Positions 1-64,000 of a stretch of 64,000 nucleotides of DNA are shown here, one piece after another. The stretch is taken from the NCBI GenBank assembly GCA_029561345.1, contig JAKQJC010000034.1, positions 1-64,000 on the forward strand, given 5' to 3'. The translations under genes were made by a program, and so were the position numbers. Position 1 is the first letter of the stretch. Every line of letters begins with the position of its first letter. The stretch is from Chloroflexota bacterium (lineage in GTDB: Bacteria; Chloroflexota; Anaerolineae; Anaerolineales; Anaerolineaceae). Under the pieces are notes generated by a model, which was not told the origin of the DNA, did not search any database, and saw only the letters and a list, made by a program, of their open reading frames with translations.

Positions 1-233
1 TTTCAATAATGGTGCAATATTTTGTAAATATGCTAAAATCTCTGTCATGGGCTTTTTGTGGTAGATTTGTTTTTGTTGTAAACTACAACTTTACCCTAAA
101 AGCCCATTTTTTTATTCAACTAATTTTGGCGAAGGTATTGATCCTCAGGATGGATTTTAACTGGTCTGCAACTTTTTTGCAGACCCTGCGTATATTCTTA
201 TAGAACTTTGGACAACAAGAGGTAAAGAGAATC

Positions 234-827
234 GTGGAACAAAATGAGGCCATGTGGCTGATGCAGGCCAGGAAAGGCAATGACGATGCCTTTGCAGAAC
301 TGGTGGAGCGGTATCAGCGGCCGGTGTTTAACCTGTGTTATCGGATGTTAGGCAATGAAGCCGAGGCCGAAGATGCCGCCCAGGAGACTTTCTGGCGCGC
401 GTATCAGTCGCTGCACCGGTACGATGACACACGCTCATTTATCACCTGGCTGCTCTCCATCGCGGCGCATTACTGCATCGACCAGATCCGCAAACGCCGC
501 ATGCCCCAGCTTTCCATCTCTTTACTCCCAGACGAGGCAGCTCCCGATCCGCTGCCGGGGCCAGAAATGAGCGCGACACGCCGCGAGGAAGAAACCCTGC
601 TGCATGCGCTGCTGGAAAAGCTGGCCCCGCAGGATCGCGCAGCGATTATCCTGCGATACTGGCATGAAATGTCAGAGGATGAAATTGCCGCAAGCCTGGG
701 GTTGACGGTGAGCGCGGTGAAAAGCCGCCTGCACCGCGCCCGCCGGGTGCTTGCTGAAATGTGGCAGAAACAACAGCAGCCGGCTGGCTCCTTTGAGAGG
801 AGGACACATGAAATATCCGCAGTTTGA
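234..827 (+). CDS. ECF-type RNA polymerase sigma factor
   Basis: This is a 197-residue sigma-70 family protein of the extracytoplasmic-function group. Region 2 lies at about residues 22-90 (core-binding and -10 recognition, with the typical AEDAAQETFWRAY stretch). Region 4 is a helix-turn-helix at about residues 125-178 (SEDEIAASLGLTVSAVKSRL) that would read the -35 element. A proline-rich linker joins them. The start is a GTG preceded by AAGAGG at 217-222. The last 20 bases overlap the next gene, a membrane protein that probably restrains it. The two envelope genes that follow are plausible targets. The family assignment is firm, while the stimulus is unknown. Confidence 0.93.
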   Translation: MEQNEAMWLMQARKGNDDAFAELVERYQRPVFNLCYRMLGNEAEAEDAAQETFWRAYQSLHRYDDTRSFITWLLSIAAHYCIDQIRKRRMPQLSISLLPDEAAPDPLPGPEMSATRREEETLLHALLEKLAPQDRAAIILRYWHEMSEDEIAASLGLTVSAVKSRLHRARRVLAEMWQKQQQPAGSFERRTHEISAV

Positions 828-1305
828 AGAAACGCCGCGCCGTGTGGCGGATGAAGCACCAGAAGAAGCCCTGGCTCAGGCCTGGCAGGCGGTGCAAACA
901 CGGTTCAATGCGGCCCCCATGGCTGCGCCGCGCAGCGGGTTTGCCGGGCGATGGAAGGCGCGCCTGCCCGAAAGACGCCTGCAGCGGCAGCAGCGCGTGG
1001 CCTGGATTTGCGCCGGCACAGGCTTTGGCCTGGGCTGGCTGCTGTTGATGGCGGTGTTTTTAAGCCGCGCTTTCACCATCTCACCCGAGGGCCTGTTTGT
1101 GAGCCTGCTTTACACCAGCGCGCAATGGATTGCGCTGGTCCAGCAGGTGCAGACCGGGCTGACAAACATCTTCCAGGCGATTCCGGGTCTCGCGCTGCTG
1201 CCAGTGGCCATGGCAGCCTTGTGCCTGATCACGATGAGCCTGCTGAGCCTGGGATGGATGGCGGCGCTGGGACGGGCTTATAACGGACAGTCCAAAATTC
1301 GTTAA
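808..1305 (+). CDS. Membrane protein, probable anti-sigma partner
   Basis: The protein has 165 residues. A hydrophilic N-terminus of about 60 residues would face the cytoplasm. It is followed by a strong membrane helix at about 66-86, a weaker hydrophobic stretch near 92-112 and another at about 125-150. The start is ATG 808, with AGGAGG at 798-803, and lies inside the end of the sigma gene, so the two are translationally coupled. No zinc-binding HxxxCxxC anti-sigma motif is visible, so the role rests on position and topology only. An open frame extends upstream to 751, but it overlaps sigma region 4 and has no better ribosome site. Confidence 0.7.
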   Translation: MKYPQFEETPRRVADEAPEEALAQAWQAVQTRFNAAPMAAPRSGFAGRWKARLPERRLQRQQRVAWICAGTGFGLGWLLLMAVFLSRAFTISPEGLFVSLLYTSAQWIALVQQVQTGLTNIFQAIPGLALLPVAMAALCLITMSLLSLGWMAALGRAYNGQSKIR

Positions 1306-1360
1306 GCCGCGTTCTGTTCAAAAAATCTGAAATAAAATCTCATCCTGAGGAGAAGAAGAC

Positions 1361-2518
1361 ATGAAATCCATTCAAAAAATTGCTTTGATAATGCTTCTGA
1401 CGCTGGCGGTCTTTCTGGCCTTTCCGACCCCTGTGTCAGCTCATTCATCCACTGATGACCAGGTGGTGTTTGGCGACACCTTCCGCCTGGAAAGCGGCGA
1501 GGAAGTGGACAACCTGTATGTGATGGGCGGCACTGCCACCCTTGAAGAAGGTTCCACTGTCAACGGCAGCCTCTACCTGATGGGCGGGGTGGTCGATTCC
1601 AACGGCCAGATTAACGGCAGCGTGCAGATCTTCGGCGGTTCGCTGAAGCTGCGCAGCAAAGCCGTGGTGGATGGCGACGTGGATGTGGTGGGCGGCTCGG
1701 TGACCCGCGAAGAGGGCGCTGACATCAAGGGCGATTACAACCCCAATGCCCACTCGCTCAATATCCCCAATATCCCTGACTTCAACGGCGTGCCCAATTT
1801 GCCTGATCAGCGCTGGGGCAACTGGGACTTCACCCCGGGCTTTCCCTATATGTATTACGGTAACAACATGTTCATGGATGTTTTGGGCACCCTGGGCGGC
1901 ATCATCATTATGGCCATTCTGGCAATGCTGGCTGTGCTGCTGCTGCCGCGCCCAATTGAGCGCGTGGCCCAGGCGGCTGTCAAGGCTCCCGGATGGACCG
2001 GCGGCATGGGCCTGCTGACCCTGGTGGTGGTGCCCTTCCTGCTGGTGATCATGGTTCTGACCTGCATTTTGAGTGTCCTGGTGCCGGTGGTGGTGCTGGC
2101 CCTGGTGGTTGCCGGCATGATGGGCTGGATTGCCATCGGCCTGGAATTGGGCAAGCAGATGGGCAAGATGCTCAAGGTGGACTGGCATCCCGCCATCTAC
2201 GCGGGCATTGGCACACTGGTGATGTGCCTGGTCTCGGCTGGCATGAGCCTGGTACCTTTTGTGCAATGCTTTAGCTGGATCCCCAGCACGATTGTGCTGC
2301 TGGTGGGCCTGGGCGCGGCGCTGCTGACCTTCTTTGGCAGCCGCAATTGGCCCAACCCGGCCGTGGCTGCAGCCGCCCCAGCCCCTGCTTACACTGTGGT
2401 GCACGACCGGCCTGTGGTAGAATCAAATGTCGTGGAACCGGCCGCCCCGGTGGTGGAAGAAACCCTGGCTGGTGAGACGCCCGCTTCACCCGAAAACCCG
2501 GCTGAAGACCTCAAATAA
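1361..2518 (+). CDS. Bactofilin-like polymer-forming membrane protein
   Basis: The protein has 385 residues. A signal peptide covers about residues 1-27 (cleavage near PVSA-HS). Residues 35-125 are a series of short beta-helix turns (NLYVMGGTATLEEGSTVNGS and similar), as in the bactofilin/polymer-forming family. An Asn/Pro-rich linker follows, then several membrane helices at about 175-195, 215-260 and 275-325, and a Pro/Ala/Glu-rich cytoplasmic tail. The beta-helix would lie outside the membrane. The ribosome site GAGGAG lies before ATG 1361. The gene follows the sigma and partner genes after 55 bases and probably belongs to the same envelope-response unit. The precise role is not known. Confidence 0.75.
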   Translation: MKSIQKIALIMLLTLAVFLAFPTPVSAHSSTDDQVVFGDTFRLESGEEVDNLYVMGGTATLEEGSTVNGSLYLMGGVVDSNGQINGSVQIFGGSLKLRSKAVVDGDVDVVGGSVTREEGADIKGDYNPNAHSLNIPNIPDFNGVPNLPDQRWGNWDFTPGFPYMYYGNNMFMDVLGTLGGIIIMAILAMLAVLLLPRPIERVAQAAVKAPGWTGGMGLLTLVVVPFLLVIMVLTCILSVLVPVVVLALVVAGMMGWIAIGLELGKQMGKMLKVDWHPAIYAGIGTLVMCLVSAGMSLVPFVQCFSWIPSTIVLLVGLGAALLTFFGSRNWPNPAVAAAAPAPAYTVVHDRPVVESNVVEPAAPVVEETLAGETPASPENPAEDLK

Positions 2519-2576
2519 ACCTGGTTTCAAACTTCGGGCAGGTGAAAGCCTGCCCGAAGCCAACAAGGAGATCATT

Positions 2577-3428
2577 ATGAAAAGACCCTTATGGATTGTG
2601 CTGATTGTGCTGATGTTGACCTCGATGGCCTGCTCGATCACCATCAACACCCCAAAGCTGGTGACCGGTGAAACCAAGACAGTGACCCTCGATCAAGCCC
2701 TGGGAAATGACAAGCAAGTGCGCCTGAACCTGAGAATGGGCGCTGGTAAAATGGAAGTGGAACCCGGCAGTGAAAAACTGCTTACCGGCACCATCAAATA
2801 TAATGTGCCGGGCTGGGAACCCAAGATCACCCGCGGCACCGACCTGCTGATGGTGGAACAGGGCAGCATGGAAAATATCACCGGTTTGCCAAGCGATGAT
2901 GTGGTCAACGAGTGGTCTCTGGCGATCAACAAAAACGTGCCGATCAAGCTGATGGTGGATGCCGGAGCTTACCAGGGCAAACTGGATTTGAGCGGTCTGA
3001 GCATTGTTGAGATGCGGTTCAATGACGGCGCCAGCCAGGTTGAAATCAACTTTGATGAACCTAACCCGGTGGTGATGGAAAATCTGGAATACAAAACCGG
3101 GGCTTCTGAAGTGAAGCTGATTGGCCTGGCCAATGCCAATTTTGACCGGATGCGTTTTGAAGGCGGCATGGGCTCCTACACCTTTGATTTCAGCGGCAAG
3201 CTGACTCGCGACGCCGAAGTGACGGTCAAATCGGCGGCCAGCAACATCGTCATCATCATTCCGGAAGGCCTGCATGCCAAAATCATTAACAAAGGCGCGG
3301 TGTCCAGCATCAGCACCGAAGGCGCCTGGCTGGTGAAAGACAACACTTACGAAGCCACAGGCGAGGGCCCGCTGCTGACCATCACCCTGGATACGGGCGT
3401 CAGCAACATGGAATTGCGGCACGAGTAA
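2577..3428 (+). CDS. Toast-rack (DUF2154/LiaF-like) lipoprotein
   Basis: The protein has 283 residues. The N-terminus is a lipoprotein signal with lipobox TSMAC (Cys at about 19), so it should be anchored on the outer face of the membrane. The rest is a repetitive beta-rich solenoid (LRMGAGKMEVEPGS, FNDGASQVEINF, KTGASEVKLIG) typical of the toast-rack/DUF4097 fold found next to phage-shock and LiaF-type envelope-stress proteins. ATG 2577 has a clean AAGGAG at 2565-2570. An in-frame extension to 2427 would overlap the upstream gene and bury the lipobox, so I rejected it. It is the last gene before a strong terminator. Confidence 0.78.
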   Translation: MKRPLWIVLIVLMLTSMACSITINTPKLVTGETKTVTLDQALGNDKQVRLNLRMGAGKMEVEPGSEKLLTGTIKYNVPGWEPKITRGTDLLMVEQGSMENITGLPSDDVVNEWSLAINKNVPIKLMVDAGAYQGKLDLSGLSIVEMRFNDGASQVEINFDEPNPVVMENLEYKTGASEVKLIGLANANFDRMRFEGGMGSYTFDFSGKLTRDAEVTVKSAASNIVIIIPEGLHAKIINKGAVSSISTEGAWLVKDNTYEATGEGPLLTITLDTGVSNMELRHE

Positions 3429-3448
3429 GCTGCCCTTTTTGAAAGACC

Positions 3449-3492
3449 ATTCCCCTGGCAGGTTTTGCAATTTGCCAGGGGAATTTTGTTTT
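3449..3492 (+). terminator. Intrinsic terminator of the sigma/envelope operon
   Basis: An 11-bp arm (TTCCCCTGGCA, 3450-3460) pairs with TGCCAGGGGAA (3473-3483). It is followed by TTTTGTTTTT. It ends the upstream unit and separates it from the promoter at 3500. Confidence 0.9.
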
Positions 3493-3499
3493 TGAGCTG

Positions 3500-3508
3500 T
3501 GATATAAT
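3500..3508 (+). promoter_or_regulatory. Extended -10 promoter for the selenoprotein-trpS-dtd unit
   Basis: TGATATAAT is a perfect extended -10 element (TGN-TATAAT) 25 bases before the selenoprotein start and just after a terminator. No good -35 box is present, as is common with extended -10 promoters. Transcription would start near 3515. Confidence 0.6.
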
Positions 3509-3532
3509 TGCGCGGTAGAGGTAAAAATTCAA

Positions 3533-3787
3533 ATGAAACTCGAAATCTCAATCACCTACTGCGCGGTCTGACATTACACCTTTCAAGCCACCGGTCTGGC
3601 GGCTGAACTGCTGAAAAACTACGAGGCCTCCATCTCATCGCTGACGTTGATCCCTTCAGACGGTGGACGGTTTGAGGTGGTAGTGAATGATCAACTGCTT
3701 TACTCGAAACTGGCGACTCTGCGCCATGCGCAGCCGGGCGAAGTGACCGGACTGGTTGAAAAATTTCTAAAGGATGGCAAGGGATGA
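3533..3787 (+). CDS. SelW-like (Rdx family) selenoprotein, TGA read as Sec at codon 13
   Basis: Reading ATG 3533 through the TGA at 3569-3571 to the stop TGA at 3785-3787 gives 84 residues that match the Rdx family (SelW/SelT/SelH; thioredoxin-like fold, presumed redox role). The N-terminal strand ends in YCAVU (Cys10, Sec13), the family's CxxU/CxxC redox motif. It is followed by an LAAELL helix, then LTLIPSDGGRFEVVVND, LLYSKL, and RHAQPGEV near the C-terminus. All are family hallmarks, and they lie after the TGA. ATG is preceded by AGAGG (3517-3521) and an extended -10 promoter. A SECIS-like hairpin lies at 3582-3607. The final stop overlaps the trpS start as ATGA. A TGC-to-TGA error or a decayed gene is the alternative, but the intact frame and the hairpin argue against it. 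No SelA, SelB, SelC or SelD gene lies in the window. Confidence 0.88.
3582..3607 (+). promoter_or_regulatory. Bacterial SECIS-like hairpin
   Basis: The arms are TTC (3582-3584), bulged A, AGCC (3586-3589), A/C mismatch and CC (3591-3592). They pair with GG (3598-3599), GGCT (3601-3604) and GAA (3605-3607). The apical loop is GGTCT (3593-3597). The loop starts 22 bases after the TGA, within the spacing known for bacterial SECIS elements. A GGUCU loop with a bulge below it is the SelB-recognised feature of Escherichia coli fdhF. The hairpin lies within the coding frame, as expected for bacteria. Confidence 0.8.
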
Positions 3788-4773
3788 TGAATAAAAAAGG
3801 ACGTGTCTTTTCTGGAGCCCGCCCCACCGGGCGGCAGCACCTGGGCAATTATCTGGGCGCGGTCAAAAATTATGTGGCCCTGCAGGATGAATTTGAGTGC
3901 GTGTACTGCATTGTGGACCTGCATGCCCTGACCACCCTGGAAACCACCGAAAACCTGCGCAGCAACACATACGAAATGGCGCTGGATTGGCTGGCGGCCG
4001 GTTTGCGCCCCGAAGAGACGATCCTGTTCATCCAGTCGCATGCGCCCCAGGTTTGCGAGCTGCACACCATCCTATCCATGATCACGCCGCTGGGCAAACT
4101 GACCGACCTGCCAACCTTCAAGGAAAAGGTGCGCCAGAATCCGAACAATGTCAATTACGGCCTGGTGGGCTACCCGGTCTTGATGGCCGCCGACATTCTG
4201 CTCTACCGCGCCAGTGTGGTGCCGGTGGGGGTGGACCAATCGCCGCACCTGGAATTTGCCCGCGAACTGGTGCGCACCTTCAATTACCACTTCAAAACCC
4301 AGGCGCTGGTTGAACCCGCCACCCGCTTTACGGAAGTGCCCAAAGTGCTGGGCATTGACGGCCAGCAAAAGATGGGCAAAAGCCTGAACAATCACATTGA
4401 ACTGGCGGCGACCCCTGAAGAAACGCAGAAGCGCGTGCTTTCGATGGTCACCGATCCGCAGCGCCAGCGCCGCACCGATGCCGGCAACCCGGATGTGTGC
4501 AATGTGTTCTCACTGCACAAAATATTTTCCTCAGCCGACGAAGTGGCGATGATCAACGCGGAATGCCGCAAAGCCGGCATTGGCTGCGTGGATTGCAAGA
4601 AGCGCCTGGCGCATGATCTGAATGAGAGCCTGGTGCCTTTCCGCGCCCGCCGTGCTGAAATTGACCAGAACCCCGACCGGGTATGGGAAATTTTGCACGA
4701 CGGTGGCCGCCGCGCCCGTGCCATTGCTGATGAAACCATGCGCGATGTGCGCGCTGCGATCGGTCTGCCTTAA
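3784..4773 (+). CDS. trpS: Tryptophanyl-tRNA synthetase
   Basis: This 329-residue class I synthetase attaches tryptophan to tRNA-Trp in the cytoplasm. The HIGH-type signature is PTGRQHLGN (residues 14-22). The KMSKS-type loop is KMGKS (about residue 197). The length is normal for bacterial TrpRS. Two adjacent ATG codons (3784, 3787) are possible starts. The first overlaps the selenoprotein stop, and AAAGGA lies about 10 bases upstream. Translation is probably coupled to the selenoprotein, and the gene is followed four bases later by dtd. Confidence 0.97.
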   Translation: MMNKKGRVFSGARPTGRQHLGNYLGAVKNYVALQDEFECVYCIVDLHALTTLETTENLRSNTYEMALDWLAAGLRPEETILFIQSHAPQVCELHTILSMITPLGKLTDLPTFKEKVRQNPNNVNYGLVGYPVLMAADILLYRASVVPVGVDQSPHLEFARELVRTFNYHFKTQALVEPATRFTEVPKVLGIDGQQKMGKSLNNHIELAATPEETQKRVLSMVTDPQRQRRTDAGNPDVCNVFSLHKIFSSADEVAMINAECRKAGIGCVDCKKRLAHDLNESLVPFRARRAEIDQNPDRVWEILHDGGRRARAIADETMRDVRAAIGLP

Positions 4774-4776
4774 GCC

Positions 4777-5214
4777 GTGAGGGCGGTTTTGCAGCGGGTC
4801 ACGCGCGGCAGCGTGACAGTGGATGGCGAAATGGTGGCCAAAATTGGCCCCGGCCTGGTGATCCTGCTGGGCGTGGGTCACGGCGATGACGAAGCCAAAG
4901 CGAAGGCCATGGCCGAGAAAATTGCCATGCTGCGCATCTTTGAAGATGAGGCTGGCAAGACCAATTTATCCCTGCTGGATGTGAAAGGCGAAGCCCTGGT
5001 GGTTTCGCAGTTCACGTTATATGCTGATGCTCGCAAGGGCCGGCGCCCATCCTTTACGGATGCGGCCTTGCCCGAGGTGGCCCGCCCGCTGGTGGATACC
5101 TTTGTCAGCCTGCTGCGCGCCCAGGGCGTGCCAACCGGAGAGGGTGTTTTTGGCGCTCATATGCAGGTGGAACTGGTCAATGACGGACCGGTGACCATCA
5201 ACCTTGAATTGTGA
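4777..5214 (+). CDS. dtd: D-aminoacyl-tRNA deacylase
   Basis: This 145-residue enzyme hydrolyses D-amino acids wrongly attached to tRNA, as well as glycyl-tRNA-Ala. The N-terminus MRAVLQRV, the SQFTLYAD motif (about residues 78-85) and the [15 protein letters not shown] active-site region near the C-terminus are characteristic. The start is GTG 4777, only four bases after the trpS stop, so the two translation-quality genes are co-translated. Length is standard for the family. Confidence 0.96.
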
Positions 5215-5241
5215 ATCATGTTTGGCTGAAAGGAAAAGATC

Positions 5242-6162
5242 ATGGCCACAGAAAAAGCGATCACGGCTGATCGTTCAAATTTGACCCGCTTTGCCTGGCT
5301 TTCCATTGGCGCAGCGGTCACCACCATTACGTTAAAAATCACAGCCTATTTGCTGACCGGTTCGATTGGCCTGCTGTCAGACGCGATTGAATCGGGCGTC
5401 AACCTGATTGGCGCGATCATGGCACTGGGCATGTTGAGCGTGGCCGCCCGTCCGGCGGATGAAGAACATGCTTTTGGCCATAACAAGGCCGAATATTTTT
5501 CCAGCATTGTGGAAGGCATCCTCATCCTGATCGCTGCCATCAGCATCATCTGGACCTCAGTAGGCCGCCTGATTAACCCGCAGCCGCTGGAATCATTGGG
5601 CATAGGCCTGCTGGTTTCGGTGGGCGCTTCGGTGTTGAACCTGGTGGTGGGGCAAATTCTGATTCGCACGGGCAAGAAAAACAATTCCATTACCCTGGAA
5701 GCCGATGGGCATCACCTGATGACCGATGTGTGGACATCGGGCGCCGTGATCTTGGGGGTGGGGCTGGTGGCGCTGACCGGCTGGCTGCCGCTGGATTCGC
5801 TGGTGGCCATTTGCGCGGCGCTCAACATCATCTACACCGGCGTCAACCTGGTGCGGCGCTCGGTGGCCGGGATGATGGATGTGAGCCTGCCGGACGGCGA
5901 AATGGAAGCCATCGAGAAGGTGATGACCGGCTACCGCGAAAAGGGCGCGCAGTTCCATTCCTTGCGCACCCGCCAGGCGGCCTCAATGCGCTTCATCGCC
6001 GTGCATATGCTGGTGCCGGGCAAATGGAATGTGCACGATGCGCATCACCTGGCCGAGAAGTTTGAGAAGGATATCGAAAAGGCTTTAGGCGAAGTTTCCG
6101 TGATCACCCACCTGGAACCCATCGAGGATGAAATTTCAACCGCCCATTTGCTGGAAAAATGA
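5242..6162 (+). CDS. Cation diffusion facilitator (first of two)
   Basis: This 306-residue membrane transporter of the CDF family exports divalent metal ions in exchange for protons. Six helices span about residues 15-200, followed by a C-terminal ferredoxin-like cytoplasmic domain (about 205-300). Aligned by eye to YiiP, the helix-2 metal site reads E-x3-N (IESGVN) instead of D-x3-D, while helix 5 keeps H-x3-D (HLMTD). HNKAEYF is the usual motif before helix 3. The ribosome site AAAGGA lies before ATG 5242. It follows dtd by 27 bases and ends at a terminator. The metal cannot be assigned from sequence. Confidence 0.9.
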   Translation: MATEKAITADRSNLTRFAWLSIGAAVTTITLKITAYLLTGSIGLLSDAIESGVNLIGAIMALGMLSVAARPADEEHAFGHNKAEYFSSIVEGILILIAAISIIWTSVGRLINPQPLESLGIGLLVSVGASVLNLVVGQILIRTGKKNNSITLEADGHHLMTDVWTSGAVILGVGLVALTGWLPLDSLVAICAALNIIYTGVNLVRRSVAGMMDVSLPDGEMEAIEKVMTGYREKGAQFHSLRTRQAASMRFIAVHMLVPGKWNVHDAHHLAEKFEKDIEKALGEVSVITHLEPIEDEISTAHLLEK

Positions 6163-6192
6163 TTTTTTGTTGTCAACACTTGAAAGTATTTT

Positions 6193-6223
6193 ATCAGCCT
6201 GTTTTATTCAGGCTGATTTTTTT
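6193..6223 (+). terminator. Intrinsic terminator after the first CDF gene
   Basis: ATCAGCCTG (6193-6201) pairs with CAGGCTGAT (6209-6217) across a TTTTATT loop, followed by a run of T to 6223. Confidence 0.88.
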
Positions 6224-6332
6224 GCTGAATTTCCATAACAGCTCAGACGGTCAAAAAATGACACAGCAGAAAAATCGCTATTTTTCTTGAAAAATTGTCC
6301 GCGATTATCTGGATATATGACACGGTCTCGTG

Positions 6333-6338
6333 TATAAT
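6333..6338 (+). promoter_or_regulatory. -10 box of the second CDF gene
   Basis: A consensus TATAAT lies in an otherwise gene-free stretch (6163-6496). The -35 is weak (CTGGAT, about 18 bases upstream). Transcription from here would give a leader of about 150 bases before ATG 6497. Confidence 0.5.
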
Positions 6339-6344
6339 AGGCAC

Positions 6345-6481
6345 ATTCTACTCCTAGCCACCTGATGCGGCGCACTCAGCCGGTGGTTATCAGCAGTGAA
6401 GCAATCTCATGCCTCAAAGGTGCAGACAGCAAAAAAGCTGTTGGTTCACCCTTTGCAGGCTGTTTTATTTAAACAGCCCGT
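6345..6481 (+). ncRNA. Structured leader RNA, candidate riboswitch of the second CDF gene
   Basis: Several dyads stack here. CCACC (6360-6364) with GGTGG (6382-6386) encloses GGC/GCC. A long hairpin joins 6411-6422 (GCCTCAAAGGTG) to 6447-6460 (CAC, CTTTG, AGGC), with ACAGC/GCTGT (6426-6430/6437-6441) at its tip. A second hairpin, GGCTGTTT (6458-6465) with AAACAGCC (6471-6478), shares bases 6458-6460 with the first, so the two cannot form fully together. Mutually exclusive stems just before a metal-exporter gene suggest a metal-sensing switch. I could not match it to NiCo, yybP-ykoY or M-box consensus features. Confidence 0.45.
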
Positions 6482-6496
6482 TTGAAGAGAGGTACC

Positions 6497-7393
6497 ATGA
6501 GATATGTGCGTTTGTATTCGCCTAACCCTGAACAGGCGAAATTATTCCGCAAGGCGTTAGTGATCACATTTACCGGCAACCTGATTCTGGCTGCCAGTAA
6601 GATGGCAGTGGCTTTGACCGCGCAATCGGCAGCCATCATGTCGGATGGGCTGATGTCTTCATCAGATCTGTTTTATTCCGCCATGATGGTGCTGGGTTTC
6701 TGGCTTTCGATGCAGCCGCCGGATATTTCGCATCCCCAGGGGCACAGCCGGTATGAACCCCTGATCGGGATGATGATCATGATTGCCATGGCCTTTGCCG
6801 CCTACCAGGCGGTGGTGCAGTCGTTTGAACGCTTCCTGAATCCGCAGGTGATTGACCCGATTTCTTCCCTGGTGCTGGCGTTTGGCGCGGTGACCAAGCT
6901 GGGTATGTATTTCCTGATCAAGAGGATCGCTGACCGCACCCGCAACCCCACCCTGCGCACCACGGCCATTGATAATCTTTCTGATGTGTTCACCACATCG
7001 GGGGCTTTTATTGGCGCCCTGGGATCGAATTTTATTCACCCGCTCACGGACCCGATTGCCGGTACGCTGGTGGGGCTGGTCATTGCGCGGAACGCGTTCA
7101 ATGCCGGGCGAGAAAACCTCAATTTCATTGTTGGCGCGGGCGCCGACCAGGAAACCACAGAAAAAATGGTGGCCATGGTGCGTGAAGTGCCGGATGTGCT
7201 GGATATTCACCTGTTCTGCACGGAATACAGCGGCACCAAACTGGTGGTGGATATGCACATCAACTGCGATCCCAACCTGCCGCTTTCAAGGGTGCATGAT
7301 GTGGAATCTGAAATCATCCATAAGTTAAAGTTGCTGGATGAAGTGGACCGGGTTTATGTGCATGTGGAGCCCATTGGGCTGGATAATGATTGA
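6497..7393 (+). CDS. Cation diffusion facilitator (second of two)
   Basis: This is a 298-residue CDF-family divalent metal exporter with six membrane helices and a C-terminal cytoplasmic domain (about residues 205-295, ending in VHVEPIGLD). By eye, the helix-2 site reads M-x3-D (MSSSD) and helix 5 reads D-x3-D (DNLSD), so no His is present in the transport site. That resembles manganese or iron CDF members more than zinc ones, an inference only. ATG 6497 has AGAGAGG at 6486-6492, which is a better start than the upstream in-frame TTG at 6482. It lies behind a structured leader and differs clearly from the CDF gene upstream. Confidence 0.88.
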   Translation: MRYVRLYSPNPEQAKLFRKALVITFTGNLILAASKMAVALTAQSAAIMSDGLMSSSDLFYSAMMVLGFWLSMQPPDISHPQGHSRYEPLIGMMIMIAMAFAAYQAVVQSFERFLNPQVIDPISSLVLAFGAVTKLGMYFLIKRIADRTRNPTLRTTAIDNLSDVFTTSGAFIGALGSNFIHPLTDPIAGTLVGLVIARNAFNAGRENLNFIVGAGADQETTEKMVAMVREVPDVLDIHLFCTEYSGTKLVVDMHINCDPNLPLSRVHDVESEIIHKLKLLDEVDRVYVHVEPIGLDND

Positions 7394-7414
7394 ACTCAGC
7401 TGATCTGGATGAAT

Positions 7415-7448
7415 AAAACCGCCAGAGGAACATCTCTCTGGCGGTTTT
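7415..7448. terminator. Bidirectional intrinsic terminator
   Basis: AAAACCGCCAGAG (7415-7427) pairs with CTCTGGCGGTTTT (7436-7448). A runs on one side and T runs on the other serve both the second CDF gene and the convergent PyrD-like gene. Confidence 0.9.
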
Positions 7449-7451
7449 CGT

Positions 7452-8279
7452 TTACTGGTTTTCAAGAGCGGGTGGAAAATCGAGATCTTCATCCTGCAGG
7501 GGAAATCCCCAGCCCTCAGCAGGAATGGATGCTGCCAGGTTGCCCGGCCCTTTCAACCCCCAGAGCAGGGTGTCGAGCTGCACAGCAGCGGCCCCGGCTT
7601 CCAGCATGGCCCGCAGGTCATCCCCACAGGTGACGCCGCCGCTGCCGATGACCGGGCAGCCAGCTTTGGCCAGACTTTGCACCACATTCAGGGCTTGCGG
7701 CAGCAAAGCAGGTCCCAGCAGGCGACCTGAGGCCAGCCGCCCCTGACCGGGGAGCAGGCCGCGCGGCGGCGCCAGGCTGAAGGCTGCGGCTGGGCTGCCT
7801 TTAAGGGCGGGGCCAAGCTGCGCGGCTTGCTCAAATGGAAGCTGCACCACCAGGGGCAGCTCGCAGTGCGCCCCTTTGACCAGGCTGAGGGCCGCGGCCG
7901 GGCTGATTTCAGGCGGCAGACCCAGCTCAACGGCATGCACATTTTCAAGCCCTTCGAGCTGGCGGGTCATGGCGGCGGCTTCTTCTGGACCTGAGGCGAT
8001 GAGATGCACCCAGACGGGCACCGGCAGGCCAGCCCAGCGGGCGGCGTGCTGGTTCAACACATAGCGCAGGCCGGGGTTGATCAGGCCGGTGTGCAGGAGA
8101 ATGCCGCCTTCAAAGGGGATGAGCGTGCGGTCATGGGCTGGGGAGCGGTGGTGCAGGCTGATGGGGTTGGTGATAAAAGCGCCAAGCTGCCCGAGCCAGT
8201 CGAGGCCGGCGCGCGGAGAGAAACCGAGGGTGCCGGCGGCGTTTAACAGGGGAGAGGCCAAATAGAGGTCGTGTTTCAT
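7452..8279 (-). CDS. Divergent dihydroorotate dehydrogenase (PyrD class 1B)-like protein
   Basis: This 275-residue protein has the PyrD fold. The N-terminus LYLASPLLNAAGTLG, GLINPGLR at about residue 66 and the FMN-phosphate loop VIGSGGVTCGDDLRAMLEAGA near residue 212 are recognisable. However, the catalytic segment that normally reads N-x-S-C-P-N is here ELGLPPE, with no Asn or Cys. The usual KT-x-T is TNPIS, without the Lys. It probably binds FMN but may not oxidise dihydroorotate by the usual mechanism. It overlaps the PyrK-like gene by four bases. Possible roles are a degenerate PyrD, a related flavoprotein, or a diverged true enzyme. Confidence 0.72.
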   Translation of the reverse strand: MKHDLYLASPLLNAAGTLGFSPRAGLDWLGQLGAFITNPISLHHRSPAHDRTLIPFEGGILLHTGLINPGLRYVLNQHAARWAGLPVPVWVHLIASGPEEAAAMTRQLEGLENVHAVELGLPPEISPAAALSLVKGAHCELPLVVQLPFEQAAQLGPALKGSPAAAFSLAPPRGLLPGQGRLASGRLLGPALLPQALNVVQSLAKAGCPVIGSGGVTCGDDLRAMLEAGAAAVQLDTLLWGLKGPGNLAASIPAEGWGFPLQDEDLDFPPALENQ

Positions 8280-8947
8280 GCCAGGTCGCGCAAATCAAAC
8301 ACCGGGCCGTCCTTGCAGGCCAGCTTCCAGCCGCCGCGGGTGTTGACGGCGCAGGCGCCGCAGTCAGCCAGGTTGCCGCAGGGCATGGGCACGCTGATCA
8401 GCGCCTGCCCGCTGCCGCGCCACTCTGTCAGCAGATGAGGCAGGCCGGCCGGGCAATCGGCGGCCAGGTAATCGGCCCAATCGAGGGCTTCGGGGAGGGC
8501 TTCGGGTGGAATGGCTTCAACCAGCGGCGGCAGAGGGTGAGAGAGGGCCGCCAGAAAATCGGGGTGACACACCAGGGTGACTTCAGAACGCTGTGCCAGG
8601 GCCAGGGGAATGAGGGGCAGCAGGCGGCGCGGTGAATGCTGGGGCGCAGCCAGCAGCACATGGCGGGCCTTGGGCGGAAGGTGAAAGCCGCTGCCAAAGG
8701 GTCCGCGCAGGGCCAGTTCTATGCCAGGCTGCCAGGATAAAGGCAGACCGGGGGCCAGCACCAGGCCTTCGGGCAGCAGGCCGCCGGGGAAGAGCAGGTG
8801 CGGCAGCACCGGCGGCGGGCCTTCGCGGGCGGCCCCCAGCAGGCAGCGTCCGGCTGAAGGGCGGTGGTCCGCCGGGCATTCCAGCAGCCCAACCCGCGCG
8901 CCGTTTTCTTCCCAAATTTCAATCAAACGGGCTGTCCAGGTGTGCAT
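8276..8947 (-). CDS. PyrK-like iron-sulfur flavoprotein subunit
   Basis: The protein has 223 residues. The C-terminal 2Fe-2S region (about 188-218) holds four Cys in CGNLADCGAC and LACKDGPVF, the hallmark of the dihydroorotate dehydrogenase electron-transfer subunit. The first Cys pair is spaced one residue wider than usual. An NAD/FAD reductase-like fold precedes it (RGPFGSGF at about residue 82). PyrK passes electrons from PyrD's FMN to NAD+. Here it is paired with a PyrD-like protein missing its catalytic Cys. Both subunits are rich in Pro and Ala. Start ATG at 8947. Confidence 0.75.
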   Translation of the reverse strand: MHTWTARLIEIWEENGARVGLLECPADHRPSAGRCLLGAAREGPPPVLPHLLFPGGLLPEGLVLAPGLPLSWQPGIELALRGPFGSGFHLPPKARHVLLAAPQHSPRRLLPLIPLALAQRSEVTLVCHPDFLAALSHPLPPLVEAIPPEALPEALDWADYLAADCPAGLPHLLTEWRGSGQALISVPMPCGNLADCGACAVNTRGGWKLACKDGPVFDLRDLA

Positions 8948-9027
8948 TTTTCCTCAAAGCCCATTGTAGCATGAATTGTGAAGCTTTTTTCTGTACTTTT
9001 TGAGCAAAGAGAGGGTAAAATCAAATT

Positions 9028-9837
9028 GTGATGACCCAGGATATCGATGCGTGGATAATGGAAATTTTGGCTTCGCGAAAATATCGCGAGATGGGCCTGT
9101 GCGCTGACACGGTGCGTGATTTGCTGGAGCGCGAGCTGCCGCTGCACCGCTCGCAGCGCGATGCCCTGAAGGCGGCCCGGCAGAAGCTGCATAACATTGT
9201 GGCGCCCTACCTGGGCGACCCGGATTACCCCGCGGCAGCAAAGGCTTTCGCAGACCTGGCCGGGCAGGGCGACGATTTGCGCCCCCTGTGCCGCCAAATG
9301 CTGGAAGCCCACGCCTCCACCCGCGAGCGGCTGCCGCTTCTGGATGGATTTTATCCACGCCTGTTTGAGATCACCGGACAGCCCAGTTCTGTTTTGGACC
9401 TGGCTTGCGGACTAAACCCCTTTGCCCTGCCGTGGATGGGGCTGGCGCAAAGTGTGCGTTACCTGGCTTACGACCTGCACAGCGCCCGGGCGGCCTGCAT
9501 TGGGGCGTATTTCAAGGCGGCCGGCCTGAGCCGGGCGGAAGCGGTGGCGGGAGATGTGCTGCTGATGCCGCTGGAGCAGGCGGATGTGGGGCTGTTTTTC
9601 AAAGAGGCGCACCGTTTTGAACAGCGCCAGCGCGGTGTGTGCGCCGGCTTTTTCAAGATGATTCCGGTGCGCTGGCTGCTGGTTTCGCTGCCCACGGCCA
9701 GCCTGACCGGGCGGCACGATCTGCGCCCGCGCCACCGCGACCTGGTTTACAGCGCACTGGACGGCACCGCCTGGCCGGTGGTGGAAGTGGAATTTGAGAG
9801 CGAACTGGTGTTTTGCATTCACAAGGAGGCCGCATGA
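9028..9837 (+). CDS. FmrO-type 16S rRNA (guanine-N7) methyltransferase
   Basis: This 269-residue SAM-dependent methyltransferase belongs to the Arm/FmrO family, which methylates G1405 in the aminoglycoside-binding A site of 16S rRNA. The family signatures are ASTRERLPLLDGFY (about residues 97-110), the SAM loop SVLDLACGLNPFALP (about 120-134) and the helical N-terminal domain with HxSQRDALK. The start is GTG 9028, or ATG 9031, with GAGAGGG upstream. The gene is coupled to the next methyltransferase through ATGA. Characterised members confer resistance to 4,6-disubstituted aminoglycosides. Whether this one does is untested. Confidence 0.85.
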   Translation: MMTQDIDAWIMEILASRKYREMGLCADTVRDLLERELPLHRSQRDALKAARQKLHNIVAPYLGDPDYPAAAKAFADLAGQGDDLRPLCRQMLEAHASTRERLPLLDGFYPRLFEITGQPSSVLDLACGLNPFALPWMGLAQSVRYLAYDLHSARAACIGAYFKAAGLSRAEAVAGDVLLMPLEQADVGLFFKEAHRFEQRQRGVCAGFFKMIPVRWLLVSLPTASLTGRHDLRPRHRDLVYSALDGTAWPVVEVEFESELVFCIHKEAA

Positions 9838-11315
9838 CGCGCAAGAAAACCCGTCCTCAGCCTGCACCTGCGCCAAAAGACGTGCAGACCGACGCACTGA
9901 CGCGTTATGCACCGCTGCTGGGAGAGGCCGGGCTGGCCTGCCTGGTGGCTGAACAGGCCCGCCCGCTGCCGCAGGCGCTGCGCCTGAATCCCTTCAAAGT
10001 GGATCCGGGACAGGCTATCAGCGCGCTGGCAGGCCGCTACGGCTGGCAGGTGAGCCGGGTGCCGTTCTGCCCTTTGGGCTGGCAGGTGCTTGAGTCGCCC
10101 GCGCCCATCAGCCAGACCAGCGAGCACCGCGCCGGGCAGTATTATATTCAAGACGCTGCTTCAATGCTGCCGGTTGAATTGTTTGATTTGGAAAAACTGC
10201 CGGAACGTCCGGTGATTCTGGATATGGCCGCTTCGCCAGGGGGGAAAACCACCCATCTGGTGGATCGCAGCGGGGATGTGGGCCTGGTGATTGCCAACGA
10301 TGCCAGCCCATCGCGGCTGCAGGCTTTGCGCATTGTGCTGCAAAACTGGGGCGCCGCCAATACCGCCATCACGGGGTATTCCGGCGACCTGTTTGGACAG
10401 GCTTTTCCAGAAACCTTCGATGCGGTTTTGCTGGATGCGCCGTGCAGCATGGAAAATTTGCGCACCACGGAAAGCCATCCCATGCGGCCGATCTCGGCGT
10501 CTGAGCGGCGCGGGCTGGCACAGCGCCAGCTGCGCCTGCTGGAAAGCGCCCTGAGGGCCGTCAGGCCGGGCGGGCAGATCGTTTATTCCACCTGCACCCT
10601 GGCCCCAGAAGAGGACGAAGGGGTGCTGGATGAATTGATGCAAATGTATCCGCTGGCCGTGCAAATTGAACGGCCGCCGCAGCGCCTGGGCATTCAGGCG
10701 CCGGGCCTTGAAAGCGACGGGGTGCGCCAGTTTCATCCGGATGTGACCCTGGCGCTGCGCCTGTGGCCGCATACCGCCGGCACGTCGGGCTTTTTTGCGG
10801 CCCGCCTCACCAAAATTGATTCGCTGCCGGGCGAAGCCAGCCAGCCGCCGCAGCGTCCGTTTGAGAAAACCGGCCTGGCGCGCCTCGATACGGGTGAACT
10901 GGAAACCCTGGGAAACGGCCTGATGGATTCATTCGGCCTGGATATCTTCTCGTGGCTGGAGGAGCAGATGCTGACGCTCTGGCAGCGTGGGAACGATGTG
11001 TATGCCATTCCTGACCAGTATATGAACCTGTTTGCCGGGCTGCCCTATCATTCGCTGGGTTTGCTGGTGGGGCAGCATACCCCCGATGGATTTTACCCGT
11101 CCCATGATTGGCTGGCGCGGTTCAGCTACGCGGTGCAGAGCCAGGTGTTTGACCTGCCTGCCGAGTTCCGGCTGCGCTGGCTGGGGGGTGAGGATTTCCC
11201 GGTGGATGGACTGCCCTTTACTGCCCGCAGCATGGTGATGGTGCGGGATGAGGCAGGCTGCTTTTTGGGGCGCGGACGGGTGCTGCCGGGACGCATCAAA
11301 CAGCTGCGGCGTTGA
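9834..11315 (+). CDS. RNA 5-methylcytosine methyltransferase (NOL1/NOP2/Sun, RsmF-like)
   Basis: The protein has 493 residues. The SAM-binding loop DMAASPGGKTTHL lies at about residue 133. Motif IV DAPCSMENL and motif VI YSTCTLAPEEDE hold the two Cys of the m5C mechanism. The C-terminal 130 residues (WLEEQMLTLW to GRVLPGR) resemble the RNA-binding extension of RsmF/YebU-type enzymes. The target is probably a 16S rRNA cytosine. ATG 9834 overlaps the upstream stop and has AAGGAGG just before it. Seven in-frame upstream codons are less likely. Together with the FmrO-like gene it forms an rRNA-modification pair. Confidence 0.9.
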   Translation: MTRKKTRPQPAPAPKDVQTDALTRYAPLLGEAGLACLVAEQARPLPQALRLNPFKVDPGQAISALAGRYGWQVSRVPFCPLGWQVLESPAPISQTSEHRAGQYYIQDAASMLPVELFDLEKLPERPVILDMAASPGGKTTHLVDRSGDVGLVIANDASPSRLQALRIVLQNWGAANTAITGYSGDLFGQAFPETFDAVLLDAPCSMENLRTTESHPMRPISASERRGLAQRQLRLLESALRAVRPGGQIVYSTCTLAPEEDEGVLDELMQMYPLAVQIERPPQRLGIQAPGLESDGVRQFHPDVTLALRLWPHTAGTSGFFAARLTKIDSLPGEASQPPQRPFEKTGLARLDTGELETLGNGLMDSFGLDIFSWLEEQMLTLWQRGNDVYAIPDQYMNLFAGLPYHSLGLLVGQHTPDGFYPSHDWLARFSYAVQSQVFDLPAEFRLRWLGGEDFPVDGLPFTARSMVMVRDEAGCFLGRGRVLPGRIKQLRR

Positions 11316-11345
11316 TATTCTTTATTAAACCAGGGGAGTCATAAT

Positions 11346-11792
11346 ATGACGACTTATATCCACCAGCAAGTGGAACAGGCCCGTGCGGGCTGCCTGCCTT
11401 CGCTGATCTGCCGGATGGCCTCTGGCTGGGCGGTGATGTGCAATATGCAGTTCCTGAGTGGATATACAATTCTCTTGCCCGATCCGGTGGCGGGGTCGTT
11501 AAATGACCTGACCCGTCAACAGCGGGCTGATTATCTGTGCGACATGGCATTAATTGGGGATGCTTTGCTGGAAGTGACCGGAGCTTACCGGATCAATTAT
11601 GGCATCATGGGCAATTCAGACCCGGCGCTGCACGCTCACATTGTGCCGCGATACCTGGATGAACCAGAGACCCTCCTGCACGGCCTGCCCTGGTCTTATC
11701 CGCAGGAAGAAATCAATTCTCTTCGCTTTGATGCTGAAAGGGATGCGAATTTGATGCGCCGCCTGGCGGAAGCCGTAAAGCAGCGGGGTTGA
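11346..11792 (+). CDS. HIT-family-like protein with incomplete histidine triad
   Basis: The protein has 148 residues. NYGIMGNSDPALHAHIVPRY near residue 90 resembles the HIT signature H-x-H-x-H-x-x-PR, but the first His position is Ala (A-L-H-A-H). The middle His, the usual nucleophile, remains. HIT proteins hydrolyse or transfer nucleotides such as Ap4A or nucleoside phosphoramidates. The upstream ILLPDPVAGSLNDL matches the family's strand and loop. ATG 11346 has AGGGGAG upstream. It lies 30 bases after the methyltransferase gene and may be in the same unit. Confidence 0.7.
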   Translation: MTTYIHQQVEQARAGCLPSLICRMASGWAVMCNMQFLSGYTILLPDPVAGSLNDLTRQQRADYLCDMALIGDALLEVTGAYRINYGIMGNSDPALHAHIVPRYLDEPETLLHGLPWSYPQEEINSLRFDAERDANLMRRLAEAVKQRG

Positions 11793-11794
11793 GA

Positions 11795-12355
11795 TTACTT
11801 CGGCGTTTTGATTTCCTGCCATTCGCGGTTGAGCATGGCATAGACAAATTCGCTGCTCCAACGGCCCTTATACCACAGATGTTCGATGAAATGCGCCTCG
11901 CGGCGCAGGCCGGCCTGGGCCAGGGTGCGCGCCGCAGGGATATTCTCGACATCGCAGGTGGCCATCACGCGGTGCAGGCCCAGGTCGTCAAACAGGTAAG
12001 CCAGCAGACGAAGGGTGGCTTCAAGACCGTAGCCCTGCTTTTGCCTTTCCCTTGAAAGCGTCAGGCCAATTTCCGCCTGGCGCGGGTCCGCTTTCAGGCG
12101 TTTGAAGGCGGCGTCGCCGATGATTTCCCCGCCTGCTTTGGGCTCTAAGGCCAGTTGATACCATTCACCGGGAATTCCAGGCTCGGCGGCGCTCATTTGG
12201 GCCACAAATTCCCGCGCCACTTCAAAAGAATAGGGAACATCCCAGCCCTGGTAAAGGGCCACCTGTGGATCGGAGCGGTAGCGGAAGAAGGGGAGCAGGT
12301 CCTTTTCTTCAAAGGTACGGAAGATGAGGTTGGTGGATTCAAACCGGAGAGTCAT
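11795..12355 (-). CDS. GNAT N-acetyltransferase (RimJ/RimL-like)
   Basis: This 186-residue acetyltransferase has the GNAT_3 layout: N-terminal LRFESTNLIFRTFEEKD, central GEIIGDAAFKRL, then the acetyl-CoA region RQAEIGLTLSRERQKQGYG and the EATLRLLAYLFDDLGLHRV helix. Family members acetylate ribosomal proteins or small amines, and the substrate here is unknown. It converges on the HIT-like gene with two bases between the stops. The start ATG lies at 12355. Confidence 0.88.
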   Translation of the reverse strand: MTLRFESTNLIFRTFEEKDLLPFFRYRSDPQVALYQGWDVPYSFEVAREFVAQMSAAEPGIPGEWYQLALEPKAGGEIIGDAAFKRLKADPRQAEIGLTLSRERQKQGYGLEATLRLLAYLFDDLGLHRVMATCDVENIPAARTLAQAGLRREAHFIEHLWYKGRWSSEFVYAMLNREWQEIKTPK

Positions 12356-12463
12356 CAGATTGCCTTTCTCAAAAAGCTGGATTTATTTCCCGATAAAATA
12401 ATTGTACATCCGGTTTTCCTTAATGCCAACCATGATATTTTCATCCAATTGTCAGGTTTAGAC

Positions 12464-12492
12464 TTGCTTTCAAAGCTAACGTCTTCTATAAT
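12464..12492 (+). promoter_or_regulatory. Sigma-70-type promoter of nrfHA
   Basis: TTGCTT (12464-12469) and TATAAT (12487-12492) are separated by 17 bases, 41 bases before nrfH. No clear Fnr or NarL site is visible nearby. Confidence 0.7.
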
Positions 12493-12533
12493 CCATTTTA
12501 GAACTCAAATTTCTGCAAAGAAAGGATACCCAA

Positions 12534-13004
12534 ATGAAGCCGCTGGTTTTTCTGGGGATTGGATGCTTGATTGTGGCGATTTTAACGGGATTGTATGTCA
12601 GCGACTTCACCGTTTATCTGGGCGATGACCCCACCACCTGCAACAACTGTCATGTGATGGATGCGGTTTATGAAGGCTGGTTCCACGCCGGGCATAAAAA
12701 TGCAGCCACCTGCAATGACTGTCACACCCCACATGATTTTATTCCCAAATATTTCACCAAAGCCAAATCGGGTTTCAACCATGTGACGGCTTTCACCTTT
12801 GGCCATATTCCAGAACCGCTGCGCGCCAAACCAGAAACCGATGAGATCATCCAGGCCAATTGCGTCCGCTGTCACACGGAAACCGTGTCCATGGTGGCCG
12901 ATGGGCAGGCTGATAGCGGCCGCTTCTGTTTTGATTGTCACCGCACAGTTGCCCACGGCGAACGCGGCATTTCCATTTTGCCCTATCAGGATAAGCGCCG
13001 GTAG
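12534..13004 (+). CDS. nrfH: Cytochrome c nitrite reductase small subunit
   Basis: This 156-residue tetrahaem membrane quinol dehydrogenase passes electrons from the quinone pool to NrfA. One N-terminal membrane anchor (about 3-22) is followed by four haem c motifs: CNNCH, CNDCH, CVRCH and CFDCH. The first lies at about residue 36. ATG 12534 has AAAGGA upstream. It precedes nrfA by 20 bases. Together they reduce nitrite to ammonium on the outside of the membrane. Confidence 0.96.
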   Translation: MKPLVFLGIGCLIVAILTGLYVSDFTVYLGDDPTTCNNCHVMDAVYEGWFHAGHKNAATCNDCHTPHDFIPKYFTKAKSGFNHVTAFTFGHIPEPLRAKPETDEIIQANCVRCHTETVSMVADGQADSGRFCFDCHRTVAHGERGISILPYQDKRR

Positions 13005-13024
13005 GATTTTTCAAAGGAGGCTTA

Positions 13025-14326
13025 ATGCAGGCATCCCCCATTAAAAAACCCCCCATGACGATCATTCTTTTGGCGGCGATTATTGTCGCCCTGACGGTGG
13101 GCATTGTGCTGCTGTTGATTTTCATCAAGAACCAGGCAGCACCCGTGCGCGGCATTGCGCCATTGGTCACCATTCAGGCCATGGAGCCAAATTCAGCGGA
13201 GTGGGGCAAGAACTTCCCTAACCAGTACAGCACTTTGCTGCAAACTGCCGACAACAAAACCCGCACCACCTACGGCGGGTCAGAGCCGGTGCAAAAAATT
13301 GAGGCGGACCCGCGCCTGGTGACCATTTTTGCTGGCAACCCGTTCAGCAAGGATTACAAGGACGACCGCGGGCATCAAAATGCTCTGATCGATGTGCGCG
13401 AAACCAATCGCCTATCGGATAAGACTCCCGGTACCTGCTATTCCTGTAAAAGCGCTGATAATCCCAAGCTGTGGGCGAATATGGGCATGGAAGCCTACGA
13501 TAAGACGCCTTTCAGCGAAATGAGCAAGCAGATCAACAATCCCATTGGCTGCGCCAACTGCCATGAGGCCAACACCATGCGCCTGATTATCACCAATCCG
13601 GCGCTGGATACGGCTTTGAAGGCTCAGGGCAAGGATTGGCACACCTTCACCCGCCAGGAAATGCGCACCGTGGTTTGCGCCAACTGCCATGTGGAATATT
13701 ACTTCCAGGGCGAGAGCAAACTGCTGGTGTTCCCCTGGAAAAACGGCACCACCATTGAAGATATCGAGAAATATTACACTGAAAATGGCTTTGTGGATTG
13801 GACGCACACCACCAGCGGCGCCAGCATGATCAAGATGCAGCACCCGGACTATGAACTCTTCAGCGCCAGCAGCACGCATTACAATGCCGGGGTTTCCTGC
13901 GCCGACTGCCACATGCCCTACACGCGTGCCGGGGCGGTGAAATTCTCCACCCACAATGTGAAAAGCCCCCTGCTGGAGCCCAACACCTCGTGCGGGGCCT
14001 GCCACACGGATGTGGATTATGTGGTCAACCGCGCCAAAATCATTCAAAATCAGGTTCACACCACCATGATCAGCACGGAAGATGCCCTGGTGGCGGCGAT
14101 TGAGACGATTGCCACCTCCGCCAAGGACCCCAAGGCGGATCCGGCCAAAATTGAGGAAGCCCGCAAGCTGCACCGCAGCGCCCAGCTGCGCTGGGATTTT
14201 ATCGCAGCTGAAAACAGCATGGGTTTTCACAATCCCACCGAGGCACTGCGGATTCTGGCTTCGGCCACCGACCTGGCTCGCAAGGCTCAGCTCAAGGCGC
14301 TTGAGGCCTTACAACCAGCCAAATAG
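13025..14326 (+). CDS. nrfA: Cytochrome c nitrite reductase catalytic subunit
   Basis: This 433-residue pentahaem enzyme performs six-electron reduction of nitrite to ammonium. The catalytic haem has the unusual CYSCK motif (about residue 138, Lys as axial ligand), and four CxxCH motifs follow (CANCH, CANCH, CADCH, CGACH). SCADCHMPYTRAG is the family hallmark. An uncleaved-looking membrane helix (about 12-35) anchors the N-terminus. The ribosome site AAAGGAGG precedes ATG 13025. No nrfIJ-type maturation genes are in the window, so assembly factors lie elsewhere. Confidence 0.97.
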   Translation: MQASPIKKPPMTIILLAAIIVALTVGIVLLLIFIKNQAAPVRGIAPLVTIQAMEPNSAEWGKNFPNQYSTLLQTADNKTRTTYGGSEPVQKIEADPRLVTIFAGNPFSKDYKDDRGHQNALIDVRETNRLSDKTPGTCYSCKSADNPKLWANMGMEAYDKTPFSEMSKQINNPIGCANCHEANTMRLIITNPALDTALKAQGKDWHTFTRQEMRTVVCANCHVEYYFQGESKLLVFPWKNGTTIEDIEKYYTENGFVDWTHTTSGASMIKMQHPDYELFSASSTHYNAGVSCADCHMPYTRAGAVKFSTHNVKSPLLEPNTSCGACHTDVDYVVNRAKIIQNQVHTTMISTEDALVAAIETIATSAKDPKADPAKIEEARKLHRSAQLRWDFIAAENSMGFHNPTEALRILASATDLARKAQLKALEALQPAK

Positions 14327-14336
14327 CCTCATATTA

Positions 14337-14381
14337 CCTCATTTACCGGCCTTCATCATAATAATGAGGGCCGGTTTGAGG
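14337..14381 (+). terminator. Stem-loop after nrfA
   Basis: CCTCA and ACCGGCC-TTCAT (14337-14356) pair with ATGAG, GGCCGGT and TGAGG (14364-14381). The stem is strong but only a short TTT lies within it and no T run follows, so it may end transcription inefficiently or protect the 3' end. Confidence 0.5.
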
Positions 14382-14449
14382 TTAAAAAAAAGAGGCAGAG
14401 GAACGGGCAATTTCTTGCCGGGGGGCGGGTCACCCTTTATAATAGAGGT

Positions 14450-15067
14450 ATGTCTCCCATAAAAGCGATTATTTTTGATTTTGGCGGCGTTTTTTACCAT
14501 ATTCCTGATATGACCTGGCTCAACCGCTGGTTGAAATTGCTGGGTATCAAGGATGACGGAATCATTTCTTCCTGGCTGACGTCTCCCAATGACTCGGATT
14601 TCGTTCGCGATGTGATGACAGGCCGGATTTCAGAAGCCGATGTGTGGCGCATGGCGGCGGAAAAATGGCATATCAATGTCCATCTGCTGAACCGCATTCG
14701 CAAAAGCCTGATCTCGCAAAAGCGGTTCAACCAGCCGCTGGCGGAATATCTCGATTCACTGCGGCCCAAATATCACACGGCCATTCTATCCAATGCGGGC
14801 ACGGATGCACGCGAGAGCATGCTTGGGGTTTACGGCATGGAAGAGAGAGTGGATACCATCATTATTTCAGCCGAGGAAGGGGTGGCCAAGCCTGATCAGG
14901 AAATTTACCGGTTGGCAGTGGATCGCATTGGCATCCGGCCGGAAGAAGCTGTTTTTATCGATGATATGATTGAAAATGTCGAATCGGCCCGCCTGTTTGG
15001 GCTGCACGCGGTGCATTTTCGTGATACCCGGCAGGCCATTTCGGAAATTGAGGAGTATCTGGCATGA
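14450..15067 (+). CDS. HAD-superfamily hydrolase (class IA)
   Basis: This is a 205-residue phosphatase-like protein. Motif I is IIFDFGGVFY, where the second Asp is replaced by Gly as in the common DFGGV subgroup. Motif II is SNAG, motif III is AKPDQEIY and motif IV is VFIDDMIENVESA. The cap is the small helical C1 type. The substrate is not predictable, although related proteins act on phosphosugars or haloacids. The stop overlaps the next start as ATGA, so it is coupled to the lipoprotein gene. A candidate -10 TATAAT lies at 14438. Confidence 0.87.
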   Translation: MSPIKAIIFDFGGVFYHIPDMTWLNRWLKLLGIKDDGIISSWLTSPNDSDFVRDVMTGRISEADVWRMAAEKWHINVHLLNRIRKSLISQKRFNQPLAEYLDSLRPKYHTAILSNAGTDARESMLGVYGMEERVDTIIISAEEGVAKPDQEIYRLAVDRIGIRPEEAVFIDDMIENVESARLFGLHAVHFRDTRQAISEIEEYLA

Positions 15068-16731
15068 AAAAGCCGTGGATTTTTGCCGTCATCGCTCTCC
15101 TGTGCGCCATGTTATCCTGCACTGTTTTTGAAAGCGGCGGCAACACCAGCAGCCTGCTGACTGAGGTGGCTGCGCAAAATGCCAGCACACCAACCGTCAA
15201 GAAGGCAACCCAGGCTCAACCCAAAATCAGCCCCACGCTGACCTCCACCCGGCGCCCAACGCTGACGCGGCTGCCTTCCTCCACCTGGACGGCCCTGCCG
15301 GAACCCCCAACCGTCACGCCGACGGCGGAGCCCAGCGCGACTTCAACCCCTGAACCCAGCCTGACCTTGCCGGCCAAGAGCGGACTGACCCCGCCAACGC
15401 CCACGCTGACCTGGCCTGCTGCGCAGCCTACCGAAACTCTGCCGCCGTTCATCCCGGTGCCGAATATGTATCTTTCTGAAAACGGTCCATGGTTGATTTT
15501 GCCGGCAGATGACGGCCTTTATGCCGTCAACGAGGATGGAACCGGGTTGACCCGCCTGACCACGCAGGCAAATTCAGGACAAATAATCGCCCGCCAGATT
15601 TCACCTGTGGGCGGTTATCTGGCCTATATTTCCGCGAAAGACGCGATGAATTACACCGGCCTGGAACTGCATCTGCTCCATCTGCCCGATCTGACGGATA
15701 CCCGGATCACCAATTTGCAGCCAGACCGAAAATTGAATATGGAGATGGGCTCGCCAGATTTGGAAGCGGCCCGGGCGATCATGGAACACCCGGCGCTGAG
15801 CTGGTCGCCGGATGGGCGCAAACTGGCTTTCATCGGGGCGCAGGACGGCACCAGCGCGGACCTGTACCTGTATTCACTGGCTGACAAGAGCATTAAACGC
15901 CTGACGGACGGCCCCAGCCAGGGATACCAGCCGTGGTTTTCTCCAGATGGAAAATTCATCCTTCACGCGGGGGCCAAGGGCTTCGGCACAGGTGCAGGGT
16001 TTGCCATGACGGGAGTCTATGCGGCGCCTGTTGATGGATCAAAGGTGAAGGATATTTACACGCCGAATAATGGAGATGAAATCTTTGTAGGCTGGGTCAA
16101 TAAAACCACTTTCATGGTTTACACGTGGAATATTCGCTGCGGTTATATGAATTTGCGCACGGTGGATATGGCCACAAAGAAGACGGAAGTGCTGTGGAAG
16201 GACTATTTTGACACCATTGCCTTTGACGAATTGCGCGGCACGGCCATGGTGTCCCTTTCGGCGCAAACAGCGGAATGCAACAAGACTTATGTGAGTCCCG
16301 GCGGCTACTGGATGTATCCAGGGATGGCTGTGGTGCAGGCCTTTGGCGACCCGGTGACCGATTTGACCTGGTCCAGGGTGGCAGATGCCTTTGTGGTGGC
16401 AGCGGCATCCTATGTGAAGGTGATTTATCCGGATGGGAGTACGCAGGATGTGAAAAGCAATTTTGCAACCGCGCCGGTTTTTGTTGGCAGCAAGTCAAAG
16501 GTGGTTGCCTGGGTGGGGGCCCAGGGGGTGCAGGTGGGTGAGCTGAATGCCAGCCAGAAAGTCATCTATCCGGGAGGGGCTGCCAAAGGCATCTGGTCGG
16601 CCAGTGGGAAAACTCTGTTTTTCCTGGGCGGCAGTTCGTTATATGCGGCCTATGCGCCTGATTTTTCTCCGGTTGAACTGCAGACCCCATTTTATTTGAG
16701 CGCAGATCAGCCGGTGTGGATGATGCCATGA
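15064..16731 (+). CDS. Beta-propeller (TolB/WD40-like) lipoprotein
   Basis: The protein has 555 residues. The lipobox AMLSC (Cys at about 19) marks a surface-anchored lipoprotein. A spacer at about 45-135 is almost wholly Pro, Thr, Ser and Leu. Residues 140-555 contain repeated blades such as LSWSPDGRKLAFIGAQDG and QPWFSPDGKFILHAG, as in TolB-type six-blade propellers. It is probably a binding or sensing protein outside the membrane. It overlaps both neighbours by four bases (HAD hydrolase upstream, sugar transferase downstream), so the three form one transcript. The ligand is unknown. Confidence 0.82.
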   Translation: MKKPWIFAVIALLCAMLSCTVFESGGNTSSLLTEVAAQNASTPTVKKATQAQPKISPTLTSTRRPTLTRLPSSTWTALPEPPTVTPTAEPSATSTPEPSLTLPAKSGLTPPTPTLTWPAAQPTETLPPFIPVPNMYLSENGPWLILPADDGLYAVNEDGTGLTRLTTQANSGQIIARQISPVGGYLAYISAKDAMNYTGLELHLLHLPDLTDTRITNLQPDRKLNMEMGSPDLEAARAIMEHPALSWSPDGRKLAFIGAQDGTSADLYLYSLADKSIKRLTDGPSQGYQPWFSPDGKFILHAGAKGFGTGAGFAMTGVYAAPVDGSKVKDIYTPNNGDEIFVGWVNKTTFMVYTWNIRCGYMNLRTVDMATKKTEVLWKDYFDTIAFDELRGTAMVSLSAQTAECNKTYVSPGGYWMYPGMAVVQAFGDPVTDLTWSRVADAFVVAAASYVKVIYPDGSTQDVKSNFATAPVFVGSKSKVVAWVGAQGVQVGELNASQKVIYPGGAAKGIWSASGKTLFFLGGSSLYAAYAPDFSPVELQTPFYLSADQPVWMMP

Positions 16732-17348
16732 GAAAAACGGACGGCATTCCACTCAGCAAGCGGGTGATGGATATCCTGCTCACCCTGCCTGTTGCGGTGG
16801 TGCTGCTGCCGGTGATGGGGGTGGTGGGGCTGCTGGTGCTGCTGGTTGAAGGCCGGCCGGTTTTCTTCAGCCAGGAGAGGCCGGGCTACCGCGGCAAGAT
16901 ATTTCGCATGATCAAATTTCGCACAATGCGCATAGCTGTCGGAGCGGATGGAAAGCCGCTGCCCGATTCGCAGCGCCTTTCAGGATTGGGCCGGTTTTTG
17001 CGCGCCACCAGCCTGGACGAGCTGCCTGAATTGTGGCATGTTTTAAAGGGAGAAATGAGCCTGGTGGGCCCGCGCCCGCTGCTGGTGCAGTACCTGGAGC
17101 GGTATACGCCGGAGCAGGCGCGCCGACATGAGGTTTTGCCGGGGATAACCGGCTGGGCGCAGGTGAATGGGCGGAATGCCATCGGGTGGGAGGAAAAATT
17201 TGCTCTGGATGTGTGGTATGTGGATCACTGGTCATTGGGCCTGGACATCAAAATCCTGTGGATGACCGCGTGGAAAGTGATCAAGAGGGAGGGGGTCAGC
17301 CAGGCAGGGCAGGCCACAGCCGAAGAATTTATGGGGACCAAGAAATAA
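16728..17348 (+). CDS. Bacterial sugar transferase (undecaprenyl-phosphate sugar phosphotransferase)
   Basis: This 206-residue enzyme transfers a sugar-1-phosphate to the lipid carrier, the first step of surface polysaccharide repeat synthesis. A membrane helix at about 17-42 is followed by the family motifs MIKFRTM, TSLDELPELWHVL, GEMSLVGPRPLL and PGITGWAQVNGRN. ATG 16728 overlaps the lipoprotein stop. The upstream GTG at 16716 is also in frame. No other polysaccharide genes are adjacent. It ends at a strong terminator. Confidence 0.93.
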   Translation: MRKTDGIPLSKRVMDILLTLPVAVVLLPVMGVVGLLVLLVEGRPVFFSQERPGYRGKIFRMIKFRTMRIAVGADGKPLPDSQRLSGLGRFLRATSLDELPELWHVLKGEMSLVGPRPLLVQYLERYTPEQARRHEVLPGITGWAQVNGRNAIGWEEKFALDVWYVDHWSLGLDIKILWMTAWKVIKREGVSQAGQATAEEFMGTKK

Positions 17349-17376
17349 AAAAAACCGGAATTTCCGGTTTTTTTTA
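17348..17376 (+). terminator. Intrinsic terminator after the sugar transferase
   Basis: ACCGGAA and TTCCGGT form a tight hairpin flanked by a run of A before and eight T after. Confidence 0.88.
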
Positions 17377-17447
17377 TTTGCGCTGTCAGTAAGAAGAAAA
17401 ATTCACCGGACTTAAATAAGCAGATTAAGACGAATGTCACTTGTGCC

Positions 17448-17495
17448 ATGTTACCGTTCTCATTAAAATAATGAATGTGATGTTAGCGGTAACAC
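17448..17495 (+). promoter_or_regulatory. Operator-like repeats upstream of the LacI regulator
   Basis: TGTTAGCGGTAACA (17481-17494) is a near-perfect palindrome of the LacI/GntR(gluconate) type. A second half-site, TGTTACCG (17449-17456), is the exact inverse of CGGTAACA (17487-17494). Two sites 38 bases apart before a LacI gene suggest autoregulation, perhaps with looping. Confidence 0.6.
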
Positions 17496-17515
17496 CACGA
17501 GGAGATCCAACATTG

Positions 17516-18529
17516 ATGAGCGAAACTCTGGTAACTTTACGCGACGTAGCCCGCAAAGCTGGTGTGTCTCACCAGACTGTTTCACGCGTGATCAACAACA
17601 GCGACCGGGTGGCGCCTGAAACTCGTGAGCGGGTGGAGGCGGCCATCGCTGAACTCGGCTACCACCCCAATATGATTGCCCGTTCCATGGCACGCGGTCA
17701 CTCCAATACGATTGCCTGTATTTTGCCCAACCTCACCGATTACACTTTTGCCTCCATCATGGAAGGGGCGGAGAAGGTGGCACGCAAGAGCGGTTTTTAC
17801 CTGCTCACCGCTTCTGCTTCTGATGAGACCATTTTTTCTGATCTGGTTAAAGATCTGACAGCCGGGTGGCAAATTGGCGGCCTGATGGTAGCCAACCCCT
17901 ATATTGATGGACGTTTCAAGCACATTCCTGAAAACCTGCCTGTGGTGCTGATGGGCGCCTGTCCGCGTGAAATCAATGCCTGTTCCATTTCTCTGGATGA
18001 TGAGATGGGCGGCAAAATGGCGGTAGAACATCTCATTTCATTGGGTCACCGGCGCATTGCCATGGTGACCGGCCCCATGATTGAAGAATGCTCCAACGAC
18101 CGCCTGGGGGGGTATCTTTCCGCCCTCAGTGAGGCGGGAATCGCCTTTGATCCGGCTCTGGTCATCGAAGGCGATTGGAGCGCCACATCGGGCGATCAGG
18201 CAGTGACCAGGTGGCGTGAACAGAACATTGATTTCACCGCTTTATTCGCACAAAATGACCGCATGGCCATTGGCGCCATGCGCAGCCTGCGCCAGGCCGG
18301 GCAGCGCATTCCAGAGGATGTATCTGTGATTGGTTTTGATGATATTCCCCTGGCTTCCTATTTTGATCCGCCGCTGACCACCATGCGCCAGGATCTGGAG
18401 TATATTGGCGGAGAAGCTGCCAAGCTGCTGCTGGAGGTGATTATTGAAAAAGACCCTGCCCGGCAGAGCTGCCAAATTCCAGCTGAACTGGTGGTGCGCG
18501 AATCAACCGGACCCTGCAAATTTCTATAA
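17516..18529 (+). CDS. LacI-family transcriptional regulator
   Basis: The protein has 337 residues. The N-terminal helix-turn-helix and hinge read VTLRDVARKAGVSHQTVSRV and HPNMIARSMARG. The remainder is a periplasmic-binding-protein-like sensor (ACILPNLTDYTF, HRRIAMVTGP, FAQNDRMAIGA, DVSVIGFDDIPLA). The start ATG 17516 has GAGGAG at 17499-17504, and the operator-like palindrome lies just upstream. An in-frame extension to 17441 would cross the operator. It precedes a sugar-transport operon by 121 bases and probably controls it in response to its sugar. Confidence 0.93.
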   Translation: MSETLVTLRDVARKAGVSHQTVSRVINNSDRVAPETRERVEAAIAELGYHPNMIARSMARGHSNTIACILPNLTDYTFASIMEGAEKVARKSGFYLLTASASDETIFSDLVKDLTAGWQIGGLMVANPYIDGRFKHIPENLPVVLMGACPREINACSISLDDEMGGKMAVEHLISLGHRRIAMVTGPMIEECSNDRLGGYLSALSEAGIAFDPALVIEGDWSATSGDQAVTRWREQNIDFTALFAQNDRMAIGAMRSLRQAGQRIPEDVSVIGFDDIPLASYFDPPLTTMRQDLEYIGGEAAKLLLEVIIEKDPARQSCQIPAELVVRESTGPCKFL

Positions 18530-18650
18530 AACAACCGGACATTTATCAAGTAAGGAGGTGAAGACAGCACATCCAATTTTTCATCTTTTACAAGACTGAC
18601 CCAAGAATCGTCCTATTTTAAAAAATTCTAACCTTATCAGGAGAAGTAAG

Positions 18651-20027
18651 ATGAGTCGTAATTCGTTCTGGAAGATTTTTAGTGTGGCTCTGGTAGCCAT
18701 TCTGCTCTTCACCGCCTGTTCCCCCGTCATTCAAACCGTGACCGTTGAAAAAGAGGTCAAGGTTGTGGAAACCAAGGAAGTGAAAGTGGTTGAAACGGTG
18801 GAAGTGAAAGTGGTCGAAACCCAACAGGTGGAAGTGATGAAAGCCGCGGACACCGTGCTTTATAACTCATACAATGGCGATCCCAAGCCCCGTGCTTTCG
18901 ATGAGTCGGTGGTGAGCATGTGGAATGAAGCGCACCCTGAACAGCCGGTTGAACACTCCATCATCGCGCACGAAGATTTCAAGCAGGCCATTCGCGCTTA
19001 TCTGACCGCCGATCCCGCTCCGGATGTGTTAACCTGGTTCGCCGGCAACCGCGCTCGTTTCTTCATCGACAAGGGCCTGGTGATGGATATTTCTGATATG
19101 TGGGCTGCCAATAAATTCAACGAAACCTATGCCCCCGGTTTCCAGGAACTGGCCTCCATTGACGGCAAGCAGTACTTTGTGCCGACCTCCTATTACTGGT
19201 GGGCGATTTACTACCGGCCTTCCCTCTTCAAACAGGCCGGCATTGAAAAAGCCCCCGAAACCTTCGATGAGCTGCTGACCGCCTGCGATAAGCTGAATGC
19301 AGTGGGCGTCACGCCCTTTGCTCTGGGCGACCGCTTTAAATGGCCGACCGCTGCCTGGTTCGATTACCTGAACATGCGCACCAACGGCCCGCAGTTCCAC
19401 ATTGACCTGACCGACCTCAAGGTTCCTTACACCGATCCGAAGGTCAAGAAAGTGTTCGAAAACTGGAAACTGCTGATTGACCACAAGTGCTTCATGGAAG
19501 ATCACGCGGCTTATGACTGGCAGGAAGCCATTGATCCGATGGTGCAGGGCAAGGCTGCCATGTACCTGATGGGCGCCTTCATCACCGACTCCTACCCGGA
19601 TGAGGCCGAAAGCGACCTGGATTTCTTCCGCTTCCCGATTATCGATCCGGCTCTGCCCGTTGGCGAAGATGCCCCGACCGATGGTTACTTCATGGCTGCC
19701 ACAGCTCGCAACAGCGAAGGCGGCAAGGCTTTCCTGGCCTTCCTGGGTTCCAAGGAAGTTCAGCAGAAGGCTTTTAATGAGTTGAACCGCCTGCCCACCC
19801 GCAAGGATGTGGATATCTCGGCTGCTTCCGCCGCCGTTCAAAAAGGCATCGCGCTGATTCAATCTGCGGATTACGTGGCGCAGTTCTATGATCGCGACAC
19901 AACCGCTGCCATGGCTGAAGCCGGCATGGAAGGCTTCATGCGCTTCTGGAGCAATCCGGATGACATTGACGCCATTCTGGCCGACCTGGAAGCCGAACGG
20001 TTGCGCCTGGTTGAAGAAGGCAATTAA
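18651..20027 (+). CDS. Sugar ABC transporter substrate-binding lipoprotein
   Basis: This 458-residue solute-binding protein belongs to the MalE/UgpB-like family. The lipobox is FTAC (Cys at about 23). A spacer at about 28-63 repeats KVVET-type units (VEKEVKVVETKEVKVVET and on), a likely coiled or extended tether. The mature domain binds a carbohydrate, with DVLTWFAGNRARFFIDKGLV and WWAIYYRPSLFKQAGI typical of the family. The ribosome site AGGAG precedes ATG 18651. Two permeases follow in the same direction, but the ATPase is absent, so a shared MsmK/MalK-type ATPase elsewhere is expected. Confidence 0.93.
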   Translation: MSRNSFWKIFSVALVAILLFTACSPVIQTVTVEKEVKVVETKEVKVVETVEVKVVETQQVEVMKAADTVLYNSYNGDPKPRAFDESVVSMWNEAHPEQPVEHSIIAHEDFKQAIRAYLTADPAPDVLTWFAGNRARFFIDKGLVMDISDMWAANKFNETYAPGFQELASIDGKQYFVPTSYYWWAIYYRPSLFKQAGIEKAPETFDELLTACDKLNAVGVTPFALGDRFKWPTAAWFDYLNMRTNGPQFHIDLTDLKVPYTDPKVKKVFENWKLLIDHKCFMEDHAAYDWQEAIDPMVQGKAAMYLMGAFITDSYPDEAESDLDFFRFPIIDPALPVGEDAPTDGYFMAATARNSEGGKAFLAFLGSKEVQQKAFNELNRLPTRKDVDISAASAAVQKGIALIQSADYVAQFYDRDTTAAMAEAGMEGFMRFWSNPDDIDAILADLEAERLRLVEEGN

Positions 20028-20123
20028 TTCCGCCTGATAGTGGGGGCGCGGCAGCCCGCCGCGCCCCCTTTCTCATCCTTTTTATTCACCAACCTCACCC
20101 GTTCTATTTGGGAGGACGCCAGC

Positions 20124-21458
20124 ATGCGCGATCAAACTTGGGATTTTTCCCTCTCCAGCGTTTTTGCGCTGATTTGTGTCGTTATTCTGTTATTTTCTTT
20201 TTTGTTCTTGCCCTGGGGAGGGACGCGTCTGACGGATAATGGCGCCCGCCTGGTTTCCGATGCATTTTCCGGAGCGCCAGGCGCGCGGGAAGTGCCCCTG
20301 CTCTGGCTGGTGCCGCTGATGGGCTCGGTCGCCGTGATTTTTGCCATGTGGGGCGCTCTGACGCCTGAAAGGAGCCGCCTGGCCACATTCATTTCGATTG
20401 GCGCTGGCATTGGCAGCCTGGTTTATTTCATCACCGCCCTGGGCGCGCCTCAGGATCCCAAATTCCCCCTGGGATTGGGTTTCTGGGCGGCGTTTGGCGC
20501 ATCGCTGGGCATGATTGCACAGTTCTTGATGGCCATGCCGCCGGTGGCGGCAGCCTGGGAAGGGTTTGCCGCCGGCACGGGCAAGGTCTTCCGTGTTCCT
20601 CCGGGCCTGGTTCCCTACCTCTTTATTGCGCCGGCCCTGATTCTGTATTTTGTGTGGATTATTGCACCCACCTTCTACACCATCTACCTGAGCATGACCA
20701 ACTGGGATGGAATCACGGACCCGAAGTTCATTGGTCTGGATAACTATATCCGCCTGTTCACCAAGGACCGCACCTTCACCGATTCCCTGTGGAACAACCT
20801 GCGTTGGCTGGTGATCTTCATCACTGTGCCGACCACCCTGGGTTTGGGCATGGCCCTGATTTTCAACCAGGAGATGCGCGGCGGCAAAATATTCAAAGTC
20901 AGTTTCTATTCTCCCCTGGTGTTGTCGCTGCCGGTGATTGGTCTGATCTGGTCGTGGGTGTACAACCCCAGCCTGGGCCTGATCAACTCCTTCCTGACTG
21001 GCATTGGGGTTACTGATCCACCGGGCTGGCTGGGCGACCGGCAGCTGGCCATCTGGTGCGTGATTGCAGCAGCCGTCTGGCGACAGGTGGGCTATGTGAT
21101 GGTGCTTTACCTGGCCGGGTTGAAGAACATTGACCCGCAGCTGGTGGATGCGGCCCGTGTGGATGGAGCCAACCGCTGGAATCTGTTCAAACATGTCATT
21201 TTCCCCCTGCTGGCGCCAGTGACCACCATCATCGCTGTCATCTCGATGATCGACTCCCTGCGCGCCTTTGACCTGGTGGCGATCATGACGCGCGGTGGGC
21301 AAAACACCCAGGTTCTGGCGAATTTCATGTACATTGAAGCTTTCAATAATTACCGCATGGGGTACGGCGGCGCCATTGCTGTGGTGCTGTTCGCCATCAG
21401 CTTGGTGTTCATCGGTTTCTATCTGCGCCAGACGCTCAAAGACGAGCTGGAATATTAG
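20124..21458 (+). CDS. Sugar ABC transporter permease (MalF type) with N-terminal membrane extension
   Basis: The protein has 444 residues. The last 280 form the standard six-helix permease with the coupling-helix motif DAARVDGANRWNLFKHVIFP (about residue 350), which contacts the ATPase. The first 165 residues add about four hydrophobic helices (starting SSVFALICVVILLFSF), which is longer than the family norm of about 290-310. ATG 20124 has GGGAGG at 20110-20115. The longer frame from 20040 is G/C-rich and has no ribosome site. It lies between the binding protein and the second permease. Confidence 0.9.
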   Translation: MRDQTWDFSLSSVFALICVVILLFSFLFLPWGGTRLTDNGARLVSDAFSGAPGAREVPLLWLVPLMGSVAVIFAMWGALTPERSRLATFISIGAGIGSLVYFITALGAPQDPKFPLGLGFWAAFGASLGMIAQFLMAMPPVAAAWEGFAAGTGKVFRVPPGLVPYLFIAPALILYFVWIIAPTFYTIYLSMTNWDGITDPKFIGLDNYIRLFTKDRTFTDSLWNNLRWLVIFITVPTTLGLGMALIFNQEMRGGKIFKVSFYSPLVLSLPVIGLIWSWVYNPSLGLINSFLTGIGVTDPPGWLGDRQLAIWCVIAAAVWRQVGYVMVLYLAGLKNIDPQLVDAARVDGANRWNLFKHVIFPLLAPVTTIIAVISMIDSLRAFDLVAIMTRGGQNTQVLANFMYIEAFNNYRMGYGGAIAVVLFAISLVFIGFYLRQTLKDELEY

Positions 21459-21467
21459 GAGGACGGC

Positions 21468-22328
21468 ATGAGTGTTACCCCTGCAAATCACAAGTTCGCC
21501 ACTCGCACCATAGATGTGGCTGAGTTTTTCAAAATTGTTCTGCTGAGCCTGTTTACCCTGCTGTGGCTAGTGCCGGTTTTCGCGGCTTTCATCACCTCCT
21601 TCCGCACAATGGACGATATCACCCTGCGCGGTTTTTGGAGCTGGCCTGAGGCGCTTTCGGTGACCAATTTTATCAAAGCCTGGGGCGCGGCCAGGGTGGG
21701 CAAATACCTGCTGAACAGCTTTATCATTACGCTCCCTTCGTTGGCTGGAATGATCTTCCTGTCTTCCCTGGCGGCTTATGCCCTGGCCCGTTTCCGCTTC
21801 AAAGGAAACATGCTGGTCTATTTCACCTTTGTGGCCGGCACCATGCTGCCTTTCCAGATTTTGATGCTGCCGGTGTTCCGCCTGACCAACACCCTGGGCC
21901 TGTATGATACCTACGGCGCTCTGATCCTGATTCATACTGCCTTCCAACTGGGATTCTGCACCTTTGTGCTGCGCAATTTTATGCGCACCATCCCGCAGGA
22001 TATCATGGATGCCGCGCGAGTGGACGGCTGCGGCGAATTCCGCATTTACTGGCAGATTGTGCTGCCGCTGACCGTGCCTTCGCTGGCGGCCCTGGCCACC
22101 CTGGAATTCACCTGGGTGTTCAACGATTACCTGTGGGCCATCATTCTGCTGCGTTCTGATGCCCTGCGGCCGGTGACGGCCGGCCTGGCCACCCTGCGCG
22201 GTCAATATAACACCGACTGGCCGGTGATCACGGCTGGCGCACTGCTGGCGACCATCCCGACTCTGTTTGTGTTCGTCTTTTTGCAGCGTTACTTTATCCA
22301 GGGGTTGACCCTGGGCTCGGGCAAGTGA
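21468..22328 (+). CDS. Sugar ABC transporter permease (MalG type)
   Basis: This 286-residue inner-membrane permease has six helices and the coupling motif DAARVDGCGEFRIYWQIVLP near residue 180. It begins nine bases after the first permease, with AGGAGG just upstream, and ends LTLGSGK at a strong terminator. It pairs with the MalF-type protein to form the channel of a carbohydrate importer. Confidence 0.95.
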   Translation: MSVTPANHKFATRTIDVAEFFKIVLLSLFTLLWLVPVFAAFITSFRTMDDITLRGFWSWPEALSVTNFIKAWGAARVGKYLLNSFIITLPSLAGMIFLSSLAAYALARFRFKGNMLVYFTFVAGTMLPFQILMLPVFRLTNTLGLYDTYGALILIHTAFQLGFCTFVLRNFMRTIPQDIMDAARVDGCGEFRIYWQIVLPLTVPSLAALATLEFTWVFNDYLWAIILLRSDALRPVTAGLATLRGQYNTDWPVITAGALLATIPTLFVFVFLQRYFIQGLTLGSGK

Positions 22329-22346
22329 GCCGCAGAGCGAATAAAA

Positions 22347-22382
22347 ACCCGCCCCTGTCAGCAAAATGACAGGGGCGGGTTT
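22347..22382. terminator. Bidirectional terminator
   Basis: ACCCGCCCCTGTCA (22347-22360) pairs perfectly with TGACAGGGGCGGGT (22367-22380) around GCAAAA. It serves the ABC operon and the convergent ferritin-like gene. Confidence 0.92.
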
Positions 22383-22397
22383 GCGTTGCAGGGCCGG

Positions 22398-22898
22398 TTA
22401 CGCGGCAGGAGGGGCGCCGGCAGCCAGGTTTTTGCTGCGTTCAATGGATTGCAGGGCCAGGTAACGTTCGCCAAATTTTTTGACTTTGTCCAGTTCGTTG
22501 TCAAACTGGTCAAAATGTACTTCTTCTTCAGAGACAAGCTGTTCAAAGATCTTCTTGGTGGCTGAATCGGCATTGGCTGAACATTCATTGGCCCAGAGAT
22601 TGTAGTCGCGGATGGAGCCTTCTTCCATGCGGCAGGCCATAGCCAGCATCTCGGACACATCATGGACCGGGGCCACTTCGTTGGAAGCCTTCATGATAAC
22701 CTCGCCTTTGAGGAAGAGGACGCGCTCAGCAAGGAGTTCCACATGGGTCATTTCCTGCATGGCTGTGCGCAGGAAAAGGCCAGAAAGAAGGTCATAGCCC
22801 TGATCATCCAGGTGAAAATGGAAATACATGTACTGATGGACAGCGGACAGTTCATCGGCAACGGCTTTATTTAGCAAAACGATACTCTTTTCATGCAT
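22398..22898 (-). CDS. Bacterioferritin-like di-iron protein
   Basis: This 166-residue four-helix-bundle protein has likely ferroxidase ligands ADELSAVHQY (Glu, about residue 16), EMTHVELLAER (E-x-x-H, about 50) and SEEEVHFDQF (E-x-x-H, about 124). It stores or detoxifies iron in the cytoplasm. An alanine/proline-rich tail ends the protein. A good AGGAGAT-type ribosome site lies before ATG 22898. The leader (22899-22996) contains a hairpin at 22934-22952 flanked by A/T runs on both sides, which could act as an attenuator. The Met that serves as haem ligand in true bacterioferritin is not certain. Confidence 0.85.
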   Translation of the reverse strand: MHEKSIVLLNKAVADELSAVHQYMYFHFHLDDQGYDLLSGLFLRTAMQEMTHVELLAERVLFLKGEVIMKASNEVAPVHDVSEMLAMACRMEEGSIRDYNLWANECSANADSATKKIFEQLVSEEEVHFDQFDNELDKVKKFGERYLALQSIERSKNLAAGAPPAA

Positions 22899-22990
22899 TT
22901 GATCATCTCCTTATAACGCTTAGTAAAAAAGATCGGGCCAGAGATGGACCCGTTTTTCAAAAATGATTCCGCCGTGAGGAAATTGACGGC

Positions 22991-23018
22991 TTGACATATA
23001 GAATATATGTTCTATAAT
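22991..23018 (+). promoter_or_regulatory. Consensus promoter with a 20-base dyad in its spacer
   Basis: TTGACA (22991-22996) and TATAAT (23013-23018) are both perfect and 16 bases apart. The spacer and -10 form a dyad TATAGAA-N6-TTCTATA (22997-23016), which looks like a repressor site. It points right, towards a gene encoded on the opposite strand, so the product is unclear. Confidence 0.6.
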
Positions 23019-23033
23019 AGAAATAGATCCGCA

Positions 23034-23345
23034 TCAATCGGAACCGGTGTCATCATCCGCGCCGCCGCCAGGGCGAATGACACGCAGCAAACCTTTGCGC
23101 ACACCCCACGATATGAGCAGCGCGATGACACCCAGCACCACCAGGCCATCACCCAGCAGGCGGTTATAAAACCAGATGACCGCCCCCGCCACCATCAGAG
23201 CGATGCCGGGCAGGTAGTAAAGAAACTTAAAGGACACTTTGACGTTGGTCCGGAAGCGGGCCAGCAGCAGCCGCAAAATGCGGTAAGAAAAGTAGATCAG
23301 CACACCGAGTGCTGAAAAAAACATCATCCCAAGAATGAAATCCAT
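23034..23345 (-). CDS. Small two-helix membrane protein of unknown function
   Basis: A protein of 103 residues starting MDFILGMMFF. Hydrophobic segments lie at about 4-25 and 40-60, with a third at about 65-85. The protein ends in a Gly/Asp-rich tail (GGGADDDTGSD). ATG 23345 has a weak GAG upstream. An alternative ATG at 23360 adds five residues. I do not recognise a family. It is divergent from the coiled-coil gene at 23396, and a strong promoter at 22991 would produce antisense RNA to it. Confidence 0.55.
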   Translation of the reverse strand: MDFILGMMFFSALGVLIYFSYRILRLLLARFRTNVKVSFKFLYYLPGIALMVAGAVIWFYNRLLGDGLVVLGVIALLISWGVRKGLLRVIRPGGGADDDTGSD

Positions 23346-23395
23346 GTACTCAGTATACATGATTTTCTGGCTAACAGTCAAATTACGTTGAAAAA

Positions 23396-24625
23396 ATGAG
23401 TGGATTAAAACGCGCCCTGTTATTATTACGTCATACCGCGAGAAGCAAACCAGAGGTTTCGCGGCCTTCAGACACGCCCATGCCCATGGTGGAGAGGGCC
23501 TTGCTTGAAGAGAGCCAGCTTTACCTTTCGGAATACCGGGCCCGCCTTGAGGAGCGGGAGGCGGCCTTTCAGGAGACCCTGGCGACTGTGCTGCCAGAAG
23601 CAGCGCAGGAAAGCCCCTTGCTGCGGGAGAACCTGGACGACCTGGCCAGGCAGTTGGAGGAAGAACGCAGCCGTACCGCGAACCTGCAGGCCCAGGTGGA
23701 AAGCCTGACGGCAAGCCAGAGAGAAAACCGGGATGCCCTCAATCAGTGGCTGGAGGCGGCAAAACCGACCGCTGAGCTGATTGCCACCTTTTACGAGCAT
23801 GATTTTTTTGCTCCGGGTGAACTGGCCAGGACAGAGCAGATGCTGGAGATGGCCTATGACAACGCCAGGCAGGGCGCCGAACAGGCCGGCCTGTATTGGG
23901 CCCAGCAGGCCTGTCTGAGCATGAATGACCTGCGCCTGAAACTCGAGCAGCGGCAGGCGGAATGGGCGCACTGGTATCAAACGGCTCACCAGGCGGTGGA
24001 ACGGCTGCTGGTGCGGATTGAGGCTTTCCGCGAAGTGCCTGCGCTGGATCTTTCTGGAAACGCGCTGGACCTCAGACTGGATGTGGACGCCTGGACCAAT
24101 GGGCGGTTGAGCGCCTTGAAACGGGCGGTGGAATCGTTGAATGGGAATATGAGCCAGACCGGCACGGAAGAGTTGAAGCGCATGGCGCAGAACCGCCTGC
24201 CTGAACTGGAAAACCGCCTGAACCGCCTGGTGGCGGAGGCGCGCGAGAGTGTGCTGGGTTCGCAGTTGAGAGTCAATATCACTGATATAGTGATCACAGC
24301 GCTGCGCGGCCAGGGCTATGAACTGGAGGATGCCGGTTACAAAACCGGTGATATGCGCGGAGAATACCAGGCCAGCCTGAAAAGCCTGGATGGCTGCGAG
24401 GTGATGGTGCATGTGGCGCCTACCGGGCGCGGCCTGACCGGGCAGGAATTGACCTTGCAGTCGCTAAACATGCCGGCTTACTCTGAACATGAACTGCGCC
24501 AGCGGGCACGGGAAGTGACCCGGGCGCTTAACCAGCACGGCATTGACGGGCGTCTTGAAGAAGTGCCGGGTTATGAAGAAATGATGGAGCCACGGCCTGC
24601 GCGGCAGGCGCAGCGCCTGCATTAG
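23396..24625 (+). CDS. Coiled-coil protein of unknown function, partner of AAA+ gene
   Basis: A 409-residue, highly charged, mostly helical protein. Long heptad stretches run at about residues 35-120 (ESQLYLSEYRARLEEREAAF) and 170-300. The last 110 residues look globular (LRVNITDIVITALRGQGYEL to VMVHVAPTGRGLTGQEL). No signal peptide or membrane segment is evident. It ends nine bases before the tandem AAA+ gene and is almost certainly co-transcribed, so it may be an adaptor or substrate of that ATPase. I do not recognise a named family. Confidence 0.7.
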   Translation: MSGLKRALLLLRHTARSKPEVSRPSDTPMPMVERALLEESQLYLSEYRARLEEREAAFQETLATVLPEAAQESPLLRENLDDLARQLEEERSRTANLQAQVESLTASQRENRDALNQWLEAAKPTAELIATFYEHDFFAPGELARTEQMLEMAYDNARQGAEQAGLYWAQQACLSMNDLRLKLEQRQAEWAHWYQTAHQAVERLLVRIEAFREVPALDLSGNALDLRLDVDAWTNGRLSALKRAVESLNGNMSQTGTEELKRMAQNRLPELENRLNRLVAEARESVLGSQLRVNITDIVITALRGQGYELEDAGYKTGDMRGEYQASLKSLDGCEVMVHVAPTGRGLTGQELTLQSLNMPAYSEHELRQRAREVTRALNQHGIDGRLEEVPGYEEMMEPRPARQAQRLH

Positions 24626-24633
24626 GGGTAAAG

Positions 24634-27129
24634 ATGGGGATTGCGCGGCTGGACAGATTGCTGGGCGCAGCAGAGGGGCACTCTGTTGTGATCCTCTATG
24701 GTCCGGGGGTGAGAGATGTGTTCATCGATCCCGCTGGATCAGCCCTGCTTTTTGAGCAGGCTTTTACAGATTGGCTGCAAACCAGCGGCTGGCCCAGGGT
24801 GTATATCCATGCTCCTCACCGCCGCCTGACCTGTAAAGATGGTGGAAGAATTCATATTGATTCGGAACCAGAGGCGGTTTCAGAACAGATGCGGTTTCTT
24901 ACCGGCGGTCCGCTGGGAAGGCGCATGCTGCTGGAAAAGAACAGCGCCAGCTGGGCTGCTCCACTGATGGGTGACGCCCACACGCTGCGCCTGATGGATA
25001 CCCTGCTGGCACAGACCAGTTCCGGCACAGCACTGGTGATGCTTCAGGCTGAAACCACCCTGCGCTTTTTCGAGTCGCCGCGCCTGCTGGCCGGGGTGCT
25101 GGCCGATTGGAACCAGCTGCCTGTGGACAACCATAACCGCTGCTGGATGATTTTTTCCGCTAGTGATGAAGATGAATTGCTGGACCAGGCCCGGCGCCTG
25201 GCTGCGCCGGAAATCCGCACGGCCATTCTTTCGGGCAGCGGGCTGGCCTGCCTGGGGGGACCGGAGGAAGATGAGCTGCAGGCTCTGTGCGCAGCCGAAG
25301 CAGCGCGAAAAGGGCAAACCCTGCCCGCTGAGGAGGCGGCCCGGATGGCAGCCTGGATGAGCGCCGAGAACAGATCAATGCGTTATTGGCAGGCGAAGCT
25401 GCCGGCATTGCCCGGCGTGGATGCGCCGTCACTTAAGGCGGCCGGGTGGCTTTCGGCAGGGGTGGATTTGCGCCCGCCTCTGGTCAGGCTGAACGACTGG
25501 GTGGGGATGGCGGATTTTCGCCAGCGCATGCTGGAGCTGGCTGATTGGGCGGCTCTGCCGCAGGCGGTTCAGGCTCGCCCGCTTCTGCATATGATCTTTT
25601 CAGGCAACCCCGGCACCGGTAAAACCAGCGCGGCGCGCCTGACGGGTGAGCTGCTGCACGACCTGGGCTGGCTGCGGCGCGGTCACCTGGTGGAAGTGCG
25701 GGCAGCCGAACTGGTGGCAGACCATGTGGGAGGGACAGCCCTGAAAACCCGGGCAGCCGTGGAGCGGGCGCGGGGCGGTGTGCTGTTCATTGACGAGGCC
25801 TATTCCCTGACCCAGGCTGACCGCGGCGGTTTTGGCGCAGAGGCGCTGGAGACCCTGCTCCCATATTTGGAAGACTCCGGCACAGACCTGGTGGTGATTG
25901 CTGCGGGGTATCCCAGGGAAATGGAGGATTTTTTGCGCGTCAATCCGGGCCTGGCGCGGCGTTTTCCGGTTGAGAACCGCTTGTTTTTTCCCAATTTCAG
26001 CGCAGCTGAACTGTTGGAAATTTTTAACCGCATGGCGTCCAGGCAGGGCCTGAGCTGTTCGGATGACCTGGCGGCGATGCTGGGGCAACTGTTTGAGCGG
26101 CTTGTCAGCGACCCCGCGCCCGATTTTGGCAATGCCGGTGAGGTGCGCAATCTGCTGGAGGCGGCGCTGAGACGGCGGGCCGTGCGCATCCGCCGTGGAG
26201 AAATGGACTCACAGGCGCCTTTGGTCTGTGAAGATTTACCGCCTGGTGCAGCGGCAGCGATTGAAATGGGAAATCCGGAGGAGACGGAGGCAGCGCTGAG
26301 GGCCATTGACGGGCTGGTGGGGTTGTCAGAGGTCAAAGCTGCTCTTCACGGCCAGGTGAAACTGGCGCGCTTTGAGCACCTGCGCGGGCAGCCGCTCAAA
26401 CGCCAGGAAAGCCGCCATTTGCTGCTGGTTGGGCCGCCCGGCACTGGTAAAACCACCGTGGCAAGGCTGATTGGCCGCCTGTACCACGGGCTTGGATGGC
26501 TGCGCCGTGGGCACTGCGTGGAGGTGAGCCGGGGTGACCTGGTGGCCCCGTATGTGGGGCAGACCGCGCAGCGGGTGGCGCGAACCGTGGAACGCGCGCT
26601 GGATGGGGTGCTGTTCATTGATGAAGCTTATGCCTTAAGCCGCGGCGGCAGCGGTGATTTTGGCGTGGAAGCCCTGGATGAACTGGTTAAGGCCATGGAA
26701 GATCACCGGGGGCGATTGGTGGTGATCGCTGCCGGGTATGAAGCGGAGATGGCCGCCTTCTTGCGCGCCAATTCCGGTTTGGAATCGCGCTTTGCAGCCA
26801 CATTGCATTTTGACGATTTGACAGGGGATGAAATGGCTGATTTATTGGCAGGCATGGCCCGGCAGGAGGGCTTTGAGCTGGGGAGCGGTGTATCTGAGGC
26901 TGCGGTTGCGGCCCTGCTGGCCGAGAAAATGCACTGCTCAAGCCGCTTTGGCAACGGCCGGGCTGTGCGGAGGCTGTTTGCTGATATGAAGCAGTCGCTG
27001 GCCAGCCGGGTTTTGGCCGGAAACGGCGGGCTGACCGTGCGCATTGAGGTTGAAGATGTGATGCCGCGGCCAGGACCTGGCTGCAAAACCGGCATGAACC
27101 ATCTGGACGAATGGGTAAGGGTGTTATAA
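24634..27129 (+). CDS. Tandem AAA+ ATPase (CbbX/SpoVK/EccA-like)
   Basis: The protein has 831 residues. An N-terminal domain of about 290 residues without a recognised fold is followed by two CbbX-type AAA+ modules. The first has GNPGTGKT (about 324), VLFIDEAYSL and a sensor region. The second has GPPGTGKT (about 600), VLFIDEAYALSRGG and GLESRF as arginine-finger area. Both Walker motifs look intact, so both modules may hydrolyse ATP. Such proteins remodel partners such as Rubisco (CbbX) or ESX secretion components (EccA). No Rubisco or type VII genes lie here, so the upstream coiled-coil protein is the best partner candidate. Confidence 0.88.
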   Translation: MGIARLDRLLGAAEGHSVVILYGPGVRDVFIDPAGSALLFEQAFTDWLQTSGWPRVYIHAPHRRLTCKDGGRIHIDSEPEAVSEQMRFLTGGPLGRRMLLEKNSASWAAPLMGDAHTLRLMDTLLAQTSSGTALVMLQAETTLRFFESPRLLAGVLADWNQLPVDNHNRCWMIFSASDEDELLDQARRLAAPEIRTAILSGSGLACLGGPEEDELQALCAAEAARKGQTLPAEEAARMAAWMSAENRSMRYWQAKLPALPGVDAPSLKAAGWLSAGVDLRPPLVRLNDWVGMADFRQRMLELADWAALPQAVQARPLLHMIFSGNPGTGKTSAARLTGELLHDLGWLRRGHLVEVRAAELVADHVGGTALKTRAAVERARGGVLFIDEAYSLTQADRGGFGAEALETLLPYLEDSGTDLVVIAAGYPREMEDFLRVNPGLARRFPVENRLFFPNFSAAELLEIFNRMASRQGLSCSDDLAAMLGQLFERLVSDPAPDFGNAGEVRNLLEAALRRRAVRIRRGEMDSQAPLVCEDLPPGAAAAIEMGNPEETEAALRAIDGLVGLSEVKAALHGQVKLARFEHLRGQPLKRQESRHLLLVGPPGTGKTTVARLIGRLYHGLGWLRRGHCVEVSRGDLVAPYVGQTAQRVARTVERALDGVLFIDEAYALSRGGSGDFGVEALDELVKAMEDHRGRLVVIAAGYEAEMAAFLRANSGLESRFAATLHFDDLTGDEMADLLAGMARQEGFELGSGVSEAAVAALLAEKMHCSSRFGNGRAVRRLFADMKQSLASRVLAGNGGLTVRIEVEDVMPRPGPGCKTGMNHLDEWVRVL

Positions 27130-27264
27130 TTGCGTCATCATCAATTTCAGCAAGAGCATCTCTGATATGAAAGTTTGCCCCCCTGGCTCAGTCAACCTGG
27201 CCTGATGGATGGATTTGGAGCATTGAATAACGCCAGACCAGGCGGGACGAGAAAGGAAATGATT

Positions 27265-28476
27265 ATGATGAAGCGATTATTGATTGTCGTTATCGTGCTG
27301 AGCCTTGCAGGGAGTGTTTTGTCAGCCTGCGCCAGCCCAACGCCGGCGGTTTCACAGGGAGCTGTTTCCACGCCAGGGGCATCTCCATCCACTCTTCAGT
27401 CACAGGTCTGGAATTACCCGGCGGATCCGGTGGTTTCATTTAATAGCATTACTGCCTCAGATGCAAAAGCTCAATTTGCCGGGCAGGCAGAACTGGCTGA
27501 AACGGTGCTGACAGCCCAGGGATTCACGATTGACCGGTGGCTGACCGGCAGTGGACAGCTTGCGCTGGTGATCAGCAAGCCGATGGGCGGAAAAATTTTC
27601 CGCTTCACAGGCGCTTTTACGGTGACCCAGGCAGGTGACGCGGCCGCATTTTTTGAGGAAATTCCACAGGCTCTGTTTGAAAGAGAATATTTGCAGCGGC
27701 CGGCCAGCCCGCAGCAGCGCGGCCTGGTTTACCGCTTTGGCGATACGGAAGCCTTCAGGCAGCTGCTTTTGCGCCTCAAGGCTTTACAAAAGGGCAGCGA
27801 AGAGGGCAAAATGTTCAAATCGCCTGATGAGTTGAACCTTTATATCACTGCCGAGGCCAACCAGCTTGACGGCCCGATGGTGTTCACCGCTTTCAAATTA
27901 ACTTCGCCATTTTCTGCAGATATGGGCCTGACCGAATATCCCTCAGGCCGCTGGATGGTTGCGGCAGGCAAAGTCCAGGCAGGAGGCAAGGATGTGCGCT
28001 TTGCATCGATCACCTTTCAAGAGAATATGGATGATTTCAACCGCCTGCTGTATCTGCGCGGCAGCTTTGGGAAAAAGTTGATCTCTGAAGCGCCGGCCGA
28101 CAGTGTGATCCATGACCCGGTGATGTTTTTTGACCAATTTGCCAAGAGCGTGTATGGAAACGAGTTTTACCGTATGGTTATACCGGGCTGGATGCTGGCC
28201 CAGACCAGCATAGATAGAACCACCATCCCTGATGCTGCCACGGTTCTTCTTGACCAGCCCCCATTGGAAAATCCCTGGCTGTCCGTTTACGTGGCTGCAA
28301 GCGGCTTTCCGGCCAACACGGATGCCTATAAGAATTTGAATCATAAGTGGATCAACGATTATTTTGCCGGATCAGCCCAATTTAATGAATCGTATTTTAT
28401 TGATTTGAAAAAGGCTCACCAGGCCTACCTGGCCGGCAATTACATTCAGATGACGATTATCGAATGGGTGGAATAG
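27265..28476 (+). CDS. Lipoprotein of unknown function
   Basis: The protein has 403 residues. The signal ends in the lipobox LSAC (Cys about residue 17), then a Pro/Thr/Ser-rich linker to about 45. The mature part has no recognised domain. ATG 27265 is eight bases after GAAAGGA. ATG 27259 and 27268 are in-frame alternatives, and a further extension to 27175 would hide the signal. It lies 135 bases after the AAA+ gene and ends at a strong terminator. It may be part of the same region but need not be related. Confidence 0.72.
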   Translation: MMKRLLIVVIVLSLAGSVLSACASPTPAVSQGAVSTPGASPSTLQSQVWNYPADPVVSFNSITASDAKAQFAGQAELAETVLTAQGFTIDRWLTGSGQLALVISKPMGGKIFRFTGAFTVTQAGDAAAFFEEIPQALFEREYLQRPASPQQRGLVYRFGDTEAFRQLLLRLKALQKGSEEGKMFKSPDELNLYITAEANQLDGPMVFTAFKLTSPFSADMGLTEYPSGRWMVAAGKVQAGGKDVRFASITFQENMDDFNRLLYLRGSFGKKLISEAPADSVIHDPVMFFDQFAKSVYGNEFYRMVIPGWMLAQTSIDRTTIPDAATVLLDQPPLENPWLSVYVAASGFPANTDAYKNLNHKWINDYFAGSAQFNESYFIDLKKAHQAYLAGNYIQMTIIEWVE

Positions 28477-28490
28477 GGCCGCCTTGAAAT

Positions 28491-28535
28491 AAAAACATCT
28501 GGATCTCCATGAAAAAGGGGCTCCAGATGTTTTTT
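28491..28535. terminator. Bidirectional terminator
   Basis: AAAAACATCTGGA (28491-28503) pairs with TCCAGATGTTTTTT (28522-28535). It serves the lipoprotein and the convergent EAL-HDOD gene. Confidence 0.88.
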
Positions 28536-28552
28536 ATGGGTGCAGGCAGTGG

Positions 28553-29764
28553 TCAGGGCAGGAGCACTTTTTTGACTTCATCTGTCCAGTGGATGGTTTC
28601 CAGGTAAATTTTCTGAAGGATTTCCGGTGGAAGGTCAGCCTGTTCAACCAGGTTCCAATCACCCCGCTCATAAGCCAGGGTTAATTTCAATACTTCGCCG
28701 ATGGGACCTTCGTGATTGAGCAGCGCCGCCACCAGTTCATCAGCCAGGTGAATGCCGCTGACCACCTGGTCGAGGGTGGTATCGAGAAGCGCATCGAGGA
28801 TGCTGAACAAGCCAGCCAGGCGGTAAGAATCAGGCCGGGTGATGCCTTTTTTCAATGCGATTTGCTCGCACATTCTGGCGCGCATCATGCCGATCACCGC
28901 CAGCTCATCGGGCTTATCAGGAACACCGGTGAGCAGCATCAGAGTCAGCCATTCGCGCAGTTGGCGCAGCCCGATGAGGGTGAGGGCCTGGCGAATGGAC
29001 TCGATTTTTGTGGGAACGGAATAAAAAACGGAGTTGATCAGGCGCAGCAGTTTATAACCCAGCATGGGGTCGCAAACCACAATTTCTTCGAGGGCTCCAA
29101 AGGTGATATTGGGATCCTGAAGGCGGCTGAGCATATTCAGGACGACCATTTTTTCGGGAGCCATTTGCCGGCCTTCAATAATGTTGGGGCGGCAAAGGAA
29201 GAAACCCTGGTAATAATGAAATCCGAGCTGTTTGCAGTAAGCCAGATCTTCCTGGGTTTCCACTTTTTCCGCCAGCAGCCGGGCGTTTTGATGCTGTTTT
29301 AGAAAGGTACGCACCTGATCGTCGCGGGAGCGGTCAAAGCGCGGCAGGTCCACCTTGATAATATGGCAGGCATCCACCAGGCGTGGATCGAGTTTTTCAA
29401 GGTCTGTGATGTCATCGAGGGCAATCTGATACCCCTGAGCAGAAAGGCTGCGCAGCCCCACGATTAATTCATTATCCACAACGATATTTTCAACCACCTC
29501 AAGAATGACGCGGCCAGGGGGGAGGGGAATGGGGTATTTTCCGGTGATAAAGTTGCGGGTCAAATTGATAAAAGCACGCTGTGCGCCGGTGATATTCTCA
29601 AGGCCAATTTCGACAAAGGCGTTGAACATCACATTGGAGGTGGCCACATCGCCATCTCCAACCGGGGCGCTGGTGGAGCGCATGGAACGATACAGCAGTT
29701 CATAACCGATCACATTCAGCTGCTGGTTAAAAATGGGCTGGCGGCCCACAAAAATATCGGTCAT
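28553..29764 (-). CDS. EAL-HDOD signalling protein (YuxH/CdgJ-like)
   Basis: The protein has 403 residues. The N-terminus MTDIFVGRQPIFNQQLNVIGYELLYR is the start typical of this family. The EAL-like domain (about 1-200) keeps FINLTRN, ALDDITD, KVDLPR and LAEKVET, although the signature is ELL rather than EAL. The HDOD domain (about 205-395) follows. Family members link cyclic-di-GMP or phospho-signalling to motility and other behaviours, and many are enzymatically inactive. The start ATG is at 29764. The gene is divergent from the YigZ-like gene. Confidence 0.9.
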   Translation of the reverse strand: MTDIFVGRQPIFNQQLNVIGYELLYRSMRSTSAPVGDGDVATSNVMFNAFVEIGLENITGAQRAFINLTRNFITGKYPIPLPPGRVILEVVENIVVDNELIVGLRSLSAQGYQIALDDITDLEKLDPRLVDACHIIKVDLPRFDRSRDDQVRTFLKQHQNARLLAEKVETQEDLAYCKQLGFHYYQGFFLCRPNIIEGRQMAPEKMVVLNMLSRLQDPNITFGALEEIVVCDPMLGYKLLRLINSVFYSVPTKIESIRQALTLIGLRQLREWLTLMLLTGVPDKPDELAVIGMMRARMCEQIALKKGITRPDSYRLAGLFSILDALLDTTLDQVVSGIHLADELVAALLNHEGPIGEVLKLTLAYERGDWNLVEQADLPPEILQKIYLETIHWTDEVKKVLLP

Positions 29765-29893
29765 GAAAAACCCCTTTTCAAGTCCGTGCAGAATTGACCT
29801 GTCATCACACAGGAACTATTTCTTATTGTATAGTAAATGTTTGAAGAAGGTATAATAAAAAGGTTCACAAATTTGTTAGGAATTGCAGGAAGT

Positions 29894-30544
29894 ATGGTCA
29901 CAGCGCAGCGATATCCAGTGCCATTAAAAGAGACCCGGGTCGAGCTAATGATTGTCAATTCGCGTTTTATTGCCTCGCTGGCGCCCGTTTTTAACGTGGA
30001 GGAAGCAAGGGCATTCATTGAGCGTATTCGCAAAGAATTTGCGGACGCCACGCACAATGTGCCGCTTTACCGCGTGGGTTTTGAACCTTCGGTGATTGAG
30101 CACTGCAGCGATGCGGGTGAACCCGCTGGCACAGCCGGACGGCCGGCGCTGGCGGTGCTGCGCGGCAGCGGATTGGGCGATGTGGCGGTGGTGATCACCC
30201 GCTATTTTGGCGGGACCAAGCTGGGAACCGGCGGCCTGGTGCGGGCCTATTCAGATTCTGTCCGGGCGGTGCTGGCTGAAACCCGGCGCGCTGAACGAGT
30301 GACCTGCCATACGGTGATGACGGTTTTGCCGTACCGCCTGCTGGAACGGGTGCGCATTCTGGCAGCAGACGCGAATGGCCAGATATTGGATGAAAGTTTT
30401 GGCACCGATGTGACCATCACAGCGCGTTTTGCGGTCGAAAACTTGCCCGCATTTCAGGCTGCTTTGCGCGAATGGAGCAATGGGGAGATTCAAGCTGAGA
30501 TTATAGAAACAGCAGAAGTGTTGATGCCAGTTCAAGGACAATAA
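29894..30544 (+). CDS. YigZ/IMPACT family protein
   Basis: The protein has 216 residues. The UPF0029 N-terminal domain has the typical ITRYFGGTKLGTGGLVRAY (about residue 96-115) and SDAGEPAGTAGRPAL. The C-terminal DUF1949 domain covers about 140-210. The family is thought to regulate translation or proteolysis, but the biochemical role is unclear. ATG 29894 gives the normal family length and has AGGA just upstream. The longer frame from 29837 has no ribosome site and contains a likely -10 (TATAAT 29859). Confidence 0.9.
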   Translation: MVTAQRYPVPLKETRVELMIVNSRFIASLAPVFNVEEARAFIERIRKEFADATHNVPLYRVGFEPSVIEHCSDAGEPAGTAGRPALAVLRGSGLGDVAVVITRYFGGTKLGTGGLVRAYSDSVRAVLAETRRAERVTCHTVMTVLPYRLLERVRILAADANGQILDESFGTDVTITARFAVENLPAFQAALREWSNGEIQAEIIETAEVLMPVQGQ

Positions 30545-30574
30545 AAAAAGCCTCCGGGTCAACCCAGAGGCTTT
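30543..30574. terminator. Terminator between YigZ and SulP genes
   Basis: AAAGCCTC (30547-30554) pairs with GAGGCTTT (30567-30574), with GGGT/ACCC inside. The long A run on the left becomes a U run for the minus-strand SulP gene. On the plus strand the T run is short. Confidence 0.85.
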
Positions 30575-30584
30575 GCGTGAAATT

Positions 30585-32267
30585 TTATGGGCCAACGGCT
30601 TCGCCGTTTTCCATCTGACAGTGGATACAGGCGCGCCTTTCGGCTTCGACAATGGCCTGATCAGAGCTCCAGAAGAAATTTTCTTCGCCAATATGTTCCA
30701 CCAGCCCGGCGCGCTGCATCATGGTCATGACTTTTTCGTGCACGCCGGCGAGCATCAGGGTGCCGCCCTGTTTGTGGATTTTTTCACACAGGCGCTCGAT
30801 GGCTTCGAGGCCGGCCGTATCCACGATGGGAACACCGCGCATGGAAAGGATCATGGCATGGGTGGCGTTGATCTGGGTGAAGGCCTCATTAAAGTTACCG
30901 GTGGCCGCAAAGAAGAGCGGGCCGGTGACATAAGCGACCTGGACATGTTTGCAGTGACAGGCGGTTTCAATGCCTTTGGCGCGCAGCTTGGCCGGGTCCA
31001 CATCCTGAATTTCAATTTCAATGGAGGCAATCTGACTGAGGAAGAGGCCGGCCGCCACGGCAGAACCCACCAGGATGGCCTGGGTGAGGTCGAGGGTGAT
31101 GGTGCCGATCATGGTGATGAGGAAGGCGATGATGGCCGATTTGAAGCGCCGGCCAAAGATGAAGCGGATGCCGTCCCATTCGTTCATGCGCCAGGCGGTG
31201 ACCATCAGCACGCCTGCCAACACCGTCAGGGGAATGCGGGCCATCACGGGGGCCAGCAGGAACATGCTCAGGAGGATGCCCAGAGCATGAATGATGCTGA
31301 CCATGCGGGTCTGCCCGCCTGATTTGATGCCCACACTGGAGCGGGCGATGGCAGCTGTGGCGGGAACGCCGCCGAAGAAGGGAATGAGCATGTTGCCAAT
31401 GCCCTGCGCCACCAATTCCTGGTTGGCCTGCAAACGGATGCCGGTCATGTTGCTGGCCACGGCCCCACAGAGCAGGCTTTCAACGGCGCCCAGCGCGGTG
31501 ATGGTGAGGGCCGGGGCGATGAAATCTCCGAGGTTTTGCCAGGGAATGCTGGCAAAATTGAGCCGTTCGTCCAGGATCAGGGTCTGGGGGATGGCGCCGA
31601 TGGTGGCCACAGGCCACTGCAAGATGGCGTTGAGCAGGGTGGCCAGGATGATGCCAAGCAGGGAGGCCGGGAAGCGGGCGTTCCATTTGCGGGGCCAGAA
31701 TACCATGGTGAGGATCACCACCAGGCCCAGCACAATGGTGTGCCAGTCGGGCGTCCATCCGCCTTTGAAATATCCCACCAGCTTGAGGAAGGCTGATTCG
31801 CTGCCAGGGGTTTTTATGCCCAGGAAGGCGTCGATTTGGCCAATAAAAATAATGAGTGCAATGCCAGAAGTGAAGCCCGTGATGACGGGGGCGGGAATGA
31901 AGGCGATGAAACGGCCCAGGCGCAGCACGCCAATGACCAGCAGCATGGCGCCGGAGAGGAAGCCGGCAATCCAGATGCCTTCAAGACCATATTTTTGGGC
32001 CAGGATGATCAGCACGGCGCTCATGGCGCCGGTCGGACCGGAAATCTGGTAAGGTGCGCCTGAAAGGCCCCCAATGACAATGCCGGCGATGATTGCGGTC
32101 ACCAGACCGGCGGCGGCGGTTGCGCCTGAGGCAACCCCAAAAGCCAGAGCCAGCGGCAGGGCCACAGCGGCGACTGTCAGCCCGGCCAGTAAATCCTGGC
32201 GGAATTTTGCCAGGTTATAGCCGCTGAATTCGTCCACCAGCAGCTTTTTTAAACTTCTACGAGGCAT
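30585..32267 (-). CDS. SulP-family anion transporter with STAS domain
   Basis: A 560-residue membrane transporter for sulfate or bicarbonate-like anions. About 12 helices occupy residues 25-420, with GLVTAIIAGIVIGGLSGAPY and ISGPTGAMSAV near the start, typical of SulP. A cytoplasmic STAS domain follows (about 435-540). The C-terminus has a CxxC pair (CIHC) not usual for the family. ATG 32267 has AAGGAG upstream. The 5' leader contains a terminator-like hairpin. Substrate cannot be settled from sequence. Confidence 0.92.
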   Translation of the reverse strand: MPRRSLKKLLVDEFSGYNLAKFRQDLLAGLTVAAVALPLALAFGVASGATAAAGLVTAIIAGIVIGGLSGAPYQISGPTGAMSAVLIILAQKYGLEGIWIAGFLSGAMLLVIGVLRLGRFIAFIPAPVITGFTSGIALIIFIGQIDAFLGIKTPGSESAFLKLVGYFKGGWTPDWHTIVLGLVVILTMVFWPRKWNARFPASLLGIILATLLNAILQWPVATIGAIPQTLILDERLNFASIPWQNLGDFIAPALTITALGAVESLLCGAVASNMTGIRLQANQELVAQGIGNMLIPFFGGVPATAAIARSSVGIKSGGQTRMVSIIHALGILLSMFLLAPVMARIPLTVLAGVLMVTAWRMNEWDGIRFIFGRRFKSAIIAFLITMIGTITLDLTQAILVGSAVAAGLFLSQIASIEIEIQDVDPAKLRAKGIETACHCKHVQVAYVTGPLFFAATGNFNEAFTQINATHAMILSMRGVPIVDTAGLEAIERLCEKIHKQGGTLMLAGVHEKVMTMMQRAGLVEHIGEENFFWSSDQAIVEAERRACIHCQMENGEAVGP

Positions 32268-32307
32268 GTAACTTTTTTCTCCTTATTCCAGCTAATTCCA
32301 CAAAAAA

Positions 32308-32329
32308 TCGTGCCCATTCACGGGCACGA
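32308..32329 (-). terminator. Terminator-like hairpin in the SulP leader
   Basis: On the minus strand TCGTGCCC and GGGCACGA form an 8-bp stem with a 6-base loop, followed by six U, about 35 bases before the SulP start codon. A possible -10 (TATCAT on the minus strand) lies just upstream, so it may act as an attenuator rather than end an earlier unit. Confidence 0.6.
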
Positions 32330-32379
32330 GAGCCAATGATACACCTGTTTTGATTTATTTGGGAGAGGTGAAAATGAAA

Positions 32380-32406
32380 ACCGGCGCAGAAAAGAACTGC
32401 GCCGGT
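32380..32406 (-). terminator. Terminator of the exporter operon
   Basis: ACCGGCGCAG pairs with CTGCGCCGGT, followed on the minus strand by TTTTCATTTTC. It lies just after the membrane fusion protein gene. Confidence 0.85.
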
Positions 32407-32426
32407 CAGGCCAGGTTTGAACTGGA

Positions 32427-33590
32427 TTATTTAAAATTGACTTTCACCGTCATGCCCCAGCGCAGCAAAGGATCGGGATTTTCAATGGGGATCCGCACCA
32501 CATAGGTGATGTCGCCCGATTTTTCAATATAGGTGTCGGCAATGGATTCGATCGTCCCGGTCATTTCCAGGTCGGGCAGGGCATCGGGGTTGAGAGAAGC
32601 TTTTTGCCCGATTTTCAGTGAAACCACATCCCTTTCAGCCAGGTCGGTGGTCTCCACCACCCATTGGGAGAGATCTGCCACAGTGATCACGGTGAGGCCC
32701 TGCGCGGCTTTTTCGCCAGCGGATATATCCACTTTCATGACCGTGCAATCATATGGCGCGGTGATATCAAGGCGCGAGAGGGCTGCCTGGGCAGCAGCCA
32801 GCTGCGCCCGGGCATTTTTCAAACGGGCATCGGCCAGCGCCTGGTCATCTGGGTCTGGCCCGCTGACTTTGGCGGTGCTGATGCGGCGGGCTTCATCCAC
32901 CCGGGCCTGCGCCAGATCCACTGCGGTCTTTGCCTGGTCAAGCTCATTGATGATTAAATCGCGCTTGTAAATGGCTTCGTCATATGTTCGCTGGGCATCA
33001 CTCAGGGCTTTATCTGCGTTTTTGCGGGTGGTGTTATCCACATCCAGATCTTTGACCTTGTCGAATTCATCCTGGGCGTCTTTGAGATCATCTTTGGCCG
33101 TGGTTACTTCTTCGCGGGCGTCATCCAGGCGGGTCTGGTAATCGTCTGTATCAAGGGCGGTGAGGGTCTGGCGGGCCTGAATCAGGGCGCGTTCAGCGGC
33201 CAGCAGGTCGGCCTGGGCCTGTTGAGTTCCCAGGGCTGCTGTCTTTTGCAGGTCATCGGCCTGGCGCTGCGCTGCGGTCAGTTCCAGTTCAGCAGCCGCC
33301 ACAGCGGCCTCGGCGGCTTCGCGGTCGCCCAGGCGGGCCAGCACATCGCCCTTTTTCACCTGGTCGCCGGCTTTTACCAGCACTTCGCTGACCTGTCCGC
33401 TGCTCATAAAGGAAAGATAAGCAAAATCATTGGGGACCACCCGGCCTTCGGCAATGGCGGAGCCGTTAGATTGAGTGACAGGGGCCACAGTGGGGGTGGC
33501 GGCCGTCTGGGCGCACCCCGTAAGGACAAAAAGCCCCGTCAGGGCGGCCAGGGTCAGAAGGACGAGGGTGTGGAAGAGGCTTTTTTTCAT
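32427..33590 (-). CDS. Membrane fusion protein (HlyD/MacA type) lipoprotein
   Basis: This 387-residue adaptor for an ABC exporter has the lipobox LTGC (Cys about 25), so it is anchored at the membrane. A biotinyl-lipoyl half-motif lies near 60-85 (VLVKAGDQVKKGDVLARLGD). A long coiled-coil hairpin follows (about 90-250, rich in Ala, Asp and Lys). The other half-motif and beta-barrel reach to the end (TAPYDCTVMKVDISAGE). It is the last gene of an operon with permease and ATPases upstream. The substrate is unknown. Confidence 0.9.
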   Translation of the reverse strand: MKKSLFHTLVLLTLAALTGLFVLTGCAQTAATPTVAPVTQSNGSAIAEGRVVPNDFAYLSFMSSGQVSEVLVKAGDQVKKGDVLARLGDREAAEAAVAAAELELTAAQRQADDLQKTAALGTQQAQADLLAAERALIQARQTLTALDTDDYQTRLDDAREEVTTAKDDLKDAQDEFDKVKDLDVDNTTRKNADKALSDAQRTYDEAIYKRDLIINELDQAKTAVDLAQARVDEARRISTAKVSGPDPDDQALADARLKNARAQLAAAQAALSRLDITAPYDCTVMKVDISAGEKAAQGLTVITVADLSQWVVETTDLAERDVVSLKIGQKASLNPDALPDLEMTGTIESIADTYIEKSGDITYVVRIPIENPDPLLRWGMTVKVNFK

Positions 33591-33600
33591 GGCAAAACTC

Positions 33601-36003
33601 CTATTCGTAGGATAAAACTTCGCGGATGGTCAGGCTGGCGGCTTTGCGAGCCGGCATGACGGATGAAATGGCAGACAGGATTAACACAATCACCAGCCAG
33701 AGGATCACTCCCAGCGGGTTGAAAATGAACTTGGCGGCTGCGCCAAAAAGCGCCATGATGATGGCGTTGGACATCAGGGAAGTGATGGGGATCGAGGCAA
33801 GGACACTGAGAATCCAGCTCATCAGACCGATCAGCACGCCTTCAATCATCACGCTGTTCATCACCGCCCGGTCTGAGGCGCCAATGGTGCGGATGATGCC
33901 AATTTCGCGGGTGCGGTCCATCACGTTCATGCTCATGGTGCCGGTGAGGCCAATGCTGCCGACCACGGCGGTCAGCAAAGCGAGGATGAGCATGAGGGTG
34001 GTGAGAATATTAAGACCGTCGGCGGTAGTGGTGGTGAGGGAATGCCCGGTTTCCACCTCGGCCACTTCGATATCGTGAGCTTCCAGCAGCTGTTCCAAAC
34101 GGCGGCCCAGGGCTTCCTGTTCTTCTTCGGTGGTGTTGGGTTTGGCAGCGCGAATGCGGTAGGCAGAAGCGCGATTGGCCTGGTGCAGCTGGCGCGAGAG
34201 GAAATCGTAGGGCGTGTAGGCCAGGTAACCGCCGCTTTTGCCGGTGAGCTGGAAGAAACCCACCACCACCAGATCGGTGGTTTTGCCGGCAATTTTGGCC
34301 TGGATGGTGTCGCCGGGCTTCAGATTGGGGAAGATTTCCCTGAAACGCTCGTTGACCACAATGGCATTTTGATCTTCCGGGATCATCCAGCGGCCTTCGA
34401 GCACCACGGCCTTCACAAAGGGGCTGTTGGCAGGGGGGGCCAGCAGCCCAAAACGCTCGCCCGTGCTGCCGTCGGCCAGGATGAGGTCTGCCGAGGCGGC
34501 GGTCCAGGCTTCCACTTCGGCCACGCCGGGGTCTTCTTCAAGCAGGGCGGTGATGCGGTCAACGCGGTTTGATTCCTTGAGGGTCAGGGTGACATCGGCC
34601 AAAAAATAGCGGCCGATCTGATCAATATAGGAGATCAGCGCGCCCTGGGTGTTCAGGGTGGCCATAAAGACGGCGCCGCCCAGGGTGAGGGTGAAGAGGG
34701 TGAGGATCAGGCGGCCGCGGCGGCGGAAAGTGTTGCGCAGTGACAGGGTGACCGGCCGCGGCAGGCTGCGAATTTTTTGCAGCTGGCGGCTGACCCAGCC
34801 GCTGGAATCTGTGGAAGTCTGGTTATAACCGGAAAGGGCTTCAACAGCGGTGACATTGGTGCCCTGGAGAATGGGGATGAAGCCGGCGGCCTGGGGGACG
34901 ATGAGCGCCAGGGCAAGCTGCAGCCAGACCACCTCCTGGATGGTACGGTAGCCCTGCAATTGGACATTGACGGCACCGGAGACAAAATCGAGCAGATAGT
35001 AGGAAGAAATGCTGGAAAGGGGCTGGGCGATGGCAAAGGCCACCAGGCCGAAGAAGAAGATCTGAATCATGTAAATGGAAGCAATCTGCCAGCGGCTGGC
35101 CCCGATGGTTTTCATCACCCCGATCTGATGCACCTGCTGGTTGAGCAGAGAAGACAGGGTGTTGGTGATGAGAAAACCGGAGAGGAACACGACCAGGAAA
35201 CCCAGCACAAACAGCACGGCCGAAATGGCTTCCACATAGACCCTGTTGGGGTGGTTGTCTGAAGCGCGCACGCCAGCAGAATAGACGGTGCGGCCGCTCT
35301 GTTCGACTGCGCGCGTGACGGCATTGGACACCTGGCGGATATGAGCCGGATCAGTGCTGTTTGCATCCACCGTCGAAAGCAGCAGGTTCATGGTGCGGGG
35401 CATTTCCAGCCATTCCAGGGTATCCATGGTGATATAACCCTGAACAGGCGCCAGGAAAAAGCCGCCGCTGTCGGTGGATCCCACGGTTTGATCGTTGACC
35501 AGGCCCACCAGTTTGATCCGGCGGGTTTTTCCGGAGGGCAACTCCAATTCGAGTTCTCCGCCCACGCCAACAGGCAGATCGCTGCTCTTGAATATTTCGA
35601 CGGCCAGTTCGCGGTCGGCGGGAGGCCATTGGCCTTCCTTAAGTTTCAGGCGGTTGATCTGGCGGGTGGCGATATCGGGCAGGGCCTGAATATGAATGGG
35701 GGTCCACTGTCCATCTGCACCGCGCACGCGCAAGGTGAATGAAAACACGCCTTCGGCCTGGCCCACCCCACTGACCTGGCGGACATGATCCACCAGATCA
35801 GCGTCGAAAGTGCTGGTGAACGTGTAGATATTGGCCGGGTTGACCGCCCCGAAGCCGGTGCGCATATCCTGGTTGTTGATGACGTACATATTGGCGATCA
35901 GGCCAACGGCATACAGGCCCACCCCAATGGAGGCAATTACCAGTAAAGAGCGGGTTTTGCTGCCGAGCAGATCTGAAATGACTTTATGCCAGCGCGGACG
36001 CAT
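33601..36003 (-). CDS. FtsX/MacB-type ABC permease
   Basis: An 800-residue permease. One N-terminal helix (about 15-38) is followed by a large extracytoplasmic domain (about 40-255), three helices (about 260-370), a second extracytoplasmic domain (about 430-650) and three C-terminal helices (about 670-790). This double FtsX layout is typical of MacB-like or lipoprotein-exporting permeases that act by moving substrates outside the membrane. The start overlaps the upstream ATPase stop by one base (TGATG), so the genes are translationally coupled. Confidence 0.9.
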   Translation of the reverse strand: MRPRWHKVISDLLGSKTRSLLVIASIGVGLYAVGLIANMYVINNQDMRTGFGAVNPANIYTFTSTFDADLVDHVRQVSGVGQAEGVFSFTLRVRGADGQWTPIHIQALPDIATRQINRLKLKEGQWPPADRELAVEIFKSSDLPVGVGGELELELPSGKTRRIKLVGLVNDQTVGSTDSGGFFLAPVQGYITMDTLEWLEMPRTMNLLLSTVDANSTDPAHIRQVSNAVTRAVEQSGRTVYSAGVRASDNHPNRVYVEAISAVLFVLGFLVVFLSGFLITNTLSSLLNQQVHQIGVMKTIGASRWQIASIYMIQIFFFGLVAFAIAQPLSSISSYYLLDFVSGAVNVQLQGYRTIQEVVWLQLALALIVPQAAGFIPILQGTNVTAVEALSGYNQTSTDSSGWVSRQLQKIRSLPRPVTLSLRNTFRRRGRLILTLFTLTLGGAVFMATLNTQGALISYIDQIGRYFLADVTLTLKESNRVDRITALLEEDPGVAEVEAWTAASADLILADGSTGERFGLLAPPANSPFVKAVVLEGRWMIPEDQNAIVVNERFREIFPNLKPGDTIQAKIAGKTTDLVVVGFFQLTGKSGGYLAYTPYDFLSRQLHQANRASAYRIRAAKPNTTEEEQEALGRRLEQLLEAHDIEVAEVETGHSLTTTTADGLNILTTLMLILALLTAVVGSIGLTGTMSMNVMDRTREIGIIRTIGASDRAVMNSVMIEGVLIGLMSWILSVLASIPITSLMSNAIIMALFGAAAKFIFNPLGVILWLVIVLILSAISSVMPARKAASLTIREVLSYE

Positions 36004-37130
36004 CAGCCTGACCTCCAGAAGGATTTACGGGTTTTCACAGGACAGTAGAGGGCACCCCGTTCTGCCGCCTGGCGGCGCAGGGCCGGTTCCAATGTGGGAA
36101 TCTCCTGAACCAGGGCGTTAAATTTTTCATACGAAATTTCCAGCAGGTCAGCCGGCGCATCGGGCGCGACCGAGAAAAACAGGCCGCAAGCCTCTGTTTC
36201 GAGCAGGTCAAATTGGCTGAAACATTCACCAGGGTGCAGGGTATGCACATGGATCGGGGACCCTTTTGCCTGGCGCATGACCTGAATATTGCCGCCCGCA
36301 ATGAAGATCATGCCCTGGTCCACCGCGCCCTGGCGGGCGAGCACTGCCCCTGGCGCAGCCTGGTGAGGTGCGGCTGCTTTGCTGACCTTCAACTTGTGGT
36401 TATTGGGGATAGACAGGGCATGAGCCACAGTTTCGTTGATTATCTCGCCATCAGAAATGAACACCTGGCGGGTGGAGCGGTGGGCCAGTACGGGATCGTG
36501 AGTGACGATGAGGATGGTTTTGCCGCGGGAGGCCAGGTCTTCAAAGATATTGAGGATCAATTTTTCAGTAATGGAATCGAGGTTGCCGGTGGGTTCATCG
36601 GCGACAACGATGGGGGGATCATTGGCCAGGGCGCGGGCAATGGCGGCAATTTGCTGCTGCCCGCCGGAAAGAGCCGCTGGAAGTTTGTGCGCCATATCAT
36701 CCAGATGGAGCAGGCGCAGCAGGTCCATGGCGCGGCTTTCACGTTCGGCGCGGTCATACATGTTGCAGAAATCCATCGGCAGCATGGTGTTTTCCAGGAT
36801 GGAAAGGGTGGGCAGAAGCTGGAAAAACTGAAAAACAATGCCCATGGCGCGTCCGCGCCAGACGGCCATTTTGCCTTCACTCATGCGTCCCAGTTCCACA
36901 TCGCCCACCCGCACCACGCCGGAGGTGGGGTGATCAATGCCGGTGACCATGTTGATAAGGGTGGATTTGCCGCTGCCCGATTTTCCCATGATGGCCGTGA
37001 ACTCACCGCGGTCAAAGGTGAGGTTGATGTCGATCAGGGCGTGAAATGCGCCAGCAGGCGATTTAAATATCTTATTCACCTGGCTTAACTGAATATAGGC
37101 ATTGGCGGGGGGCTGCGTGAGCGGGGTCAT
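36003..37130 (-). CDS. ABC transporter ATPase fused to a cyclic-nucleotide-binding-like domain
   Basis: The protein has 375 residues. Residues 10-240 form a MacB/LolD-type ATPase: Walker [10 protein letters not shown] (about 49), signature LSGGQQQ, Walker [14 protein letters not shown] and the His switch VTHD. Residues 255-355 look like a Crp-type cNMP-binding barrel ([31 protein letters not shown]). The barrel lacks the strict GE-x(8)-R phosphate loop of true cAMP binders, so the ligand may differ. The fusion is unusual for an exporter ATPase. It overlaps the next upstream gene by four bases. Confidence 0.85.
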
Positions 37131-37858
37131 AGTTCAGCCTCCGGCGGCGGATTTGAGACAAACAATCCATCGGCAATCCATAAAACCCGCGCATAGCGCT
37201 GAATGAAGGTGGGATCATGCGAAACCATGATGATGGTTTTGCCTTTTTGCACCAGTCCTTCAAAAATTTGAAAAATGTGTTCGGCGGTCGCGGAATCAAG
37301 GCGTCCGGTGGGCTCATCGGCAATGAGGATGGCCGGATCGTTGGCCAGGGCGCGGGCAATGGCCACGCGCTGCTGCTGGCCGCCGGAAATATCCGCCGGC
37401 AGCTTGCGGGCATGTTCGGCAATTTCCATCTCTTCCAGCAGCAGCATGGCGCGCTCGCGGCTCTGGCGGGGGTGATAGCGCCCGCAAAAATCCATTGGCA
37501 GCATGACATTATCCAGGAGGGAGAGGGAGGGCATTAATTGAAAAGATTGGTAGATGACGCCCAGGTTGCGGCCGCGCCATTGGGCAGCGCTGTTTTCGTG
37601 CAATGTGTGTACCCCCACGCCGTCCACCCAGACTTCGCCAGAGGTCAGGTGGTCTACCCCGCTGATCATATTGACGAGGGTGGATTTACCAGCCCCCGAT
37701 TTACCCCAAATGCCCACAAATTCACCCCGCCTGATCTGCGCGTCAATGCCTTTAAGGGCATAAAAATCCCCTGCCGGGGTGCGGTAGGCTTTTTTGACGC
37801 CGATCAGGCTGATGATGGGCTGTGCTTCGTTGAGGGTCATGCTTTGACGGCTTTCCAA
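37127..37858 (-). CDS. ABC transporter ATPase (MacB/LolD type)
   Basis: The protein has 243 residues. Walker A is GKSGAGKST (about 54), the signature [12 protein letters not shown], Walker [14 protein letters not shown] and the His switch VSHD. It is the first gene of the exporter operon. The second, similar ATPase next to it suggests a heterodimer on the double FtsX permease. No additional domain is present. The start ATG is at 37858, with a second Met in frame six codons in. Confidence 0.93.
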
Positions 37859-37922
37859 GATGGGTCAGTTAAACAATAAGAGATAACAGAGGCAGGCCGG
37901 CAGGGGTTCGGGCAGGTCTGCT

Positions 37923-38585
37923 TCAGGCAGCTTTCTTGTTGTAGGCTGCAAACACGGCCTCAGACAGCAAGGGATCCACCTTGAGGCCAGCCGCAGAAGG
38001 CGGCTCGTGGATCATTTTTTGGTCCACTGCTTTCAGGGCGTCCACCAGCCAGCCCACGGCCATGTCTGGCGGGATACGGTCGCTGTTGATGACCACATCA
38101 AAGCAGTGGCTTGCATTCCAGTCGAGGTTGTAAAACGCATCGACAAATGCCGAGCGCAGGCGGTCATACTCTTTGACCATGTTTTCAGCCTGGGTGATGG
38201 ACAGATGGTGCCGTTCGGCCACACGCAGGGTGCGGATGGAAAGCGGCGCCTGCACGCGCACATGAACCACATCTGTGAGGCCTGCCAGCACGGCAAATCC
38301 GCTGCGCCCAACAATGACAACATTGCCGTGATGGGCCACGGCGCACAGGGTGCGGTTGAGCATGTCAATCATCAGGTTGCGGCGCTCCGTTGCCCGGGTG
38401 TTGAACATTTCCAGGAAGCTGGGGGCAGTTTCATATTCACTGCTGAATTCAATCATACCGTACTGGTTCATGATTTCGCCGACAAAAGTCTTATCCACCA
38501 GGTGATAGCCCATTTCCTGGGCCACTTTTTGAGCAATCCAATCACCTTCGCTGCCAAATTCACGCGAGAGGGTTAATATTGCCAT
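37923..38585 (-). CDS. Cytidylate-kinase-like protein
   Basis: The protein has 220 residues and begins MAILTLSREFGSEGDWIAQKVA, the start of the cytidylate kinase-like family (Cytidylate_kin2). This family has a P-loop kinase fold in which the glycine loop is short. GNVVIVGRSGFAVLAG matches the central strand. It is predicted to phosphorylate a nucleotide, but the substrate is not proven for the family. A strong AGGAGG site lies just before ATG 38585. It does not appear linked to its neighbours. Confidence 0.85.
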   Translation of the reverse strand: MAILTLSREFGSEGDWIAQKVAQEMGYHLVDKTFVGEIMNQYGMIEFSSEYETAPSFLEMFNTRATERRNLMIDMLNRTLCAVAHHGNVVIVGRSGFAVLAGLTDVVHVRVQAPLSIRTLRVAERHHLSITQAENMVKEYDRLRSAFVDAFYNLDWNASHCFDVVINSDRIPPDMAVGWLVDALKAVDQKMIHEPPSAAGLKVDPLLSEAVFAAYNKKAA

Positions 38586-38674
38586 CGCTCCACCTCCTTT
38601 CGGGAATTCAACCTCCGGAAAATTGCTTAATTTTATTGTAGGCCGTTATGGTCAAAACTTCAAGTTCTTTGCGC

Positions 38675-39190
38675 TTAATTCAACTCAGCAAGGGAACTGC
38701 GGCGTTCCAGAAGCCAGACATCCCGCCAGCGGCCAGCCCAGGGGCCGAAGGTCATTTTGCCAATTTTTTCGCGCAGACCCACGCGCCTGAAGCCGCCGTG
38801 CTCAAAAAGGGCGAGGCTGGCCTGGTTTTCCGGAAAAATACCAGCTTGCAAGGACCAGATGCCGCTGCTTTCGGAGAGAGAGATGACCGCCTGCAGCAGG
38901 GCGGAACCCAGGCCGCGGCCGCGGGCGTTGGCGGCTACATACAGGCTGGTTTCAACCACACCGGCATACACCGGGCGGGTGGAGGTGGGGCTGAGCGCAG
39001 CCCAGCCCAACACAATACCGTTTTCAAGGGCCACAAGGCTGCCGGCGTTCAATTTTCCGGCCTGCCAGGTTTGCCAATCGGATGGTGGGGCGGGTGCAAA
39101 GGTGGCATGACCGGTGTCGATGCCTTCCTGGTAGATGCGGGCCACGGAAGGCCAGTCGTTTTCTTGCATGGGTAAAAGATCAATGGTCAT
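38675..39190 (-). CDS. GNAT acetyltransferase (phosphinothricin/methionine sulfone type)
   Basis: A 171-residue protein of the PAT/MnaT family, which acetylates free amino-acid analogues. The N-terminal MQENDWPSVARIYQEGIDTGHATF, ETSLYVAANARGRGLGSALL (acetyl-CoA loop) and EHGGFRRVG are characteristic. The likely start is ATG 39190, although another in-frame ATG lies at 39169. A single gene with no obvious operon partners. Confidence 0.9.
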   Translation of the reverse strand: MTIDLLPMQENDWPSVARIYQEGIDTGHATFAPAPPSDWQTWQAGKLNAGSLVALENGIVLGWAALSPTSTRPVYAGVVETSLYVAANARGRGLGSALLQAVISLSESSGIWSLQAGIFPENQASLALFEHGGFRRVGLREKIGKMTFGPWAGRWRDVWLLERRSSLAELN

Positions 39191-39281
39191 GGAGGGTTGT
39201 CTATTCCTGGTGATTGGAATGTTCGGGCTGCCATCAGGAGCGCTCGATTTTCATAAGAATGGACCAGAGAGTCGGTTTTTA

Positions 39282-40145
39282 TCAATGCTTTTCAGGCAGA
39301 TCTTCATGGTAAATGGCGCTGCCAAGCTTGATGCTCAGGTGGTATTTTTCGGTTAATCCTTTGATCATGCCGTCCAGAATATCGCGGTGCTCCTGGCTTT
39401 TGGCCTGACGGTAAATATCTTGAATTTCCAGACTTTCTGAGGCCAGCTCAGCCCAGACGCGCCCGCGAATATAGGATGATAAATTGATATGCTCGATATA
39501 GACAGCCCGGGTGCCGGTTTCTGCGATGCTGTGGAAAAGTTCATCCAGCAGCTGTGGCTGGACACGGTAATGGGGCAGCAGAGGGCCGACAAATGCATAA
39601 GTGGAAAGACCCTGAGCGGTCAACTGTTTCAGCGTATCCAGACGGCGGCTGGCCAGGGGCGCGGTGACTTCCAGAAAACGGCTCAATTTATCATCGGTGG
39701 AAGTGATTGTGCAGCCAGTTTCCGTGTTTAAGGATTTTAGCAGGTCCACATCGCGCAGCACCAGGGGTGACTTTGTGAGAATGCCTATACGTCCAGGGTA
39801 GGCATGATCGGCAAAGCACTGTAGAATGCCGCGGGTGAGCCGGTATTTCTGTTCAATACCCTGGTATGGATCGGTGACGGAACTGAAAAAAATGGATGCG
39901 TTCCGCCGGGCAGCCGGCCATTTTGCTAGCTGTTTTTGAGCCAGTTCCACCGCATTTTTCTTTACCATCACATAATTACCCCAATCGGCGCGGGGCTTGT
40001 TGACGAAGCGTCCCATGAAGGTGGCGTAGCAATACAGGCAGCCAAACTGACAGCCCGTATAGGGATTCACCACAAAATCGGCATCTGGAAGCTGCGAGGC
40101 AACGATGATGCTTTTTGCTTCGATTTCCTCTATGTTCATGTTCAC
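39282..40145 (-). CDS. Radical SAM protein (SplB-like)
   Basis: The protein has 287 residues. The cluster motif C-x3-C-x2-C reads CQFGCLYCYA (about residues 32-41), in the PYTGCQFGCLYCYA context typical of the SplB/Rv2578c group. ASIFFSSVTDPYQGIE and RIGILTKSPLVLRDVDLL match the family core. Spore photoproduct lyase repairs DNA, but many relatives in non-sporulating bacteria have no known substrate. ATG 40145 and a second Met two codons later are possible. It is followed by an empty stretch before the acetyltransferase. Confidence 0.87.
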   Translation of the reverse strand: MNMNIEEIEAKSIIVASQLPDADFVVNPYTGCQFGCLYCYATFMGRFVNKPRADWGNYVMVKKNAVELAQKQLAKWPAARRNASIFFSSVTDPYQGIEQKYRLTRGILQCFADHAYPGRIGILTKSPLVLRDVDLLKSLNTETGCTITSTDDKLSRFLEVTAPLASRRLDTLKQLTAQGLSTYAFVGPLLPHYRVQPQLLDELFHSIAETGTRAVYIEHINLSSYIRGRVWAELASESLEIQDIYRQAKSQEHRDILDGMIKGLTEKYHLSIKLGSAIYHEDLPEKH

Positions 40146-40265
40146 TCCTGTTTGACCCGGGCATTGATAGCGCGGCTATTCCACAGCCTTTGAGATTTAT
40201 GCAAGGACAGCTGGTCTATTATAGCCTGTCGGTGAAAATTTGGACAAGAAAGGTGCAATCTCCCC

Positions 40266-40313
40266 TTGACAAATGCTATACCAACGGGTATAGTTTGTAT
40301 ACCAATTAGTATA
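40266..40313 (+). promoter_or_regulatory. Promoter and twin operators of the TetR gene
   Basis: TTGACA (40266-40271) and TATAGT (40289-40294) are 17 bases apart. CTATACC-N4-GGTATAG (40276-40293) lies between and over the -10. A second dyad, TATAC-N6-GTATA (40298-40313), follows. The shared TATACC half-sites point to autorepression by the downstream TetR protein. Confidence 0.75.
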
Positions 40314-40331
40314 CCATTGGCAAGGATGGAT

Positions 40332-40904
40332 ATGAAAAAGAACGTGCTTTTATCTCATGAAAACGCAGAACGTATTTTACAGGAAGGCTGGATCATGTTT
40401 CAGCAGAAGGGCTACCGCGGGGTGACCCTGGATGAGCTGTGCCTGCGCTGTAAAATCACCAAGCCAACCCTGTATTATTATTTTGAAGATAAGGAAACCC
40501 TGTTTGTGCAGGTGTTGAAATTCAAATTGCAGGGATTTCGCGAGGTGATTGAAAAACCCGGCGGGCTGGCAGAGCGATTGGCGGCGACCGCTGAGGTGAT
40601 CCTTGAGAGCTTCATCACCGATTACAATGCTCTGCTGCGCGACCGGGAACATATCAAGCGGCCTGAGTATCAACAGTTGATCCGTGATGCCTTTCATAAT
40701 GAGTTGTTTGGTCCTTTGAATCGTTTGATGAAAAACGGTATGGCGCAGGGAGAACTGCGGGCAGGCCAGCCGGAGATGCTGACCCTGGTCTATCTGGGCA
40801 TGGTCAACAATTTTATTGGCAGACAAAGAGACAATGGCCAGGACAGCCATCAACTGGCGCTGTGGCTGGCTGACTGTTTTCTGAAAGGAGCTGAACGTTC
40901 ATGA
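40332..40904 (+). CDS. TetR-family transcriptional regulator
   Basis: The protein has about 190 residues. The helix-turn-helix reads GVTLDELCLRCKITKPTLYYYFEDKETLF in frame (about 33-61). The C-terminal helical ligand domain has no recognised specificity. AAGGA lies six bases before ATG 40332, and ATG 40326 is the alternative. The operators at 40276-40313 lie in the promoter just upstream, so starts further upstream are excluded. The stop overlaps the next gene (ATGA), making that membrane protein the direct co-regulated target. Confidence 0.88.
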   Translation: MKKNVLLSHENAERILQEGWIMFQQKGYRGVTLDELCLRCKITKPTLYYYFEDKETLFVQVLKFKLQGFREVIEKPGGLAERLAATAEVILESFITDYNALLRDREHIKRPEYQQLIRDAFHNELFGPLNRLMKNGMAQGELRAGQPEMLTLVYLGMVNNFIGRQRDNGQDSHQLALWLADCFLKGAERS

Positions 40905-41617
40905 ATCCCTTATGGGTGACCTGGTTTGAGACAGGATTTAACGTTGTTTACCTGATTTTGGTGTGGTGGATGGTGGTTATGATGACCCGCAACATGAGCC
41001 GGGTCAGCGAGAAAGACTGGCCCACTGCCAACCTGATTCGCATCTCGTTCATTCTTTTGGCAGCAGGCGATACCGGTCATGTGGGTTTCAGAGTGCTGGC
41101 AACATTGATGGGGGAGACTGGCGCCAGGATCAACCTGTTTGGCGAGCCTGCATCGCTGGTGGGCATTGGCATGCTGACCACTGCTTACACCGTGACCCTG
41201 TTTTACATGGTTTGGGTGTATATCTGGCGCAGGCGTTACCAGCAGCCTTCTGGCCTGGCGGTGAACCTGCTGCTGGCGGCCGGCCTGTTCCGCCTGATTT
41301 TCATGGCACTGCCCGGCAATGATTGGGGCGGGCTGGTGCCGCCGCAGCCGATGAGCCTTTACCGGAATATTCCCCTGTTTGTGCAGGGCATTGGCCTCTT
41401 GTGGCTGATGTTTGATTGGGCTTACAGGAAACAGGACCGGGTTTTCCAATGGATCGCCTGGATGGTGGTTGCCTCCTTCGCTTTTTATGCGCCGGTGATC
41501 TTTTTTGCCCGGCAGGTGCCTATGCTGGGGATGCTGATGATCCCCAAAACCTGCGCCTACCTGGCCATTGCCTGGATTGCCTACCGCGGCCTGTGGCAGG
41601 CGAAAAAGGCAGTTTGA
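40901..41617 (+). CDS. Seven-helix membrane protein of unknown function
   Basis: A 238-residue protein with about seven hydrophobic helices evenly spaced from residue 10 to 230. Conserved-looking polar residues inside the membrane segments include AAGDTGHVGFR. No signature of a known transporter was recognised. ATG 40901 overlaps the TetR stop, so it is expressed with and probably controlled by that regulator, perhaps as a membrane response to the regulator's ligand. Confidence 0.72.
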   Translation: MNPLWVTWFETGFNVVYLILVWWMVVMMTRNMSRVSEKDWPTANLIRISFILLAAGDTGHVGFRVLATLMGETGARINLFGEPASLVGIGMLTTAYTVTLFYMVWVYIWRRRYQQPSGLAVNLLLAAGLFRLIFMALPGNDWGGLVPPQPMSLYRNIPLFVQGIGLLWLMFDWAYRKQDRVFQWIAWMVVASFAFYAPVIFFARQVPMLGMLMIPKTCAYLAIAWIAYRGLWQAKKAV

Positions 41618-41751
41618 GGCTCTTTGCCATTGGATTATCTGCCCATCTGCAACCACCAGGTGGGCTTTTTGATGTTTGGATTTACAAATGTCATGGAGGA
41701 ATCTCCTGATTCACCAGAAGGGGTTGAATCTGATGCAGAGACTGGATATAC

Positions 41752-41776
41752 TACTGATATATCAGTAATATATCAG
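41752..41776 (+). promoter_or_regulatory. Palindromic operator before the GntR gene
   Basis: TACTGATATATCAGTA (41752-41767) is a perfect 16-base palindrome, followed by another ATATCAGT half-site to about 41776. It lies 52 bases before the preferred GntR start and is the likely autoregulatory site. Confidence 0.7.
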
Positions 41777-41818
41777 TTAGATTTCACTGGCCCCGCCAGA
41801 AATGATTTTAGGCCACGG

Positions 41819-42553
41819 ATGAAGGAAACGCGAGAACCCTCCCTTGCCAGCACGGCTTACCAGCGCATCAAGACGGATATTGTGGAATGCGCGTTTGACC
41901 CCGGACAGTATATTGCCCAGGCAGATCTGGCCGCGCGCTATAAAATGGGCATCACCCCGATTCGTGAGGCCCTGCGTCAGCTTTCGCAAGAGGGTTTTGT
42001 GACGTCCATTCCGCGGCTGGGATATGTGGTCAGCCATATCACCGCGCAGGATGTGCAGGAAATTTATGAAATGCGCTACCTGCTGGAAACGGCTTCGGTG
42101 CGCCTGGCGGCCCAGCGCGCCGCGCCGGAACTGCTGGCTCAAATTCATGATTCGGCGCAGTTCACCTACACTTATAAGGACCGCCGTTCTTACACCGAAT
42201 TTTTGAACCGCAATGCGGCCTTTCACAGCAGCATTGCCAGGGCAGCCGGCAACCAGCGCCTGGCCGAGCAGGTGGCGCGCATTCTGGATGAGTTGAACCG
42301 GGTGTTTCACCTGGGCTTGGATATCCGCGACAGCGCCGATGAAATGAAGCAGGATCATGTGGCGCTTTCAGAGGCGCTGCGCAATCGTCAGGCAGAGCTG
42401 GCCGTGCAGGTGGTGCAGGCTGAAATTGAGCGTTCCCAGGCGCGCGTGCAAGAGGCACTGCGGCGCACGGCTGGGCCGGTGGTGACCTCAGCCCGGCTGA
42501 TGGAGCTGAGTCAGGCGGCTCCGCCTGAACAGAACGATGACGTGATGATTTGA
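41819..42553 (+). CDS. GntR-family (FadR subgroup) regulator
   Basis: The protein has 244 residues. The winged helix lies at about 10-75 (STAYQRIKTDIVECAF, ITPIREALRQLSQEGFV). The helical FCD effector domain follows (EIYEMRYLLETASVRLAA; the HSSIARAAGNQRL His is a possible metal ligand). ATG 41819 is chosen because the perfect palindrome at 41752 would otherwise lie in coding sequence. An open frame does extend back to 41624. The effector is probably a small carboxylate, by family. No target gene is obvious, but OsmC lies 219 bases downstream. Confidence 0.85.
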   Translation: MKETREPSLASTAYQRIKTDIVECAFDPGQYIAQADLAARYKMGITPIREALRQLSQEGFVTSIPRLGYVVSHITAQDVQEIYEMRYLLETASVRLAAQRAAPELLAQIHDSAQFTYTYKDRRSYTEFLNRNAAFHSSIARAAGNQRLAEQVARILDELNRVFHLGLDIRDSADEMKQDHVALSEALRNRQAELAVQVVQAEIERSQARVQEALRRTAGPVVTSARLMELSQAAPPEQNDDVMI

Positions 42554-42701
42554 TAACATTGAATGGAACGATAAGACGTTTTTCTTTGATCATAAGAAAA
42601 TGAACCCCACTAAGCACCCGGGACATGCTGCGGCGGTCCTGCAGGTTGTGAGACAGGTTTTTTAAGGGGCAGAGGTGTTGGCCTGACCAGCTGGCACCCA
42701 A

Positions 42702-42735
42702 AGTACCTGCCCTGAACAGGACCAGGGCAGGTACT
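42702..42735 (+). other. Perfect 13-bp hairpin in the OsmC leader
   Basis: AGTACCTGCCCTG (42702-42714) pairs exactly with CAGGGCAGGTACT (42723-42735). No T run follows (CTTAAG), so it is not an ordinary terminator. It lies 38 bases before the OsmC start. Confidence 0.7.
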
Positions 42736-42772
42736 CTTAAGAAATTGATGAGCATAAAAAGGAGAAGAGAAT

Positions 42773-43198
42773 ATGGCCAATGCAACTGTTATCTGGAAGG
42801 AAGGCATGCACTTTGAGGGTCAGGCCCGCGGACACACCCTGCAAATGGATGCCCAACCCGAACCCGGCGCCGGCGCCGGGATGAGCCCAATGTCCATGGT
42901 GCTGGTGGCCCTGGGCGGCTGCACAGCGATGGATATTGTCCATATCATGCAAAAGGAGCACCAGACCCTCACCGGTTTGACCGTGGAAGTGGAAGCAGAG
43001 CGGGCGCAGGATTACCCGATGGTGTTCACCAAAATCACCCTGGTTTACCGGCTGCGCGGACGCGGCCTTTCGCGCAAATTGGCGGAACGGGCGGTTGAGC
43101 TTTCAGAAGAAAAATACTGTTCGGTCGGACAAATGTTAAACAAAACGGCTGCCATCACCAGCCGGATTGAAATTGAGGAAGAAACCGCTGCGGCATAG
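42773..43198 (+). CDS. OsmC-family peroxide-reducing protein
   Basis: A 141-residue thiol peroxidase-like protein. The two redox Cys lie in LGGCTAMDIVHIM (about residue 45) and KYCSVGQML (about 120), the family positions. OsmC/Ohr members detoxify organic hydroperoxides. The ribosome site AGGAGA precedes ATG 42773. A perfect hairpin lies in its leader. Two further enzymes follow in the same direction. Confidence 0.92.
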   Translation: MANATVIWKEGMHFEGQARGHTLQMDAQPEPGAGAGMSPMSMVLVALGGCTAMDIVHIMQKEHQTLTGLTVEVEAERAQDYPMVFTKITLVYRLRGRGLSRKLAERAVELSEEKYCSVGQMLNKTAAITSRIEIEEETAAA

Positions 43199-43227
43199 CC
43201 AGGCGGTTTTTTAACAGGAGCGAGGCG

Positions 43228-44679
43228 ATGAATTTAAAAACAAGCACCAATCATGGTTTGTGCCTGGATGGGATGGAAGCGGCCAAAGAAGCCTTTTTGA
43301 AAGCATATCCGGAGTTTCTGGATACCCGCAAGCTGGATGAACTGCGGGAGACAGATTATGCCCGCCTGGACCGGCTTGGCCACACCTATCTCGATTATAC
43401 TGGCGGCGGCATTTACGCGGAATCGCAGGTGCTGGCGCATCAAAATTTGCTGCTGAATCAGGTGTTTGGCAACCCGCATTCTTCCAACCCGACCTCCCTG
43501 GCCATGACGCGCCTGGTTGAGAGCGCGCGATCTTATGTGCTGGAATACTTCAATGCCTCGCCGGAGGAATATCTTTGCATCTTTACAGCCAATGCCAGCG
43601 GCGCGCTGAAATTGGTGGGCGAATCGTATCCTTTTGCGCCGGGGGGGCAATATGCGCTGACCTACGACAACCACAATTCGGTCAACGGCATCCGTGAATA
43701 TGCCAAAGCGCGCGGCGCAAAGGTTTCTTATATCCCCATTTTGCCGCCCAATATGCGTGTGGATGAACAGAAAAGGCTTACGGTTCTCGATCAGGCACAG
43801 GAAGGGCAAAACCAGCTCTTTGCCTTCCCAGCGCAGTCCAATTTTTCGGGGGTGCAGCATCCGTTGGAATGGATTGAGGAGGCGCATGCGCGAGGATGGG
43901 ATGTGCTGCTGGATGCGGCCGCCTATGTGCCCTCGAACCGCCTGGATTTGAGCCAGGTGCATCCCGATTTTGTTTCGCTTTCATTCTACAAGATTTTTGG
44001 CTACCCAACCGGGGTGGGCGCCCTGCTGATGCGGCGCAAGATGCTCGGCAAGCTGCACCGGCCCTGGTTTGCCGGCGGCACCATCACGGTGGCTTCGGTG
44101 CAGGGCAACGCCTACTTCTTGCACGAAGGGGCCGAGGCTTTTGAAGACGGCACGCTCAATTACCTGACTCTGCCGGCGGTGGAGATCAGCCTGAAACACA
44201 TTGCCAGCATTGGCTATGATGCCATTCACACACGGGTGGCCTGCCTGACCGGCTGGATGTTGAAGGAGCTATCTGCGCTGCGCCATGAAAGCGGCGAGGC
44301 TCTGGTGCATATTTACGGCCCGCTGGAGATGGACATGCGCGGCGGCACCATTGCCCTGAATTTCTTTGACCGCTGCGGGCATTATATTGACCACCGGGTG
44401 GTGGAGGCGCGCGCAAACGAGGTGTGCATTTCGCTGCGCACGGGATGTTTCTGCAACCCGGGTGGTGGTGAGGTGGCGCTGGGACTCACCGCCAGCGACA
44501 TCACCACCTGCTTCAGCGGGCATAACCGTATGACCTTTGATGATTTTCGCATGTGCCTGAACGACCGCAGCACGGGAGCTGTGCGTGTATCGGTGGGATT
44601 GGTGAGCACGTTTGAGGATGTTTACAAATTGCTGTGTTTTGCCCGCGGCCTGTTGAATCATCAGTGCGACGAGGTGTAA
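43228..44679 (+). CDS. Class V aminotransferase (Moco sulfurase-like cysteine desulfurase domain)
   Basis: A 483-residue PLP enzyme. The Schiff-base Lys lies in LSFYKIFGYPTGVGAL (about 257), and RTGCFCNPG (about 406) contains the persulfide-type Cys found in molybdenum cofactor sulfurases. NFSGVQHP and LLDAAAYVPSN are typical of that group. The MOSC domain of full-length MOCOS is absent. It would mobilise sulfur from cysteine or act on a related substrate. It begins 29 bases after OsmC with CAGGAG upstream. Confidence 0.88.
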   Translation: MNLKTSTNHGLCLDGMEAAKEAFLKAYPEFLDTRKLDELRETDYARLDRLGHTYLDYTGGGIYAESQVLAHQNLLLNQVFGNPHSSNPTSLAMTRLVESARSYVLEYFNASPEEYLCIFTANASGALKLVGESYPFAPGGQYALTYDNHNSVNGIREYAKARGAKVSYIPILPPNMRVDEQKRLTVLDQAQEGQNQLFAFPAQSNFSGVQHPLEWIEEAHARGWDVLLDAAAYVPSNRLDLSQVHPDFVSLSFYKIFGYPTGVGALLMRRKMLGKLHRPWFAGGTITVASVQGNAYFLHEGAEAFEDGTLNYLTLPAVEISLKHIASIGYDAIHTRVACLTGWMLKELSALRHESGEALVHIYGPLEMDMRGGTIALNFFDRCGHYIDHRVVEARANEVCISLRTGCFCNPGGGEVALGLTASDITTCFSGHNRMTFDDFRMCLNDRSTGAVRVSVGLVSTFEDVYKLLCFARGLLNHQCDEV

Positions 44680-44691
44680 ACAAGAAGCGCC

Positions 44692-45525
44692 ATGAAATAT
44701 GGTTTTGTCCTTCCGCGGGGCGATGCCCGCACTGCGGCTGATTTTGCCGCTGAGGCCGAGGTTGCCGGTTGGGATGGCTTTTTTGTCTGGGAGCCGGTGT
44801 GGGGCGTGGATGCCTGGGTGGCGTTGACTGCTGCGGCCATGATCACCAGCCATATCCGCCTGGGCACCATGCTTTCGCCGCTTTCGCGCCTGAATCCGTG
44901 GAAATTGGCCAGCGAAACGGCCACCCTCGACCAGCTCTCGGGTGGGCGGGTGATTTTATCAGTGGGTTTGGGGGCCACCGATTGCGGCTTTGAAGAATTT
45001 GGCGAGATCACCGACCGCAGGCTGCGGGCCGAACGGCTGGATGAAGCGCTGGATTTGCTGAATCTGCTGTGGAAAGGCCTACCTTTTACTTATGAAGGAA
45101 AGCATTACCAGGTGCATTTGGAACAGGCGCAGGAAAAATTCAAAGCGGGGGTGCTGGGGGCCGCCGCGGCGCTCCAGCAGCCGCGCATTCCCATCTGGGC
45201 GGTTGGCGCCTGGCCGAGCAAGAAATCAATGGCGCGGGTGAAGCGCTGTGATGGTCTGCTGCCTGCAGTGATTGGTGAAGATGGAAAGGTGGCCATGCGG
45301 CCGGCCACGCCGGAGGAAATTGCGGCCATGAAAGCCAGCATGGAGGGGTTTAACGGCGACATTGTGGTCGAAGGAGAAACGCCAGGTGATGACCTGGAGG
45401 CGGCCATTGTAAAAGCGCAGGCCTATGCCCGGGCGGGGGCCACCTGGTGGCTGGAAAGCCGCTGGGATGAACCTGACCCTGACCGGGTTCTGACGCGCAT
45501 TCGCCAGGGACCACCTTGTAAATGA
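44692..45525 (+). CDS. LLM-class flavin-dependent oxidoreductase
   Basis: A 277-residue luciferase-like monooxygenase or F420-dependent reductase. The TIM-barrel start MKYGFVLPRGDARTAADFAAEAE, the conserved IRLGTMLSPLSRLNPWKLA and the LDQLSGGRVILSVGLG motif are characteristic. The choice between FMN and F420 as cofactor cannot be made from the sequence. It begins 12 bases after the PLP enzyme and ends at a clear terminator, so OsmC, PLP enzyme and this protein form one unit. Confidence 0.9.
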   Translation: MKYGFVLPRGDARTAADFAAEAEVAGWDGFFVWEPVWGVDAWVALTAAAMITSHIRLGTMLSPLSRLNPWKLASETATLDQLSGGRVILSVGLGATDCGFEEFGEITDRRLRAERLDEALDLLNLLWKGLPFTYEGKHYQVHLEQAQEKFKAGVLGAAAALQQPRIPIWAVGAWPSKKSMARVKRCDGLLPAVIGEDGKVAMRPATPEEIAAMKASMEGFNGDIVVEGETPGDDLEAAIVKAQAYARAGATWWLESRWDEPDPDRVLTRIRQGPPCK

Positions 45526-45539
45526 TCCAGCCCCCTGAT

Positions 45540-45567
45540 AGCCCGCTGCAAAGCGGGCTGTTTTTTT
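45540..45567 (+). terminator. Intrinsic terminator after the oxidoreductase
   Basis: AGCCCGCT (45540-45547) pairs with AGCGGGCT (45552-45559) around GCAA, followed by seven T. Confidence 0.93.
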
Positions 45568-45618
45568 GAAAGGGTCTATAATTAAATCGGCGCGAAAAAA
45601 GGGATCAAAGGAGGCAAG

Positions 45619-46755
45619 ATGATCAGGCTGGCTAGCTTAAGTAAAATGTTCTGGGTCATCAGCATCATCTTAATGGTAGCTGGATGTACTTCACCTTCCA
45701 TTAAAATTGGCTTTGCGGGGGAAATTTCGGGAAAAAATGCTACCCTGGGGGTTCGCGGCCGCAATGGCGCGGCGCTTGCCGTTCAGCAAATCAATGCCGG
45801 GGGCGGCATTGATGGCAGGAAATTGGAACTGGTGGTGGAAGATGGCCTGGGCACACCCGAAGGCATTCTGGCAGCCGATCAGCGTTTGGAGGCGCAAGGC
45901 GTGATTGCACTGACCGGACACATGACCAGCAAGGAAACCAGCAGCGTCATGCCCTATCTCGAAGAGAAAGGCCTGATCCTTTTCAGCCCCACCACGGCTT
46001 CGCCGGATTTTGACCAGAAAGAGGACCATTTCTTTCGGCTGATCCCGACCAATTTAAGACAGTCCTATACCCTGGCGGAGGTGATGTTTCAGGATGAAGG
46101 GATGAAGCGAGCCGCCGTGATATACGATGTGGACAATCAATCCTTTTCCAAAACCTTCACCGATGGCTTTGGGGAACGCTTCATGGCGTTGGGGGGCAGC
46201 GTCACGGGGGTGTATTCCTTCTCTGCAGCGGCGGTGCAGAATTTTCTACCCATGTTGGAAGAAATCCGGCTGCAAAATCCTGATATGATCCTTGTGGCAG
46301 CTTCCCCTTTAAACACCAGCCAGATTGCCCAGCAGCTGGATTTGATGGACTGGCATCCACGCCTGGCAGCGTCCAACTGGTCCTATTCGGATGACCTGCT
46401 CATCTTGGGCGGCCGGACGGTGGAAGGAATCATGATTGTGACCCATTTTACACCCAGATGCCTTTCTGAAGCTTTCATTGACTTCAAGCAAACCTATGAA
46501 GCTGAATTTAATCAAACGGTGGATTTCTCTTCCGTTTTATCTTATGAAACGATGCTTGAATTTGGCCGGGCGCTGGATGAATGCGATGGCAATTACCAGA
46601 GGCTCAAAGAGGTACTCTCAACCCCCAGGCAGATCTACTCTCTTTGTGATCAGGTTTGGATGGATGAAACCGGAGACGTGGCACGCAGCATTTACCTGAT
46701 CAATGTCAGGAATGGGGCATTTGAGGTGGTCAAAACCATTCAACCTAAACCCTGA
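45619..46755 (+). CDS. Branched-chain amino acid-type substrate-binding lipoprotein (copy 1)
   Basis: A 378-residue periplasmic-binding-protein type 1 (Leu/Ile/Val-binding) lipoprotein. The lipobox is VAGC (Cys about 24). FAGEISGKNATLGVRGRNGA, GGGIDGRKLELVVEDG and LFSPTTASPDFDQKEDHFF are typical. A paralogue with the same motifs follows. No permease or ATPase is adjacent, so it may serve a distant transporter or a sensor. A possible -10 TATAAT lies at 45577 and AAAGGAGG at the ribosome site. Confidence 0.9.
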   Translation: MIRLASLSKMFWVISIILMVAGCTSPSIKIGFAGEISGKNATLGVRGRNGAALAVQQINAGGGIDGRKLELVVEDGLGTPEGILAADQRLEAQGVIALTGHMTSKETSSVMPYLEEKGLILFSPTTASPDFDQKEDHFFRLIPTNLRQSYTLAEVMFQDEGMKRAAVIYDVDNQSFSKTFTDGFGERFMALGGSVTGVYSFSAAAVQNFLPMLEEIRLQNPDMILVAASPLNTSQIAQQLDLMDWHPRLAASNWSYSDDLLILGGRTVEGIMIVTHFTPRCLSEAFIDFKQTYEAEFNQTVDFSSVLSYETMLEFGRALDECDGNYQRLKEVLSTPRQIYSLCDQVWMDETGDVARSIYLINVRNGAFEVVKTIQPKP

Positions 46756-46771
46756 AAAAGCCAGAAATGGA

Positions 46772-46800
46772 TTGTAACAGCTGCCCGGCAACGGTATAAT
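46772..46800 (+). promoter_or_regulatory. Promoter of the second binding protein
   Basis: TTGTAA (46772-46777) and TATAAT (46795-46800) have 17 bases between them, 43 bases before the start codon, so the second copy has its own promoter. Confidence 0.7.
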
Positions 46801-46843
46801 CAAACAAAAGAGCCCTCCAGACATCTGATCAGGATAAGCATCG

Positions 46844-47977
46844 ATGAAATGCAAAAAGGCAGATATATTCAATTTTATGATCGCGGTTTTATGGGGGCTT
46901 CTGGCAACAGGCTGCATGGTCAACCCGGTGCGCATTGGCCTCACCAGCGAGATTTCAGGCCGCAATGCGGTGGTGGGGGTGCACGGCCGGAATGCTGCCT
47001 TGCTGGCGCAGGATGAAATTAATGCTGCCGGAGGGATCAACGGCCGGCCGCTGGAAATTATGGTGGCAGATGGACACGGCACCCCTGAGGGAACCCTCGA
47101 AGCTGACCAGCAGCTGATCAAACAGGGCGCGCTGCTGCTTACGGGCCATTTCACCAGCCTGGAAGTGAACGGCGCCTGGGATTACATAGAAAAAAACAAT
47201 ATCATACTTTTCAGCGCAACAGCGGCGTCGCCGAAATTTCAAGGTCTGAAAGATCATTTTTTTCGCCTTGTGCCGGTCAATGTGGTGCACGCGCATTACC
47301 TGGCAGATTATGCCTATACAACCCTGGGCTTGAGGCGGGCTGTGGGCATCATTGACCGCGATAACCTGGCGTATTCGAACAGTTTTAAGGATGGATTTAA
47401 AGAGCGGTTTGTTCAACTGGGGGGAGAATTTGCTGCTGAGGTTCGATTCTCGTCGTTGGCCAATGAAAACATCAGACCCTTGCTGGAAGAGCTGCGCACT
47501 CACTCGCCTGATGTGATTTTCTTTGCAGTCACATCCATGAATGCGGCACTTATTTCGCAGCAAATAGCGTTGATGGATTGGCCAGTCCAAAAAGTTTCAG
47601 CTGACTGGGCTTACACAGAGGAACTGCTCAAGGTGGGCGGCAAGACGGTGGACGGCATGATTCTGGTATCGCCATTCAATTATGATTGCCAGACCGAAGC
47701 TTTTCTAAATTTCAAGAGAAAATTTTCGGACATTTACGGTCAGGATCCCAGTTTTGTGGCGGTGATCAGTTATGAAACCATGATGGAACTGGCGCGGGTC
47801 CTGCGCTTGACCGGGGGGACAACGGAAGGGTTGGCCGATGAGCTTGCAAAGCCGCGGGTCATCAACGGCCTTTGCGACACCATCCGGACCGATGAATATG
47901 GGGATGTGCTGCGGACGATGTATTTGATTGAGGTTAAGCACGGCCAATTTGTGGAGATTGAGCGGCTGGAGCCCTGA
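46844..47977 (+). CDS. Branched-chain amino acid-type substrate-binding lipoprotein (copy 2)
   Basis: A 377-residue paralogue of the preceding gene. The lipobox is ATGC (Cys about 24), then IGLTSEISGRNAVVGVHGRN and GGINGRPLEIMVADGHGTPEGT. The copies are aligned over the whole length, including LVPVN/LIPTN and the C-terminal LCDTIRTDEYGD/LCDQVWMDETGD, but differ widely elsewhere, so the duplication is old. It has its own promoter and no transporter genes beside it. Confidence 0.9.
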   Translation: MKCKKADIFNFMIAVLWGLLATGCMVNPVRIGLTSEISGRNAVVGVHGRNAALLAQDEINAAGGINGRPLEIMVADGHGTPEGTLEADQQLIKQGALLLTGHFTSLEVNGAWDYIEKNNIILFSATAASPKFQGLKDHFFRLVPVNVVHAHYLADYAYTTLGLRRAVGIIDRDNLAYSNSFKDGFKERFVQLGGEFAAEVRFSSLANENIRPLLEELRTHSPDVIFFAVTSMNAALISQQIALMDWPVQKVSADWAYTEELLKVGGKTVDGMILVSPFNYDCQTEAFLNFKRKFSDIYGQDPSFVAVISYETMMELARVLRLTGGTTEGLADELAKPRVINGLCDTIRTDEYGDVLRTMYLIEVKHGQFVEIERLEP

Positions 47978-48092
47978 CAGACAGAAAAAATAGCAGTCAT
48001 CCAGCCTGTTTTCATCCATGTGATGATGCAGCAATGAGCAGGGCCAGAATGTGTCAGATGGCGAAAAAGAGCGGCAAATAGGCGGAGCCTGC

Positions 48093-48905
48093 TTAGCCTA
48101 AAGCAACATCCAGCAGCATCATTACTGCAAAGCCGAGCATGGTGCCAAAGGTGGCAATGTGGGTGTGATTTTCCTGCTGTGATTCAGGAATCAATTCTTC
48201 AACCACCACATAGATCATCGCTCCGGCCGCAAAGGCCAGGGCATAGGGAAGCAGGGGGCGGATGAACAGCACGGCAGCAGCGCCAGCTACCGCTGCGATA
48301 GGCTCAACAATGCCCGAGAGCTGGCCGTAAAAAAAGCTTTTCCACCTTCCCATGCCCTCACGGCGCAGGGGAACTGAAACAGCAGCACCTTCAGGGAAAT
48401 TCTGGATGCCAATGCCCAGAGCCAGGGCCATGGCTCCCGCCACCGAAGCGGCGGGAATGCCGGCTGCGGCTGCGCCAAAGGCCACGCCGACAGCCAGCCC
48501 TTCGGGGATGTTGTGCAGGGTGATGGCCAACACCAGCAGGATGCTGCGCTGCCAGTGTGTTTTGATGCCCTCTGCTTTTTCAATCGGCAGGCCGAGATGA
48601 AGGTGGGGCATCAGTTGATCAACAACCCAGAGGAATCCACCCCCCAGCATAAAGCCCACCACCGCCGGAAGCCAGGGCAGGTCGCCATTGGCTTCGGCCA
48701 TTTCGATGGAAGGTGCCAGCAGCGACCAGAAACTGGCGGCGATCATCACGCCGGCGGCAAACCCCAGCATGCCGTCGAGCAGGCGGCGGTTGACCGTTTT
48801 AAACAGCAAGACGGCTGAAGCCCCGGCAGCGGTCATGAACCAGGTGAACAGGGTTCCCACCAGAGCCTGGAACACGGGGTGAAAGCTTGAAAGCCAGTCT
48901 ATCAT
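48093..48905 (-). CDS. ZIP-family metal transporter
   Basis: A 270-residue membrane protein with eight helices that imports zinc or related divalent metals. The helix 4 motif [14 protein letters not shown] (about 132) and helix 5 [16 protein letters not shown] (about 165) are the diagnostic metal-binding segments. [22 protein letters not shown] is the loop before helix 4. ATG 48905 is preceded by a weak AGGAG-type site. It is convergent with the second binding protein. Confidence 0.93.
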
Positions 48906-48947
48906 GGGTGCAGCACTCCTAAAACAGATAATAATGATCTAATTATA

Positions 48948-49736
48948 TCATTCGCTGAAAAAGCGGGCCACTTTTTGCACTTCTGGGTGTGGGTCAGCCT
49001 GGATGGCCTGTTGGAGGTTGGCGGAGAAGGGCCTGCCATGCAGAGCAAGGCTGCGCACGGCTTCCCAGCGCAGTTCAGAAAGCGGGCTGGAGAGAATGAC
49101 TTCTGTGAGAATGGCTCGAACAGGCGCGGAAGGAAAAGCCTGAAAGGCACGGATCAATTTCCATTGAATGAGCACATCAGAAGGGCTGGACTGGAAAGCC
49201 GACAGCAGAACAGGCTCGGAACGCCGGTCATTTTCGGTCCAGGCGATGTGGCCGATGCCATCGATGGCTTCCAAAACAGCTGGCCGTTCGCCAGTGAGAA
49301 CCACATTCTCAAGTGGAGCGAGGGCCGGGCAGCCAATTTTAATCAGGGTACGGGTGACGATATCGCGCGGGAGGGGAAAGCTTTTCTTATAAAAACCGCG
49401 GGTGGGCAGGGTTTGATGCTGGTTGTTGCCAATTTTTCCCAGCAGGGCGATGAGCGCAGGGATGGCCGGTGAACCGATAAGGCCCAGGGCTTCGCTGACG
49501 GCGATGCGGCTGTAAAGGGCCGTTTCAACCTGCAGGCGGGCGCACAGCAGGGGCACGGCTGCGCTCCTGTGCCGGCTGCCCAGGGCGCGGGCGGCGGCGG
49601 TGCGCTGCTGCGGATCGGGATCGTTGAGCAGCGCGAACTGCTGCGCTTCGGGCAGGGCGGCAACCCGGCGATCCAGTTCGGGCGTGTTTTCGCCGCGCAA
49701 ACGGCGGGCAGCTGTTTTGTCAGTTGAATCCATCAT
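48948..49736 (-). CDS. HEAT-repeat protein
   Basis: A 262-residue all-helical protein of repeated HEAT/PBS-lyase-like units (DPDPQQRTAAARALGSR, SPAIPALIALLG, SELRWEAVRSLALHGRP). Such repeats usually hold other proteins together or bind phycobilin or haem-related partners. Nothing here points to a specific partner. Its start overlaps the stop of the DUF4037 gene (ATGA), so the pair is coupled. It lies upstream of ZIP in the same direction. Confidence 0.75.
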   Translation of the reverse strand: MMDSTDKTAARRLRGENTPELDRRVAALPEAQQFALLNDPDPQQRTAAARALGSRHRSAAVPLLCARLQVETALYSRIAVSEALGLIGSPAIPALIALLGKIGNNQHQTLPTRGFYKKSFPLPRDIVTRTLIKIGCPALAPLENVVLTGERPAVLEAIDGIGHIAWTENDRRSEPVLLSAFQSSPSDVLIQWKLIRAFQAFPSAPVRAILTEVILSSPLSELRWEAVRSLALHGRPFSANLQQAIQADPHPEVQKVARFFSE

Positions 49737-50809
49737 GGGCAGGCTGGCGGCGGGATAAAAAGAGGGCGCAGGTCGCGGGCATGGTTGAGCAGTTCAGTGC
49801 TGTCGCTGAACTGATCCACGCTGCCCACGGGCAGCCGCCGGATGATTTCCATGACGACCGGATCCGTGATGCGCCCGGCGATGGCCTGGGCAAAGCGGTC
49901 TGCATTAATGATCAGGAATGGCCGGTCGAAAAAATATGAAACAGCGGGGTCCATGGGCGGCGTGATGCCCAATTCATTGTGCCGGGCTGCCACCATTTCA
50001 TAGGCCGGCGCCAGAGCCTGCTGGCGTTTTTTCCAGGTTTTTGCATGCAGGGTTTGGCGCAGCAGAGGCGCAAGCTCAGCGGCGATAGGCAGGTGGGCAA
50101 AGCCGGTGCCAAACCACTTGGGGTAGGGGGCGTACTGGCGGTCCATCAGGAAGCACAGGCGCATCAGATCGCGCACCAGGCGCGCGGCGATGATGGCGGA
50201 GCCCAGCTCATCGCCAGCCTGGCCGGCGCGGCCCATCAGGTGTTCCTCTTCGCCGAGGCGGTTCCAGCCGGCGGCCAGCAGGAAAAACCAGATATCGTCA
50301 GGGTACCAGGTGAAGCGCTGGCACACCTGGCGCAGGTTGAGGTCATCCTGGAAAATTTCGCCTGAGATAATGGTGCGCAGCTTTTGCTCTGGAATGGTCA
50401 GCCAATCGGCGGGTTCAAGCTCTTTTTCAATATCGAAGGCGATATGCTTGAGGAAGAAACCGCGGATGGTGTCAATTTCCACGCAGTGATAACCGGAGGG
50501 CCCGTATAGAATGCGCGGCACCGGGTAACCGTGGAACTGATCAGGCAGGCGCTGATTCAGGCAGGTTTCAACAGCGGCCGCATTGCTTTGGAAATCGGCT
50601 TCGCAGAGGAAAAGCCGCACGCGCGGCCCCCAATCGTGATCGCGCGAGACGGGGGTGTCAAAGCCAAGCACTTCCGAGCCGTTGCCGGTCAGCGCGGCGC
50701 TGTGCGGGAGGCCAGGGAAATGCGCATCAAGAATGGGCCTGACGGCTTCGCGGTAAAACAGGCCGCTGAGCTGCAGGCCGGGGATAAAAGGAGGATGTCT
50801 CATCGCCAA
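49733..50809 (-). CDS. DUF4037 nucleotidyltransferase-like protein
   Basis: A 358-residue protein with a nucleotidyltransferase-type core: GNGSEVLGFDTPVSRDHDW (about 43-61) fits the G-S ... D-x-D pattern of the pol-beta fold. The rest is the helical DUF4037 region. The substrate and function are unknown. It is coupled by overlap to the HEAT-repeat gene downstream and lies three bases after the hydrolase gene. Confidence 0.8.
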   Translation of the reverse strand: MAMRHPPFIPGLQLSGLFYREAVRPILDAHFPGLPHSAALTGNGSEVLGFDTPVSRDHDWGPRVRLFLCEADFQSNAAAVETCLNQRLPDQFHGYPVPRILYGPSGYHCVEIDTIRGFFLKHIAFDIEKELEPADWLTIPEQKLRTIISGEIFQDDLNLRQVCQRFTWYPDDIWFFLLAAGWNRLGEEEHLMGRAGQAGDELGSAIIAARLVRDLMRLCFLMDRQYAPYPKWFGTGFAHLPIAAELAPLLRQTLHAKTWKKRQQALAPAYEMVAARHNELGITPPMDPAVSYFFDRPFLIINADRFAQAIAGRITDPVVMEIIRRLPVGSVDQFSDSTELLNHARDLRPLFIPPPACP

Positions 50810-50811
50810 AA

Positions 50812-51516
50812 TCAGGCCTGGCTGCCCAGAATGGAGAGGAAATAGCCATTGATCAGCATGTGCAGGTCGCGCTGCAGGGCAGGCGGGGCATCGTGCTGAC
50901 CTTCAGGATAGGCAATGAGCTGAACGTCACATTGGTGGGTTTCAAGCCAGCGGACCCCATTGCGGACGGTTTCAATAAGCACAATGGGATCTTTTTCGCC
51001 GTGCAGCACGCGAATGGGCACTTTCCGGCTGGCTTCGCTGGCCCTTTCTGGGCGAAACTGCGGCTCGAGGCGCCCGCCCATCGGGATGGCCATGCCAATG
51101 GTTTCGGGATATTCCATGGCAAGCGCATAGCTGAGATCGCCGCCCTGGGAGGAGAAGCCGGTCACCAGAGGTTTTCCGGCCAGGCCCAGGTGGGTGGGCA
51201 GCTCTTTCAAAAACACGGCCAGATCGGCGGCGATTTTTTTGAGGGGTTTGTTTTGTTCCACCAGGTCCTGGTCATAAAAACCGGAAGGAAACCATGAAAA
51301 GCCATCCGCGGCCGGAAAGGGTGCCTGGGGGAAAACCAGGCAGCCTGGCGCTGAGATACGGGTGAACAGCGGCAGCATCATGGCCGGCGTGGCGGTGTAA
51401 TAGTGGAAAATCACGGCCACAGGCAGGGGCTGGCCAGGTTGAGCGCCGCCCGTGTAATAAACGAAATATGGAAAACCAGCCAGGTGTCCTTCAGCGGCAA
51501 AAATTGGATCAGCCAT
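50812..51516 (-). CDS. Alpha/beta hydrolase (carboxylesterase/phospholipase-like)
   Basis: A 234-residue hydrolase. The nucleophile elbow is GFSSQGG (about residue 117), the acid is in LHGEKDPIVLIE (about 176) and the His is in YPEGQHDAPP (about 211), so the triad looks complete. It resembles dienelactone hydrolase/carboxylesterase-type enzymes in the cytoplasm. It overlaps the acetyltransferase gene upstream by eight bases and is followed by DUF4037, so at least four genes form one minus-strand unit. Confidence 0.87.
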   Translation of the reverse strand: MADPIFAAEGHLAGFPYFVYYTGGAQPGQPLPVAVIFHYYTATPAMMLPLFTRISAPGCLVFPQAPFPAADGFSWFPSGFYDQDLVEQNKPLKKIAADLAVFLKELPTHLGLAGKPLVTGFSSQGGDLSYALAMEYPETIGMAIPMGGRLEPQFRPERASEASRKVPIRVLHGEKDPIVLIETVRNGVRWLETHQCDVQLIAYPEGQHDAPPALQRDLHMLINGYFLSILGSQA

Positions 51517-52048
51517 GTTTCTCCTCCAGATTTAATCCTTCCCATTCCGCTTTTTCAACCCAGAAACGGTCAAGGTCAATGCCAAAATATTCCTTGCGGT
51601 CAATATAATGCAGGCCGCTTTTTTCCAGCACCCGACGCGAGGCGATATTTTCAGGGTGCACCAGCCCGATGATCTTGCTCAGGCCGGCCTGCTGAAAACC
51701 AAAGCGCACTGAGGCGCAGGCGGCTTCGGTGGCCAGGCCTTTGCCCCAGCAGGCATGGCTGAGCAGGTAAGCCACCTCGGTTTCGTCGCTTTCAGGTAAA
51801 TATTCCAGGCCGCACCAGCCCATCACCTGACCTTCAACGGTCACAGCCCAATGGCCGCAGCCGCGCTCCTCCCAGTGGGTCTGGTGGCGCTGAATATAGC
51901 GTTCCACCCTTTCAATAGGAGGCGGGGTCTGGTTGGGAAAATAGCGCAGGATGCCCTCTTCCTGCAAAATTTCAAAAAGCCGGGGGGCATCGGCGCTTTG
52001 CCAGGCACGCAGGGACACATGCTCAGTTTGAAGGGTGGGTACAGGCAT
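51509..52048 (-). CDS. GNAT acetyltransferase
   Basis: A 179-residue GNAT_3 type enzyme. LQTEHVSLRAWQSADAPRLF is the normal N-terminus, DETEVAYLLSHACWGKGLATEA is the acetyl-CoA region, and ASRRVLEKSGLHYID closes the fold. The substrate is unknown. It is the first gene of the minus-strand cluster ending with the HEAT-repeat gene, with ATG 52048 and GGAG upstream. Confidence 0.88.
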   Translation of the reverse strand: MPVPTLQTEHVSLRAWQSADAPRLFEILQEEGILRYFPNQTPPPIERVERYIQRHQTHWEERGCGHWAVTVEGQVMGWCGLEYLPESDETEVAYLLSHACWGKGLATEAACASVRFGFQQAGLSKIIGLVHPENIASRRVLEKSGLHYIDRKEYFGIDLDRFWVEKAEWEGLNLEEKHG

Positions 52049-52419
52049 CAGTTTATCTCCACAGGTAGATCAGATTGGATGGTTTAAGTATAGCATTTTT
52101 GACGGCAGGATGGCGCCAATTTCACCCCTGAAGATGAAAACCATCCTGAATAAGCAGTTCTGAGGAAGGGTATACTCGCGGAAGGATCAGGCCATTGGGG
52201 ACTGGTTTTGATGGAAGGAAATGATATACTGGTAAAGTACGTTCCACCTGCGGGTTGTTCAAGGAAATTCTGGGAGAAAACATCTTCCCGTGTGGTTCAA
52301 ATTCAAATTGGATAGCCCGGTGGAAAAAGCTGGAGCGGCTGAACCCGCTGCCGATTGATCCTCATTCGTTGCATTACTTGCAACGTCATTTGTGTATGAT
52401 AGGTATATGCAGGGATATG
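52049..52419 (+). other. Gene-poor stretch with a palindrome before the WYL regulator
   Basis: No convincing gene is present. An open frame continues upstream from the WYL gene to 52255 but lacks a ribosome site and any conserved content. The one clear element is CGTTGCA-N5-TGCAACG (52367-52385), a perfect 7-bp inverted repeat overlapping the probable promoter, likely an operator for the WYL protein. Confidence 0.6.
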
Positions 52420-53400
52420 ATGAACAGAACACGCCTCGATCACAAAATTGTCCGTCTGCAGCAAATTGAAACCCTGCTGCTGGATCACCCGGAAGGGATG
52501 ACGCAGGCCGAACTGGCCCGCCGCCTGGGGGTGAACCGTTCGACCATTCACCGAAATCTGGCTGATGTGAGCAGCTATGTGTATGAAGATGGCGGGCGTG
52601 TTTTTATAGACCGCAAGGCCTACCTGGTGAGCGTGCGCTTTAACCTGCACGAGGCGCTCAGCATTCACCTGGCGGCGCGCCTGCTGACCCAGACCCTGGA
52701 CCGGCAGAATCCAAACGCGGCTTCGGCGCTGCGCAAACTGGGGGTGGCGCTGGAGCGGCTGGCCCCATTGATCAGCGCGCACCTGGGGCGCTCGGCGGAG
52801 GCCATTGAGGAAGATGCCCGCTGGCAGGATGCCAATTACCTGCACATTCTTGAAACGCTGACCATGAGCTGGGCGGAGCGCCGGAAAGTGAGAATCTGGT
52901 TCAGCGGCAGCAGTTCAGAACCGGTGCGGGAATTTACCTTCTCTACCTATTATATTGAGCCGGGCGCCGCGGGCCGCTCCACCTATGCCATTGGCCTGCG
53001 CCAGCCGCCGGATGAGGTGCGCACCTTCAAGATCGAGCGCATTCAACGCGCAGAGCTGCTGCGCGAACCCTTTGCCATTCCGGAGGATTTTGATCCCTCA
53101 GCGCTGCTGCATGATGCCTGGGGTATCTGGTACACCGGCGAAGAACCGGTGGAGGTCATTCTCAAATTTGGCCCGCGTGCGACAAAACGGGTAGGGGAAA
53201 CACGCTGGCACAGATCAGAGCAGGTGGTACCGCAAGCCGACGGCAGCCTGCTCTGGCGGGCTTTAATTGCCGAACCCAGAGAAATGCTGCCGTGGATCCG
53301 CGGTTGGGGTGCCGAGGTGGAGGTGATTGCGCCTCCGGAACTGCGTGAAGCCCTGATAAATGAGGTCAGGTTGATGACGAAGACATATCACCTGGATTGA
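52420..53400 (+). CDS. WYL-domain transcriptional regulator
   Basis: A 326-residue protein. The N-terminal winged helix (about 10-50) reads GMTQAELARRLGVNRSTIHR. A WYL ligand-sensing domain covers about 140-230 (TYAIGLRQPPDEVRTFKIERI), and a WCX-type C-terminal region follows (PVEVILKFGP, PWIRGWGAEVEV). Such regulators sense small molecules or nucleic acids. ATG 52420 has AGGGA upstream, and the palindrome 52367 precedes it. No target is obvious nearby. Confidence 0.85.
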   Translation: MNRTRLDHKIVRLQQIETLLLDHPEGMTQAELARRLGVNRSTIHRNLADVSSYVYEDGGRVFIDRKAYLVSVRFNLHEALSIHLAARLLTQTLDRQNPNAASALRKLGVALERLAPLISAHLGRSAEAIEEDARWQDANYLHILETLTMSWAERRKVRIWFSGSSSEPVREFTFSTYYIEPGAAGRSTYAIGLRQPPDEVRTFKIERIQRAELLREPFAIPEDFDPSALLHDAWGIWYTGEEPVEVILKFGPRATKRVGETRWHRSEQVVPQADGSLLWRALIAEPREMLPWIRGWGAEVEVIAPPELREALINEVRLMTKTYHLD

Positions 53401-53569
53401 ATCTGTTTTGCCTTAAAATGATGGGGCGGCCGCGTCATTAAGACCTGGCGAAAAATGCTTCTTGCAGCTTGTATGCACCCTTCCCAGGTAGGGGGGAATG
53501 GTCAGCGAAACGGAATAATAATGCCTGAATGGCGCTTAAAGTCACAAGATTCTGCTGCACGGAATGCTA

Positions 53570-53606
53570 TATAATAATCAGGGGGTTCTTTTGGAACTCC
53601 CTTTTT
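53570..53606 (+). promoter_or_regulatory. -10 box and terminator-like hairpin in the tldD leader
   Basis: TATAAT (53570-53575) is followed after five bases by GGGGGTTC (53581-53588) pairing with GAACTCCC (53594-53601), then five T. The hairpin would form at the very 5' end of the transcript, 39 bases before the tldD start, and could be an attenuator. Confidence 0.6.
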
Positions 53607-53644
53607 GACCATTCCAGCCTAATTGTTCATTTGGGAGAAGTAGC

Positions 53645-55099
53645 ATGCGAAAACAGATCCAACAGCAGATCGACCGGATTAAAGCAGCCGGCGCAACGTA
53701 TGTTGATGCGCGCTGGTACCCCGTTGATGAAGTCAATAACCTTGTCATGTGGAACGGCAATCTCAAAAACGCCGACACCACCCGCGAAAGCGGGATGGGC
53801 GTGCGGGTGCTCTATAAAGGCGCCTGGGGCTTTTGCGCCTCGTCCGATTTGAGCGATATTGCGGTCATTTTTAACCAGGCGCTGGATAACGCCCGGGTGG
53901 CGGCAGAGAGGGTGACCTTCCCGGTGCACCTGGCGGAAAAAGATATCATCCAGGCGCGCTTTGAAAGCCCCTGCCAGATTGACCCGTTCAGCATTTCTCT
54001 GAGCGAAAAAGTGGCTTTCATGAAAAAGATGGATGAACGCCTGAACCAGAGCGGGGTTGAACAGCGCTTTGCCACCATGACCTTCATGCGCAAGCAGATT
54101 GTGTTTATGGATTCAGAGGGCAGCCAGATTGAAAAGCAGATCACGGAAGTGTTTGCCGGCATGCAGGTTTCGGGACGCGATGACCAGGGCATGACCCAGG
54201 AACGCTCATACCGTTTGAACCGCCAGGGCGACACCCGCGGCTGGGAATCGATCAACCCACAGGTATTTGAAGAAAACGCTGACCGCATTGTGCGCGAAAT
54301 GCAGCAGGTGGTGGCAGCCGAAGACTGCCCCAAGGAAGACCGCGCTGTCATTTTACTGCCGGGTATCATGTTCCTGCAGACCCATGAAACCATCGGTCAT
54401 GCCCTTGAACTGGACCGTATTCTGGGTTACGAGCTGGCCTTCGCTGGCGGCTCTTTTGTGACCCTGGCTGATTTTGGCAAGCTGCGTTACGGTTCTCCAA
54501 AACTGACCGCACGTGCGGACGGCACCCTGATCAATTCGCCAGGCAGCTTTGGCTATGATGATGACGGCGTGCCCGCCCAAAACACCGTGCTGATTGACAA
54601 GGGCATTTTGGTGGGCGCGATCACCGGCCGGCAAATGGTGGAAGAAGCCAATGTGAAGGCCCGCCGCCAGATCTTCAACGGCAGCGGCGGCGCCAACCGC
54701 GCCACCTCGTTCTACCGAGTGCCGATTGAGCGCATGACCAATATCAACATTGACCCGGGCGAAGACGGCACCCTGGATGACATTGTGCGCAACACGGAAA
54801 AAGGCATCATCCTGGATGGGGACCGGAGCTGGTCCATTGGTTCCAACCGCGAGCAGTTCCACTTTGCCAACGAAATTGGCTGGCTGGTGGAAGACGGGCA
54901 GGTGACCAAAGTGGTGAAGAACCCGACTTACAAGGGGTCTACAGTGCCTTTCTGGAATTCCCTTTCGGCGGTGGGCGACCGTTCCACCTGGAGTGTGCAG
55001 TTTGTGGATAACTGCGGCAAGGGCCAACCCAGCCAGATCATGCAGCTTGGTCACGGCGTGCCAGTGTGCCGTTTCGACAACGTGAGGATTGGAGAGTAA
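53645..55099 (+). CDS. tldD: TldD metalloprotease subunit
   Basis: A 484-residue zinc protease subunit. The metal site HETIGH (about residue 247, HExxxH) is intact, and the conserved C-terminal NCGKGQPSQIMQLGHGVP is present. With TldE it degrades or processes small unfolded peptides, including some modified-peptide precursors. The ribosome site GGGAGAAG precedes ATG 53645. It ends two bases before tldE. Confidence 0.95.
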   Translation: MRKQIQQQIDRIKAAGATYVDARWYPVDEVNNLVMWNGNLKNADTTRESGMGVRVLYKGAWGFCASSDLSDIAVIFNQALDNARVAAERVTFPVHLAEKDIIQARFESPCQIDPFSISLSEKVAFMKKMDERLNQSGVEQRFATMTFMRKQIVFMDSEGSQIEKQITEVFAGMQVSGRDDQGMTQERSYRLNRQGDTRGWESINPQVFEENADRIVREMQQVVAAEDCPKEDRAVILLPGIMFLQTHETIGHALELDRILGYELAFAGGSFVTLADFGKLRYGSPKLTARADGTLINSPGSFGYDDDGVPAQNTVLIDKGILVGAITGRQMVEEANVKARRQIFNGSGGANRATSFYRVPIERMTNINIDPGEDGTLDDIVRNTEKGIILDGDRSWSIGSNREQFHFANEIGWLVEDGQVTKVVKNPTYKGSTVPFWNSLSAVGDRSTWSVQFVDNCGKGQPSQIMQLGHGVPVCRFDNVRIGE

Positions 55100-55101
55100 C
55101 C

Positions 55102-56487
55102 ATGAAAGAACGCATTTTGCAAACCTTGAAATCTTTGCGCGCCTATGCGGTTGAAAAGGGCCTGCAGGTTTCCCTGCTTTACCACGAAGAAGAAAGTGCT
55201 CTGATGCGCTTTGCCAATTCGGCGATCTCTTTGAACACCAATGAACACATTGTGCGCCTTGAGATCACCGCCTACCGCGGCAGCCAGCGGGCCATGTATG
55301 AATTGATCACAGAACCAGGCAAGCTGGATGACATGAAAAAGGGCATCGATACGGTGGCTGAGCTGGCTGCGCTGGCCCAACCGCTGAGCTATACACCGAC
55401 CATTCCTCATTACAAAGCAGATTTCATTGACGAACAGGGTTACGACGAAGCCCTGGCCAAATTGAGCAACGAGGAAAAGCTGGCCTTCTTCAACCAGGCC
55501 AGCGCTGGCCTTGAAACCGACGACCTGAAACTTTCGGGTATTTTCTCATCGGGCACCAACATTTGGGCCATGGTGAGCACCAACTCGGAATTTTGCCAGT
55601 TTTTCAAGACTTCCGATGCTGGCGTGACTGTGGTTCTGGCCCACGCCACCCTGAAGTGGGAAGTGCAGGCCGAACAATCGGCGCAGAAGAAAGCCGAACT
55701 GAATGCTGAAAAACTGCACCGCGACCTGGCCTTCCTGGTGGAGCGTTACCAGAAGGAAACCCCGCAGCAGCTTCCGCTGGGCAGCTATGATATCGTGCTG
55801 GGACACGCAGCCATCGCTGAGATCGTGCGCTTCCTGGGTTTCATCGGCTTCAGCGGCGGCGCCCTGAAACGCGGTTTCGCCTGCTTGAATGAAGAAAAGA
55901 TCGGGCAGAAAGTCTTTTCTGATAAATTAACCATTGTGGACGACCCCTCCTATTTGCAGACCTTTCCATTGAAGCGCGATTTTATCGGCATGGAGCGCAA
56001 GGCTTTCCCTGTGGTGGAAAAAGGTGTGTTCAAGGCCTTCACCTGGGTACAGGATGACGCGGATGAATTTGGCATGACGCCCACCGGCCACACCGTGCCG
56101 GCTTACAGCGTGGTGGTGAGCGGCGGGGATCACGAAGTGACCTCGCTGGAAGAGCTGGTGGGTCAGCCGCGCGATACAGACCTGCTGTACATCCCCTTCC
56201 TGCATTACATGAACCTGGTCAATCCTTCCAAGGGTATCATCACGGGCAGCTCCCGCTTTGGCGCTTTACTGTTGAAGAAAGACGGCTCGGTGGTGGTGCC
56301 TTACAATGTGCGTCTCACTCAGAGCATGCTGGATATCTTTGGCGACAAGGTGGCCTGGGTTTCCCAAAAGACCGAGGCTTACAATGTTTCCAGCAGCTAC
56401 GGCGCGCGCAATCCGAATGCCGTGGTGGTTCCACTGTTCATGCGCGTGAATGATCTGGAGATTTCACACTCCAATTCCTCGTATTAA
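55102..56487 (+). CDS. tldE: TldE (PmbA) metalloprotease subunit
   Basis: A 461-residue partner of TldD with the same overall fold but no HExxxH motif, as expected. YEIIGFIGFSGGALKRGF-type central region and SRFGALLLKKDGSVV near the end are typical. ATG 55102 starts two bases after the tldD stop. The longer frame from 55066 overlaps tldD and was not chosen. It ends at a strong terminator. No candidate precursor peptide was found next to the pair. Confidence 0.93.
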   Translation: MKERILQTLKSLRAYAVEKGLQVSLLYHEEESALMRFANSAISLNTNEHIVRLEITAYRGSQRAMYELITEPGKLDDMKKGIDTVAELAALAQPLSYTPTIPHYKADFIDEQGYDEALAKLSNEEKLAFFNQASAGLETDDLKLSGIFSSGTNIWAMVSTNSEFCQFFKTSDAGVTVVLAHATLKWEVQAEQSAQKKAELNAEKLHRDLAFLVERYQKETPQQLPLGSYDIVLGHAAIAEIVRFLGFIGFSGGALKRGFACLNEEKIGQKVFSDKLTIVDDPSYLQTFPLKRDFIGMERKAFPVVEKGVFKAFTWVQDDADEFGMTPTGHTVPAYSVVVSGGDHEVTSLEELVGQPRDTDLLYIPFLHYMNLVNPSKGIITGSSRFGALLLKKDGSVVVPYNVRLTQSMLDIFGDKVAWVSQKTEAYNVSSSYGARNPNAVVVPLFMRVNDLEISHSNSSY

Positions 56488-56511
56488 GCCGGGAAACGGG
56501 TAAAAAAAGAG

Positions 56512-56549
56512 AAAACCGCCCTGTTCAGTCAACTGAGCAGGGCGGTTTT
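56512..56549. terminator. Bidirectional terminator
   Basis: AAAACCGCCCTG (56512-56523) pairs with CAGGGCGGTTTT (56538-56549), with CAGT/ACTG inside. It serves tldE and the convergent glycosyltransferase gene. Confidence 0.93.
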
Positions 56550-56571
56550 GGTTCAGCGGGTTTATGCCGGG

Positions 56572-57297
56572 TCACTTTTTCAGCACCAGTTCCTGCCACA
56601 GGCCGGCCAGGGTGCAGAGCGTATTGAAGATATGGCGGGGATGAAAAAACTGCGAGGCGCCGTGCGGGCGGGGGTAGTGATGCACCGGCACTTCAACGAA
56701 CACCGCGCCGGCATCCTGAAACTTCTTGACCATTTCGAGGCAGATGGCGCCTGTCTCACTCTTAAGCGGGATACGCTTGAAAAGCTCACGCCGGATGAGG
56801 CGAAAATCGCAGTCCACATCGCGCAGCTTGAAGCCAAAAGCCAGACGCACGGTGTGATGATACAGGCGGCCCACAATGACCCGCAGGAGCGAATCGCCGC
56901 GCGAGATTTTGTAGCCGTTAACCACATCCACGCCGTCTTTCAGGTTTTCCACCAGCGTGATCAGTTCCATGGGATCATATTGAGCGTCACCATCGGTATA
57001 AAAGATCCAGTCTTTGCGGGCGGCGGCAAAACCAGACCGCAGGGCCATGCCGTAGCCGCGGTTTTGCGGGTGATGGATGACGTGCAGCTCGGGAATGCGC
57101 TGCGCCAGCTCATCCAAAACCGGCCCGGTTTGGTCGCTGCTGCCGTCATTGGTGACGATGACTTCGTAGTCATCGGTCACCTGGCGCAGGGCCAAAATGG
57201 CGGTGAGCACCATGGAAGGGATGGTGGCGGCGTCGTTATAGGCCGGGAAGACGGCGCTGATGCCTCCTGGCAGGCGGGGAGAGGGTGGGACAGCCAC
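56572..57297 (-). CDS. Family 2 glycosyltransferase (dolichyl-phosphate mannosyltransferase-like)
   Basis: A 241-residue GT-A enzyme. The nucleotide-sugar binding region SAVFPAYNDAATIPSMV and the DxD-type motif YTDGDAQYDPMEL (about 94) are clear. It probably transfers a sugar to polyprenyl phosphate. It is one base after the methyltransferase gene and ends the operon with the GT39-like membrane enzyme upstream, which would use the lipid-linked sugar. Confidence 0.92.
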   Translation of the reverse strand: MAVPPSPRLPGGISAVFPAYNDAATIPSMVLTAILALRQVTDDYEVIVTNDGSSDQTGPVLDELAQRIPELHVIHHPQNRGYGMALRSGFAAARKDWIFYTDGDAQYDPMELITLVENLKDGVDVVNGYKISRGDSLLRVIVGRLYHHTVRLAFGFKLRDVDCDFRLIRRELFKRIPLKSETGAICLEMVKKFQDAGAVFVEVPVHHYPRPHGASQFFHPRHIFNTLCTLAGLWQELVLKK

Positions 57298-57298
57298 C

Positions 57299-58039
57299 TT
57301 ACAGCCTCCTGCCGAGGATGAACAGGCTCACCCCAAAAGGAAGCCCCCGTGAGGCAGCCGGACCTGCTTCAAGCGAGAGCAGGCTTTTCAGCAGTGCGTT
57401 GAATGAACCGGGATTAAACTGAAGATCAGAAGCCTGATTGCGCGGCGGCAAAAGGTGTTCGCTGAACCGTTTGAGCACAATTAATGGGAAAAGGAGGGTA
57501 TTCGCATAGGAGACATGTTCCACGTAGAAACCTGCCTGCTCCAGCAGACTGCGGGCAGTGCGGACGGTGTAACGGCGCACGGTCAAAACGGCTTGATCAT
57601 GACGGCCGCGAAGCCATGGATAGGCCGGCAGGCGCAGCAAAACGCGTCCGCCTGGGATGAGAACCCGGAAAAATTCTTTTATTGGAGCCAGGTCATTGGG
57701 GACGGCGCCATCACTGAGCACATCAAAGCTGGTGACCACGTCAAATGCGTGATCGGCAAAGGGCAGGTGCATGATGGAAGCCTGAGTCAGGTTGGGCAAG
57801 GCGCGCTGCTGGCAGAAACCCAGGGCACAGGCGGAAATATCTGCGCCGGTGACGCGGCCGTATTCAGCCAGAAAGCCGGCCATGGAAGCGCCTGTGCCGC
57901 AGCCGGCATCCAAAATCTCAAGGTTTCCTCCGGGAAGATACCAACGGTTGAGGAAAGCCCGGCTGATGCTGGCCATACCTTGGTACCACCAGTGGCGATC
58001 CTCAACCTGAAACATGAGCTGATATTCAAAAGGATTCAT
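57299..58039 (-). CDS. SAM-dependent methyltransferase
   Basis: A 246-residue class I methyltransferase. LEILDAGCGTGASMAGFL (about 42) is the SAM-binding loop and FDVVTSFDVLSDG the post-II region. The long C-terminal tail suggests a membrane-peripheral or surface-sugar role. It lies between the two glycosyltransferase genes and is five bases downstream of the GT39-like gene. Confidence 0.87.
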   Translation of the reverse strand: MNPFEYQLMFQVEDRHWWYQGMASISRAFLNRWYLPGGNLEILDAGCGTGASMAGFLAEYGRVTGADISACALGFCQQRALPNLTQASIMHLPFADHAFDVVTSFDVLSDGAVPNDLAPIKEFFRVLIPGGRVLLRLPAYPWLRGRHDQAVLTVRRYTVRTARSLLEQAGFYVEHVSYANTLLFPLIVLKRFSEHLLPPRNQASDLQFNPGSFNALLKSLLSLEAGPAASRGLPFGVSLFILGRRL

Positions 58040-58044
58040 GACAC

Positions 58045-60027
58045 TCAGGGTATCTCATACGCGGAAAGAATGGTGTTTTTGCAGTCGGTGCGGTAGACGA
58101 AGTTCCCACCCGGGTTGTTCTTGGCCCAGGCATGCAATTCCTGCATGCGTTCAGGAATGGCAATGATGATGGTGCCGGGATCAGCCGGAATGGTATCCAC
58201 TGGTTCAGGGACATTGGTGATTTTCATTTTGTCGCTGAGGAAATCGACTGAGAGGTTTTGCCCATAGAAAATAGTCTGGTTGCTCAACAGGTAAACATTG
58301 GCGTCGCGGCGGACGGTATCGAGATAATAGCCCAGGTGGGTTGAATAGCGGGTCTGGGTATCGCCGCCATATTTGCAGTTACCGACAAAATCAGAAAAGT
58401 AGGCCCAGATATTGAATGAAAGCAGGCTGAAAAACACCACTACCAGAACGGAAGCATAGGCCAGGCGGTGTTGATCCCAGGCTGCGCCGCATTTTTCGAT
58501 GATCAGATCGAGGGCGATGGCGGCCATGATGGAAGCTGCGGGGAGCACCACCAGCATGCGGTAGGAATCGGCGGAGGGGGGGATGGCAAAAATGCCAATG
58601 GCAAGTGTGAAAGCCCAGAAATAACCGTTCAGCAGTAAAAATTCGCGGGTGCGAAAACGCCAGAGAACAATAAATAGCCCGATGATGAACAGGGCTGCGG
58701 TGAAGAAAGACATGAGCGGCAGGGGAGAGCCGTAAAAATCGAGGGCGGGGTAATAGATGAGAGTAAGGAAGGCATGCAGAACCCGATCCAGCAGCACCTG
58801 AATGGCCGAATGCCCGGTCGCCGCCATGGCCGCATCGAGCCAGCCCGATTGGAAGAGGCCGTCTTTATTGATGCGGTTGACAAATTCATTGGTGTGTTGA
58901 AGGATATAGACCAATTCAGGCAGCACCACCACCAGCAGGCCGCACCAAAAGACCACCACTTGCCGCCAGATGGTCTTAAACCAGGACCGGTAGAAGATGA
59001 CCAGAATCAGCATATAGACCAACACCAGAGCTGTGGCGATTTGTGACGAGAGGTAAACACAGTAATGAATGGCCAGGAGGACGCCAGACAGAGCAACCCG
59101 CCAGGAGCTGCGCTTGCGCAGGCCGCTCAGAAGGAAGAAAAATTCCAGGGGAATGAGCCAGGTTTCCTGGATATAAGCAACGGCCGATGTGCGGCTGAAA
59201 TTCAGGTGAGCGTGTGAGATGGTGATCAGGCCGGCGGCGATCAACGCCACACGGCGGCCGGCGATTTCACGAGCCAGCAGGTAAATGGCTGGAACAGCAG
59301 CGATGCCGCCCAGGGCCGGGAAAAGCCGCAAAGCGAAGGGCGTATTGCCAAAAAACTTCACGCTGTCGCGGATCCAGTGCAAGTAAAAGGCGCCAAAATT
59401 TTCCCACAGGGCAAAGGGATTGGATAATGGGCCAGTATCAGTTGATTTGACCACCATACCCAGCCAACCCTCATCGCCATTGATGACAAAGGGGAGCTCG
59501 CCCAGCCTGTACAGGCGCAGGAAAGCAGCCAACAGGGTGAGCAAGACAATCACCCCTATTTCCTGGCGGTGCTGGCGGAAAAAGGTTTTTAACTGATTCT
59601 GGAGGGTATCGAGGGAAATGAAAGCCGCGACATAACACAGGGCGCTCAGCAGCCAGAAGGTGGCCAGGGGAATATAGATGGTGCGGTTAGTTTTGTCAAA
59701 ATTGGAAGACCCAACGGTAGCCGTGATGGAGAAGGCCAGCGAGGCCAGGATGAGGATGGCCCGGTTGGAAAGCGGCAGGCGGGAAAGGGCTTTGACCAGA
59801 AAAGCGGGTGGGCGGAACACGAGCAGCGCCGACAGGAAAACCAGGAGGCCAAAACCAATCCAGAACAGCACAGGCAGGGTCACTGTTTCTTCAACAGGCA
59901 CAAGGTATAGCAGCATTTGGAGTGAGAAACTGAGGATAATGATGATTAAACTGATAATCTGTCTGGAATGGGCGAGCCGGTTTTGTTGATCTGATGAAGG
60001 TTCGAGGGGGGGCTGGTTCTGACTCAA
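58045..60027 (-). CDS. GT39-like membrane glycosyltransferase
   Basis: An integral membrane protein of about 660 residues with 10-12 helices and the catalytic acidic loop PFVINGDEGWLGMV (about residue 180) of the PMT_2/ArnT family. It transfers sugars from a lipid carrier to a protein or glycan on the outer face. The preferred start is TTG 60027, six bases after AAGGAG (60034-60039). A longer frame reaches 60120 but would include the perfect LacI-type operator at 60065, so the short start is favoured. First gene of a three-gene glycosylation unit. Confidence 0.88.
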   Translation of the reverse strand: MSQNQPPLEPSSDQQNRLAHSRQIISLIIIILSFSLQMLLYLVPVEETVTLPVLFWIGFGLLVFLSALLVFRPPAFLVKALSRLPLSNRAILILASLAFSITATVGSSNFDKTNRTIYIPLATFWLLSALCYVAAFISLDTLQNQLKTFFRQHRQEIGVIVLLTLLAAFLRLYRLGELPFVINGDEGWLGMVVKSTDTGPLSNPFALWENFGAFYLHWIRDSVKFFGNTPFALRLFPALGGIAAVPAIYLLAREIAGRRVALIAAGLITISHAHLNFSRTSAVAYIQETWLIPLEFFFLLSGLRKRSSWRVALSGVLLAIHYCVYLSSQIATALVLVYMLILVIFYRSWFKTIWRQVVVFWCGLLVVVLPELVYILQHTNEFVNRINKDGLFQSGWLDAAMAATGHSAIQVLLDRVLHAFLTLIYYPALDFYGSPLPLMSFFTAALFIIGLFIVLWRFRTREFLLLNGYFWAFTLAIGIFAIPPSADSYRMLVVLPAASIMAAIALDLIIEKCGAAWDQHRLAYASVLVVVFFSLLSFNIWAYFSDFVGNCKYGGDTQTRYSTHLGYYLDTVRRDANVYLLSNQTIFYGQNLSVDFLSDKMKITNVPEPVDTIPADPGTIIIAIPERMQELHAWAKNNPGGNFVYRTDCKNTILSAYEIP

Positions 60028-60064
60028 GTTCAACTCCTTGGATAATAATAGTGGCAAGACGCAT

Positions 60065-60078
60065 CCAAAACGTTTTGG
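60065..60078 (-). promoter_or_regulatory. LacI-type operator before the glycosylation operon
   Basis: CCAAAACGTTTTGG is a perfect 14-base palindrome with the central CG typical of LacI-family sites. It lies 38 bases before the TTG start of the GT39-like gene and about 190 bases from the divergent LacI regulator. Confidence 0.75.
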
Positions 60079-60268
60079 CCTTCCAGGGCTTATTATATAG
60101 GAAGATGGGCAAATGGTCAATTAGGAGGTTGTTAAAATGCCCGCATTTCAGGGTTGGAGAGGAAAGGCGGTGTGCAGGCGGTGGAAGCATTAACCCCTTT
60201 TCCGGTTTTCGTGTTATGATCATTTTGCCCTGATTGATAGGCCAAATTTTACCCCCCCCGGAGGCGGA

Positions 60269-61291
60269 ATGCCTGTTACCATTCGGGATCTTGCCAAAAA
60301 ATTGAACCTGTCCATTACAACGGTTTCCCGTGCCCTGGATGGATACAAGGATGTGTCTGAATCCACCCGCCAGCGGGTGGTAAATGCCGCTTATGAGATG
60401 GGGTACCAACCCTCTTATGCTGCCCGCCAGCTGCGCCGCAAAAGGGCGGATGCCATAGGCTATATTCTCCCCACCAGTTCGCCGCGTTTCTCTGATCCGC
60501 TCTTTTCCAGCTTTGTCAGCGGGCTGTGCGATGAAGCATCTGATCACCAGATTGACCTGGTGGTTTCCTCCTGCCCGCCTGAAACGCAGGATGAGCAGGC
60601 CATGTATCACCGCTGGCTTGACAGCCGGCGGGTGGACGGCATGGTGCTCAACCGCACCCGGGTTTATGACTGGCGGGTGGAATTCCTGACCCGAAACAAA
60701 ATTCCTTTTACCCTGCTGGGCAAGCCGGATATGATCTATGATGCACCTGGGATTGTGGTCAACGAGAGGGGCGGTTTTGAATCGCTGGTCAGACACCTGG
60801 CGGCACAGGGTCACCGGCGCATCGCCTACATTGGCGCTTCGCCATACCTGACCATCCAGCTGGAGCGCTACGCCGGATACCGGCAGGGTCTGGAAGCCGC
60901 CGGGCTGCCTTTCATTCCAGAACTGGTGGTGGTGGGTGACCTGACCGAGGAGGGGGGACGTCAGGCAGGGCTTAAGCTGCTGGAGATGGAAAATGGCCCC
61001 ACGGCCGTTCTTGGGATTAATGACGTGACTGCCTTGGGGGTTTGCCGGGCGGTTCAGGATGCCGGACGGATGGTGGGACGGGATGTGGCGGTGGCGGGGT
61101 ATGATGGAATTAAAGAGAGCGAGTTCGCAAATCCGCCGCTCACCACGCTTTTCCAGCCAACTTATGAAATTGCCCGCCGCCTGACGGCCATGCTGCTGGG
61201 GGTGATCAATGGCGAAACCCTGCCAGAAACACGCATTACGCTGCAGCCTGAGCTGATGATCCGCGCTTCCACTCAAAACCGCGCCTTTTAA
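60269..61291 (+). CDS. LacI-family transcriptional regulator
   Basis: A 340-residue regulator. The N-terminal helix-turn-helix reads VTIRDLAKKLNLSITTVSRAL, and the sensor domain has HRRIAYIGASPYL, LGINDVTALGVC and DVAVAGYDGIKE. The start ATG 60269 follows a GGAGG site. The perfect operator at 60065 lies in the shared region between it and the glycosylation operon, so it may control both. The inducer is probably a sugar or derivative. Confidence 0.93.
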   Translation: MPVTIRDLAKKLNLSITTVSRALDGYKDVSESTRQRVVNAAYEMGYQPSYAARQLRRKRADAIGYILPTSSPRFSDPLFSSFVSGLCDEASDHQIDLVVSSCPPETQDEQAMYHRWLDSRRVDGMVLNRTRVYDWRVEFLTRNKIPFTLLGKPDMIYDAPGIVVNERGGFESLVRHLAAQGHRRIAYIGASPYLTIQLERYAGYRQGLEAAGLPFIPELVVVGDLTEEGGRQAGLKLLEMENGPTAVLGINDVTALGVCRAVQDAGRMVGRDVAVAGYDGIKESEFANPPLTTLFQPTYEIARRLTAMLLGVINGETLPETRITLQPELMIRASTQNRAF

Positions 61292-61380
61292 TTTTTTTGG
61301 TGAACTTGATAGCTTTTGCCAGACCCATCCGGCTATGATTGTACCGTAGCCTGATGAAAGGAAATCTATTATTGCTATCC

Positions 61381-62667
61381 ATGTCACCTTCACCAGAAAT
61401 ATCCCCAAAATTTTATGCCCTGACCGTTGAAGAACGCCTGGCGCGTGTGGCCCAGGAGGCCAGCCTGAGCGAAGAAGAGCGCGCAGTTTTGGCGAGCGCT
61501 GCCAGCCTGCCGGTGGATCAGGCCAGCCACATGATTGAGAATGTGATTGGCACCTATGCCCTGCCGCTGGGTGTGGCGCAGAATTTCCTGGTCAATGGGC
61601 GCGAGGTTTGGGTGCCGATGGTGATTGAAGAGCCATCGGTGGTGGCGGCGGCTTCCTTTATGGCCAAACTGGCGCGGGCAGGGGGGGGGTTCACCGTCAG
61701 CACCACAGAGCCTGATATGATCGGGCAAATGCAGGTGCTGGACGCGGCAGATTGGCCTTCGGCGCGCCTGGCGGTGCTGGAAAAGAAGGCAGAACTGCTG
61801 GCCGAAGCTGCCGAAATTGACCCGGTGTTGAAGAAAATGGGCGGCGGACCGCGCGACTTGGAAGTGCGCCTTATTGACGATTCACCCATTGGACCGTTTA
61901 TGGTGGTGCATTTGATCTCTGATGTGCGCGATGCGATGGGCGCCAATGCCATTAACACAGCGGCAGAACGCCTGGCCCCGCGCATCGAAAAACTGACCGG
62001 GGGACGGGTGCATTTGCGCATTCTCTCCAACCTGGCTGACCGCCGCCTGGCGCGGGCGCGCTGCACCATTTTGCTGAGTGAGCTGGCGTTTGGCGATTTC
62101 ACCGCTGAACAGGTGCGCGACGGCATCATTGCGGCCTGGGCGTTTGCGGCGGTGGATCCTTACCGGGCGGCAACGCACAACAAGGGCATCATGAACGGCA
62201 TTGACGCGGTGGTGATGGCCACCGGTAATGACTGGCGGGCGGTGGAAGCCGGGGCGCATGCCTATGCAGCGCGCAGCGGCCGCTACACCAGCCTGAGCAC
62301 CTGGGGGAAGGACGCCGCGGGTAACCTGGTGGGCACGCTGGAACTGCCGATGGCGGTGGGCATGGTGGGCGGCGCCACGCGGGTGCACCCGGCAGCCCGC
62401 GCCAATATCAAAATGATGAAAGTGAATAATGCCAGCGAGCTGGCCGGCATCATTGCCGCGGTGGGCCTGGCCCAAAACCTGGGCGCTCTGCGCGCCCTGG
62501 CCACGGAGGGCATTCAGCGCGGACACATGAGCCTGCATGCGCGCCAGGTGGCCATTGCCGCCGGCGCCCAGGGCGAGATGATTGACCGGCTGGCTGAAAA
62601 GCTGGCTGCTGAAAAAATGGTGCGCATTGACCGCGCTGAAGAAATTTTGCGTGAATGGAGTAAATAG
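61381..62667 (+). CDS. mvaA: Hydroxymethylglutaryl-CoA reductase, class II
   Basis: A 428-residue enzyme that reduces HMG-CoA to mevalonate. [20 protein letters not shown] and [10 protein letters not shown] are the substrate region, and [14 protein letters not shown] follows. The catalytic His, Lys and Asp regions are present by position. This is the class II (bacterial) form. ATG 61381 is used, but TTG 61372, nine bases after AAAGGA, is also likely. It is the first gene of a mevalonate block with HMG-CoA synthase and thiolase. Confidence 0.93.
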
Positions 62668-62672
62668 AAGAG

Positions 62673-63758
62673 ATGGAATCAACAAACGCATCAACGGCTA
62701 ATTTTCCTGGTTTGCTGAAACCGGCGCGCCCGGTGGGTTTTACGGGCTACGGCGCGTATGTGCCGCGCTACCGCCTGCCCAACAGCGAAGTGGCGCGCAT
62801 CTGGACGGACGCCAAAGGCGGCCCGGTGAAAGAAAAAGCGGTCACCGGTCCGGATGAAGACGTGATCACCATGTCCATCGAAGCAGCGCGCAATGCCATT
62901 GCACGCGCGGGCATTTCGCCCCTGCTGCTGCGGGCAGTGTGGATTGGCTCGGAATCGCACCCTTATGCGGTCAAGCCTTCTTCGACCGTGGTGGCCGAAG
63001 CCATTGGCGCTTCACCGCACATTCAGGCGGCGGACCTGGAATTTGCCTGCAAGGCCGGCACGGAAGCCATTGTGGCGGCCATCGGCCTGGTGGGCTCGGG
63101 CATGGCTGATTATGCCATGGGCATTGGCATGGACACCGCCCAGGGCAAACCGGCAGATGCACTGGAATACACCGCAGGCTGCGGCGGCGCGGCCTATATT
63201 ATTGGCCCGGCTGAAGATGCGCTTTGTTTGATTGAATCCACTTACTCCTATGTGACCGATACGCCCGATTTCTGGCGGCGCGCTGAACAAAAATATCCAG
63301 AGCACGGCCAGCGCTTCACCGGCGACCCGGCTTATTTCAAGCATATTCTGGCAGCCGCGGAGACGATGATGGAAGCTTCGGGGACCAAAGCTTCAGATTA
63401 CCAGTACGCGGTCTTCCACCAGCCCAACCCCAAATTCCCGCAGCGCGCGGCAGCCACCCTGGGCTTCAAGCCGGAACAGATCAGCACCGGACTGCTGGTG
63501 CCCGTGATTGGCAACACCTATGCAGGTGCGGCGATTATCGGCCTGACGGCGGTGCTCGATGTGGCCCAGCCGGGTGACCGGATTTTGATGGTTTCCTACG
63601 GCTCTGGCGCTGGCTCCGACGCCTTTTCACTGGTGGTTACCGACAAGATTCTGGAACGGCGCGACCGCGCCACCAAGACGGCTGATTATATTGCCCGGCG
63701 CACGCCGATTGATTACGGCAACTACGTGCGTTACCGCGGCAAACTGGCCCTGCGCTGA
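62673..63758 (+). CDS. Hydroxymethylglutaryl-CoA synthase, archaeal type
   Basis: A 361-residue thiolase-fold enzyme that condenses acetyl-CoA with acetoacetyl-CoA. [10 protein letters not shown] (about residue 126) holds the nucleophile Cys, and [19 protein letters not shown] the catalytic His region. The short form and motifs match archaeal HMG-CoA synthases rather than bacterial MvaS. It begins six bases after the reductase and precedes the thiolase, the gene order of archaeal-type operons, where a DUF35 protein usually comes next. Confidence 0.93.
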
Positions 63759-63773
63759 TCCGGGAGGCATTTA

Positions 63774-64000
63774 TGAATTCTGAAGTGGTCATTGCCGGCG
63801 TGGGGCAGGTCCCTGTTGGCGAACATTACCATCTGTCGCTGCGCAGTCTGGCGGCCAAAGCCATGCTGGCAGCTATTCATGAAGCCGGCGATATTCGCCC
63901 GCAGGCAGTTTTTGCGGGTAACATGCTGGCGGGCACCCTTTCGCGCCAATCGAACCTGGGCGCACTGCTGACGGATAATATCAACCTGCGGGGCGTGGAA
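63774..64000 (+). CDS. Thiolase (acetyl-CoA acetyltransferase), 5' part
   Basis: Only the first 75 codons are in the window, cut off at its edge. The start MNSEVVIAGVGQVPVGEHY is a thiolase-family start, and SLRSLAAKAMLAAIHEAGD and FAGNMLAGTLSRQSNLGALL follow. It would provide acetoacetyl-CoA to the upstream HMG-CoA synthase. GGGAGG lies ten bases before ATG 63774. The active-site Cys would be at about residue 85 and is beyond the end. Confidence 0.88.

Follow-up and report, generated by a model that had tools for sequence, protein, structure and literature searches.

The question raised by this locus is whether the leader in front of a divalent-metal exporter gene, located in the window (the whole analysed stretch of 64,000 nucleotides), works as a previously unrecognised RNA switch. 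As outlined in Table 1, a promoter-like site precedes the leader, and transcription would be expected to start near position 6345; in the aligned leaders of related genomes an AT-rich TATGATAAAAT-like element lies at about -23 to -12 relative to the P1 loop. Since the leader has this promoter-like site of its own and the gene upstream ends in a terminator, it should be transcribed independently. The gene directly upstream (5242-6162, +) encodes a second CDF exporter with the A-site EN-HD, and its own terminator means that two different divalent-metal exporters are arranged in tandem. EN-HD is given as the clade 6 signature, associated with Mn/Fe and also with Zn/Cd (PMC5703985).

Table 1 Features of the exporter leader and its surroundings in the window.
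Feature	Position	Strand	Remark
Terminator hairpin of the upstream gene	6193-6217	+	Separates the two transcripts
Promoter-like site TGGATA-17-TATAAT	6310-6338	+	10 of 12 consensus positions
P1 hairpin	6355-6389	+	-13.4 kcal/mol
P1 outer stem TAGCCACC/GGTGGTTA	6355-6362 with 6382-6389	+	
P1 inner stem GGC/GCC	6369-6371 with 6379-6381	+	
P1 conserved loop GGCGCACTCA	6369-6378 (family register)	+	Family form GGC-GGAGCACnCA-GCC
GCAC	6372-6375	+	Proposed 5' strand of the pseudoknot
Variable linker	6390-6411	+	Mostly little or no information above background across leaders
Conserved block 2, CCTCAAAGGTGCA	6412-6424	+	5' arm of the terminator
GTGC within block 2	6420-6423	+	Proposed 3' strand of the pseudoknot
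Hairpin 1	6411-6460	+	Intrinsic (Rho-independent) terminator hairpin; -21.5 kcal/mol
Terminator U-tract TGTTTTATTT	6461-6470	+	
Hairpin 2	6458-6478	+	-10.1 kcal/mol; overlaps the U-tract and the final three bases of hairpin 1
Ribosome-binding site GAGAGG	6487-6492	+	Ahead of the exporter ATG at 6497
CDF-family divalent cation exporter	6497-7393	+	TIGR01297, Pfam Cation_efflux

The first-pass annotation had described two strong hairpins with three bases in common, a third structured region ahead of them and, directly behind, the ribosome site of a divalent-metal exporter. All of these elements were recovered: the shared bases are GGC (6458-6460), the preceding structured region is P1, and the leader ends before the ribosome-binding site of the CDF gene. 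By its fold energy the leader is only modestly better than chance, with z = -2.26 for 6345-6497 (4 of 200 shuffled sequences were equally good) and z = -1.62 for 6345-6462 (12 of 200). What raises it above chance is its conservation, as detected by the leave-one-out model described below, and not fold energy alone.

Alignment of the leaders from the Anaerolineaceae revealed a conserved core consisting of P1 with the loop GGAGCACnCA and, 17-31 nt later, block 2 (CCUCAAAGGUGCA), the inner P1 stem GGC/GCC being part of the consensus. Between and around the two blocks the information per position is close to background, the -10 region excepted. This two-block RNA is present in 26 of 147 Anaerolineaceae genomes and in 7 of 40 genera (g1, g4, g20, g23, g34, g39 and g40), and all 26 leaders lie directly 5' of one orthologous CDF exporter gene. 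A conserved leader RNA dedicated to one exporter in this family is real and well supported. The first-pass proposal had hinged on conservation beyond very close strains, which the covariance search revealed across these genera.

Orthologues of the exporter occur in 84 of the 147 genomes (E up to 1e-60). Upstream regions were read in 56 of these and contained both blocks in 23 cases; a 24th candidate, L063 in genome G131, was doubtful and was excluded from all alignments and counts. A covariance model built from 23 sequences, with only P1 given as structure (R1), yielded 25 matches of at least 36 bits in the 147 genomes, plus one in G123 at 25.6 bits, which was retained despite its score because it precedes the exporter in a leader truncated by the end of the contig; in G009 the exporter was assigned from the sequence at the contig end. 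R1 was also run on two samples of 400 genomes each, one drawn from the phylum and one from the order, and found nothing outside the family above 29 bits. Of the matches of 29 bits or less away from the exporter locus, those inspected (including L198) looked coding-like by eye or lacked one of the blocks and were treated as chance. Furthermore, a strict pattern search in 84,980 species genomes gave 19 matches, and 18 of them represent motif leaders from Chloroflexota, either MAGs or strains. The coding sequence of this exporter follows in 17 of the 19, and in L079 only its first codons are present on the contig, which ends there. One match labelled Bacteroidetes (L081) falls in apparent coding sequence and was discarded as a chance hit. 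Named carriers are Leptolinea tardivitalis YMTK-2, Leptolinea sp. HRD-7 and Bellilinea caldifistulae GOMI-1, Leptolinea belonging to the Anaerolineaceae (Chloroflexota).

For the window itself, a leave-one-out covariance model (R2), built without the window sequence, located the leader at 6363-6426 with 29.3 bits (E = 2.6e-8 in the search of the window). Across the whole genome the leader was again the best place (E = 1.7e-6), with the next match at 20.7 bits. The window genome is the sole member of its genus among the genomes compared, and a search of the 147 family genomes for plain DNA similarity to the leader returned, besides the leader itself, only short chance-like matches. When presence of the motif (25 rows) is mapped onto a tree of 81 exporters, 9 changes are required, compared to a mean of 21.5 for shuffled labels (none of 500 shuffles was as low), indicating that the motif was inherited with several losses or gains. 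The exporter can evidently be run without it, as 59 of the 84 exporter-bearing genomes do not carry the motif. Upstream of the exporter in G131, L063 has the appearance of a decayed copy, with a P1-like hairpin and AAAGGTGG and without a GCAC loop; this genome is nested among the motif carriers on the exporter tree.

Between its promoter-like site and the start codon the window leader contains a stable hairpin followed by a U-tract, as expected for a Rho-independent attenuator. An intrinsic terminator is well supported for the motif leaders in general: a hairpin that starts with block 2, has a stability of -15 kcal/mol or better and is followed by a T-rich tail was found in 24 of 26 leaders compared to 43 of 1040 controls with shuffled downstream sequence. 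The two exceptions are L046, where a hairpin AAAGGTGCGG/CCGCACCTTT is recognisable by eye, and L068, whose weak T-tail passes if the tail requirement is relaxed. RNAalifold recovers the terminator stem only, and not P1.

The ten-base 5' arm within block 2, CTCAAAGGTG, was invariant in all 25 leaders compared (25 terminators), although its pairing partners vary. Opposite its T the partner is A in 11 terminators, G in 10 and missing in 4; opposite its second G it is C in 16, T in 7 and missing in 2. An arm that is needed for pairing only would be free to covary, and block 2 must consequently have a second role. Leader-peptide attenuation, in which the position of a ribosome on a short upstream ORF decides on termination, is disfavoured by the same invariance, since the ten consecutive bases show no wobble pattern. 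The linkers of L019 and L032 do contain an ATG with a preceding GGAG (MKDQTLKGA...), but in 8 of the 26 leaders no frame open into block 2 begins with ATG, GTG or TTG, and the remaining ones differ in frame and have no common frame or start codon, which makes this mechanism very improbable.

The segments GCAC and GTGC form an inverted repeat, and the conserved blocks could also be read as DNA sites, with a metalloregulator acting on an operator at the promoter in combination with a constitutive terminator. In four related genomes without the motif, the promoter of this gene carries an inverted repeat that resembles an operator. Against this reading, which we disfavour and consider improbable, the spacing of the two blocks varies between 17 and 31 nt, block 2 forms a terminator arm, and the -10 region is the only part 5' of P1 that clearly exceeds the background. 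The mutual exclusion of hairpins 1 and 2, a further claim of the first-pass annotation, holds true for the window leader but is not what is conserved. Neither conserved block includes hairpin 2, which could form only after the U-tract has been transcribed and was therefore taken as incidental. The idea of a switch between the two hairpins finds no support: hairpin 1 is the terminator, and the conserved alternative would place its 5' arm against the P1 loop.

The P1 loop is an obvious and plausible candidate for the partner of block 2 in its second role (GCAC:GUGC). Four Watson-Crick pairs between loop and block 2 can be formed in 26 of 26 leaders, compared to 18.6% of shuffled loops reaching at least four. 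Divergent loops keep the complementarity by re-registering (CACC:GGUG); it is kept in a shifted register in three leaders with the loop AGGTTCACCA and as AGCA:TGCT in L048. Within one register of the motif-leader alignment the pseudoknot columns show no double-sided change, and covariation consequently does not prove the pseudoknot. For P1, 74.5% of the alignment cells are paired and three of the six pairs show double-sided changes. The count of 3 covarying pairs does not exceed that in shuffles (mean 3.4, with 445 of 500 reaching 3). Considering the whole structure, 80.3% of the cells are paired, compared to 24-31% when the structure is slid along the alignment. The 14 double-sided cells of the whole structure exceed the 7.6 found in shuffles (2 of 500), with a slide by +2 columns also giving 14 and with the kinship of the 26 related leaders inflating such covariation counts.

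The conserved structured region of the 5' leader overlaps the expression platform, which is one of the general characteristics of a riboswitch; the other is that a metabolite or ion binds directly and specifically and thereby alters expression. We regard it as moderately probable that the leader is a clade-restricted, cis-acting transcription attenuator of the riboswitch type, operating as an ON switch with the exported divalent metal as the probable effector; direct binding of the effector, the direction of the switch and the identity of the metal are what we infer from the leader and its gene. RNA polymerase would start just 5' of P1. By default, block 2 (CCUCAAAGGUGCA) would pair with the downstream CCUUUGGGG-like arm to form the terminator, leaving the exporter gene untranscribed. 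With the effector bound, GCAC of the P1 loop would keep GUGC of block 2 in a pseudoknot, whereby the 5' arm would be withheld from the terminator and read-through into the exporter gene would occur. The pump would then probably be made only under an excess of a metal such as manganese. The data speak for a conserved RNA and a terminator, not for a ligand, and the same attenuator could be controlled by an RNA-binding regulator protein that grips P1 and block 2 and thereby blocks the terminator. Within one bacterial family the motif is tied to just one gene, a range that is common for protein-bound leaders. We consider such a protein effector fairly unlikely.

For the riboswitch-type attenuator, the exported divalent metal would be the most likely effector, with Mn2+ as the first candidate, and the responsiveness to metal that the first-pass annotation had suggested is plausible. 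The nearest solved relatives of the exporter are YiiP/FieF. Of 98 aligned rows, 95 have ND-DD as the A-site quartet, and the remaining three are the window gene itself; as some genes occur twice in these rows, the duplicate-free set comprises 81 exporters, of which the window gene has MD-DD and the other 80 have ND-DD. ND-DD is described as the clade-1 signature and linked to Mn selectivity, while A-site composition predicts selectivity poorly overall (PMC5703985). This manganese signature is found in every orthologue examined except the window's own. The NCBIfam MntE model NF052621, with a curated cut-off of 500 bits, gave 72.8 bits for the window exporter and 83.9-126.6 bits for three orthologues. 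Since A-site composition is in general a poor guide to selectivity and the MntE scores are far below the cut-off, Mn2+ has to be regarded as the leading and not as the established effector. The Met in place of Asn in the metal site of the window exporter may possibly reflect a changed metal preference. In the tree of 81 exporters the window exporter forms a long branch (1.03 compared to a median of 0.14).

The leader had been described as unrecognised and as unlike the known NiCo and Mn switches, and comparison with Rfam 15 corroborated both statements. No match was obtained in the window at gathering thresholds, and at E up to 10 the region 6150-6560 gave nothing relevant, neither RF00080 (yybP-ykoY) nor NiCo; a scan of the L047 leader at E up to 5 matched neither of the two. 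The NiCo riboswitch (RF02683) gave no covariance-model match in whole-Rfam scans, and the motif leader matches neither the yybP-ykoY core GGGGAGUAG nor the corresponding covariance model. Furthermore, 19 exporter loci without the motif were scanned at the gathering threshold and contained no known riboswitch in its place; a 20th scanned locus, L019, bears the motif and was not counted. A literature search, with preprints and most subscription journals outside its scope, found no paper on a zinc riboswitch or on such a motif in Anaerolineae. An attenuator RNA that is uncatalogued to date and conserved across several Anaerolineaceae genera is real.

Sub-threshold matches to yybP-ykoY were obtained in 13 of the 147 family genomes, with 23-39 bits at a cut-off of 45. 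Eight of these 13 leaders (L146-L153, 30-39 bits) were inspected, and all eight contain the core GGGGAGTAG; routine annotation would miss them, as they score below the Rfam cut-off. They precede MntP-like genes (L146, L147 and L152) or P-type ATPase genes (L148-L151 and L153), assignments for which Pfam was run on one gene of each kind. RNA-based control of Mn export thus seems to be in use in the Anaerolineaceae. Four of the eight genomes (G007, G009, G012 and G014) also carry the new motif; having a yybP-ykoY-like Mn switch at other genes, they may have no need for a further sensor of Mn, and the new motif could equally serve another metal. The low scores of these members and the similar gene context (Mn/Co/Ni exporters) might suggest that the motif is itself a distant, unrecognised relative of yybP-ykoY or NiCo. 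This is extremely improbable given the failure of both families to match at the permissive thresholds, the absence of the core GGGGAGTAG from the motif leaders and the absence of any RF00080 match from the window genome.

We tentatively propose, as a possibility somewhat short of probable, that the riboswitch-type attenuator constitutes a new class of transition-metal riboswitch, unrelated to yybP-ykoY and NiCo, in which a minimal hairpin-loop pseudoknot senses Mn2+ (or, e.g., Zn2+ or Fe2+) and acts by antitermination. Like the yybP-ykoY riboswitch, which is ON with metal, it is located in the 5' leader of cation exporters and controls a terminator, and both occur in the same bacterial family; in contrast to yybP-ykoY, with which it has no core in common, its conserved region is far smaller, its two-block plan is pseudoknot-like and a different gene is served. 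The NiCo (czcD) riboswitch is also found in the leader of CDF exporters, but its four-way junction was not seen in the folds of the window leader. In its proposed architecture the motif resembles the small H-type pseudoknot riboswitches preQ1-I, SAM-II and fluoride, in which a loop pairs with a downstream strand of the expression platform; here, too, a hairpin loop and a downstream strand shared with the expression platform would be combined. It differs from them in the lack of any Rfam sequence match, the linker of 17-31 nt and the metal-exporter context.

Few RNA classes that sense transition metals are known. If the proposal is true, two unrelated RNA devices would guard metal export in one genome, the new switch sometimes sharing the cell with a yybP-ykoY switch that controls another exporter. 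As the leader is compact, has one dedicated exporter and is carried by named strains, the question is directly testable. A review from 2022 considers Zn2+ a strong candidate for the ligand of an undiscovered class and describes the specificities of metal switches as unsettled (PMC10043782).

In four genomes of genus g4 (L008, L012, L015 and L028; at about 2380-2520, -) this exporter is preceded not by the motif but by a different conserved leader. Here an inverted repeat CCGCTTGTGG...CCACAGCGG extends across the promoter and is followed by a terminator CCATTCAC...TTGAATGG-TTTTTC, an arrangement that looks like an operator plus an attenuator.
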